A DNA stretch of 46,209 nucleotides from the NCBI GenBank assembly GCA_021161775.1, contig JAGGZY010000013.1, positions 1 to 46,209 on the forward strand. The letters run 5' to 3'. The notes below the pieces were generated by a model. The model was not told the origin of the DNA. It did no database searches and worked only from the letters and a program-made list of their open reading frames with translations. Position numbers and translations under genes: made by a program. This stretch comes from Dehalococcoidales bacterium (GTDB taxonomy: Bacteria > Chloroflexota > Dehalococcoidia > Dehalococcoidales > UBA5760). Numbering within the stretch: position 1 is the first letter of the stretch; every line of letters begins with the position of its first letter. This document shows positions 1 to 46,209 of this stretch, one piece after another.

Positions 1-875
1 AAGTAGGTTTTAACCTCTTCAATCTTACCCTCATCAAATTTCTTGTATATCGTGGGGCGCAGAATATACATAATATAGGCACTAAATGCCAGAATGACAC
101 CTCCGATGCCATAGGCGGCGGAGTATATCCCTACCGCCGCTGCCCCGATAAGAAAACCAATTACATAACGGTCGCTCGATGAGATAATAAACTCAAAGAA
201 TACCGTCGGCACCAGGGGTAAACCATAGGACAGGTAGGAGCGTAATCCCGAGAAATTGGGGCGGCTAAACCCAGCATATGAGATAATAAGATACAGCATA
301 ACCGCCAGGGTACCCCCCCGACTAATTAGCAGGGAGGTTACAGCACCAGCTAAGCCATGCCCGGAGAGGACAAAGTAGGCAATTAATCCGATTTCCAAAG
401 AGGTGCGTAGCCACACCATAGCAGCGTACCGCTTAATCTGACCAAACACCCTAAATGAGCCTAAAGCTATGCTATTTAGCGCTCCCAGGAGCAGGAGTGG
501 CGAGGCTAGCCTGATTACCGATATTGCCGATTCTTCATGGAGAAGATTAGTCGCCAGCAAGCCGGATGAAAAGAACAGGGCGATGGATGCCGCCGCACCG
601 GTAATCAAAACCACGGAAAGAGCGGTTATAACCCCCTGACCGATTTCCTTTTTCCCTCTTGCCGAGAAGAACCGCACCAGGGCATTACCCAATCCGAGCT
701 GGATGATGGGCTGTAGTAATGAAATAGTAACCAGAACCTGCGCCCAGACTCCGTAACCCGATGCCCCCAGATTCTTGGTTAGAATAGGAAGGATAATCAG
801 ACTTCCTAGGCCAGCAATAATCTGAGCGCTGGCAACTAACCCAACACGCTTGGTAAATAAAGCATATTGTGACAT
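1..875 (-). CDS. Polysaccharide/oligosaccharide flippase (Wzx-like), C-terminus truncated by window edge
   Basis: Manual reverse-complement translation from ATG at 875: MSQYALFTKRVGLVASAQIIAGLGSLIILPILTKNLGASGYGVWAQVLVTISLLQPIIQLGLGNALVRFFSARGKKEIGQG...; multi-TM MATE/flippase-like pattern, open at position 1. Confidence 0.8.
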   Translation of the reverse strand, partial: MSQYALFTKRVGLVASAQIIAGLGSLIILPILTKNLGASGYGVWAQVLVTISLLQPIIQLGLGNALVRFFSARGKKEIGQGVITALSVVLITGAAASIALFFSSGLLATNLLHEESAISVIRLASPLLLLGALNSIALGSFRVFGQIKRYAAMVWLRTSLEIGLIAYFVLSGHGLAGAVTSLLISRGGTLAVMLYLIISYAGFSRPNFSGLRSYLSYGLPLVPTVFFEFIISSSDRYVIGFLIGAAAVGIYSAAYGIGGVILAFSAYIMYILRPTIYKKFDEGKIEEVKTY

Positions 876-966
876 ATATTACCCGGGGGCAACCATTGCT
901 TATTTAGCCTGCCTTTTGGGGACGTTAAATGCTAATCGCCTGCTCAACGACTTATTCTCAGTGGTG

Positions 967-2211
967 TCATAGACTCTGATAGTAAAACCCTTTTCCCAAG
1001 GCTTCTTCTCTACTAAAAAAACCTCTAACATCAATCAATATGGGGTTATCATTCATGATACTCTTTAGTCCGTCCAGGGTTAGCTGTTTAAAAACATCAT
1101 GAACTACTGCCAGTATTACGCCATCAATCCTAATTTCCCCAAGATTAGGCACTACCTTAATCCCAAATTCGGACTCAATATTACTCAGTAAGGGGTCATA
1201 GCCAAAGAGCTCTACCCCGTATTCCCCAAGCTCGCCGATAATCCCTCTTACCGGGGTCTCTCTGATATCAGCCACATTCTCCTTATAGGTCAACCCCATA
1301 ATAAGCACCTTAGAACCCCTTATCACCTTACCGGCACTATTTAGCGCCTTAATCATCATTTCAGCTATATGTTCGGGCATCAGGTCATTAATAGCCCTAC
1401 CCGCCAGGATAACCCGAGGGTGGTAACCGAGCTCTTTCGCCCGATAGACCAGATAGTAAGGGTCAACCGGGATACAATGCCCCCCGACCAAACCCGGCGA
1501 GTAACGATGGAAGTTCCACTTGGTCGCCGCTGCCTCCAGGACATCCTCGGTAGTTAAGCCCATTTTCTCAAAGATGAGCGCCAGCTCATTCATCAGGGCA
1601 ATATTCAGGTCCCGCTGGATGTTCTCGATAACCTTAGCCGCCTCAGCTGTTTTTATATCCCTAGCCCGGAAGATACGGGGGGTTACTACAGAGTAGAGTT
1701 CAGCCACCAGTGCGGTGGTCGCTTCATCCATCCCACTAACTACCTTGGTCATCCTGTCTACGGAGTGCTCACTATCCCCGGGGTTTACCCTTTCCGGAGA
1801 ATAGGCAATCTTGAAATCCTGACCGCACTTAAGACCAGACTCACCCTCTAAGATTGGCCCAATTATCTCCTCAGTAACCCCGGGGTAGACCGTTGACTCC
1901 AGAATAACGGTGCTTCCGCGTTTCATATTCTGCCCAGCAACCCTAGCCGCCCCCTCAACATAGGATAAATCAGGCTGTTTAGATTTGGTCACCGGAGTAG
2001 GTACACAGATAATAATAAAATCTGCCTTAGCTATATCATCAGCCCTATCGGTAAAGATAAGGTTTGGGTTACGGTTAGCCTCCTTGAGCCCCCTTACTTT
2101 ATCTCGATTACTATCAAAACCGATAACCTTAAGCCCCTTGGAAAATGCCTTAGCCAGGGGCAAACCAACATAACCCAGCCCAATAATACCCACCGTAGCT
2201 TTATTTGTCAT
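967..2211 (-). CDS. Nucleotide sugar dehydrogenase (UDP-GlcNAc/GalNAc 6-dehydrogenase, TviB/WbpO-like)
   Basis: N-terminal Rossmann GLGYVGLPLA, ESTVYPGVTEE, YSPERVNPGD, GGHCIPVDPYYL active-site motif. Confidence 0.88.
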   Translation of the reverse strand: MTNKATVGIIGLGYVGLPLAKAFSKGLKVIGFDSNRDKVRGLKEANRNPNLIFTDRADDIAKADFIIICVPTPVTKSKQPDLSYVEGAARVAGQNMKRGSTVILESTVYPGVTEEIIGPILEGESGLKCGQDFKIAYSPERVNPGDSEHSVDRMTKVVSGMDEATTALVAELYSVVTPRIFRARDIKTAEAAKVIENIQRDLNIALMNELALIFEKMGLTTEDVLEAAATKWNFHRYSPGLVGGHCIPVDPYYLVYRAKELGYHPRVILAGRAINDLMPEHIAEMMIKALNSAGKVIRGSKVLIMGLTYKENVADIRETPVRGIIGELGEYGVELFGYDPLLSNIESEFGIKVVPNLGEIRIDGVILAVVHDVFKQLTLDGLKSIMNDNPILIDVRGFFSREEALGKGFYYQSL

Positions 2212-3139
2212 TAAACCACCCTACTGTTTCAGCTAAGCCAGCCTCTAGTGAGTACCCCGACTCATAGCTAAAGGCTTCTTTAGCCCGGGAGGTATCAGCC
2301 AGACTATGCTTAATATCCCCTGGCCTTGGTGGTTGATGGACCAGCTCAACCCCACCTCCTACCAGCTTAATAATAAGCTTAGCCAGCCGGTTTACCGTAA
2401 TCCTCTCCCCACGGCTGATATTAAACACCCCGCAAGCCTCGCTCTCCGCCGCCAGGATATTAGCCTCGACTACATCCCTAACAAAGGTGAAGTCCCTGGT
2501 CTGCTTACCATCGCCAAAGATAATCGGCGATTCACCACTCCCCGCCCAGCGGATAAACCGGGGGATTACCGCCGCATACTGGGAATTCGGGTCCTGCCGC
2601 GGCCCATAGACATTAAAGTATCGCAGACAAACCGTGGGCAACTGGTAAACCTCCTGGAAAACCTGACTGTAATACTCCCCGGCTAGTTTGGTTACCGCAT
2701 AAGGGGACAGCGGGCGGGGGATCATATCCTCCCTTTTAGGAAGGGTGGGGGTATCACCATACACCGACGACGACGAGGCAAAAATCACCTTCTTAACCCC
2801 GTTATCCCTCGCCGCCAAGAGTACATTTAATGTTCCAGTTATATTTGTCTCGTGGGAAGCCAGGGGATTAGCTATACTCCGTGGAACACTGGGCAATGCT
2901 GCCTGATGGAAGACATACCGAACACCCTTAAACACCGGTTGCAAAAAGGAGAGCTCGGTAATACTGCCCTGAATAAACTCAACATCACCGTTCTTTAATA
3001 GTTCGGCAATATTCTCTATCCTACCCGTAGCGAGATTATCAAGAATAATAATATAATAACCTCGTCTTACCAACTCCTCAGCCAGATGAGAGCCAATAAA
3101 GCCGGCACCACCAGTAATAACTACTCGCCCAGTTTTCAT
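2201..3139 (-). CDS. NAD-dependent UDP-sugar 4-epimerase (TviC/WbpP-like, extended SDR)
   Basis: GGAGFIGSHLAEEL, SSSSVYGDTP, YAVTKLAGE (YxxxK), RYFNVYGPRQDPNSQYAAVIPRFI. Confidence 0.88.
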   Translation of the reverse strand: MKTGRVVITGGAGFIGSHLAEELVRRGYYIIILDNLATGRIENIAELLKNGDVEFIQGSITELSFLQPVFKGVRYVFHQAALPSVPRSIANPLASHETNITGTLNVLLAARDNGVKKVIFASSSSVYGDTPTLPKREDMIPRPLSPYAVTKLAGEYYSQVFQEVYQLPTVCLRYFNVYGPRQDPNSQYAAVIPRFIRWAGSGESPIIFGDGKQTRDFTFVRDVVEANILAAESEACGVFNISRGERITVNRLAKLIIKLVGGGVELVHQPPRPGDIKHSLADTSRAKEAFSYESGYSLEAGLAETVGWFNDK

Positions 3140-3300
3140 TCAATCAGCTTCCCGGCTGGCTACGAAGCCTTTACTCAGCACGCACTGCCGTTAAGCACAG
3201 ATTATACCCTAAATCTAAAGCATCAGTAAAATAAGCACCTACCCTAACTATACTGATAACGCCCAGATTTCTCAGCAATTGCATTAGCCTACCTAATAAC

Positions 3301-3349
3301 CCCTGCAGCTCCAACCAGCGCAATTTTATCTACAGTTGGAGCCGCAGGG
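3301..3349. repeat. Imperfect long inverted repeat/stem-loop in intergenic region
   Basis: CCCTGCAGCTCCAAC ... GTTGGAGCCGCAGGG: 14 of 15 positions pair, 19-nt loop. Confidence 0.7.
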
Positions 3350-3385
3350 AGACATTCAACAATGTCAATTTAGGATGTTTAAATC

Positions 3386-4180
3386 CTAATCTATTCGCAT
3401 TCCACCATTAACATTAATTGACTCTCCTGTTATATTTTTGGAGATATCGGAACTCAAGAACAGAACCATACTAGCCATATCCTCCGGCTCCTGTGGCCTT
3501 CCTAGCGGGATTCCCGCACATCTCATCTTGAACATCTCCTCCCGCGAGACCTTTTTGGGGCTTTTACTAATTAAGTCATCCAGAAGCCCTTCCCATAGCG
3601 GGGTACGCACAATGCCGGGGCAAACAGCATTCACATTTATGTTATATTCGGCTAGCTCGAAGGCTAATGTCTGAGTATAACCAGTCACAGCGAACTTCGA
3701 GGCGTTGTAGTGGCCACCGAAATCAGGAAGACCTACCTTACCGAGGATAGAGGAGAAATTAACAATCTTACCGTATTTAGCATCTACCATGTGAGGAGCA
3801 ACAGCCCTAGTTACCTTGTGAAGACCCTTGATATTAATATCGTTAACCCTATCCCATTCCTCGTCATCTATCTTGAGCAACGGCAGTATTTTGGGACCAA
3901 CACCGGCATTATTAACCAGGATATCTATCTTGCCAAATTCCTTCATCGTGGTTGCTGCCAGATTTTCAGCATCGGAATTCTGTCTCACATCGACTTTAAC
4001 AGCTATTACCTTAGTACCATTCTTACTCAGCTTCGCAGCTAACTTCTGAGCCGCATCAAGGTCAACATCAGCAATAACTACATTAGCCCCTTCTTGGGCA
4101 AAATCCTCAACAATCTTCCCACCAATCCCCTTGGCACCTCCAGTCACAATTGCAACCTTACCTTTAAGTTTCAAATCCAT
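3386..4180 (-). CDS. SDR family oxidoreductase (FabG-like)
   Basis: TGGAKGIGGKI, NNAGVG, YNASKFAV catalytic motif, C-terminal INVNGGMRID. Confidence 0.85.
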   Translation of the reverse strand: MDLKLKGKVAIVTGGAKGIGGKIVEDFAQEGANVVIADVDLDAAQKLAAKLSKNGTKVIAVKVDVRQNSDAENLAATTMKEFGKIDILVNNAGVGPKILPLLKIDDEEWDRVNDINIKGLHKVTRAVAPHMVDAKYGKIVNFSSILGKVGLPDFGGHYNASKFAVTGYTQTLAFELAEYNINVNAVCPGIVRTPLWEGLLDDLISKSPKKVSREEMFKMRCAGIPLGRPQEPEDMASMVLFLSSDISKNITGESINVNGGMRID

Positions 4181-4394
4181 TGATACTTCCCCCTTTATAA
4201 TTTATATTCTGCTTTCCGCTTATCCACAGTATATAACATCTTTAAGAATTGCTGAAAGCCACACTCCCTACGTCCACAGCGATTTTTCTTTTTCTATTGC
4301 TATAGTCTACACCTCCTTTCACTTATTCCATCTCATCCCAATCAGACTGAACTTTCCTACAATCTATCCTAAAAACAGGCTAAACTCTATTATC

Positions 4395-4827
4395 TTAATG
4401 CCCTTCCTCGAGGACAAAGATATCACCCCGGGCACCCTTTCCCCAGTGCTCCCTCCACACCAGTTTTCGCTTCTCCAGAAACGCCACCTGCCCTTCATAG
4501 TCATCCGCAGTGAGAGAATTCGTGGTAATCACTTCAGTAGCATATCGGTAAGCCTTGTGCTGTTCCATCAGAGCACAACCGAAAACCTAAAAAGTCAACC
4601 CCGGTGCAGAAATTTCCCCCCGTACTTCTCAGGATGATAACACTTACCTCATCATCCTCCTCGGCTAGGTGGAGGGCATCCCTAACCTTCTCCGTCAGCT
4701 TAATGCTCAACGCATTACCCACACTAGAACGACCCACCGAAACCATAGCCATCTTAGCTTCTCGGCCCTTCTTCAGAACGATAGTCTTACATTGCTTTGA
4801 GCTCTCTCCGACAACCCAACCACTCAC
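4395..4827 (-). pseudogene. Enoyl-CoA hydratase/crotonase remnant: N-terminal and C-terminal pieces joined out of frame, central region missing
   Basis: Frame 1 (ORF 4534..4827): ...RSSVGNALSIKLTEKVRDALHLAEEDDEVSVIILRSTGGNFCTGVDF; a shifted frame downstream encodes ...CALMEQHKAYRYATEVITTNSLTADDYEGQVAFLEKRKLVWREHWGKGARGDIFVLEEGH* ending at 4395. Confidence 0.7.
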
Positions 4828-5059
4828 CTAGGACTCCTTATTTAGAAAGAATCTATACAATATCTATTGTAACCTCAAACCATCTCAAGGTCATCCCTCA
4901 AAATCTCTATTCTTATTTAGTAATATTAACTACCCTCTTCTGCAAGATATATTGCCTGCTTTGCTATTAATATTGCTATACATTGATTGACAAAGTTATT
5001 AACCAGGATTATATTTAGCAAGGTTACTTACAACAAAAATTACTCACTCCGGAGATGTT

Positions 5060-5725
5060 ATGAGGAAAATCAAGATACTGATAGCCGATAATCACTCGCT
5101 ATCCCGGGAAGGATTATGCCACCTCTTGAAGAAAGAAAAGGACTTCGACTGTGTAGCAACGACTCAGAATAGTGACCGGGCAGTTAAGCTAGCTGAGGAA
5201 TACCTTCCTGACATTGCCTTAATCGAGGTAACCATGCCGACAAGGAGTGGCATTGAGATTACCCGGCAAATTAAGACCGCCTCCCCGGCTACCGCGGTTA
5301 TTGTACTTACCCATGATAAGAGCAACTACTGTGTGCTATCTTGCCTGCAGACAGGGGTGAGTGGATATCTATTGAAGGATACCACCAGCAGCGACCTGAT
5401 TAATGCTATTCGCCTGGTCTATAATGGGGAAGGGGTATTTACCCTGGAAGCTATCCACAATATCATCCATACCCTAGGAACAATGAGGTATAAAGAGAGC
5501 TTTGGCATTAGCGAGCTGCACGGCCGAGAGCTAGAAGTACTCAAGTTAGCCGCCATGGGGATGACCAACAAAGATATCGCCTCTCGACTTAACATTAGTG
5601 AGCATACTGTCGGCAGTCATTTTGTCAATATCTTCCGCAAGATAGCCGTGGAATCACGCACTGAAGCAGTGCTTTACGGCTTGAAGCGAGGCTGGTTTAG
5701 CCTCGACGAATTAGCCCCCAAATAA
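5060..5725 (+). CDS. NarL/FixJ-family response regulator (REC + LuxR-type HTH), non-canonical phosphoacceptor
   Basis: REC domain then LHGRELEVLKLAAMGMTNKDIASRLNISEHTVGSHFVNIFRKI; phosphoacceptor position is Glu56. Confidence 0.88.
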   Translation: MRKIKILIADNHSLSREGLCHLLKKEKDFDCVATTQNSDRAVKLAEEYLPDIALIEVTMPTRSGIEITRQIKTASPATAVIVLTHDKSNYCVLSCLQTGVSGYLLKDTTSSDLINAIRLVYNGEGVFTLEAIHNIIHTLGTMRYKESFGISELHGRELEVLKLAAMGMTNKDIASRLNISEHTVGSHFVNIFRKIAVESRTEAVLYGLKRGWFSLDELAPK

Positions 5726-5754
5726 AAACCCGACCCAGGTAATTTCCCAACTGT

Positions 5755-7023
5755 TTAGATTATCTCCCCCCACACCCCATCCCTATAGCCCTCCACCAGC
5801 CTTACCCGAAGTAGTTTGTTGGTTAAATTATCACTACTCCGAGTATATACCCGAATATAATTACCGGTAAGCCCCGACCCAACGCCACCCGACTGCCCCT
5901 CAAACAGCACCCCTAGTCCCTTACCGAAGAACCGCCGGCTAAAGCTCATCGCAGACCCTCTGGCTAGCATCAGCATCCTCTGCATTCGCTCTTTTTTAAC
6001 CCTATCGCTAATCTGGTTCGGAAATCGGCAAGCCGCGGTGCCCTGGCGGGGGGAGTAGGCAAAGACATGGATACGGGCAAACCCCAACCGCTTGCAGAAA
6101 TCATAGCTCTCCTCAAACTCAGCGGGGGTTTCGCCGGGAAAACCAACCATAATATCAGTAGTGATAGCTGCCTCCGGCACCCGATTCCGAATTAAGGCCA
6201 CTGCCCCCTCAAACTCGTCTCTGGAATAATAACGCCTCATTCGGCTAAGGACACGGTTGCTGCCACTCTGGAGGCACAGGTGAAAGTGAGGGCATAGCCA
6301 CCCATCACCCCAGAGGTCAATAAGCTCGGTAGTTATCTCCAGTGGCTGTAGCGAGGACAGCCTTAGTCTTACGACACTGGTTTCCGCCAAAATACGCTTC
6401 AGCAAGCCGTCAAGGTTAATCCCGCGATAGTCATAAGAACCGATATTAACCCCGGTTAATACCACCTCTTTATAACCCTGAGCAGTGCGGCGCTGGATTT
6501 CGCTAATTACCTCGCCGGGGGGTAGACTCTGCTCCTTACCCCGCACCAGAGGCACAATACAATAAGCACAGCGGCGGTCGCAGCCATCCTGAACCTTAAT
6601 CAGGGTGCGGGTTCGAAAACCACTATAATCACCAGTAACCGTCCCACCAGTGTAGCCCAGCTCCTCTAGTATCCGCTGTAGATGGGGTTTATCACCATTC
6701 CCTACCACCAGACCAACCCCTTCAATCCGAGCTAGCTCATCAGGGGCTCGCTGGGCATAGCAACCGGTAGCCACTATCAGGGTATCAGGATTCTGGCGAT
6801 GAGCCCGCCGCAGCAGATGGCGGGATTTACGGTCAGCGATATGGGTAACCGTACAGGTATTCAATATATAAATATCCGCCTCAGCCGGCGAGGCTACCAG
6901 TCGGTAACCGTCGCTAGCCAACTGACGAGCCAGAAGCTCGGTCTCCGCCTGATTGAGTTTACAACCCAGACTATCTAAAGCAACCTTCATTCCTGGTGAA
7001 TTCTTACCCACTTTATTGACCAT
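5755..7023 (-). CDS. mtaB: tRNA (N6-threonylcarbamoyladenosine-37) methylthiotransferase MtaB, radical SAM
   Basis: MTTase N-terminal LGCKLNQAETE, radical SAM DGCDRRCAYCIVPLVRGKEQS, C-terminal TRAM-like region. Confidence 0.88.
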   Translation of the reverse strand: MVNKVGKNSPGMKVALDSLGCKLNQAETELLARQLASDGYRLVASPAEADIYILNTCTVTHIADRKSRHLLRRAHRQNPDTLIVATGCYAQRAPDELARIEGVGLVVGNGDKPHLQRILEELGYTGGTVTGDYSGFRTRTLIKVQDGCDRRCAYCIVPLVRGKEQSLPPGEVISEIQRRTAQGYKEVVLTGVNIGSYDYRGINLDGLLKRILAETSVVRLRLSSLQPLEITTELIDLWGDGWLCPHFHLCLQSGSNRVLSRMRRYYSRDEFEGAVALIRNRVPEAAITTDIMVGFPGETPAEFEESYDFCKRLGFARIHVFAYSPRQGTAACRFPNQISDRVKKERMQRMLMLARGSAMSFSRRFFGKGLGVLFEGQSGGVGSGLTGNYIRVYTRSSDNLTNKLLRVRLVEGYRDGVWGEII

Positions 7024-7109
7024 CCCGCAACATCGGCATTATAATTTCACTAGCTTCAACCGGTCAAACAGAAATCCCCCTTAATTCCTAATCCAGCAGC
7101 GAGGCAGAG

Positions 7110-8372
7110 TTGGCAAACAATCTAAATAATCGGGTGGTGATTACCGGGATGGGGGTATTATGTCCCGTTGGCCTAGACGCTGCCACTACCTGGGAAGCCC
7201 TTATCAACAGTAAATCAGGTATTAATTATATCACCCGGTTTGACCCTGAGCCATTTATCACCAGGTTTGCCGGCGAGGTAACCGGATTTAAGCCAACTGA
7301 CTATATACCCCGCCGCGACGCTCGCCATATGGACCGGTTTACCCAGTTAGCCATCGCCGCTAGCCTCCAGGCAGTAGAACAAGCCAAAATCAGAATTAAT
7401 TCCACCAATCAAGATAAGATTGGGGTTATCATTGGCAGTAGCCTGGGGGGATTAGCTACCCTATCCCAGGAGGTAAGCACACTACAACAGAAGGGGCCAC
7501 GTAGAGTAAGCCCCTTTCTGATACCAATGATGGCAGCTGATATTGCCTCCGCCCGGGTATCCATCACCCTCGGCGCCAGGGGGCCTAATTTCTCCACCAC
7601 CTCCTCCTGCTCCAGCGGAGCTGATGCTATTGGTCTTGCCTATGAAATGATTAAACGAGGTGATACTTTGGCAATGGTAGCTGGCGGTAGTGAAGCCGCC
7701 GTAACCCCGGTAGGACTAGCTGCCTTCAATGCTATCAGGGCACTGTCCATCCGTAACAATGAGCCTCAGCTTGCCTCACGACCCTTTGACCGCGAGCGCG
7801 ACGGCTTTGTTCTCGGCGAGGGCGCTGGTATTATGATACTGGAAAACGAGAACTTAGCCCGGAGGCGGGGGGCTAACATTCTAGCCGAAATCGTTGGCTA
7901 CGGAGCCACCAGCGATGCCTATCACATTACCCACCCCACCGAGGATGGCCGGGGCATTGCCCAGGCAATACGGATAGCCCTTAATAAAGCCCACCTTAAT
8001 ATCAATCAGATTGACTACATTAACGCCCACGGCACATCGACCCCACTAAATGACCGAACCGAGACCAAGGCAATAAAGACAGTATTCGGTAAAGCCGCCT
8101 ATAATGTCCCGATAAGCTCTACCAAATCAATGATGGGACATCTTATCGGGGCGGGGGGAGCCGTTGAAGCCGCCGTATGCGTAATGGTCATCCAGCAAGG
8201 CATCATCCCTCCTACCATAAATCTGACCCATCCCGACCCGGAATGCGACCTGGATTATGTACCTAATGTCGCCCGCCGTGCTGAGGTGACCACTACCCTG
8301 TCTCATGCCTTTGGCTTTGGGGGACATAACTCGGTGCTGGCACTGCGCCGATACTCGGAGGTATCAATTTGA
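7110..8372 (+). CDS. fabF: Beta-ketoacyl-ACP synthase II (TTG start)
   Basis: VVITGMGVLCPVG, TTSSCSSGADAIG, NAHGTSTPLND, SMMGHLIGAGGAVEA, FGFGGHN. Confidence 0.9.
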   Translation: MANNLNNRVVITGMGVLCPVGLDAATTWEALINSKSGINYITRFDPEPFITRFAGEVTGFKPTDYIPRRDARHMDRFTQLAIAASLQAVEQAKIRINSTNQDKIGVIIGSSLGGLATLSQEVSTLQQKGPRRVSPFLIPMMAADIASARVSITLGARGPNFSTTSSCSSGADAIGLAYEMIKRGDTLAMVAGGSEAAVTPVGLAAFNAIRALSIRNNEPQLASRPFDRERDGFVLGEGAGIMILENENLARRRGANILAEIVGYGATSDAYHITHPTEDGRGIAQAIRIALNKAHLNINQIDYINAHGTSTPLNDRTETKAIKTVFGKAAYNVPISSTKSMMGHLIGAGGAVEAAVCVMVIQQGIIPPTINLTHPDPECDLDYVPNVARRAEVTTTLSHAFGFGGHNSVLALRRYSEVSI

Positions 8373-10057
8373 ATCATAGCCTGTGGAAGGTGTTACCCCC
8401 CGCCCCAGCAAGTTATCTCGCCGGGGTTTCTAATATCCCACCACTTGTCGCTCAACTCCTCTACAATCGCGGCTTCACCGAGCCATCTCAATTAGCCCCG
8501 TTTCTGGCTGGTGATGAACGCCTATCCAATGACCCCTGGAGGTTGCCTGATATCCAACCGGCAATAGCCAGAATCTACCGCGCCCTGCTCTCAGGGGAAA
8601 ATATAGCTATCTACGGCGACTTTGATGCTGACGGCATCACGGCAACCACACTACTGGTCCAGGGACTAACCAGCCTCGGCGCCAGTGTTACTCCCTACAT
8701 CCCCCATCGGATAACCGAGGGACACGGGCTCCGCTTAGCCGCTCTGGAGAAGCTTCATCAGCAAGGTATTAGTCTGGTTATCAGCGTTGATTGTGGCGTT
8801 ACCGCAGTAAACGAGGTCAGTAAGATGCAGAAGAAGGGCCTGGATATAATTATTACTGACCATCATACCCCACTGGAGATAATCCCCCCCGCCATAGCCG
8901 TGGTCAACCCCAAGCTACTGAATTCGGGGTATCCCTTCCTTGAGCTAGCCGGGGTGGGGGTCGCCTTCAAGCTCCTTCAGGCACTACTACAGAACCTAGG
9001 TAAAGAAGAGCTACTGGACAGGTTAATTGACCTGGTCGCTATCGGCACCGTAGCCGATATGGTACCCCTGCTGGGAGAGAACCGCTATCTGGTAAAGCAA
9101 GGACTGAAACTGCTAAATACTGCTCCCCGCCTTGGTATCAAGGAGATGCTGAATCAGTCCCGACCAACTAGGGGTAATCTGGATACTGACAGCATCGCCT
9201 GGGTTATCGCTCCGCGACTGAATACCACCGGCCGACTGGAGCACGCCCTCTCCGGATACAAACTGTTGATAACCGATTCCCCCGCCGAGGCACAGGAGCT
9301 AAGCAGCTGGTTAGAGCGAAAAAATGCTGAACGCCAGAGGTTAACCGAGCGGACCGTAACCCAAGCCAGAGAGCAGATACTGGCTGAGGCAATCTCGCCC
9401 ATTCTTATTGCCGGCGACAAGAATTACCCCCCGGGGATTATCGGGCTAGCTGCCGGCAGATTGACTGAGGAATTCTACCGCCCGACAGTTATTATCTCCA
9501 CGGGAAAGCATACCAGTATGGGAAGCTGCCGTAGCATCCCTGAGTTTAATATTATTAATGCTCTAAAGCAGTGCCGCCATTTGTTTACCTACTTCGGGGG
9601 GCACCCTCGGGCAGCCGGGTTCACCATCCCTACCGAAAATCTAGGTCAACTTAAACAGCAACTACTACAGATAGCGACTACCGAGCTAGCCAAGATTGAG
9701 CTTCGCCCTCACCTTAGCATTGATGCCGAGGTTGACCTATCTGAGCTCGGTGGAGATACCTTCCCTGCTATCCAAAGACTCGCCCCGTTTGGCTGCGGTA
9801 ACCCAGCGCCTGTTCTGCTCAGTCGGCGGGTAGAAGTTATCAGCTCTCAGGCGATAGGCGCTAACAGTGACCATCTCAAACTCAGACTCAGGCAGAGTGG
9901 CACTACCTGGGAGGCAATAGCCTTCAGGGTAGGCAATTACCAAACCGAGATAGCTCCCCTGGTGGATATTGTCTATAACCTGGAGGTAGACCACTGGCGG
10001 GGTGAGGAAAAGCTAAGGCTCAATATCACCGATTTTGCCCCCATTAATCATCAGTAG
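8369..10057 (+). CDS. recJ: Single-stranded-DNA-specific exonuclease RecJ (TTG start, 4-bp overlap with fabF)
   Basis: YGDFDADGITATTLL, VSVDCG-like, TDHHTP (DHH), GGHPRAAGF (DHHA1). Confidence 0.92.
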   Translation: MNHSLWKVLPPAPASYLAGVSNIPPLVAQLLYNRGFTEPSQLAPFLAGDERLSNDPWRLPDIQPAIARIYRALLSGENIAIYGDFDADGITATTLLVQGLTSLGASVTPYIPHRITEGHGLRLAALEKLHQQGISLVISVDCGVTAVNEVSKMQKKGLDIIITDHHTPLEIIPPAIAVVNPKLLNSGYPFLELAGVGVAFKLLQALLQNLGKEELLDRLIDLVAIGTVADMVPLLGENRYLVKQGLKLLNTAPRLGIKEMLNQSRPTRGNLDTDSIAWVIAPRLNTTGRLEHALSGYKLLITDSPAEAQELSSWLERKNAERQRLTERTVTQAREQILAEAISPILIAGDKNYPPGIIGLAAGRLTEEFYRPTVIISTGKHTSMGSCRSIPEFNIINALKQCRHLFTYFGGHPRAAGFTIPTENLGQLKQQLLQIATTELAKIELRPHLSIDAEVDLSELGGDTFPAIQRLAPFGCGNPAPVLLSRRVEVISSQAIGANSDHLKLRLRQSGTTWEAIAFRVGNYQTEIAPLVDIVYNLEVDHWRGEEKLRLNITDFAPINHQ

Positions 10058-10121
10058 CTAGATTAGACTTAACCCGGCTGGCTATTATATAATTAGTCAG
10101 CTTCCAAGGGGGTTGCCGTAA

Positions 10122-10976
10122 TTGCCAGCCGTAGACAACATCACCGTCGGGGTTTTCCCGCCGTTATCGGTAAAGGATATGGAGATTAAGGCTAGGAAAC
10201 TGCGCCGCCATATCATCTCGATGATTGGTAAAGCCGGCAGTGGTCATCCCGGTGGCTCGTTATCAGCAGTAGAGATAGTTACTGTCCTCTATTTTCGGTT
10301 ACTTCGGCATAAACCCCGGGACCCTAATTGGCCCAATCGCGACCGTTTTATCCTCAGCAAAGGGCATGCCGCCCCCCTGCTCTATGCCACCCTAGCGGAG
10401 TGTGGTTACTTTCCGATAGATGAATTGCTTACCCTGAGGCAGTTAGATAGCCACCTTCAGGGGCATACTGACCGTCAGCTTACCCCGGGGGTAGAGATGT
10501 CAGCCGGGGCGCTGGGGCAGGGATTATCCTTCGCCATTGGCACTGCTTTAGCCGGGCGACTCAACGCCCAGGACTACCGAACCTACGTCCTGCTCGGGGA
10601 TGGGGAATGTGATGAAGGGCAGATATGGGAAGCCGCCATGGCAGCAGCTCACTTCAAGCTGGATAACCTGGTGGCGATAGTGGATAACAACGGACTTCAG
10701 ATTGATGGTTGGAACCGCGAGGTAATGACCCTGGAGCCACTGGCTGATAAATGGCAAGCCTTCGGCTGGAAGGTCAGTGAGGTTAATGGCCATGACCTTA
10801 ACCAGCTTATCACCGCCTTTAGTGAGGCTAAACTAAATAAGGGACAGCCCACGGTTATTATTGCCCACACCATCAAGGGTAAAGGGGTCAGCTTTATGGA
10901 GAATAATGTTGATTTTCACGGTAAAGCCCCCGATGCGACCCAGCTAAGAGTAGCATTAAAGGAGCTAGCCGAGTAA
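10122..10976 (+). CDS. Transketolase, N-terminal (TPP-binding) subunit
   Basis: GHPGGSLSAVEIVTVLYF, DRFILSKGHAAPLLYA, LGDGECDEGQIWEAAMAAAHFKLDNLVAIVDNN. Confidence 0.92.
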   Translation: MPAVDNITVGVFPPLSVKDMEIKARKLRRHIISMIGKAGSGHPGGSLSAVEIVTVLYFRLLRHKPRDPNWPNRDRFILSKGHAAPLLYATLAECGYFPIDELLTLRQLDSHLQGHTDRQLTPGVEMSAGALGQGLSFAIGTALAGRLNAQDYRTYVLLGDGECDEGQIWEAAMAAAHFKLDNLVAIVDNNGLQIDGWNREVMTLEPLADKWQAFGWKVSEVNGHDLNQLITAFSEAKLNKGQPTVIIAHTIKGKGVSFMENNVDFHGKAPDATQLRVALKELAE

Positions 10977-11923
10977 TGGCGGAGCTGGTTTCACTGCGGG
11001 AGACCTACGGCAAAACCCTGGTTGAGCTGGGCAAGGAAAACCGGGATATTGTGGTGTTGGACGCCGACCTCGCCAAGTCAACAATGACCAAATTTTTTGC
11101 TGCCGAGTTTCCGAAGCGATTCTTTGACTGCGGTATCGCCGAGCAGAACATGGTGGGTATTGCCGCTGGTCTGGCAGCCTCAGGTAAGCTCCCCTTCGCC
11201 AGCACCTTTGCTGTTTTCCTCCCCGGACGCTGTTTTGACCAGGTTCGGATGTCGATTGCTCAATCAGGATTGAATGTTAAGCTGGTAGTCACCCACGGCG
11301 GTATCAGTGTTGGTGAGGATGGTATCTCGCATCAGGCTATCGAGGACCTGGCGCTTATCGGTTCCCTACCCGGATTTACCGTTATCGTCCCTGCCGACGC
11401 TATAGAGACGGCTCAGGCAGTAAGGCTAGCCGCCGCCAGCCGCGGACCATTTTACATCAGACTAGGTCGCCCCAAGCTACCCCTGATTCACGGTAGGGAC
11501 TACCACTTTCAATTAGGCAAGGCGGTAACTATGAGGCAGGGCGAGGACATCACTATTATCGCCATCGGGGCTATGGTAGCCGCCGCTATTTCAGCCGCCA
11601 ACAGCCTGAAAGGGCAAGGGATAGACTGTCGGGTATTAAATATGTCCACCCTGAAACCCCTGGACGAAGCGGCAATCATTAACGCCGCTACCGAGACCGG
11701 AGCCATCGTTACCGCTGAGGAGCATCTGGAACACGGCGGACTGGGTAGTGAGGTCGCCAAGGTAGTCGCCAGAGGCTGTCCGGTACCAATGGAGCTGGTA
11801 GCAATTAAGGATACCTACGCCCAGTCGGGAAAGCCCGCCGAGCTTATGGAGAGATACGGCTTAACCGCTAAAGACATTGAGGAAGCTGTTCATTCAGTGG
11901 TGAAGAAGAAAAACTCTAGCTAA
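10976..11923 (+). CDS. Transketolase, C-terminal subunit
   Basis: RETYGKTLVELGKENRDIVVLDADLAKST, FDCGIAEQNMVGIAAGLA, THGGISVGEDGISHQAIEDLALI. Confidence 0.92.
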   Translation: MAELVSLRETYGKTLVELGKENRDIVVLDADLAKSTMTKFFAAEFPKRFFDCGIAEQNMVGIAAGLAASGKLPFASTFAVFLPGRCFDQVRMSIAQSGLNVKLVVTHGGISVGEDGISHQAIEDLALIGSLPGFTVIVPADAIETAQAVRLAAASRGPFYIRLGRPKLPLIHGRDYHFQLGKAVTMRQGEDITIIAIGAMVAAAISAANSLKGQGIDCRVLNMSTLKPLDEAAIINAATETGAIVTAEEHLEHGGLGSEVAKVVARGCPVPMELVAIKDTYAQSGKPAELMERYGLTAKDIEEAVHSVVKKKNSS

Positions 11924-11925
11924 TC

Positions 11926-12010
<85 letters not shown>

Positions 12011-12021
12011 AAAAAAACTTA

Positions 12022-12093
12022 AGGCGACGACCGGATTCGAACCGGTGAATAGGGATTTTGCAGACCCCCGCCTTTCCTCTTGGCTACGTCGCC
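12022..12093 (-). tRNA. tRNA-Cys (GCA), CCA not encoded
   Basis: Reverse complement GGCGACGTAGCCAAGAGG...GTCTGCAAAATC...CCGGTTCGAATCCGGTCGTCGCC. Confidence 0.93.
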
Positions 12094-12124
12094 CCGTTCT
12101 AATGTTACCGTGGCTTATTTTTAA

Positions 12125-12199
12125 TGGAGCGGAAGACGAGATTCGAACTCGCGACCTTTTCCTTGGCAAGGAAACGTTCTACCACTGAACTACTTCCGC
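12125..12199 (-). tRNA. tRNA-Gly (GCC), CCA encoded
   Basis: Reverse complement GCGGAAGTAGTTCAGTGGTAGAACG...CTTGCCAAGG...CGAGTTCGAATCTCGTCTTCCGCTCCA. Confidence 0.94.
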
Positions 12200-12208
12200 C
12201 CGCTCCTC

Positions 12209-12295
12209 TGGTGCCGGGGGGGAGACTTGAACTCCCACGAGCTTGCGCTCACTAGCCCCTCAAGCTAGCGCGTCTACCAATTCCGCCACCTCGGC
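12209..12295 (-). tRNA. tRNA-Leu (GAG), CCA encoded
   Basis: Reverse complement GCCGAGGTGGCGGAATTGGTAGACGC...CTTGAGGGG...GGAGTTCAAGTCTCCCCCCGGCACCA. Confidence 0.93.
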
Positions 12296-12315
12296 ATAAC
12301 CCAGTATCATCAAGC

Positions 12316-12633
12316 CTAAGGGGTAAGTCCCAATAACTGGTCCCCAGTCTTATTATCCAGTAGGGGATGATTATCAAATCTGACCACCCCGACCGGAATC
12401 CCCTTTACTGCCTCAGCCACCATAGCTACCCCGATATTAGCGAATCCGGCACATAATTCAATGCCCGCCACCCCCTCTTTAGCCAGGTCCTTAGCCACCT
12501 CCACCGCCTGGTCATAATCTGACACCCCAACCACAATCAAATCTATTGAAGAGGATATCACCGCCCGATGCTTTATCGGGTCGGTACCCGGTGCCCAGAA
12601 CATAAACGCCACCTTTGGCTTCGCCTGTGCCAT
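12316..12633 (-). CDS. Conserved small protein of unknown function (DUF6506-like)
   Basis: Intact ORF MAQAKPKVAFMFWAPGTDPIKHRAVISSS...IELCAGFANIGVAMVAEAVKG; family assignment from memory only. Confidence 0.6.
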   Translation of the reverse strand: MAQAKPKVAFMFWAPGTDPIKHRAVISSSIDLIVVGVSDYDQAVEVAKDLAKEGVAGIELCAGFANIGVAMVAEAVKGIPVGVVRFDNHPLLDNKTGDQLLGLTP

Positions 12634-12667
12634 TTACCACTCCTTAATCCCTAATTCCTGTCTAATC

Positions 12668-12743
12668 TGGCAGGAGTGGGAGGACTCGAACCCCCGACAC
12701 GCGGTTTTGGAGACCGCTGCTCTCCCAGCTGAGCTACACTCCT
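12668..12743 (-). tRNA. tRNA-Trp (CCA anticodon), 3' CCA encoded
   Basis: Reverse complement AGGAGTGTAGCTCAGCTGGGAGAGC...GGTCTCCAAAACC...GGGGGTTCGAGTCCTCCCACTCCTGCCA. Confidence 0.94.
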
Positions 12744-12778
12744 ACCCAGACCTATTTTACCATAACCCCGTCTAAAAA

Positions 12779-13996
12779 TTAACCCGAATAATCCAGGGGT
12801 CGCTCGTTAAGCGGCTTGAGCACTATATCCGAGCCTGCTTGAGGCAGGGGGGCTACCGACTCGGTGAGCAAAAACCTGCTGCTCTGTATCCATTCCTTCA
12901 GTGTTGTCGCAATCTCCACCGCCCGGGAGTAACTGGACAGCGAAGCAATCGGCACCTCCTTACCCTGAACCATTATGCTGCCACTCTTGAGCTGAGCATA
13001 GCTAACCTCTCCCAGTATATCCGGTTTCAACATCGGATAGGAAACTGAATAATCCACCACCGGCGCCAGAATCTCGGCATCGCTTATCGCGGTATAGTGT
13101 AATATTTCCTCAGAGAGAATAGGTATCGGGATACCGACACCTACTGTCAGGGTACAACCGTAGCCCAGCATGCTAGCTCCCACTAGCCATCGTGACCGCA
13201 TCTGCTTCAAATCACCGATTACGGCAATAGTACCGGCGGCATCTCGGGGTACTCCATTAGCCAGACGAGGCACATTAGGATTATGCTGAGTACCTGGCCA
13301 GGCGATAAAGCCAATGCCCCCACCGAGGAATATCTTGGTGCCAATACCAATAGTCTTATAATAGGGGTCGTTGAGTAACGGAGAGAGCTGTCCGGCGCTG
13401 CAGAAGTTAGCGTTGCCCAGATTAGGCTTTAACACCCCCATATAGGTGTAAATCATCTTGTCCGATAGGTTAACCGCCACTGGATAATTCTGGGAGGCAT
13501 TCCTGATGTTAAACAACACAGCACTATTAAGATCACGAATGTTTATCCAGGTTTCCAGCTTCTTACGGGGGTAATCGTCGCTACCATAGGCGCTAGCCAC
13601 CAATCTGACATCATTACCCGCCACCAGCTCTTCAATGACATGCCCACCCCCATAGTTGAACTCTCCGGGGTAGATTTTGTTCCTCGGGTCATCATCAGGG
13701 AGGGCATTAGACCCAATACACAAATCGGCGGCGGCAAACCCAGTATACGCCGGGACATCATTAAGATAGGCTCTACCGCCCCCCAGCTTCATTCGCGGCT
13801 GGGTATGCCCAATATTAAAATAGGCGCCTGAAGAACACATCGGGCCAAAGGTCCCGGTAGTAACGACATCTACCTCCTGCGCCGCCCGGGTAACCCCTTG
13901 CCTCTTAACAATATCTATTATCTCCTCAGCAGTAACCACCACCGCCTGGCCCTGTTTTATCCTCTCGTTTATCTCCGCTATCGTCTTTGCCATCAC
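12779..13996 (-). CDS. DUF39-family homocysteine biosynthesis protein
   Basis: MAKTIAEINERIKQGQAVVVTAEE, VDVVTTGTFGPMCSSGAYFNIGHTQPRMKLGGGRAYLNDVPAYTG, GGGIGFIAWPGTQHNP; no CBS domain present. Confidence 0.8.
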   Translation of the reverse strand: MMAKTIAEINERIKQGQAVVVTAEEIIDIVKRQGVTRAAQEVDVVTTGTFGPMCSSGAYFNIGHTQPRMKLGGGRAYLNDVPAYTGFAAADLCIGSNALPDDDPRNKIYPGEFNYGGGHVIEELVAGNDVRLVASAYGSDDYPRKKLETWINIRDLNSAVLFNIRNASQNYPVAVNLSDKMIYTYMGVLKPNLGNANFCSAGQLSPLLNDPYYKTIGIGTKIFLGGGIGFIAWPGTQHNPNVPRLANGVPRDAAGTIAVIGDLKQMRSRWLVGASMLGYGCTLTVGVGIPIPILSEEILHYTAISDAEILAPVVDYSVSYPMLKPDILGEVSYAQLKSGSIMVQGKEVPIASLSSYSRAVEIATTLKEWIQSSRFLLTESVAPLPQAGSDIVLKPLNERPLDYSG

Positions 13997-14021
13997 TTCT
14001 CCAAGGAATAATCACCGCCAC

Positions 14022-14103
14022 TGGGGAAGGGGGGATTTGAACCCCCACGCCTCGCGGCACATGATCCTAAGTCATGCTCGTCTGCCAATTCCGACACTCC
14101 CCC
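14022..14103 (-). tRNA. tRNA-Leu (TAG), CCA not encoded
   Basis: Reverse complement GGGGGAGTGTCGGAATTGGCAGACGA...GACTTAGGATC...GGGGGTTCAAATCCCCCCTTCCCCA. Confidence 0.92.
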
Positions 14104-14134
14104 ACCCTCAGTTACCTACCTAGGGTTAGCCTTT

Positions 14135-14557
14135 TCAGGACAGGTTAAATTCCTTCCTCCCCAACGACACAAAGATGATGGATAGGATACCCATTACCCC
14201 TCCGACAAAGAGCGCCAGGATAGAGCCTGCCAGAGCCAATCCCCATCTCTCCCTTCGGATAGCGCTAATACCACCGGCTAGCGCCAGGGCTCCCAGAACT
14301 AGAACCACGATACCGATGATTAGCAAAACAGACGGGGAAGTATTAAGCGCCGCCGTAGCATCAGGAGAAAGGCTTATCACCCCAGGAGCAACATCTCCGA
14401 TCCAGTTGTTTATTAGGTTACCCAGCCCCCCCACCGAACTGGCTAAGGCACTTATATACCTACCGGCAACAATCGTAAAAATACCCCCACCAATACCCCC
14501 CGCCCCTGAAATTATGTTCAGTACTCCAGCTGTAGTTGGCTTCCATGTCTTTTCCAT
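14135..14557 (-). CDS. Small integral membrane protein, unknown function (about 4 TM)
   Basis: Gly-rich hydrophobic segments GVLNIISGAGGIGGGIFTIVAG, VLLIIGIVVLVLGALALAGGISAI, WGLALAGSILALFVGGVMGILSIIFV. Confidence 0.6.
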   Translation of the reverse strand: MEKTWKPTTAGVLNIISGAGGIGGGIFTIVAGRYISALASSVGGLGNLINNWIGDVAPGVISLSPDATAALNTSPSVLLIIGIVVLVLGALALAGGISAIRRERWGLALAGSILALFVGGVMGILSIIFVSLGRKEFNLS

Positions 14558-14681
14558 TTTCAGTACCTCCTATCAGTTCCTATAAGTATAATAAATCAGT
14601 CCTTTAGCTTAAACTCAAATCCCGAATTTTTCAACCCCTCAAGAAAAGAGGGAGACTACAGCTAGATTTAACGAAGGATTA

Positions 14682-14758
14682 TGGTCGGGGTGAGAGGATT
14701 TGAACCTCCGACCTCAGCGTCCCAAACGCTGCGCGCTAGCCAACTGCGCCACACCCCG
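14682..14758 (-). tRNA. tRNA-Pro (TGG), CCA encoded
   Basis: Reverse complement CGGGGTGTGGCGCAGTTGGCTAGCGC...CGTTTGGGACG...GGAGGTTCAAATCCTCTCACCCCGACCA. Confidence 0.94.
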
Positions 14759-14843
14759 CTATCCCCAATACGAGAATAAATGTAACAAACCACCACCCCA
14801 CCGTCAAGCTAATGGCTAGCTAAATCTCAAGACCCTGCTACGG

Positions 14844-15785
14844 CTAATCCTCTGGCTTATTGGTAAGAGCTACCTTATCCTGAAGCTTAGCATATTCCTG
14901 GTTCACTCTATCCTGAATATGGGCGATATCCTTCTCCGCGAGATGGCGAAATCTCCCCTGCATCTTCAGGTATTCCTCAACTGGCTTCAGCTTAGGTGTC
15001 TTAACCGTGAACCGATACTTACCGTTCTCAATCTCGTATAGTGGGAATATCCCTGTCCGCACCGCTAGCCGACCTACCTCAATAGCTAAATCGGGAGCAA
15101 GCCTCCAGCCAGTAGGACAAACCGACAGAATATGGATATAGGCCGGACCGAGCATTGCTGCCCCCTTAGCCACCTTATCCATCAGGTCAAAGGGGTAACT
15201 AGGACAGGCAGTAGCTACATAGGGGATATCGTGAGCCGCCGCAACCTCCGGCATATTCTTCTTCCAGGTAATCTGCCCGATACTCTTTTTGCCGGCTGGT
15301 GCCGTAGTGGTGGAAGCCCCATAGGGAGTAGCTGAAGACCGCTGTATCCCAGTATTCATATAGGCTTCATTATCCAGGCAAATATAAAGAAAATCATGAC
15401 CCCTCTCTAAGGCTCCGGATAGCGCCTGAAGCCCAATATCACTGGTTCCTCCATCACCCGCCATCACCACCATATTTACCTTCCTCTGGGAACGCTTACC
15501 CTTTCTCATTAGAACCTTCAGTCCCGCTTCAACTCCAGAAACCACCGCCCCGGTATTCTCAAATATGGTATGAATCCAGGGGATCTCCCAGGCAGTGGTC
15601 GGTAGTGGTGTCGAGATTACCTCCATACAACCGGTGGCATTAACCACAATGGTATTTTTACCTAATACCTTGCAGGCTAACCTCACTGCTAAAGCCTCAG
15701 CACAACCAACACAAGCCCGATGGCCGGGAGTAAAATTCTCTTCCTTGGTTACCTGACGACGTCCAAAAGTAACATAATTTTCCAT
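14844..15785 (-). CDS. porB: Pyruvate:ferredoxin oxidoreductase, beta subunit
   Basis: GHRACVGCAEALAVR, NATGCMEVISTPLPTTAWEIPWIHTIFENTGAVVSGVEAGLK, TPP motif GDGGTSDIGLQALSGALERGHDFLYICLDNEAYMNTGIQRS. Confidence 0.92.
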   Translation of the reverse strand: MENYVTFGRRQVTKEENFTPGHRACVGCAEALAVRLACKVLGKNTIVVNATGCMEVISTPLPTTAWEIPWIHTIFENTGAVVSGVEAGLKVLMRKGKRSQRKVNMVVMAGDGGTSDIGLQALSGALERGHDFLYICLDNEAYMNTGIQRSSATPYGASTTTAPAGKKSIGQITWKKNMPEVAAAHDIPYVATACPSYPFDLMDKVAKGAAMLGPAYIHILSVCPTGWRLAPDLAIEVGRLAVRTGIFPLYEIENGKYRFTVKTPKLKPVEEYLKMQGRFRHLAEKDIAHIQDRVNQEYAKLQDKVALTNKPED

Positions 15786-16960
15786 TATTCCCTCACTCCA
15801 AACATTTCAAACTCCTGTTCGCTCCCCGTCTGCGAAATCTCGATGCCACGATTAATTATCGATACAAAATCACTCGGGGAGATATCTCTACCTCCCAGAC
15901 CACCAACTACTCCTACTATCTTAGGTCGCCTTGCCTCATCATACAGGACGGCTTTAATCTCAGAACAAACCGGCCCCCCCGGACCACCAAAGGAAACCGC
16001 CCTGTCCAATACAATAAGAACATCAGCACCCTTAACTGCCTGTCGGATTTCTTCAAAGGGGAAGGGCCGCCACAAGCGAAGGGACAGTGCACCTACCATT
16101 TTACCATCTTTTCTCAAACTATCTATCGCCAGCGTCGCCGTCTCACTATAGCTTCCCATAGTAAGCAGTAGCACCTTAGCCCCTTCAGCACGGTAACTTT
16201 CTACTGGAGAGTAGTAACGACCAAAGTGGTCACCAAACTCCTTCCAGCTCTGCAAGATTACCGGCTTAGCCGCCAATAGATTTACCTGCTGTGCCTTTTT
16301 TGTCTCCGGGTAGATATAGGGAGGAGCAAATGCCCCCATCGTTACTGGCTTATCCGGGTCCAGAGGCAAAGGATAGTTAAACGGAGGAAGAAATCCATCC
16401 ACCTCGCTCGGCTCAGGGATAGATATGGGTTCAATAACATGGGTTAGATGAAAGCCATCCAGATGAACTACTGTCGGCAGTAACACCTTTCTGTCTTCAG
16501 CAATGCGGAAAGCACAAAGTATGTTGTCTAAGACTTCCTGACCATTGGCGGCAAAAAGCTGAATCCAACCGGTATCACGCATTGACATCGCATCAGAATG
16601 GTCTCCCCAGATGCTCAGTGGTGATGACAACGCCCGATTCGCCAACGACATAACTATCGGCAACTGCATTGCTGAGGCAACATATAATACCTCATGCATC
16701 AGCTCTAATCCCTGACCGGCAGTAGCAGTAAAAGCTCGAGCACCAACGGCAGATGCCCCCAGACAGGCACTCATTGCCGAGTGCTCAGACTCAACCGGAA
16801 CATAGCTAGCATCTAACTCACCATTAGCCACCAGCTCAGCAATATCCTCAACAATGTGGGTCTGGGGAGTAATCGGATAAGCCGCCACCACATCAACCCT
16901 AGCTAATTTAGCCGCTACTGCGATAGCTCGTGAAACCTCTATTCCTACTCTGTTACTCAT
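15785..16960 (-). CDS. porA: Pyruvate:ferredoxin oxidoreductase, alpha subunit (likely start MSNRVG at 16960; ORF extends to 17020)
   Basis: VDVVAAYPITPQTHIVEDIAELVANGEL, ESEHSAMSACLGASAVGARAFTATAGQGLELMHEV. Confidence 0.92.
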   Translation of the reverse strand: MSNRVGIEVSRAIAVAAKLARVDVVAAYPITPQTHIVEDIAELVANGELDASYVPVESEHSAMSACLGASAVGARAFTATAGQGLELMHEVLYVASAMQLPIVMSLANRALSSPLSIWGDHSDAMSMRDTGWIQLFAANGQEVLDNILCAFRIAEDRKVLLPTVVHLDGFHLTHVIEPISIPEPSEVDGFLPPFNYPLPLDPDKPVTMGAFAPPYIYPETKKAQQVNLLAAKPVILQSWKEFGDHFGRYYSPVESYRAEGAKVLLLTMGSYSETATLAIDSLRKDGKMVGALSLRLWRPFPFEEIRQAVKGADVLIVLDRAVSFGGPGGPVCSEIKAVLYDEARRPKIVGVVGGLGGRDISPSDFVSIINRGIEISQTGSEQEFEMFGVRE

Positions 16961-17250
16961 CGCTCCTCCTCCACCATAGTTATCGCCTTCCTGGGACATT
17001 CCGCAGCACAAATACCACACCCTTTACAGTAAAATAAATTTGCGTCGAAAAACCCCTCCTCATTCTGCTGAATACATCCCTCAGGACAGAACAGAAAACA
17101 CATGCCACACTTATTACACTTGTCGTTATCGGTAACCGGCTTCCGCGACCTCCAATCCCCCGTCCGATACCCCCTGGCAGTCCCTACATCAGTGAGTATC
17201 ACACCAATCTCTAGGTCCTTCCAGGTCAACTCACATTCTGCTTTAGCCAA
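16957..17250 (-). CDS. porD: Pyruvate:ferredoxin oxidoreductase, delta subunit (2x[4Fe-4S])
   Basis: CNKCGMCFLFCPEGCI and CKGCGICAAECPRKAI. Confidence 0.92.
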   Translation of the reverse strand: MAKAECELTWKDLEIGVILTDVGTARGYRTGDWRSRKPVTDNDKCNKCGMCFLFCPEGCIQQNEEGFFDANLFYCKGCGICAAECPRKAITMVEEER

Positions 17251-17826
17251 TTAATCTACCCCCTTCACTATAGTTTCTTCATAAGCTCGGTTCATAGCTT
17301 TAATATTCTTATCCGCCAGCTTGCCAAATCGCTGCTTCAGGGGTTCCTCCAAGGACCCTAGTGAGATAACCGCCACCACCTTCAGTAACGCCCCTATCAT
17401 TGAGGTATTGACGATGGGAACTCCGAGTAACTCTCGGGCAATTCTGGTAGCATCAACGGTAGCCGTTGAGCAACTAAGTTTAAATTCCTTAACAACTTCT
17501 TCTGGCTTCCGGGGGGTATTAACTACCAGTATTCCACCAGCTTTAAGCCCGGAGGTAACATCAATAACGCTCAGTAAACCGGGGTCAAGCACCACTACTA
17601 TATCCGGCTCGTCAATCTCCGACCTTACCAGGACAGGTTTATTGCTATCTATCCTAAGAAATGCCAGCACCGGGGCGCCTCTCCTTTCGGCACCGAAGGC
17701 CGGCATTGCCTGAGCATATTTACCCTCGCTTATCGCTGCCTGAGCCACCAACTCAGTAGAGGTTACCGCCCCCTGACCACCACGACCATGCCATCTAACC
17801 TCAATCAGTCCTGCCGTATCTATCAC
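17251..17826 (-). CDS. porC: Pyruvate:ferredoxin oxidoreductase, gamma subunit
   Basis: IEVRWHGRGGQGAVTSTELVAQAAISEGKYAQAMPAFGAERRGAPVLAFLRI. Confidence 0.92.
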   Translation of the reverse strand: MIDTAGLIEVRWHGRGGQGAVTSTELVAQAAISEGKYAQAMPAFGAERRGAPVLAFLRIDSNKPVLVRSEIDEPDIVVVLDPGLLSVIDVTSGLKAGGILVVNTPRKPEEVVKEFKLSCSTATVDATRIARELLGVPIVNTSMIGALLKVVAVISLGSLEEPLKQRFGKLADKNIKAMNRAYEETIVKGVD

Positions 17827-17859
17827 CTAAAAGCCTCCTAAATTTATACTACAAAAAAC

Positions 17860-17932
17860 CGCCCCTGGAGCGACTTGAACGCTCGCCCCCAGCTCCGGAG
17901 GCTGGTGCTCTATCCACCTGAGCTACAGGGGC
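17860..17932 (-). tRNA. tRNA-Arg (CCG), CCA not encoded
   Basis: Reverse complement GCCCCTGTAGCTCAGGTGGATAGAGC...GCCTCCGGAGC...AGCGTTCAAGTCGCTCCAGGGGC. Confidence 0.93.
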
Positions 17933-18000
17933 TAACCTCAGTTTTTTATTATACTGCCATTAGTCTAAACAATTCAATGGGATAATCTACCCTGACGTTC

Positions 18001-18432
18001 CTACAGACGGGGAGAAAACAGATACTGGGTAGTAGTTCTAAGTCGCTTCCTTGTTACGGCTAACTGCGGTTTATAGATAACAATCCTTCCCTGTCGTACC
18101 GTAACCGGCATATCCAAAACCCCGGAGATAACCTTAGTTACCACCTCATTGGGGCAGACTATCGCCATTTCACCCTGACCAGTACCTACCTCAATAAGCA
18201 GCGGCAATAGCAACCTCTTCTGCTCATCAGCAGTTAATAAGCTAGCCAGATAGGCTAGCTCCTTCCGGCTAAACAGATGGGTGCTGCCATCCTTACATAA
18301 CAGGTGAGGATATTCCTCAGTTAGCAGTTCAGCCAGCGATTTTTGCTGACGGGGTAGGTGGGCATTGACTACCTTTAGCTCACTCTTCAGACATTCCTGG
18401 AGCATCCGTTCATAGGGTAATTCGTTAGTCAT
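18001..18432 (-). CDS. UPF0216 / DUF61-like protein (family otherwise associated with archaea)
   Basis: VNAHLPRQQKSLAELLTEEYPHLLCKDGSTHLFSRKELAYLASLLTADEQKRLLLPLLIE resembles DUF61 consensus from memory; 1 nt downstream-adjacent to atpD stop. Confidence 0.6.
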   Translation of the reverse strand: MTNELPYERMLQECLKSELKVVNAHLPRQQKSLAELLTEEYPHLLCKDGSTHLFSRKELAYLASLLTADEQKRLLLPLLIEVGTGQGEMAIVCPNEVVTKVISGVLDMPVTVRQGRIVIYKPQLAVTRKRLRTTTQYLFSPRL

Positions 18433-19065
18433 CTACCTCCGCTCCAGCAATACCTTCACCCGTTTCAAGCGCGACTTCTCTTCTCTATCCCGTTCCTCAA
18501 ACTTCATATCCAGATACTTTATGGTCGCCTGCAAGCCGGGAATAATCAGATACTCCAGAGCATTAAGTATCCTCTTCGTCCGATTTATCTCCTTACCCAA
18601 TAGCTCCAGGCCCCTCTGGAGCTCAGCCAGCTCAATAATCGTCTCCAGACACTTTCCCGACGACTCCGCCGTCCGGTCCAACCACGAAGAGGTATCCACC
18701 AGACCATACCCCATCCCCACCCGTTGTGCCTTCTTTAACTCAAAGGCGGGAATTCTTACCCCACCGATATTTCTCAACCCGGCAGCGATACCTAAATCGC
18801 TCTCACTAGCCAGCAGCTCCTTCTCCAAGGCAATATAGCCATGATAACCAGCCGCCACCGACAATTCTCGATAGGTTCCGGAAAATTCCTCCAGCAACCT
18901 TCGCTTCGCCTCTACCGTCTGACGGGCTATCTGCAGGAACTCCAGGATAAGTATCGACACCCGGTCCTTGATTATCTTCTGAATCCGGGAAGCTAACGTC
19001 AATCGGCGCTTGAGCTTGATTAACTCAATCTTGGTAGGTCTGGTTACCTTAATCATCTGGGACAT
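18433..19065 (-). CDS. atpD: V/A-type ATP synthase subunit D
   Basis: KVTRPTKIELIKLKRRLTLASRIQKIIKDRVSILILEF; operon position after subunit B. Confidence 0.88.
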   Translation of the reverse strand: MSQMIKVTRPTKIELIKLKRRLTLASRIQKIIKDRVSILILEFLQIARQTVEAKRRLLEEFSGTYRELSVAAGYHGYIALEKELLASESDLGIAAGLRNIGGVRIPAFELKKAQRVGMGYGLVDTSSWLDRTAESSGKCLETIIELAELQRGLELLGKEINRTKRILNALEYLIIPGLQATIKYLDMKFEERDREEKSRLKRVKVLLERR

Positions 19066-19071
19066 CTATAT

Positions 19072-20475
19072 TTAAACCTTCTCACGATACTTGGGGAGGT
19101 ATTTCTTAATTAGCTTCTGGTTAATCAGTTTCAAGTCCTCCTCAGGCAGGGCAGAGAACAGATTCCAACCGATATCCAGGGTCTCCTCCACGGTTCTTCT
19201 TTCATTCACCCCTTGAGAGATAAACTCCCGTTCGAACCGGTCAGCAATTTCTAGATATATCTTATCCCTTTCCCCCAGTGCCTCAGCCCCGATGATAGTG
19301 GATATCTCCCTGAGGTTACATCCCTCAGCATAAGCCGCATAGAGCTGCATAAAGACATTATTATGGTCCTCTCTTGTCTTATCGGCGCCGATACCCTCTT
19401 TCATCATTCGTGACAGTGACAGGAAGACATCTATTGGCGGGTAGGCTCCCTTTCTTTCCAGCTCTCGCGACAGTACAATCTGCCCCTCGGTGATGTAACC
19501 GGTCAGGTCAGGGATAGGATGAGTAATATCATCATCCGGCATAGTCAGGATAGGCAGAATTGTTACCGAGCCGTCCTTACCTAAAATCCGCCCCGCCCTC
19601 TCATACATTGTTGCCAGATCAGTATACATATACCCCGGATAGCCCCGCCTTGATGGTATCTCCTCTCGCATCGCTGAGAGTTCACGAAGCGCCTCACAAT
19701 AATTGGTCATATCAGTAAGGATGACCAGTACGTGCATCCCCTTCCGCCACGCCAGATACTCACCAGCGGTCAGGGCTAAGCGGGGAGTTGATATTCGTTC
19801 GATAACCGGGTCAGAGGCAGTGTTGATGAAGGCGATAGTTCTTTCCCGAGCTCCGGTCTGCTCCATGTTCTTCATAAAGAAGGCAGCGTCATCATAGCTG
19901 ACCCCAATGGCAGCAAATACCACAGCGAACTGACTCTGTTTACCCTTAACCGAAGCCTGCCTGATTATCTGAGCCGCAATCTGATTGTGAGGCAACCCCG
20001 AGCCACTAAATATGGGCAATTTCTGCCCTCGGACCAAGGCATTTAAGCCATCAATAGCCGAGATACCGGTTTCAATGAATTCGGCGGGAGGCTGACGACC
20101 CGCCGGGTTAATCGCTTCACCATTAACATCTAGATAATCCTCCGGGATTACCTGCGGACCACCATCTATCGGCTCTCCCATCCCGTTAAACACCCTACCC
20201 AGAATAGACTCCGACACCGCCAGTCGTAATGCTTCACCTCGGCACCTTATCCGACTCCTCATCAGATCAACCTCACTAACCCCACCAAACACCTGAACTA
20301 CGGTAGCCTCCTTACTAATATCGATAGCCTGACCCCGTTTTACCTCACCACTAGCCAGGCAGACATCAACTATCTCGCCAAGCTTTATCCCAGGGATACT
20401 TTTAGCAATCAATAACGAACCCTTAGTTCGATTGAGAGCACTGCTTTCAGTTACATAGAGTGAAGATAAATTCAT
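19072..20475 (-). CDS. atpB: V/A-type ATP synthase subunit B (likely start [12 protein letters not shown] at 20475; ORF extends to 20523)
   Basis: [72 protein letters not shown]. Confidence 0.95.
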
Positions 20476-22223
20476 CTTACCTCTCCCTTCTGAACAACTA
20501 AGTTCATTTCCATCTCCGACCACAATCCTTTAATCCTTGGCACAATATCATCATTAGCTATATCCTTCATTCGGGATATCTTCGCCACTATCGGAGACGA
20601 ACGAACATCAGCTACAGTTGCACCAGCATCCAACATTCTCTGGGCTAGTTCATAAAACTTGACTATCGTCCCCATCATCAGTTGTCCTTTCTGAGGAGTA
20701 CAATAGGTATCAATCTCATTGTAGGCACTCTGCATCAGAAAATCCTCACGCATCATTCTGGTTACCACCATAACCAGTTTATCCGTTTCGGGTAGGGCTT
20801 CAGGACCTACCAGCCGCACAATCTCCTCCAGCTCAGCCTCTTTCTGAAGCAGTCTTAAAGCCGTAGCTCGAGTAGCATCCCACTCCGAACTGACCTTAGC
20901 CCACCAATCCTTAACATCCTCAACATAGAGGCTATAGCTGGTAAGCCAATTTATCGCCGGGAAATGCCTCTTGTTAGCCAGGGTAACATCCAACGCATAG
21001 AAAACATCGATTATGCGAAGGGTATTCTGGGTTACCGGCTCACTGAAGTCAGCCCCGGGAGGGCTAACCGCCCCCACCACCGTTACCGAACCCTGCCTCT
21101 GGGGATTACCAGCACACTCTACCAAACCAGCCCTCTCGTAGAAGGCAGCCAGCCGTGACCCTAGATAAGCCGGAAAACCCTCCTCACCCGGTATCTCCTC
21201 CAGCCGACCCCCAATCTCCCGCATCGCCTCGGCCCATCTTGAGGTGGAATCACAAACCAACAGGACATCATATCCCATATCCCGGAAGTATTCGGCGATG
21301 GTAATACCAACAAAGATGCTGGCTTCACGAGCTACCACCGGCATGTTAGAGGTGTTAGCAATAAATATCTCCTTATCCTGTAGTGAGCTACCTGTTGCCG
21401 GATCTTTAAGCCGCCGGAAGCTATAGAGCACATCAGCCATCTCATTGCCCCGCTCACCACAGCCAACATAGATGTTCAACTGCGTTTGAGACCATCGGGC
21501 AAGCTGTTGCAACGCCACTGTTTTTCCCGTACCGAAGCCACCAGGTATAGCTGCCTTACCCCCGAGTGCCAGCGGGAACATATAATCCATAATTCGGGTA
21601 CCAGTAATCAACATCTGGGAAGGAGCTAACCGCTGTTTATAGGGCCGGGGCTTCCTTACGGGCCATTTCTGCAGCATGATAACCTCGCTTACCTTACCAT
21701 TATCACTTATCCGGGCTACTGGCTCTTCAATAGTATACTCACCCTTCGCAATCTCCTTGACTACCCCCTTAACCCCCACCGGTACCATTATTTTATGCAC
21801 TATCAGGCTAGTCTCAGGAACAGTACCGATGATGTCCCCCTGATTAACCACATCTCCCACCTTAACCGTAGGGGTAAATGACCATTTCTTGTCCCGGGGC
21901 AAGGAGAACACTTTTGCCCCTCGCTCAATAAACGAACCCTTCTCCATCAACACAGTCAGCGATTTTTGTAGTCCATCATAGATAGCACCAACAATACCAG
22001 GACCCAACTCCGCCGTCAGAATAGCCCCCGTTCCTCTGACAGTCTCGCCAACCTCCAGTGATTGGGTATCCTCGTGCGCCTGGATTATCGCCTTATCCTC
22101 ATCCAGCCCGATTATCTCCCCCACCAACCCCTTACTACCTATCTCCACAATCTCGTAGACCTGAGACCCTTTCATATCCTCACCGATAATTACCGGACCG
22201 GAAACCCGCCATATTTTACCCAT
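20472..22223 (-). CDS. atpA: V/A-type ATP synthase catalytic subunit A
   Basis: P-loop [71 protein letters not shown]. Confidence 0.96.
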
Positions 22224-22250
22224 ATCTTACTACCTCGCTAAACACTGTTA

Positions 22251-22604
22251 TTATATTTCGATATCAAACCCGATAGATTTCCTGATATAAGTCTTGTAAT
22301 ACCCGGCAACATCGCTATAGTGGGTGCCATACTTAGATGGAACCTCAACAATGACCGGCGGCATACCCTTCCTCTCTCTGACCCGAGTCACCAAATCCTT
22401 AGCGTGTTCCACATAATCCTCTAATATGACTATCACCCCAACATCAAGGTCGTCCATCACCTCACTAAGCGCCCACCTGACTTCCTTGGCAGGATTAGCT
22501 TCATCCTTTATTATATAGTATCTACGAACACCAGCCAGCCTCAGTCCACTGACCAGGTCCTCGTCCCCAATAATCACTATATCCAGCTGCTTAATCTGCA
22601 TCAT
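22251..22604 (-). CDS. atpF: V/A-type ATP synthase subunit F
   Basis: Size, IVIIGDEDLVSGLRLAGVRRYYII, operon position. Confidence 0.85.
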   Translation of the reverse strand: MMQIKQLDIVIIGDEDLVSGLRLAGVRRYYIIKDEANPAKEVRWALSEVMDDLDVGVIVILEDYVEHAKDLVTRVRERKGMPPVIVEVPSKYGTHYSDVAGYYKTYIRKSIGFDIEI

Positions 22605-23638
22605 TCCGAAAATACCAGATAGTCCTTTATTTCTCCCAGCGGCAGATTATCCGCCGCTGCCTTCAGAATCAACCGCAGGTTCCTTATCTCAACCTCTTTA
22701 ACAATTAAGAACCAGACTACCATCAGCGGGGTCATTATCCGTGGCGACAGCATCTCCCTGAGCAACCGAAATTTATGCTTTTCAATAATTTCGTCAATGA
22801 CAGCAACGCTCTCCGTCTTATTATAGGCAGCGATTACCTCCTCGACTATCCCTCGATAAAGAGAGCTTCCCACCGCCCCAGGGATATCAAGCAATTTGCG
22901 CGACATTAAATCTAGCGCCAATCTATTTGAAATCATATATCCGCCGCTGAGTATCGCTCCACTAGCCTCAGTACCAATGCCCCCGATTACCGCCCGGCAG
23001 ATAAGCTGGAGGTTTACCATATCGATAACGATACTAAACGCCCTAATCATCAACGACCTATCAGGCATCCTCTTGGGCAAGTTTAGCAGATTCCAGTAAT
23101 ACTCCCCATCCAGTTTAGCCTCAGTTATAAGTCTTGACTTAGCACCTTCCCCTGAATATCCCCTGAGGATAGCAGCATAAGTCTCTAACTTGCTATCCAC
23201 CAGCACCTTGACCACCCCGTCAATGCTTTCAGCGGCGGCCATCTCATCCAATAACCCGTGGGTACTGATAACCCCCATCGGTATCATATCCACCTTCTTA
23301 CTAGCCGCGATACCCTGCAAGGCAGCTTTAACATTTAAAACATCGTATTTTACGACATAGGCATTTACCACCCGGCGCACATCCTTAGGCACCAGTTTGA
23401 ACCATTCCAGACGCTCTAGAGAATCACTAAAGTATTGCCACAAACCCCGGTCAGCATCAGCGAAGGTTTTAACCAATATCCCTTCCAGATATCCTCCGAC
23501 ATCCGTATCCCTAATGGCACCTACTATATCCGGCAAGCTAGCTACCCCGGATATCCGGTTTACATGCTCCGAGGTCACTATTTTAGCCTCAGCCCCCTTT
23601 AGGTAAGCTGATATAAACGCGTATTTTGCGTTGGGCAA
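22601..23638 (-). CDS. atpC: V/A-type ATP synthase subunit C
   Basis: MPNAKYAFISAYLKGAEAKIVTSEHVNRISG; DVLNVKAALQGIA; REMLSPRIMTPLMVVWFLIVKEVEIRNLRLIL. Confidence 0.88.
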   Translation of the reverse strand: MPNAKYAFISAYLKGAEAKIVTSEHVNRISGVASLPDIVGAIRDTDVGGYLEGILVKTFADADRGLWQYFSDSLERLEWFKLVPKDVRRVVNAYVVKYDVLNVKAALQGIAASKKVDMIPMGVISTHGLLDEMAAAESIDGVVKVLVDSKLETYAAILRGYSGEGAKSRLITEAKLDGEYYWNLLNLPKRMPDRSLMIRAFSIVIDMVNLQLICRAVIGGIGTEASGAILSGGYMISNRLALDLMSRKLLDIPGAVGSSLYRGIVEEVIAAYNKTESVAVIDEIIEKHKFRLLREMLSPRIMTPLMVVWFLIVKEVEIRNLRLILKAAADNLPLGEIKDYLVFSE

Positions 23639-23647
23639 AGCCAGCTC

Positions 23648-24241
23648 CTACGAACCCTGAAAGAGTTCCTTATCTATTTCCGGGAGTAGTTTCGGCAGTA
23701 ACATCTCCAGCCTGGTCTCATAGGTATTATCTATCCTGACTTCACCGCTGGCATCTTCGACGATAACCCCACCAGTGCCGGGGCGTCCCTTGACCTCAGC
23801 TACCTTACCGGCTAACTCTTTATCCTTCTCCAAGAGTCGTTGTACCACGCTCACCTGTTGCGGTGAAACATAAATCTTGACCTTACTCGCCCTCAGCCGG
23901 TCGATAGATTCCTTAATCAAGCCAATAAGTGAACCCCCATCATCCGAAAATTCGGACAAACGCTGTTTCACCCTGTCCACCATACCACTAACCAGGTCAG
24001 CCTTAACCCTAGATAATTCTTGACGGGCTTTCACCAAAGCCTGAGCCTCAATTCGAGCCGCTTCCTCCCCGGCTTGCTGGAGAATTTTAGCCGTCTCTTC
24101 CTCCTGCCTTGCCGCCCAGCGCTCTTTTGCTTGAGCAAGCTCCTGCTCCGCCTGAACCTCGGCATCCTTTATCAAGCTATCTGCCTCCGCTCTTACCTTA
24201 TCCAGGACAGCTTGACTTATCTTCTCCATTCCTTTCATCAA
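23648..24241 (-). CDS. atpE: V/A-type ATP synthase subunit E
   Basis: Helical A/E/K/Q-rich N-terminus, C-terminal PGTGGVIVEDASGEVRIDNTYETRLEMLLPKLLPEIDKELF. Confidence 0.88.
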   Translation of the reverse strand: MMKGMEKISQAVLDKVRAEADSLIKDAEVQAEQELAQAKERWAARQEEETAKILQQAGEEAARIEAQALVKARQELSRVKADLVSGMVDRVKQRLSEFSDDGGSLIGLIKESIDRLRASKVKIYVSPQQVSVVQRLLEKDKELAGKVAEVKGRPGTGGVIVEDASGEVRIDNTYETRLEMLLPKLLPEIDKELFQGS

Positions 24242-24247
24242 ATACCT

Positions 24248-24718
24248 CTACATAAGCTTCAACATACTGAACGCCATTATGGCAAACACCAACCCCAAAA
24301 CCCCCAATAACTCGACAAACACCGCTAGCATCATCGAGTTAGTAAATATCTGTCCCTTGGTCTTGGGTAGCAACGATATACCTGAAGCACACACATTACC
24401 CTGATGTATTGCCGAAAAGCATTCAGCAAGGGCCACCATGATGCCGATACCCAGCACCATAAAACCAGCTCCGCCGGAAGCCGGTAGTTTAGGCACCACC
24501 GAATTCATAATAATAATCAGCACAATCAATCCGTAGAAGCTCTGGGTCATCGGCAAGGATGATAACACGATGACATTACGGAACTGCCCTTTGTCCTCGG
24601 ACAGGGTTGCAGTCCCCGCAGATGCCGCCGTAGCGATACCTATCGACGAACCCGCTAGACCCCCTCCCAGAGCTAGGGCTCCACCAAGGACCGCCAACGA
24701 ACCGGGGTCAACTAACAT
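24248..24718 (-). CDS. atpK: V/A-type ATP synthase subunit K (duplicated-hairpin proteolipid, 4 TM)
   Basis: LPMTQSFYGL, AIHQGNVCASGI, FVELLGVLGLVFA; two hairpins, one membrane carboxylate (E136). Confidence 0.92.
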   Translation of the reverse strand: MLVDPGSLAVLGGALALGGGLAGSSIGIATAASAGTATLSEDKGQFRNVIVLSSLPMTQSFYGLIVLIIIMNSVVPKLPASGGAGFMVLGIGIMVALAECFSAIHQGNVCASGISLLPKTKGQIFTNSMMLAVFVELLGVLGLVFAIMAFSMLKLM

Positions 24719-24734
24719 ATCTAAGTTCTCCTTT

Positions 24735-26723
24735 CTAAGATTTTGCCTGGATGACTACCGAGGTACGTCTTACTAATCTAAACGGACTATACTGCCGCCC
24801 CCCTCCTTCGTAGAACTTAATAAGAAATTCCACAAAGCATAATCTAAGGGAGTGCACAAAACCGGTAATAAAACTGAGAACTAGGTTAAGCAGATGCCCG
24901 ATGATTAAGATTATCACCGCTAAAATAGCGCCCCCGATAACTCCAGCTAAACCATGAACCGATAGCATACCATTGAATAACTGAGCCAGCATATTAAACG
25001 CCGCCCCCAGATAGAAAGTAGCCAATCCTACTCCGGCTAACCTGCAGTACGACATAACATCACCCATCAGTCCGGTGATATCGAATATCCACATCATACC
25101 CCCAATACCCCCCCACTGTTTAACGCTACCGACAGCTAATAATACTATCCCCACCACTATGAGATATTGGGAGATAGCATATAAGGGAGCAAACATTGGC
25201 AGGCTAACATGTAACATAACATGAAGGATATAGGGTACACCAAGTTGAAGGACAATCAAGCCAACCTTATTAAGTATCATCCCTTTATTTCTCTGCTTGA
25301 TTCCCTTAACCAGGGTAATGATATGGGCAATATTAACATGAATAAAGCCGATTATTAGAGCTATGATAACGAAGATTATCGGATTCTGCAAGGCATGCTG
25401 GATGGCAACCGACAGCGCCGGGCTTTCAAAGCCAAACAGGGTATAGATATTACCCATGTAACTCCCGGTAAGCAACCCCAGGGTCAGAGCAACCCCACCA
25501 GATATGTAAATCAACCTCTGGAGCATCTTAAATTGCGGGGAGCTGGAACCGCCCAAGAACTTACCCAACAGGAATCTTGCCACCAGTATCAAACCAACCG
25601 CATAGACAACATCACCTACCATCAAACCGAAGAAGAGGGCAAAGGAATAGGATATTATGGGGGTGGGGTCCCATTCCCTATATTTGGGGGTAGCAAACAG
25701 ATTAACTACGATCTCGAAGGGCTTCATTGCCTTCGGGTTCCTCAACTCGGTAGGCGGCTCTTCAGCAGGCTCAGGTTGCCGAGTATCAACAAACACATGG
25801 TCCAGACTGTTCTTCAGCTCAAAGATTGCCGACTCAGCATTCTTCTCCGGGAGCCACCCCTCAACCAGGGCTATATACCTAGCCTCACTGGCTTGGGACA
25901 AAACTCTCAGTCGCTGATTTTCAGCACTCAACACCTGGCTAAACAGCACCAGATTCTTCACTTCCTGCGCTGCCATACGCTGGAGACCATTTTTTACTTC
26001 AACCGCCTTCTCCTCAAGGTGCTGTAGCTTATCCCCGACCTCACTAAGAAATTCTCTCAGGGTCAGTTTGTTACTGGGCAACGGTAGGACCCTACCACCA
26101 GCACCATTAACCAGAGCCTCTACCGTCAGCTGATTTTTAACCTCACCGACAACATATAAAATAATTTCATCCTCTACCGGGGTAACGATAGTGCCGAATA
26201 GATACCCTTCCAGCTCAGCATATAAATTTTCATATGCCTCACCAGACAGCAGGAATAATCGGGAAAAAAGGTAACCCCCGGAGAATTCCAGATCGCTTAG
26301 CTTAAGACTATCCTGAGCCAGATAACCCAGGTATTTCTGCTCTTCCTTCAGCCTTTCAATCTCGGTATTAACTTTAACCTCTCTCTCACGTAACTTGGTA
26401 AACTTGCCACATACCGACCTTACCTCTTTATCAATCTCGCTAAAGGGTCGAGTGTAGATAACCTCAGTATCCTTCTCCAGGGATACTTCCTGTTTTTCAG
26501 CGATGTAACCCAGCATACTGCGCACCATAGTTAACAGCTCACCGACCTCTTGGCGGCGGCGGTCAATAATATCTCTATCTATCGCCGTCAGCTGTTGACT
26601 CTGCTCGACATGTAACACCCCCACACCCTGCAACACCCTGATAGCCTGCTCCGAGTGCTCCTTCAAGGTAATTACCCTGGCCTTAACCATAGGTTCAGGG
26701 GAATTGACGATTACCGGTATCAC
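24735..26723 (-). CDS. atpI: V/A-type ATP synthase subunit I (a-subunit homologue)
   Basis: FALFFGLMVGDVVYAVGLILVA, DVMSYCRLAGVGLATFYLG, HSLRLCFVEFLIKFYEGGGRQYSPF. Confidence 0.95.
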   Translation of the reverse strand: MIPVIVNSPEPMVKARVITLKEHSEQAIRVLQGVGVLHVEQSQQLTAIDRDIIDRRRQEVGELLTMVRSMLGYIAEKQEVSLEKDTEVIYTRPFSEIDKEVRSVCGKFTKLREREVKVNTEIERLKEEQKYLGYLAQDSLKLSDLEFSGGYLFSRLFLLSGEAYENLYAELEGYLFGTIVTPVEDEIILYVVGEVKNQLTVEALVNGAGGRVLPLPSNKLTLREFLSEVGDKLQHLEEKAVEVKNGLQRMAAQEVKNLVLFSQVLSAENQRLRVLSQASEARYIALVEGWLPEKNAESAIFELKNSLDHVFVDTRQPEPAEEPPTELRNPKAMKPFEIVVNLFATPKYREWDPTPIISYSFALFFGLMVGDVVYAVGLILVARFLLGKFLGGSSSPQFKMLQRLIYISGGVALTLGLLTGSYMGNIYTLFGFESPALSVAIQHALQNPIIFVIIALIIGFIHVNIAHIITLVKGIKQRNKGMILNKVGLIVLQLGVPYILHVMLHVSLPMFAPLYAISQYLIVVGIVLLAVGSVKQWGGIGGMMWIFDITGLMGDVMSYCRLAGVGLATFYLGAAFNMLAQLFNGMLSVHGLAGVIGGAILAVIILIIGHLLNLVLSFITGFVHSLRLCFVEFLIKFYEGGGRQYSPFRLVRRTSVVIQAKS

Positions 26724-27040
26724 TTCGTCGCTACTCCAGTAATAATATCCACTATGCGTTGGGTAACATTTTCCAGTTTCTTATCCAGGTTGCTGCCAAT
26801 CTCGGCAGACTGTTTCTTAGCTTCCTTAACCTCTCGCTCAGCTTTCTTTTTAGCCTGGCTTATAATCCGCTCTCCTTCCGCCTTGACTTCATTGAGGACT
26901 ATCTCAGAGGCAAGAATTCGGTTCGCCTCGTCCTTAGCATTAAGGATAATTTTATTAGCCTGGCTCCTTGCTTGTTCCATTACCTTCTCCGCCTCAACCT
27001 CAATATCTTCTACACTACTCGAGATCTCTTCAACAGGCAT
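26720..27040 (-). CDS. V/A-type ATP synthase subunit H/G (peripheral stalk)
   Basis: Short coiled-coil protein at operon start: VEAEKVMEQARSQANKIILNAKDEANRILASEI. Confidence 0.75.
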   Translation of the reverse strand: MPVEEISSSVEDIEVEAEKVMEQARSQANKIILNAKDEANRILASEIVLNEVKAEGERIISQAKKKAEREVKEAKKQSAEIGSNLDKKLENVTQRIVDIITGVATK

Positions 27041-27251
27041 AACCCACCCCTTTCCGGTTTACTAATTCTATACCGAAACTCTTCCGGCGGCATTATCACT
27101 AAACTCGCTCTACCTGATTTATTGCTTATGGAGATTAAAACACACCAAACAAAGAATTCTAGCCAAAAATCATTAAAATACTGGGGTTAGAGATACTCAA
27201 TTTAACTACCCCAGATTATATCAAAAGAACTTTATTTTATCAAGCTAAGGC

Positions 27252-28253
27252 TCACCCCAATTCGGTGCCAGCAATAAACAGCCGATACATACCGAAAATA
27301 TATAGCCCGATTAGCACCGCCGTATGCCAGCTAATAGACCGCTTACCCTGCGGTCGAAAGCGAAGCCCCACAATAACGATAGCTGTCATCACCATTACTA
27401 TTGCCGCAGTAACCAGATGAACCTCCGACACCAACGATAGCACCGGTCCCCGACGGTAGGCAATATCAACCGGGGTGATAATAGCCAGGTTAAACATATT
27501 GCTACCCAATACATCAGCCACCGCCATATCTATCGCCCCCAGGCGGAGGGCAGCAATAGTCACCACCAGCTCCGGCATCGAGGTAGTAATTGCCAGAAAC
27601 AGACTGCCTACCAGGCTAGTATCCCAGTGATAGGTAGCCGCAATCTCATCCCCGATGAATGATAGCCATATCCCCGCCCCGATAACAGCCGCGGCAAGCA
27701 GGGCAAACCTCAGATAAACCGTCCTTTTGGATAACCCCCGATACTGCATTGAGGCAGCCGTTGGCTCCGGTTGATAGGCACGCTCAGCACGAAATAGCCA
27801 CCACATACCTACCACATATAACACCAGTGGGATAATGCCCGGGGCGTTTACCCACCCCACAGCTAAACCGGGAAACCTGCCCCCGGCGAAGATGCCACCG
27901 GCTACCACGGCGGTAAGCACAATGCTGATAACTGCCGCGGTTACCTGCCGAGGGCTGGTTTTACTCAGTATCGGTGCTGGACGATAGATAATATCCATTA
28001 TAGCGATGATCAGTAGATTAAACAGGCAACTTCCCAACAGGTTACCTACTGCCAGGTCAGGGAGCTTAACCAGAGCCACCGAACTTACCCCAGTAACCAA
28101 CTCCGGCATTGAGGTAACCGCCGCCAGCAGTAATAAGCCTACCCACATCCTACCCAGGCCCGCCTTCTCAGCGATAGCATCGCCGTATCGGGCAAGCTTT
28201 GACCCGGCAAACAGGATAATTACCAGACAGGCGGCAAACTTCAACCAGACCAA
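27252..28253 (-). CDS. Sodium/calcium exchanger (CaCA) family protein
   Basis: Two inverted alpha repeats: LLAAVTSMPELVTGVSSVALVKLPDLAVGNLLGSCLFNLLIIAI and LFLAITTSMPELVVTIAALRLGAIDMAVADVLGSNMFNLAII. Confidence 0.92.
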   Translation of the reverse strand: MVWLKFAACLVIILFAGSKLARYGDAIAEKAGLGRMWVGLLLLAAVTSMPELVTGVSSVALVKLPDLAVGNLLGSCLFNLLIIAIMDIIYRPAPILSKTSPRQVTAAVISIVLTAVVAGGIFAGGRFPGLAVGWVNAPGIIPLVLYVVGMWWLFRAERAYQPEPTAASMQYRGLSKRTVYLRFALLAAAVIGAGIWLSFIGDEIAATYHWDTSLVGSLFLAITTSMPELVVTIAALRLGAIDMAVADVLGSNMFNLAIITPVDIAYRRGPVLSLVSEVHLVTAAIVMVMTAIVIVGLRFRPQGKRSISWHTAVLIGLYIFGMYRLFIAGTELG

Positions 28254-28360
28254 ACCTAGGCCCCCTCAAGAGTAATCTTTGTTACCAGCATACAATACCC
28301 TATCTAAACCAGTAAAGCCCACTGCCCATTCTGCTTTATGGTATAATCTGGTGTCACCAA

Positions 28361-28451
28361 GGAGAGGTGTCCGAGAGGCTTAAGGTGCCGCTCTCGAAAA
28401 GCGGTCTCCGTATTTTGCGGAGCGTGGGTTCGAATCCCACCCTCTCCGCCA
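28361..28451 (+). tRNA. tRNA-Ser (CGA), CCA encoded
   Basis: GGAGAGGTGTCCGAGAGGCTTAAGG...CTCTCGAAAAG...GGGTTCGAATCCCACCCTCTCCGCCA; upstream TATAAT at 28342. Confidence 0.94.
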
Positions 28452-28458
28452 CAAAGGA
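28423..28458 (+). repeat. 36-bp perfect direct repeat, copy 1 (tRNA-Ser 3' end + 7 bp flank)
   Basis: CGTGGGTTCGAATCCCACCCTCTCCGCCACAAAGGA, identical to 29343..29378. Confidence 0.9.
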
Positions 28459-28465
28459 GATTAAA

Positions 28466-29197
28466 GTGGCTGAAAAATTTCAATTTACCGCAAAACTAGA
28501 CGAATGGGTTGACCGATGTTTTAGAGCTTTAACTCCAGGAGATGAAGAGTTTGAGAAAAAATTTCTCAAAGATACGGAGTGGCATGATGATGCTGCCAAA
28601 AGATTAAAAGAAAAGATATTCAATAGAATAGATGAATTGAAGCCAGAGGAATTTAAAAAATTAATCTGTGGCAAGAAGACTGAAAGAGCAATGATGCAAG
28701 TATATGAAAATCACAAAAGGGATATTTACAATGTGATAGACAATGATTTCCCCACAGTAAAAGGGTATCTTACATTCATAAGGGATTTTAATGGAAAGCC
28801 AGAGGGTATAGATAAGCTGTTACCTAACGGTAGCAAGTATATCAACGGTAGCAAGTATATCAAAGGAGCAGCAATATGCTTCGTGACGCAACTCCTCGCA
28901 GGAGCACATTTGAATAAATATGTTGTTTACCATGATAAGCTATATGAAGTACTACGAGATTCAGACATGTTAGTTAGACAAGATATCGACTATTTAAAAA
29001 ATAAAAAGAGCGGTGGAGAGCGTTATTTATGCGTGAATGACATTTGCAAACAGATGTATGACGAGAAGTTCAAGGAGAGGCTGGAGAGGATGGAGGCACC
29101 ACACAAATTCGGACTTCAGGTCGTTCACAATTTCTTATGGCACTACCATCATAAAGAAATCGAAGGCAAAGGAAAATGGTGGGATAAAGATTGCTGA
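28466..29197 (+). CDS. Accessory protein of unknown function (GTG start; listed ORF runs upstream through the tRNA)
   Basis: Intact AT-rich ORF MAEKFQFTAKLDEWVDRCFRALTPGDEEF...; AAAGGAG RBS upstream; no family recognised. Confidence 0.6.
   Translation: MAEKFQFTAKLDEWVDRCFRALTPGDEEFEKKFLKDTEWHDDAAKRLKEKIFNRIDELKPEEFKKLICGKKTERAMMQVYENHKRDIYNVIDNDFPTVKGYLTFIRDFNGKPEGIDKLLPNGSKYINGSKYIKGAAICFVTQLLAGAHLNKYVVYHDKLYEVLRDSDMLVRQDIDYLKNKKSGGERYLCVNDICKQMYDEKFKERLERMEAPHKFGLQVVHNFLWHYHHKEIEGKGKWWDKDC
28826..28861 (+). repeat. Tandem 2 x 18 bp repeat within CDS (NGSKYI-NGSKYI)
   Basis: aacggtagcaagtatatc occurs twice back to back. Confidence 0.9.
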
Positions 29198-29279
29198 AAT
29201 AAGTAACTTTTCAGATTGTTTTAGAAGCACCGATTTACGAAACTGTAAAGTATAATCTGATTTCTCGCTTACCAATTAT

Positions 29280-29378
<99 letters not shown>

Positions 29379-29409
29379 ATTCATATTCTATTAGGTAATT
29401 TACTCCCTT

Positions 29410-29443
29410 CTTTTGAGAATAACAGGCAAAGGAGACATCATGT
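29410..29443 (+). repeat. 34-bp direct repeat, copy 1 (leader, RBS and start codon)
   Basis: cttttgagaataacaggcaaaggagacatcatgt, identical to 29945..29978. Confidence 0.92.
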
Positions 29444-29928
29444 TAGATAAAGACGAAATTAAGAAAATGCTCAAGCTCTTCCAGAGTTCCCATATTGACC
29501 AAATTAGTGCACTCAAGGAAGATTCAGAGACAGTATTAGAACTAAGTGCGACATTAGAAAAGAGCATCCACAGACTTGAGTCGGAGAAAGACCAAATCGA
29601 CGAAACAATACTAAAATACGCTGAGATGCTCCTACGTGCGCTGGACGAAATTAAAACGTCCAGATTAGAAGAGATAAGGGTGCGATCATTGACAGAGATA
29701 AACCGCCGATGTTGGTCCCTCTCCATAGGAAGAATGATAAATATTATCTTTGAAAAGGATGAACAGAAGCAACTAAATTTCCTTAACCAACTGCTAAACT
29801 TGGTCAAGCTTTCTGATGATTCTTCCCAACAGATTGGAGAGGCTACGGGGGCTGAACAACTAGTTTCTTCTTTCAAGCAATTTACTGATAAGTCCGACGC
29901 TATACAAGACGAATTTTTGAAGGCTTGA
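29440..29928 (+). CDS. Helical/coiled-coil protein of unknown function
   Basis: ATG at 29440 preceded by aaaggag; MLDKDEIKKMLKLFQSSHIDQISALKEDSETVLELSATLEKSIHRLESEKDQ...; no recognised family. Confidence 0.6.
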   Translation: MLDKDEIKKMLKLFQSSHIDQISALKEDSETVLELSATLEKSIHRLESEKDQIDETILKYAEMLLRALDEIKTSRLEEIRVRSLTEINRRCWSLSIGRMINIIFEKDEQKQLNFLNQLLNLVKLSDDSSQQIGEATGAEQLVSSFKQFTDKSDAIQDEFLKA

Positions 29929-29944
29929 GGTAATCTGCTATCGT

Positions 29945-29978
29945 CTTTTGAGAATAACAGGCAAAGGAGACATCATGT
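29945..29978 (+). repeat. 34-bp direct repeat, copy 2, leading into a 15-aa ORF (29975..30022)
   Basis: Same leader/RBS/ATG as 29410; encodes MSEKDEIDKLVLSRA*. Confidence 0.9.
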
Positions 29979-30038
29979 CAGAAAAAGACGAGATTGACAA
30001 ATTGGTATTGTCAAGAGCTTGACCTAACGAGAGTGTCT

Positions 30039-30062
30039 AAGAGGGGCGTCAGCCCCTCTTTT
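30039..30062 (+). terminator. Probable Rho-independent terminator
   Basis: AAGAGGGGC-GTCA-GCCCCTCTT followed by TT. Confidence 0.75.
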
Positions 30063-30160
30063 AATATTCCTCCCCCTCTCCTTTGAAGAAGAGGGGGATT
30101 TGAGAGGGTAAGGTAGATAACCCTTTAATTGCCACTAGTTTGCCCCTATGCTAGAATGCT

Positions 30161-31288
30161 TTGGTGGTAAGTAATAACGATATTAAATACGGGGTGGGAT
30201 TTAGTCTTATTCCCGGTGTCGGTCGGGTCAGGCTAAACCTGCTGGAAGGCTACTTCGGTAGTCTGGAAAATGCCTGGCAGGCAGGTCCTGATGAGCTGAG
30301 CTGTGCCGGGCTGGATAGCCATCTGATACACAGGATTACCTCCCAGCGACCCAGGATTTCTCTAGAAGCCGAGATGGAGAAGCTGGAGAACTGTGGGGTA
30401 ACAGCTTTTAGTTATCACGATACCCGATATCCACCTCGGCTCAAAGAGATATATGACTACCCGCCATTACTTTATGTCAAGGGAACACTGCTTCCTGATG
30501 ATGAGTGGTGTCTGGCAGTAGTCGGCACCCGCCGGGCAACAGTCTACGGGAGACAGGTAACCGAGGAGATAGTTACTGACCTGGTAAGAAGCCATATTAC
30601 CATCGTTAGCGGTTTAGCACGAGGGGTTGACTCAGTAGCCCATCGAGCAGCTCTAGAGAACGGCGGTCGGACCATTGCCGTGTTTGGTTGCGGTCTGGAT
30701 GTTATCTATCCTCGCGAGAATGCCGAACTGGCACGCCGCATCACTCAGCAAGGGGCGCTGATAAGTGAATACCCCTTAGGAACAGGGCCCCGACCTGACC
30801 GATTCCCGCGGCGTAATCGCATTATGAGTGGGCTTAGTCTAGGGGTATTAGCCACTGAAGCCGGAAAGGGTAGTGGAGCCCTGATTACGGCTCGTCTGGC
30901 ATTAGAGCAGAACCGAGAGGTGTTTGCCATCCCTGGAAGCGTTCTCTCCCCCACCAGCAGCGGCACCAATCACCTCATTCAGGAAGGAGCTAAGCTGGTA
31001 AGTAGCTATACCGATATTCTGGAGGAGCTGAATCTGACCGCGGTAGCCCACCAGATGGAGGTTAAGGAGATAGTCCCTGCCTCGGAGGATGAATCCCGAC
31101 TGCTAAAACAGCTAGGTGCTGCCCCAACCCACATTGATGAGCTCTGTCGGGGTAGCGGTTTGCCAATGTCACAGGTCAGTAGTACCCTGACAATGATGGA
31201 GCTTAAGGGTCTGGTCAAGCAGATAGGGGCGATGAACTATATTCTGGTGCGGGAAGCCAGAGAAGAATTTCGGGTAAGAGTGGACTAG
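30161..31288 (+). CDS. dprA: DNA processing protein DprA (TTG start)
   Basis: VVGTRRATVYGRQVTEEIV, SGLARGVDSVAHRAAL, GCGLDVIYPRENAEL, FPRRNRIMSGLS. Confidence 0.93.
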   Translation: MVVSNNDIKYGVGFSLIPGVGRVRLNLLEGYFGSLENAWQAGPDELSCAGLDSHLIHRITSQRPRISLEAEMEKLENCGVTAFSYHDTRYPPRLKEIYDYPPLLYVKGTLLPDDEWCLAVVGTRRATVYGRQVTEEIVTDLVRSHITIVSGLARGVDSVAHRAALENGGRTIAVFGCGLDVIYPRENAELARRITQQGALISEYPLGTGPRPDRFPRRNRIMSGLSLGVLATEAGKGSGALITARLALEQNREVFAIPGSVLSPTSSGTNHLIQEGAKLVSSYTDILEELNLTAVAHQMEVKEIVPASEDESRLLKQLGAAPTHIDELCRGSGLPMSQVSSTLTMMELKGLVKQIGAMNYILVREAREEFRVRVD

Positions 31289-31293
31289 CCATT

Positions 31294-33378
31294 ATGACAA
31301 CAAATCTGGTTATTGTAGAATCACCCGCCAAGGCAAGAACGCTAAGCAGGATACTGGGTCAGGATTATAATCTTATGGCTTCAATGGGTCACATCAGAGA
31401 CCTGCCCAAGGGTACCCTGGGGGTAGATGTGGAACATAATTTTTCCCCCAAATATGTAATCCCCCGAGATAAAGCCAAGGTGGTTAGGGAACTTAAACAG
31501 GCTGCCAGAGCGGCGCCGATGGTATATCTGGCTACTGACCCTGACCGTGAAGGGGAGGCTATTGCCTGGCATCTGGCTGAAGTAATCCGAGTAAACAAGG
31601 CTAATTATCATCGGGTTACCTTCCATGAGATAACCGAGCCTGCTATCAAGCTCGCCTTCAAGCAATCTCGCTCCATAGACATGAAACTGGTCAATGCCCA
31701 GCAAGCCCGACGGATTATGGACCGACTGGTGGGTTATAAGATTAGCCCCCTCCTGTGGCGAAAGGTGAGGCGGGGGCTTTCCGCCGGCCGGGTTCAATCA
31801 GTAGCCCTAAAGATTATTGCCGAACGACAGCGGGAGATTGATAAATTCACCCCTGAGGAATACTGGAGTATCGAGGCTAAGCTAACTAAAGAAACCCCGA
31901 CAGCCAGCTTTCAAGCCAAACTCATTAGCCTGGTCGGCGACCCCAAGCTAGTTATTCACAATCAGGCAGAAGCCACCGAGACCAGCGATGAGCTTAAAAC
32001 AGCCAGCTATAAGGTAGCCAAGGTAAAAATCAAGAAGGTAACCCGACAGCCAGCGCCACCGTTTATTACCAGCACCCTCCAGCAGGAAGCCTGGCGTAAG
32101 CTCCACTTCAGCGCCAAGCAGACGATGGCTATTGCTCAACAGCTCTTTGAGGGCTTACCCCTCGGCGACGAGGGCAGTGAGGGGCTAATTACCTATATGC
32201 GGACCGATTCTACCCGGGTGGCTCGCCCGGCTATTGTGGAAACTAGGGAGTTTATCACCGAGCGGTATGGTGCCGAGTTCATTCCCCCCCACGCCCGCAC
32301 CTTCTCCAGAACAGTCAAGGGAGCACAGGAAGCCCACGAAGCCATCCGTCCCACCCATATCTACCATGAGCCATCGCTGATTAAGCAATACCTCAATACC
32401 AATCAATTTCGGCTCTATCAGCTTATCTGGCAACGGATGGTCGCTAGCCAGATGGCGGCGGCGGTATTTAACAGCACCAGCGTTGATATTACGGCTAAAT
32501 GCCTCTCTAAGAATAGATACCTGTTTCGCGCCACAAGCTCTGTCCCTCTCTTCCGGGGATTTATGGCTCTCTATACCGAGGGCAAGGATGAGGCTGAAGA
32601 AAAGCCAGGCTCAGTACTTCCCCCGCTGGAAAAGGATGATGAGCTTAAACTGCTGGGGCTTTCCTCGGAGCAACACTTTACCCAACCCCCACCCCGGTTC
32701 ACCGAAGCCACCCTGATTAAAACCCTGGAGCAACGGGGTATTGGTCGCCCCAGTACCTACGCTACCATTCTATCTACCCTTCAGGGGCGGGAATATGTTA
32801 CCAAGGTTAAGGGTAGCTTTCAGCCCACCGAACTGGGAATGATAGTTAACGACCTGCTCGCTCCCTACTTTTCCGACATTATTAATGTTGACTTTACCGC
32901 TCATATGGAGGATGAACTGGACAATATCGCCAGTAACCAGCGGAATTGGGTGGAGGTGGTTCAGGATTTCTATACCCCCTTTGAGAAAAGTCTAAATCAC
33001 GCCACCGAACATATGGATAAGGTAAAACCGCCCGACGAGGTAACCGATGAGGTCTGTCCTAAATGTGGTAAGCCGTTGGTTATCAAGGTAGGCCGCTACG
33101 GAAAGTTTTTTGCCTGTAGTGGTTACCCGGAGTGTAAATACACCGCCTCTTACCAGATTAAGACGGGGGTTAAATGCCCGAAGTGCGGTGGGGAATTGGT
33201 CAAACGGAGAAGCAAAAAGGGTCGCATCTTCTACGGGTGTAGTAACTACCCGGAGTGTAAATTCGTTACCAACCTGAAGCCCCTCCCTCAACCCTGCCCC
33301 AAGTGCGGAGGACTGCTCACCGAATACCGCGGAAACCAGACAAAATGCTCAAGCTGCGACTATCAAGGGAAGCTTTAG
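31294..33378 (+). CDS. topA: DNA topoisomerase I, type IA, with C-terminal zinc fingers
   Basis: LVIVESPAKARTLSRILG, YLATDPDREGEAIAWHL, GLITYMRTDSTR, three CPKCG zinc-finger modules. Confidence 0.96.
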   Translation: MTTNLVIVESPAKARTLSRILGQDYNLMASMGHIRDLPKGTLGVDVEHNFSPKYVIPRDKAKVVRELKQAARAAPMVYLATDPDREGEAIAWHLAEVIRVNKANYHRVTFHEITEPAIKLAFKQSRSIDMKLVNAQQARRIMDRLVGYKISPLLWRKVRRGLSAGRVQSVALKIIAERQREIDKFTPEEYWSIEAKLTKETPTASFQAKLISLVGDPKLVIHNQAEATETSDELKTASYKVAKVKIKKVTRQPAPPFITSTLQQEAWRKLHFSAKQTMAIAQQLFEGLPLGDEGSEGLITYMRTDSTRVARPAIVETREFITERYGAEFIPPHARTFSRTVKGAQEAHEAIRPTHIYHEPSLIKQYLNTNQFRLYQLIWQRMVASQMAAAVFNSTSVDITAKCLSKNRYLFRATSSVPLFRGFMALYTEGKDEAEEKPGSVLPPLEKDDELKLLGLSSEQHFTQPPPRFTEATLIKTLEQRGIGRPSTYATILSTLQGREYVTKVKGSFQPTELGMIVNDLLAPYFSDIINVDFTAHMEDELDNIASNQRNWVEVVQDFYTPFEKSLNHATEHMDKVKPPDEVTDEVCPKCGKPLVIKVGRYGKFFACSGYPECKYTASYQIKTGVKCPKCGGELVKRRSKKGRIFYGCSNYPECKFVTNLKPLPQPCPKCGGLLTEYRGNQTKCSSCDYQGKL

Positions 33379-33515
33379 ACACCGCCCCCAGTGCTAGGCA
33401 TTAAAAACCCCTCTAATTATTCTCCGCTATTTTAGTAAATAGGTTTGTGTAACTAGATTTTTGCCTTATTTTCATAATATAATCGTCTTATATACTAAAT
33501 AAGTAAGAAAAAGGC

Positions 33516-33544
33516 TTGACATCCTAAAAATAGTGTGTTATTAT
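33516..33544 (+). promoter_or_regulatory. Sigma70-type promoter: TTGACA, 17-bp spacer, TATTAT
   Basis: ttgaca 33516..33521, spacer 33522..33538, tattat 33539..33544, upstream of the cassette's first gene. Confidence 0.75.
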
Positions 33545-33581
33545 CTCAGTTAGAAATAGATATTTGGTGGAGGAGCTTTAA

Positions 33582-33809
33582 ATGACAAAGCTGAATAATG
33601 AGACACCGGAAGAGCGATTCAAAAGGATTGCTGAATTAAGGACTAACGCTGTTCTAGACAGGCTCAGGATATTAGGTAATTTATCCAACCGGCAAATGTA
33701 TAGCTACTCCGAAGAAGACATTGATAAAATCTTCTCGGCTATAACTAAACAGATTAAAGAAGTCAGAGCAAAATTCAACTCTCGGAAAGGAGAAAGGTTT
33801 AAACTATGA
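33582..33809 (+). CDS. Small conserved-looking protein (75 aa), first gene of accessory cassette
   Basis: Preceded by gtggaggag RBS; MTKLNNETPEERFKRIAELRTNAVLDRLRILGNLSNRQMYSYSEEDIDKIFSAITKQIKEVRAKF; overlaps next ORF. Confidence 0.75.
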   Translation: MTKLNNETPEERFKRIAELRTNAVLDRLRILGNLSNRQMYSYSEEDIDKIFSAITKQIKEVRAKFNSRKGERFKL

Positions 33810-33823
33810 AAATGGGAGGCAAA

Positions 33824-35638
33824 ATGAAGAAGAGAGAGGTAAATTTAGGACGCACCGATGAAAATATTGCTGACCAATATCCTATTCCTCATCTTTGTGA
33901 GGCTCTCCAAAAGGATGCGGGACAGAACTCATGGGATGCGAGGGCAACTAAAAAAGGAAAAGCCTGGAAATCGGTGTTTAGGTATATTCCCCAATTAAAT
34001 AGCCTAACCATAGAGGACTTTGGAACCCTCGGAATGAATGCAAAGAGATGGAAAGAGTACCAAAGCTTGTGGGACACAGCCAAAGCTGAAAAACCAACAT
34101 TAGGAGCGCGTGGTCAAGGAAAGTTCTTATTTCATTACTATGCTAAAAATAAGCTTGTTCTGACTGAAAGTATTGACGAGGAGAAAAATTATCGTTTCTC
34201 GTTTGGCACTAGTGAAGAATATGATGATGAAAACAAAAAACTAGAGGATTTTATTCCCAATGCAAAACCGCTAGACCACCAAGGAACACGTATCTGGATT
34301 ATGGATTTAAAACAAGAACTCAGGGATGAACTACTCGACTCAAAGCGTTTTATGAATTATATCGCAGCAACTTGGTGGGAAATTATTAGGAACTGGAATG
34401 CTACCTTTATTGTTAACTTCGACGGCACTGACCACAAAGTAATGCTTCCTGAATTACCGGTTGCCGAAAAAGAAAGAGTATTCCCTAACGAAAAGATTAG
34501 TGACTTGGGTAAAGTAAAGAAGTTCGTACTACGTTATTGTAAAGACGAAGTACCCGAACTTCTTCGAGGTATAGCGGTGCAAAGAGGGGGAATGACAATA
34601 CTTAGGCTCCCTGTTTCCGCTGAGGAAACGATTAAAAATAAGATTTACGGATATTGTACTTTTGACGAAGATTTAGAAGAGCAATTAAAGGAGGTGGAAC
34701 TTCCAAATCACTTTGGTTTTAGCCCCAAAAAAGCTTGGAACCACGCCAGAGAGTATATAAGAAGGAAATCAGATGGGTTTGCTCAAGAGATTAGCCCAGT
34801 AAGGAAGAGAGAGATAACCCTACCCCAAGATTTGATAACAAGAGCAGTCCTCATCGTTAACAATCTAGTTAGAGAATACGCCCCGGAACTAGCTGCCGAG
34901 GTAACTGGCCCTGGCGGGGGTAAAAAGCCTGTTGAAAACCCGTACGGGAAAAGACCTCTATCGGATATAAGAATTGACACCTTTAGGGGTAATGCTAGGA
35001 AATTGGAATATGACGAATCACTTATAACAGAGTGCGAGCTTGTTAATGATACTGATAACGCCGCAAAACTACAGCTAAAGATAGAGGTTAGGCATGAAGA
35101 AGGTGACTTGAAGTTTAACCCGAGATATACAATCGTCCTTGATGGCAATAAGAGAGAAAGGATTGATATACCACTTGTTGACTTCCAAGAAAATATTGAC
35201 AAGCCCGGAGAATATAAGGCGACTGCTGTTTTAGAAAATGTAGAAGAAACAGAACCTCACACACGCTCATTTACCTTTTATTTGCATGAAGAGCCTCCGC
35301 CTTCAAGAGGAAGGGTATTCCTAAGCACCATGAGGTTTTTGTATGGCAAAGGTAAACCTTTTGAGAGAAGCAAGCAGTTACCATTAACAGATAAAGCGGT
35401 TCTCTACATTATTTTTGACCACCCTGATTTTGCACATGTGAGGGAGGCAGCAGGCTCCAAGAAAGCCCGGAAAGAAGAGATATTTCTTTACTCGATTAAG
35501 TGCGGTATAGATGAAGCTATACAGAAGTTGCTTGAATTTAGGTATAATGAAGGTCAGTTAGATACAGATGAGATACGGGTAATTAAAGATAAGTGCGATG
35601 CAATGTATTATGACGCAGTATCAAGTCCCATGGCATAA
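33824..35638 (+). CDS. GHKL (Hsp90/MutL/MORC-like) ATPase with C-terminal extension
   Basis: N-box-like DAGQNSWDA, D-x-G-x-x-G-M-like EDFGTLGM, G2-like GARGQGKF, HQGTRIWI; probable start MKKREVN at 33824 with gggaggc RBS (ORF starts 33806). Confidence 0.75.
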   Translation: MKKREVNLGRTDENIADQYPIPHLCEALQKDAGQNSWDARATKKGKAWKSVFRYIPQLNSLTIEDFGTLGMNAKRWKEYQSLWDTAKAEKPTLGARGQGKFLFHYYAKNKLVLTESIDEEKNYRFSFGTSEEYDDENKKLEDFIPNAKPLDHQGTRIWIMDLKQELRDELLDSKRFMNYIAATWWEIIRNWNATFIVNFDGTDHKVMLPELPVAEKERVFPNEKISDLGKVKKFVLRYCKDEVPELLRGIAVQRGGMTILRLPVSAEETIKNKIYGYCTFDEDLEEQLKEVELPNHFGFSPKKAWNHAREYIRRKSDGFAQEISPVRKREITLPQDLITRAVLIVNNLVREYAPELAAEVTGPGGGKKPVENPYGKRPLSDIRIDTFRGNARKLEYDESLITECELVNDTDNAAKLQLKIEVRHEEGDLKFNPRYTIVLDGNKRERIDIPLVDFQENIDKPGEYKATAVLENVEETEPHTRSFTFYLHEEPPPSRGRVFLSTMRFLYGKGKPFERSKQLPLTDKAVLYIIFDHPDFAHVREAAGSKKARKEEIFLYSIKCGIDEAIQKLLEFRYNEGQLDTDEIRVIKDKCDAMYYDAVSSPMA

Positions 35639-35670
35639 CCCAAGAAAAATTGACAAAGGAATTTACGATT

Positions 35671-36246
35671 ATGGCAAAGAGGAAAAGGGAGAGCATAGTA
35701 AGAAGAGATACAATCCAGTGGGGCGGAAAGGACATAGAAGTTGATATATTTGATGCGAAGGTCATCCTAGGCAGTGGCGAAGAACTCGAAAGCATTGAGG
35801 AGTTGTTAATAGAAGAAGAAATAGAGAAGGCAGTCCAAGCTGGACTAAAACAGATAGACACCATTGCACAAAGATATCCCGATAAAGTGGAAAATATATG
35901 GTACTGCTATGAAGTAGGCAAAATACTTCAGTTTGTAGATACCAAGGGATTTACTGACAGGAAAGGACTTATCTGGCGCAGAATGGCATATGACCTTCGC
36001 CCAGACTTGTTTGGGGGCAAAAAGAAAAATCCTGAAGAGGCAAAAAGATACCCTGAGACCATGTATCATCTTGGCAAGCAGCCTCAAAAAGCCATTAAGA
36101 GAGCTTCTTTTGATCAGTGGTATGAAATACTAAAGTTTAAGGATGTTTATAAAGATAGAGACCTACTTGAACAGGTTCTTAATGTATGTGAACAGGGACT
36201 ATCTAGCGTTCAGTTACGTCAAAAAATTAAAGACCTCAGAGGGTAG
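35671..36246 (+). CDS. Accessory protein of unknown function, predicted helical; third cassette gene
   Basis: ATG 35671; ENIWYCYEVGKILQFVDTKGFTDRKGLIWRRMAYDLRPDLFGGKKKNPEEAKRYPETMYHLGKQPQKAIKRASFDQWYEILKF. Confidence 0.65.
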   Translation: MAKRKRESIVRRDTIQWGGKDIEVDIFDAKVILGSGEELESIEELLIEEEIEKAVQAGLKQIDTIAQRYPDKVENIWYCYEVGKILQFVDTKGFTDRKGLIWRRMAYDLRPDLFGGKKKNPEEAKRYPETMYHLGKQPQKAIKRASFDQWYEILKFKDVYKDRDLLEQVLNVCEQGLSSVQLRQKIKDLRG

Positions 36247-36338
36247 CTCCCCTGCCGCTGACTAGCTCAATACTCTACATAAATAAAGAAAGCCAGACAT
36301 ATTTGCTAACGACATAGAAAACCTAGTAAAGTTAATTA

Positions 36339-37253
36339 GTGCAAGAGGTATTTAACCGATATATAAATTACCTGGAGGCAGAGCGAAACGCCTCACGCTA
36401 CACGGTGCGTAACTATACCCACGACCTGATGAACTTTTTTAGCTTTCTTAATGGCGAGGGGATTAGTTCACTAAATGAGGTAGACCGGCTTATCATTCGG
36501 GATTACCTCGCCTACCTGCTGGATGAGGGACTGGTTAAAGCCAGCATTGCCCGCAAATTATCGGCGATTCGTTCCTTCTACCGCTACCTGCTGAGGGAGA
36601 AGATAGTTTCCGTAAGCCCCGTCGCCAATACCTCATCCCCCAAACTGGACAAGCGATTGCCTATCTTTCTTACCCTGGATGAAGTGATGCGACTTCTGGA
36701 AGCCCCCGATTTAACTACCCCTCAGGGGCAGCGCGACCGGGCTCTACTTGAGCTACTCTACGCCTCCGGGCTCAGGGTAAGTGAGCTGGTCGGACTAAAT
36801 ATAGCTGGGGTTAATCTGAAGGATAAGGAGATACGGGTGCTGGGCAAAGGGGCTAAGGAACGGCTGGTGCTGATAGGGAACCCTGCTGCTATGGCGTTAA
36901 GGACCTATCTTAATCAGGGAAGGCTCAAGCTACTCGGTGAAAAAATTACCCCGGCCCTATTTATTAGCCGTGATGGGAAACGCCTCATCGCCCGCCGAGT
37001 AGAGAAGCTGGTGGGAAAATACCGCCGCCTAGCCGGTATCACCAAACGGGTTCACCCTCACACCCTGCGTCACACCTTTGCCACTCATCTCCTTGATGGC
37101 GGGGCTGATTTAAGGGTGGTGCAAGAGCTTTTAGGACACGCCAATCTAGCCTCCACCCAGATTTATACCCATGTTACCAAAACCCGAGCCCGAAAAGTCT
37201 ACCTCTCCGCTCACCCGATGGCTCAGGAGAAGACTAATGAACCTCAGGAATAG
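36339..37253 (+). CDS. Tyrosine recombinase XerC/XerD-like (GTG start)
   Basis: N-terminal SAM-like domain, LLYASGLRVSELVGL, HPHTLRHTFATHLLDGGADLRVVQELLGHANLASTQIYTHVT. Confidence 0.92.
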   Translation: MQEVFNRYINYLEAERNASRYTVRNYTHDLMNFFSFLNGEGISSLNEVDRLIIRDYLAYLLDEGLVKASIARKLSAIRSFYRYLLREKIVSVSPVANTSSPKLDKRLPIFLTLDEVMRLLEAPDLTTPQGQRDRALLELLYASGLRVSELVGLNIAGVNLKDKEIRVLGKGAKERLVLIGNPAAMALRTYLNQGRLKLLGEKITPALFISRDGKRLIARRVEKLVGKYRRLAGITKRVHPHTLRHTFATHLLDGGADLRVVQELLGHANLASTQIYTHVTKTRARKVYLSAHPMAQEKTNEPQE

Positions 37254-38310
37254 ACTGGAGAAGCTACGCCAGAGGCTAGCCGAAAAGGAGCTTGATGCTA
37301 TCCTCGTTTCACAAGCAGAGAATCGACGCTATCTCTCGGGATTCGACGGCTCAGACGGCTACCTGCTCATTACCCCCGAGGATGCTATTCTGGCTACTGA
37401 TAGCCGATATCTAGAGCAAGCCAGAAATCAGACCGACTATCAACTCTTTCCCGCAAATGGCACTATGAATAGCTGGCTAACTGAGCTACTAACCGGGCTA
37501 AATCTAAGGGGACTGGGATTTGAAACCGATATTAGCTTTTCCCTTTACCAGAGGTTATCTGATATACTAAATAGGGTATCACCCCAGACCCAGCTTATCC
37601 CGATAGAGGGATGGATAGAATCCCTGCGCAGTGTAAAAGAGGCTGCGGAGGTTAAGCTTATTACTCGGGCGGCGGCGATAAGTGATGCCGCTATCGAGCA
37701 TATTATGGATGCTATTCGTCCTGGGATGACCGAGCAAGCCGTTGCTTGGGAGATAGAGAAGTTCATGCGGGAGCAAGGTAGTGAGGCAATCCCCTTTGAG
37801 GTCATAGTCGCCTCAGGTACTAATTCCGCTCTGCCCCACGCCAGACCATCCCTAAAGCCTATCGGCGAAGGGGAGCCGATAATTATTGATATCGGAGCCA
37901 GGGTTAATGGCTACTGTAGCGACCTCAGTCGCACCCTGTATCTGGGTAGCCCCGATGAGACCTTCCGTCGGGTATATGATAGCGTACTCGGGGCACAGCT
38001 AACGGCGATAGCCACTGTTGAGGAGGGAATGACCGGAGGTGAAGCTGATAGTATGGCTAGGATAGTGATTGATGAGTCTGGCTATGGTAATGCCTTCAGT
38101 CACGCCTTGGGTCACGGTGTTGGTTTAGCAGTTCACGAGCTTCCCCGGTTGGGACCTAATTCGAAAGACAAACTGACTAACAATATGGTATTTACGATTG
38201 AACCAGGTATCTACCTTCCCGGATGGGGAGGGGTAAGACTTGAGGATTTAGTAATCATGGAGAAGGGTAAGATAAAGCTAATTTCAAAATCCAAAAGGAT
38301 GGGAGTCTAA
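37237..38310 (+). CDS. Xaa-Pro aminopeptidase/dipeptidase, M24 family (start possibly 37171)
   Basis: SGFDGSDGYLLIT, ASGTNSALPHARPS, IIDIGARVNGYCSDLSRTLYLG, HALGHGVGLAVHELPRLG, TIEPGIYLPGWGGVRLED. Confidence 0.92.
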   Translation: MNLRNRLEKLRQRLAEKELDAILVSQAENRRYLSGFDGSDGYLLITPEDAILATDSRYLEQARNQTDYQLFPANGTMNSWLTELLTGLNLRGLGFETDISFSLYQRLSDILNRVSPQTQLIPIEGWIESLRSVKEAAEVKLITRAAAISDAAIEHIMDAIRPGMTEQAVAWEIEKFMREQGSEAIPFEVIVASGTNSALPHARPSLKPIGEGEPIIIDIGARVNGYCSDLSRTLYLGSPDETFRRVYDSVLGAQLTAIATVEEGMTGGEADSMARIVIDESGYGNAFSHALGHGVGLAVHELPRLGPNSKDKLTNNMVFTIEPGIYLPGWGGVRLEDLVIMEKGKIKLISKSKRMGV

Positions 38311-38311
38311 T

Positions 38312-38869
38312 ATGCTGAGCAGCAGTGAGCTAAGAAAAGGGGTTACCATTGAATATGACGGTAAGTTGTATCAGGTTATTGACTATCAGCATATCAAGAT
38401 GAAGCGAACGGCACTGGCTCGGGTCAAGCTACGGGATGTCAGGGATGGGCATACCATTGAGCAAACCTTTCAGAATACCGAGAAGTTCGTTCGCGCCCGA
38501 CTGGACTACCGTGATATGCAATACCTGTACTGCGACGGCGATTTTTACTACTTTATGGATGAGGAAAACTACGAGCAACTCCCGCTAAGCAAAGAACAGT
38601 TAGGCGACGCTGTTAACTACCTGAAGGAGAATATGTCGCTACAGATAGCCAGTTATAAGGGGGAGCTAATTGGGGTAGAGATGCCACTGACTGTTGAGCT
38701 CAAGGTAGTTGAGACCGAGCCCGGTTTCCGAGGGAACACCGCCAACACAGCTACCAAACCAGCAACGCTAGAGACAGGGCTCACTATTCCGGTTCCCCTG
38801 TTCGTTAATAAGGGAAACACTATTAAGATTGACACCCGCAGTGGTAATTATCTGGAGAGGGTAAATTAA
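38312..38869 (+). CDS. efp: Elongation factor P
   Basis: SSELRKGVTIEYDGKLYQVIDYQHIKMKRTALARVKLRDVRDGHTIEQTF, C-terminal IKIDTRSGNYLERVN. Confidence 0.95.
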   Translation: MLSSSELRKGVTIEYDGKLYQVIDYQHIKMKRTALARVKLRDVRDGHTIEQTFQNTEKFVRARLDYRDMQYLYCDGDFYYFMDEENYEQLPLSKEQLGDAVNYLKENMSLQIASYKGELIGVEMPLTVELKVVETEPGFRGNTANTATKPATLETGLTIPVPLFVNKGNTIKIDTRSGNYLERVN

Positions 38870-38871
38870 TC

Positions 38872-39534
38872 TTGCTGAAAGCCGACCTTCACATTCATAC
38901 CGAATATTCCCCCGACAGTGATACCTCTTTAGAAAAGGTGATCGAGCGTTGTCAAGAGGTGGGGATAAACTGTATTGCCATATGTGACCACAACACCGCT
39001 GAAGGCGCCCTGAAGATGCAGCGTATCGCCCCGTTTAGGGTGATTGTTGCCGAAGAGATATTAACCCCCCACGGTGAGATTATGGGGATGTTTCTTAAGG
39101 AGACTATCCCCCGCGGGCTATCGGTTGAGGAGACTATCGCCTTAATCAAACAGCAGGGGGGACTGGTATCGGTCCCCCATCCCTTTGACACCATTCGGGT
39201 TAGCGCTTTAGACCCCAAGGTAACCAAGATTCTGGCTCAACAAGGAAAGCTAGACCTCATTGAGGTATTTAATGCCAAAAGCCTGTTTCCTCAGTACTCC
39301 GCCCGAGCCCGAAGATTTGCCCAGCGACATAACCTCCCCGGAAGTGCCGGGAGTGATGCCCATACTGCTGATGCCATCGGTAACGCCTATGTAGAGATGC
39401 CTGAATTCAGCGGTCGGGATAACTTCCTTGAGGCATTAGCTCAGGGCAGGGTGGTAGGGCATCGGTCAAGCCTATTTATCTATGCTAAAAATATACTAGT
39501 TAAGCTAAGAAAACAATATCAGACGGAAGGGTGA
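38872..39534 (+). CDS. PHP-domain metal-dependent phosphoesterase (TTG start)
   Basis: ADLHIHTEYSPDSDTSLEKVI, ICDHNTAEGAL, VPHPFD, GSDAHTADAIG. Confidence 0.88.
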   Translation: MLKADLHIHTEYSPDSDTSLEKVIERCQEVGINCIAICDHNTAEGALKMQRIAPFRVIVAEEILTPHGEIMGMFLKETIPRGLSVEETIALIKQQGGLVSVPHPFDTIRVSALDPKVTKILAQQGKLDLIEVFNAKSLFPQYSARARRFAQRHNLPGSAGSDAHTADAIGNAYVEMPEFSGRDNFLEALAQGRVVGHRSSLFIYAKNILVKLRKQYQTEG

Positions 39535-39537
39535 GCC

Positions 39538-40359
39538 TTGTATCAATTAGGTTGGTTCTCCACCGGTCGGGACAACGCCTCAAGCGACCTCTTGCGAGCC
39601 GCAAACAGCAGTATCCAGCGAGGTGAGCTTAAGGCAGAGATAGCCTTCGTTTTTAGTAATCGTGAACCTGGCGAGTCCCCGACCAGTGATATGTTCTTCG
39701 AACTGGTCAAGAGCTATCACCTCCCCCTTATCTGCTACTCCTATCGAAAATTTAAAGCCAGCCGACAAAGCCAGGCTACAGGAATTAAAGATACCCTGCC
39801 CCAATGGCGGCAGGAATATGACCGCGAGGTGATGAAACGACTGGAGAACTTTCACCCTGATCTGGGCGTTCTTGCCGGCTATATGCTCATCGTCGGTAAG
39901 GAGATGTGCCAGAGGTATAATATGATTAACCTCCACCCCGCCGCCCCCGGCGGACCAACCGGAAGCTGGCAGGAGGTAATCTGGCAGTTGATGGAAGCTA
40001 ACGCCCTAGAGACCGGGGTGATGATGCACCTGGTAACACCCCAACTAGACAAGGGCCCCCCGGTAACCTATTGTACCTTCCCAATTAGGGGGCGGTCCTT
40101 TGATAAATACTGGCAAGAAATAGCAGGGTACTCCATAGAGACAATTAAAGAAGGGCAGGGTGAGAATAACCCCTTATTCAAGCTCATCCGAGAGCAGGGA
40201 TTAATCCGGGAATTCCCTCTGATAATCGCCACCCTCAAAGCCTTTAGCCAGCATAAGGTCAGGATAGCCGGGGCTAAGATTACTGACTCTGAGGGCAGAC
40301 CAATTAGCGGTTATGACCTGACTAGTGATATAAATAGAATAGTAAATAAGGTGAGGTAG
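39538..40359 (+). CDS. Formyltransferase-family protein (PurN/GART-like fold; TTG start)
   Basis: MINLHPAAPGGPTGSWQEVIWQLMEANALETGVMMHLVTPQLDKGPPVTYCTFPI. Confidence 0.75.
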   Translation: MYQLGWFSTGRDNASSDLLRAANSSIQRGELKAEIAFVFSNREPGESPTSDMFFELVKSYHLPLICYSYRKFKASRQSQATGIKDTLPQWRQEYDREVMKRLENFHPDLGVLAGYMLIVGKEMCQRYNMINLHPAAPGGPTGSWQEVIWQLMEANALETGVMMHLVTPQLDKGPPVTYCTFPIRGRSFDKYWQEIAGYSIETIKEGQGENNPLFKLIREQGLIREFPLIIATLKAFSQHKVRIAGAKITDSEGRPISGYDLTSDINRIVNKVR

Positions 40360-41352
40360 ATGAATAGTTTTATATGTTTTGACCTGGAAGGCCCATTATC
40401 CCCACAGGATAACGCCTATGAACTGATGAAGCTCTTCCCTAACGGGGACAAGGTGTTTGAGGTCCTCAGCCGCTATGATGACCTACTGACCCTGGAGAAA
40501 AGGGAGGACTATGAGCCCGGGGATACCCTGATGCTGATAATCCCCTTCCTCATCGGGCATCATATCTCCGAAAGCGACCTCATTAACCTTGCCCGAGAAG
40601 CTAGTCTGACCAATGGCGCCCTAAAGCTAATCTCCGACCTCCAGCTAAACCGATGGAAGGTATTCTGTATTACTACTGCCTACCAGCAATACGCCCTTCA
40701 CTTGACCAACAAACTGGATATCTACGCTCATAATGTCGCCAGCACCCCGCTACCGCTGGATAAACTACACCTGACCCTATCGGAACCAGAACTAGCCCTC
40801 CTTCAGCAGGTGGAAAAGGATATCCTGACTATGATGCCGATTACCGACGACGCTAGAATCAAGCAGGATTTAGACTCCTTCTTTAGAGAAAGGCTACCGG
40901 CGACCAATCTGGGTAGGGCGATACAGGAGATAAAGCCGGTAGGGGGACAGCGAAAACTGGATGCCTTGAACCAATTTACCCAGAAAAATGACCAACCCCT
41001 GTCCAACTGGGTAGTCGTCGGGGATAGCATTACCGATTTCAAGATGCTACAAGCCGTAGATGACGCTGGGGGATTAGCCATCGCCTTTAATGCTAACCAG
41101 TATGCCCTGCCTCACGCCACTATAGGTCTGGCATCTAAATCAATCTATAACCTGAGTCGGGTGCTGAAGGTCTGGCAGAAGACAAAGCGCCAGGGGGTGG
41201 AGAAATTGGTCCGTAAAGAGGAGCAGCACGGCGGTTCTGAAGACAACGGCTATTTTCACTGGTTATCGGGCAGGAAAGACCTAAGCGATGTCATCCAGAT
41301 TCATCAACGAATGAGGAAACTGGTTAGAGAAGATGCCGCCAAACTGGGATGA
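40360..41352 (+). CDS. HAD-superfamily-like protein (resembles archaeal EhaR/COG4030-type)
   Basis: FICFDLEGPLSPQDNAYELMKLFPNGDKVFEVLSRYDD, VVGDSITDFKMLQAV. Confidence 0.6.
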   Translation: MNSFICFDLEGPLSPQDNAYELMKLFPNGDKVFEVLSRYDDLLTLEKREDYEPGDTLMLIIPFLIGHHISESDLINLAREASLTNGALKLISDLQLNRWKVFCITTAYQQYALHLTNKLDIYAHNVASTPLPLDKLHLTLSEPELALLQQVEKDILTMMPITDDARIKQDLDSFFRERLPATNLGRAIQEIKPVGGQRKLDALNQFTQKNDQPLSNWVVVGDSITDFKMLQAVDDAGGLAIAFNANQYALPHATIGLASKSIYNLSRVLKVWQKTKRQGVEKLVRKEEQHGGSEDNGYFHWLSGRKDLSDVIQIHQRMRKLVREDAAKLG

Positions 41353-41355
41353 TCT

Positions 41356-42327
41356 ATGAATAACCTTGAAGTAGTCGGGCTAGGGGCACTAAACATTGAC
41401 CATCTGTATCAGGTAGAGCATATCCTCAGTGATGGAGAGACAGTAACAAGCCAGACCCAATCCTTTCCCGGAGGGTCGGCAGCCAACACCATTTATGGCT
41501 TAGCCAAGCTGGGAATAAGTACCGGCTTTAGCGGTATGGTGGGTGACGATGACGACGGCAGGATGTTAATTAAAGACCTCCAGCAGGTTGGCGTGGATAC
41601 CAATCAAGTAAGGATAACCCCTAATGCCAAGACTGGCTCGGTATTATGCCTCAGCGATAGGCTAAAACGCTGCCTCTACGTTACCTCCGGGGCGAATAGC
41701 TGGCTAACCAGCGACGACCTGGATTTAGGCTATATCAATCAGGCAACAATGCTCCATATATCATCATTCGTTGATGATAAGCAATTTAGCCTGCTGCGGA
41801 GCTTAATAGACAAGCTGAATCCTTCTATCCGACTCAGCTTTACCCCCGGGGAGCTATATGCTAAAAAGGGGCTAAGGGCGCTCGCCCCGATACTGCACCG
41901 AACCGATATCCTGTTTATTAACCATCAGGAACTACACCAGCTAACCGGACGAGATACTATTGCTGGGGCTGAAAGTTGTCTTAAGCAGGGCAGTAAGCTC
42001 GTGGTGGTTACCCTAGGGGGAGATACAAGGCTAAAGATAGCCAACCAAGTAGTTACCACCACCTATTATATTAAGGATGTTAACCACCACTATGTCGCCA
42101 GGTCTATCCCTCAACCAATAATCCCACTAGATACCACCGGGGCTGGTGATGCCTTTGCCACTGGATTTCTCTACGGCATAATTAAGGGGAAAGGGATTAA
42201 GGAATGTGGCCGGCTGGGTGATACAGTAGCCCAGCTATCCATCAGGCAACTAGGGGCAAGGCCAGGCTTACCCACTCTAAGCTCGCTAGCGCAATACTAT
42301 CAGCAGCGTTTTTCCGAGCCGCTATAG
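41356..42327 (+). CDS. PfkB-family carbohydrate/nucleoside kinase
   Basis: FPGGSAANTIYGLAKLG, GMVGDDDDGRMLIKDLQQ, C-terminal DTTGAGDAFATGFLYG. Confidence 0.9.
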   Translation: MNNLEVVGLGALNIDHLYQVEHILSDGETVTSQTQSFPGGSAANTIYGLAKLGISTGFSGMVGDDDDGRMLIKDLQQVGVDTNQVRITPNAKTGSVLCLSDRLKRCLYVTSGANSWLTSDDLDLGYINQATMLHISSFVDDKQFSLLRSLIDKLNPSIRLSFTPGELYAKKGLRALAPILHRTDILFINHQELHQLTGRDTIAGAESCLKQGSKLVVVTLGGDTRLKIANQVVTTTYYIKDVNHHYVARSIPQPIIPLDTTGAGDAFATGFLYGIIKGKGIKECGRLGDTVAQLSIRQLGARPGLPTLSSLAQYYQQRFSEPL

Positions 42328-42951
42328 CTACTTTTCCTCTGTCCCAGCTCCGCTTTTCGGTTTGCTGAGGACCTCATCTACGATACCATACTCCATTGCC
42401 TGCTCAGGATTAAGATAAAAATCCCGGTCGGTATCATGGGTTATCTTCTCCATCGTTTGACCAGTATGCCTGACCAAAATATCGCGAATCACACCTTGCA
42501 AACGCATAATTTCCCGAGCCGCAATCTCGATATCAGATGCCTGTCCCTGAGCCCCACCGACTGCCTGATGTAGGTGGATAGTAGAGTTAGGCAGGGCATA
42601 GCGCTTGCCCTTAGCCCCAGCGCTGAGCAGTATTGTCCCCATACTCGCTGCCATCCCAATACAGATAGTGGACACATCGGGGCGGATAAGCTGCATCGTA
42701 TCGTAAATAGCTAATCCGGAACTGATAACCCCACCGGGACAGTGAATGTAGAGGCTGATGTCCTTATCCGGGTCTTCCCGCTCCAGATAGAGCAACTGAG
42801 CCACCACCACATTAGCTACCTGGTCATTAATCGGCATCCCCAGCATAATAATGCGTTCCTTCAGTAGCAGCGAGTAGATATCAAAAGCCCGTTCTCCCCT
42901 AGTCCCCTTCTCAATCACCATTGGGATAACATCCTGGAATTGATTATTCAT
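42328..42951 (-). CDS. clpP: ATP-dependent Clp protease proteolytic subunit
   Basis: [75 protein letters not shown]. Confidence 0.95.
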
Positions 42952-44315
42952 TCTGGCACCTCCTTCTTAGCTGTCTCAGTATCTATATCTATCTCAGTTT
43001 CTTTAGCTATCTCCTTGGTCTTTTTGGCTATCTCCACCAGATACTGGATGGTTTTCCGCCTGAGCAGTGACTCCTTGATTGACTCTCGGGACCGAGGGGT
43101 ATTCAGAAAATCCCCAAACTTATCCCTATCGCCCTCGGCAACCCCCTTTACCATATCCTCAATCTCACTATCTATCTCCGCCGGGCTAATCTCAAGCTTC
43201 TCCTCCCGAGTAACCTCGTCTAATACCAGCGCCGCGGTAACCCGCTTAATTGCCGCAGGGCGTAACTCCTCTCTGGCTTCCTCCTCAGTCTTGTTGATGC
43301 TAGCTAGATAGTCACTCAGCCTCCCATCACTCTCCCGCTGGTGTTTTACCTGCTGCTCCAGAAGGCTATCCACCTCCATCTTCACTAGAACCGGGGGGAA
43401 CTCCACCTGAGCCTGGTCCACCACCGCCTGAACCACCCTATCCTCAAAATCCAGCCGAGTCTTCCTCTCAGCCTGAAATCTTATATCGCTGGCGATCTGC
43501 TGCTTAAGCTTATCGAGGGTATTAAACTTAGGGTCAACCCCCCGGGCAAATTCATCATCCAGTTGGGGAAGGCTCTCCTGCTTTATCTCACTAAGCTTTA
43601 CCCTGAAAGTTGCTTCCTGCCCGGCAACCTCCTGGTGAGGATAATCCTGAGGGAAGCGGAGCGGAAACCCCTTTTCCTCACCCCGGTTCATCCCCACCAG
43701 CTGTTCGGCAAACCCCGGTGCTGGGAAAGACTGCTTATCGCTAACCCGATACTGGACGTCCCGTCGGTCTATCAACGGTTTACCGTCGATGGTGCCATTA
43801 ATATCAATGACCACCAAATCACCGAGCGCCACCGGACGTTCTACCGGTTCCCAGCTAGCCTGCTGATGGCGTAATTCTTCCATTACGGCAGTAACATCAC
43901 CCTCATCCAGTTTTACCGACTCCGGGGTAAGCTGAAGACTGTGGTAATCACCGAGTTCCACGGTAGGTGACAGGGGAACTACCGCCTTAAATATTAGTGG
44001 TTCCTGCTGGATTATCTCAATAGAGGGGTAGGCAAATGCCTCAATCTGTTGCTCCTTGAGGGCATCCTCATAAGCCTGAGGTACCAGGGCATCTATCGCC
44101 TCCTCAAGAAGGGTAGCGTGACCCAGATAACGCTCCAGCATCACCCGCGGCGCCTTCCCCCGACGAAAACCAGGGATATTCTTCTGCTTAACCAGCTTAC
44201 GATAAGCCTCCTCCAGCGATGTCTCCAATTCACTAGCCTCCATCTCAACCCGAAGAAAAGCCTGTCGCGTCTCCGTTTTCTCTTTAGTTACCTTCAATCT
44301 TCCTCCCGTAGACAC
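42948..44315 (-). CDS. tig: Trigger factor (exact start uncertain)
   Basis: [22 protein letters not shown] signature, FKBP-like [18 protein letters not shown]-terminal chaperone domain. Confidence 0.93.
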
Positions 44316-46111
44316 AAATGTAATTCAGCTAACTGCTCCTCAGTAATCGGCGACGGAGCCTTAAAGGTCAAATCAGTAGCCTCCTGAGTCTTGGGGAAAG
44401 CGATTACCTCCCTGATGGTCTTCTCCTTGGCAAGCAGCATTACCAATCGGTCAATACCAAGAGCAATACCCCCGTGGGGCGGGGCGCCATAGCTAAACGC
44501 CTCCAGCAGATGACCAAAAAGCGGCTCAATCTCGTTATCCTTATATCCCAACAGTCGGAATATCTTCCGCTGTAATTCCGCCTGATAAATCCTCAGACTA
44601 CCACCACCAATCTCATAACCATTACCGACAATATCATAATGCCTACCTCGCACCTTCTCGGGGGCAGTATCTATCAGGGGGATATCCTCATCCCGTGGCA
44701 TCGTAAACGGGTGATGCTCCGCCTCCCATCGTCCCATCTCCTTACTCCAGTGGAGCAGAGGGAAATTTACAATATAGCCAAAGGCAAGCTGGGCTGGGTC
44801 AGCCAGTTTAAGCCGTGCCCCCATCTCCTGCCGTAGTTCACCCAACACCAGATTGACCACCTCAGGTTTGCCGGCGATGATGAGTAACAGGTCCCCCGGA
44901 TTTGCCTCCAGACGGCTCGCCATTCGTTTAATCTGCTCTAGGGTAAGAAACTTAGCCGCCACCGACCGCACCATCTCCATAGTCAGCTCATCCCGGCTGC
45001 CAGCAGCGCGGCTCAGGGAAATGGTTATTATCCCCCCCGCCCCCAAACCTCTCGCCAGCTGATTCAGTTCGTCAAACTGCTTGTGGGTATAGTCAGCACT
45101 GCCGGGGGCACATATCCCCTTTACCTTGCCCCCACTAGCCACCGCTGATTCGAAAATAGTAAATCCCGATTCCTGAGCAATATCGGTAAGGTCAGCTATC
45201 TTCATCCCAAAACGTAAATCAGGCTTATCGGTGCCATAGTTTTCCATTGCCTCAGTATAGCTAAGCCGTGGGAAAGGGGTTAGCAATTTCACCCCTGGTT
45301 TAACCGCCGCTACCAGAGAGGTTAACATCTCCTCAACCAGCCCCAGAATGTCCTCCTCATCAATAAAGCTCATCTCAAGGTCAAGCTGGGTAAACTCTGG
45401 CTGACGGTCAGCGCGGGTATCCTCATCACGAAAACACCGGGCAAGCTGAAAGTATTTCTCCACACCAGCCACCATTAGCAATTGTTTGAGCTGCTGTGGC
45501 GACTGGGGCAGGGCATAGAAACTGCCCAAATGCCGCCGACTCGGCACCAGATAATCACGAGCCCCCTCAGGGGTACTCTTAATCAGGATAGGGGTCTCAA
45601 CCTCAATAAATCCCTTACTATCAAGGAAATTACGAATGGCTCTTTCTACCCGATAACGAAGAATCAGATTCTGCTTCATCCGGGGGCGGCGCAGGTCAAG
45701 ATAACGATACCTGAGACGCAAGCTTTCATCCACCTCAGTTTCCTCATTGATATAAAAGGGCGGGGTCAGCGACGGGTTAAGTATCTCCGCATCCTGAATC
45801 ACCACCTCAATCTCACCGGTAGCCAGTTTAGAATTTTCGGTCCCCTTAGGACGAGCAGTAACCATACCCACCACCCGAATCACATATTCACTACGCATCT
45901 GGCTAGCTATCTCATGGCACTGCGGGGATACCTCGGGATTAAACACCACCTGAACGATACCCTCTCTATCCCGCAGGTCAATGAATATCAGCCCGCCATG
46001 GTCACGACGCCGGTCGACCCACCCCGCCAAACTCACCTCGGTACCTAGATGTCTCTTGTTTAGCTCACCACAGCTATAATTCTTCAGCAAAATAACCCCT
46101 TTTAAGGACAT
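44294..46111 (-). CDS. aspS: Aspartyl-tRNA synthetase (bacterial type)
   Basis: VSLAGWVDRRRDHGGLIFIDLRDREGIVQVVFNP, FRDEDTRADRQPEFTQLDLEMSF, GIALGIDRLVMLL. Confidence 0.96.
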   Translation of the reverse strand: MSLKGVILLKNYSCGELNKRHLGTEVSLAGWVDRRRDHGGLIFIDLRDREGIVQVVFNPEVSPQCHEIASQMRSEYVIRVVGMVTARPKGTENSKLATGEIEVVIQDAEILNPSLTPPFYINEETEVDESLRLRYRYLDLRRPRMKQNLILRYRVERAIRNFLDSKGFIEVETPILIKSTPEGARDYLVPSRRHLGSFYALPQSPQQLKQLLMVAGVEKYFQLARCFRDEDTRADRQPEFTQLDLEMSFIDEEDILGLVEEMLTSLVAAVKPGVKLLTPFPRLSYTEAMENYGTDKPDLRFGMKIADLTDIAQESGFTIFESAVASGGKVKGICAPGSADYTHKQFDELNQLARGLGAGGIITISLSRAAGSRDELTMEMVRSVAAKFLTLEQIKRMASRLEANPGDLLLIIAGKPEVVNLVLGELRQEMGARLKLADPAQLAFGYIVNFPLLHWSKEMGRWEAEHHPFTMPRDEDIPLIDTAPEKVRGRHYDIVGNGYEIGGGSLRIYQAELQRKIFRLLGYKDNEIEPLFGHLLEAFSYGAPPHGGIALGIDRLVMLLAKEKTIREVIAFPKTQEATDLTFKAPSPITEEQLAELHLCLREED

Positions 46112-46165
46112 TCCGTAGCTGAATTATAGCCTATCTAAGGAACGCCATTCAACCTGAAGCTAAAA

Positions 46166-46196
46166 CTAGAACATTGTTCTAGAATATTCTTCTAGA
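46166..46196. promoter_or_regulatory. Overlapping inverted repeats upstream of aspS
   Basis: CTAGAAC-ATT-GTTCTAG (46166..46182) overlapping TCTAGAA-TATTC-TTCTAGA (46178..46196). Confidence 0.5.
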
Positions 46197-46209
46197 CCAC
46201 AACCAGAGC

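Follow-up and report, generated by a model that had tools for sequence, protein, structure and literature searches.

MORC-like GHKL ATPases associated with restriction-modification (R-M) were predicted in 2008. In the scheme of Iyer, Abhiman and Aravind (2008), the paraMORC2 group joins a GHKL domain to an S5 domain and has an ExxxH motif in the C-terminal part of S5 (PMC2292703); the text of that paper makes no mention of a glycosylase. MORC2 itself is a GHKL ATPase that acts as a DNA clamp (PMC12216690).

The locus compared here with these proteins is a trio of genes, P1, P2 and P3 (75, 604-610 and 191 aa), which lie on the same strand between topA and a Xer recombinase gene in a 46,209-nucleotide stretch from a Dehalococcoidales bacterium (contig JAGGZY010000013.1), the whole of which is referred to as the window. 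The trio is a variant, with no methylase detected, of an R-M-linked family. Our preferred reading, to which we give a probability of about 0.55, is that it is a horizontally moving module of the paraMORC kind, R-M-related and directed against invaders, in which P2 would serve as a DNA clamp together with P3 and an adaptor, P1. The features of the locus are as follows.

31294..33378, + strand: topA, the upstream border of an insertion-prone junction (open reading frame, junction comparison)
33516..33544, + strand: sigma-70-type promoter TTGACA-17-TATTAT with an extended -10 (TG), an 11/12 consensus match on sequence reading, the total of promoter-like sites being equal to the shuffled expectation
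33582..33809, + strand: P1, 75 aa, of a small family usually adjoining GHKL-type genes (open reading frame, family context)
33806..35638, + strand: P2, a paraMORC-like GHKL-S5 ATPase with beta-rich and helical C-terminal domains (motifs, AlphaFold, Foldseek)
33914..33940, + strand: N-box of P2, D37-A45 (DAGQNSWDA), ATP/Mg site (Q40, N41 and A45 invariant in 31 homologues; D37 90%)
34016..34033, + strand: G1 box of P2, D71-G76 (DFGTLG; D71 and G76 invariant in 31 homologues)
34103..34123, + strand: G2 box of P2, G100-K106 (GARGQGK; G100, G103, G105 and K106 invariant in 31 homologues)
34697..34711, + strand: ExxxH of P2, E298-H302, at the C-terminal end of the S5 domain, a paraMORC2-type signature (alignment)
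35671..36246, + strand: P3, 191 aa from the ATG at 35671, mostly helical (open reading frame, model)
36339..37253, + strand: Xer-type tyrosine recombinase, the downstream border (open reading frame, homologue search)

The end of P1 overlaps the start codon of P2 (ATGA), which gives a P2 of 610 aa from the ATG at 33806; from the ATG at 33824, equivalent to the start used by P2 in the related loci L040-L042, the protein has the 604 aa of the initial annotation of this DNA. The three open reading frames, the AT-rich block that holds them and the near-consensus promoter are all present as that annotation described, and the flanks, dprA-topA upstream and xer-pepP-efp downstream, are as it stated. 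The GC content of the cassette is 0.403 against 0.496 in the rest of the window, a contrast that is repeated in six other Dehalococcoidia copies (0.40-0.45 inside, 0.48-0.60 outside), and the neighbourhood is one of housekeeping genes, without a defence island. Each of the three reading frames is preserved in independent genomes, and dN falls well short of dS wherever dS could be estimated; the trio as a set of genes is therefore above chance. A second AT-rich block lies just before dprA (window 28361-29928) and contains two tRNA-Ser genes and two open reading frames (28457-29197 and 29413-29928), neither of which has a convincing Pfam match.

By motif and by modelled fold, P2 is a member of the GHKL ATPase superfamily. 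The GHKL motifs noted in the initial annotation are real and are conserved across the 31 homologues, in which G73, G160 and R162 are further conserved residues; H302 is found in all 31, accompanied by E298 in 28. As a single sequence P2 matches only HATPase_c_3 in Pfam, weakly (E 0.025). Its AlphaFold model (pLDDT 78.8), searched with Foldseek, matches Hsp90/TRAP1 (E 5e-11 to 3e-10) and MORC3 (5e-7) over ~400 columns, a span which indicates GHKL plus S5. Such a fold search had been proposed at the outset for all three proteins, and it supports the GHKL assignment of P2 through Hsp90, TRAP1 and MORC3 while finding no known fold for P3 or P1. Beyond S5 the model has a beta-rich domain followed by C-terminal helices, and in this region only eight columns of the 31-homologue alignment reach 80% conservation, such that there is no hint of a nuclease site in P2. 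Indeed, no nuclease family was matched by the trio proteins in searches of family libraries, nor was a PD-(D/E)XK nuclease domain (DUF4263) detected in P2 by Pfam or in the alignment of 31 homologues. The trio itself encodes no recognisable methylase or nuclease, in agreement with what had been said of it from the sequence.

Nothing useful came from P2 as a single query sequence against plasmids, phages, viral contigs and solved structures, from the GHKL protein of locus L018 against plasmids and phages, or from the GHKL alignment against viral contigs; phrog_6203 matches P2 weakly, which is consistent with distant viral GHKL proteins. The PADLOC entry PDC-M33 was considered and rejected, the window having no match and distant members of the family matching PDC-M33A over ~30-45 residues around the N-box only.

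P3 is mostly helical in its model (pLDDT 80.5), with no match among solved folds in a model-based search and none known by sequence; assignments to CARF/HEPN, Cas8e or DUF6782 were rejected, the matches being weak and partial. Gly, Leu and Trp are the residues best conserved in P3, whose alignment has no strongly conserved catalytic-type residue; judged on this basis, the protein does not look enzymatic. It follows P2 in most of 35 loci, and occurs in exactly six of 294 genomes of the class, all six of which also carry the P2 family.

When 84,980 species genomes were scanned with the P2 alignment, in a search that rests on two short patterns and so gives a lower bound, at least 35 P2-family loci were found, in Chloroflexota, Atribacterota, Ignavibacteriota, Gammaproteobacteria, Asgard and DPANN archaea, and others. 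Of about 38 loci, 17 have a C5 methylase (family HMM) within their flanks and 12 have an HhH glycosylase there. Pfam confirms the methylase at L010 (E 5e-54), where the best solved match of the glycosylase, over nearly its whole length, is 1kea, a G-T mismatch enzyme (E 6e-48). This structure we take to be MIG.Mth, the enzyme that accompanies the MthTI R-M system. Vsr replaces the glycosylase in L032 and L044 (Pfam) and a related gene is found in L021 and L033; a MIG-type glycosylase or Vsr adjoins the methylase in most methylase-linked relatives. The exchange of two unrelated T:G repair enzymes next to a C5 methylase gives good grounds for concluding that the methylase-linked loci really make 5-methylcytosine (5mC). 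Since its relatives form part of a recurrent locus that also holds a C5 methylase and an enzyme of T:G repair, the trio is placed with the R-M-associated paraMORC ATPases of 2008 (PMC2292703). The earlier description of the trio as undescribed is thus right as regards its name, there being none in Pfam, NCBIfam or PADLOC (the last as had been expected), and goes too far as regards its kinship. Among the neighbours at L019, L022, L025, L031 and L037, some look, by reading, like toxin-antitoxin genes of the MNT-HEPN or AbrB-PIN kind, and Pfam confirms a Schlafen AlbA_2 gene (L022) and an NOV_C gene (L037). At L013 (7790-9843) another GHKL gene (HATPase_c_3, E 7e-12) and a 156-aa gene lie between what read as recR and recO.

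A search for methylases of the C5 type detected none in the assembled genome of the window (98.9% complete), nor any in those of L040, L041 and L042, which are MAGs of unstated completeness, making the absence provisional. The R-M partnership is therefore not general. Three other trio carriers (G268, L039 and L046) have a C5 methylase elsewhere in the genome. On the tree the methylase label needs three changes, and the clade of the window comprises one linked member (L043) and six without; methylase-less loci are found also in Gammaproteobacteria and Asgard archaea, as separate lineages. Given methylase-less members in several lineages, the P2-P3 core can be maintained without a linked methylase. 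These findings bear directly on an alternative in which the family serves 5mC maintenance, a MutL-like P2-P3 pair coordinating T:G repair after deamination of 5mC, with MIG or Vsr as its partner. Both the GHKL-S5 architecture and the presence of one or other repair enzyme beside the methylase in most methylase-linked relatives are in keeping with it, but it is the methylase, and not the trio, that the glycosylase or Vsr accompanies, and the trio is under purifying selection in genomes without a detected C5 methylase, which together make this explanation unlikely.

The anti-invader reading assigns to P1 the part of an adaptor, and the family of this protein is wider than the trio. No known fold or sequence match was found for P1, a resemblance to influenza haemagglutinin HA2 being rejected as a short helix match. 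Profiles of P1 find three more genomes of the Dehalococcoidia class, without P2 or P3, in which it stands upstream of another GHKL-like gene (with one gene between in L125). On plasmids it precedes a GHKL-like gene in Deinococcus, where the ATPase is read in two frames, Planococcus, Priestia, Arthrobacter, Paenarthrobacter, Ensifer, Agrobacterium, Dinoroseobacter and Rhizobium, and several of these plasmid loci adjoin dcm, vsr, type II nucleases or Shedu. In an alignment of 36 P1 sequences R20, Y40 and F73 are invariant; a GHKL or GHKL-like gene is adjacent or one gene away in 28 of the 36 and absent in seven, the contig of the remaining one ending too soon for its neighbour to be judged. Of the ATPases other than P2 that adjoin P1, homology to P2 is found for the DUF6339-linked plasmid group only (98%, E 2.5e-13, profile comparison); one is HtpG-like by sequence, and nine are GHKL by motif reading only, two of them unconfirmed as GHKL in a sequence search of solved structures. 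The DUF6339-linked cassette, in which P1, the GHKL gene, a gene of about 285 aa and DUF6339 follow one another, is seen in L128, L129, L130 and L132, where it adjoins dcm, vsr, type II nucleases or Shedu; DUF6339 has no mention in the literature searched. In the distant branch of L045, L048 and L049 another small gene takes the place of P1 before the GHKL gene, that of L048 having a HARE-HTH match in Pfam (E 7e-8).

The seven P1 sequences without a GHKL neighbour include six from viral contigs. Solitary homologues at L145 (4983-5228), L146 (4800-5216), L149 (4908-5210) and L150 (4959-5240) score 51-61 bits with the P1 profile, and no GHKL gene was recognised near them; one neighbour in L145 looks, by reading, like a terminase gene. 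The solitary viral homologues are possibly decoys or phage regulators. A broader proposal, that P1 is a general partner of several types of GHKL ATPase in mobile DNA-conflict loci, on chromosomes as well as plasmids, and that its solitary phage copies may be decoys directed at these ATPases, we regard as doubtful.

The position of P1 also invites an explanation by abortive infection or toxin-antitoxin action, in which the ATPase or P3 would be toxic and P1 the antidote: P1 is small, comes first in the operon, overlaps the start codon of the GHKL gene and has solitary homologues in viral contigs. P1 is not seen, however, in several GHKL-P3 loci (among them L010 and L019-L021), such that it is not an essential antidote, and the lack of a strongly conserved catalytic-type residue in P3 also speaks against a toxin; this explanation is accordingly improbable.

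As shown by comparison of its copies, the trio moves horizontally and is under purifying selection. P2 is absent from all 100 relatives searched, including eight of the same genus, and in most readable relatives topA and xer are separated by 11-72 bases, the others enclosing unrelated genes; the junction, being empty or variously loaded, is therefore insertion-prone. The reading of the trio as inserted and accessory, made in the initial annotation, is borne out. The contrary case that it had raised, synteny with topA in all relatives, is not found, yet one other genome (L041) does have the trio at this place. Differing single-gene cargos are seen between topA and xer in G002, G003, G007, G008, G013 and G036 (L051, L052, L054-L056 and L058), that of G036 being a REase-ARP nuclease (PF22558, E 1.2e-51). 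The trio recurs in other Dehalococcoidia with P2 identities of 70-88%, at the same junction in L041 and elsewhere or on short contigs in L009, L039, L040, L042 and L046. Between the window and L041, dS is 0.38 for P2, 1.1-1.4 for P1 and P3 and 1.7-3.6 for the flanking genes, the larger values being near saturation; with dS so far below that of its surroundings, P2 was exchanged after the two genomes diverged. Similarity between copies stops close to the outer genes, and a repeat search around the cassette found no terminal or direct repeats resembling element ends. The Xer recombinase was considered as the integrase of the cassette and rejected, since homologues are found in all 61 genomes searched, which makes xer most likely a host gene.

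That the trio is instead the remnant of a decaying R-M locus, its methylase and nuclease lost, is quite improbable. The methylase-linked L043 does group with the window clade, and in G268 a frameshift divides the GHKL gene (L009, 8494-8512), which may be decay or assembly error, but the three frames are intact in the window, L040, L041 and L042, dN is well below dS, and the methylase-less lineages of Gammaproteobacteria and Asgard archaea are separate. A chromosome-organisation or topoisomerase-linked housekeeping operon, as the topA-xer position shared by the window and L041 might suggest, is highly improbable and largely refuted by distribution, since the 100 relatives lack the trio, their junction is empty or holds other cargo, and other copies lie at unrelated sites (for example L009 and L042).

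The preferred reading of a clamp-based, anti-invader module builds on an established ATPase fold with intact ATP-binding motifs, a constant P2-P3 pair, mobility, purifying selection and the methylase and repair context of relatives; from this context, the trio is probably a DNA-targeting defence module. By analogy with MORC2, ATP binding would close a P2 dimer around DNA. P3 and P1 might choose or license the target, roles that are guesses because neither has a known fold or sequence match. The closed clamp would then silence, compact or stall foreign DNA, or pass it to a host nuclease, silencing or stalling being favoured over cutting since the trio is without a recognisable nuclease. Where a methylase is linked, 5mC would be the mark of self; with no methylase detected, the window form would need another cue for self and non-self or would act only when triggered.

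With three genes and no recognisable helicase, nuclease or methylase, the trio is compact enough to transfer and test. The P1 family, in turn, offers a sequence handle on ATPase loci missed by current libraries, and its solitary viral copies suggest possible counter-defence.

Several known systems share part of this organisation. VcSduA (GHKL-Shedu) is a defence protein whose N-terminal part is likewise a GHKL ATPase, but it carries its own PD-(D/E)XK nuclease (DUF4263), a domain that P2 appears to lack (PMC12137116). HEF_HK/Response_reg_2 likewise ties a GHKL-type protein to a C5 methylase, Vsr and type II R-M (PMC8011034), whereas neither PF19191 nor PF19192 is matched by P2 in Pfam up to E 1. 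The MIG.Mth-type glycosylase (1kea) resembles that linked to L010 and is absent from the window cassette. The trio does not qualify as a type II R-M system itself, since the genome has no detected C5 methylase and the trio no match to a nuclease family. With MORC the GHKL-S5 fold is shared, and MORC3 is among the solved-structure matches to P2, but the MORC S5 motif GhXhhpXXRhl occurs in none of 31 members of the P2 family. The paraMORC2 signature, in contrast, is present in 28 of the 31 and, by this published signature, P2 is likely a paraMORC2 member. The likeness extends to GHKL-S5 with ExxxH, a sporadic distribution in bacteria and archaea and neighbouring cytosine methylase and Vsr genes (PMC2292703); operon neighbours of the paraMORC2 type (methylase, Vsr or nuclease) are found in many relatives, the window being without them. 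Unlike paraMORC2, P2 loci have no constant helicase or restriction-fold nuclease neighbour (PMC2292703), and the window has no methylase. As far as searched, the compact form, the P3 partner, the exchange of MIG for Vsr and the P1 family are undescribed and named by no family library; what sets P2 loci apart from paraMORC2 is a constant P3, often a P1, and a MIG-type glycosylase.
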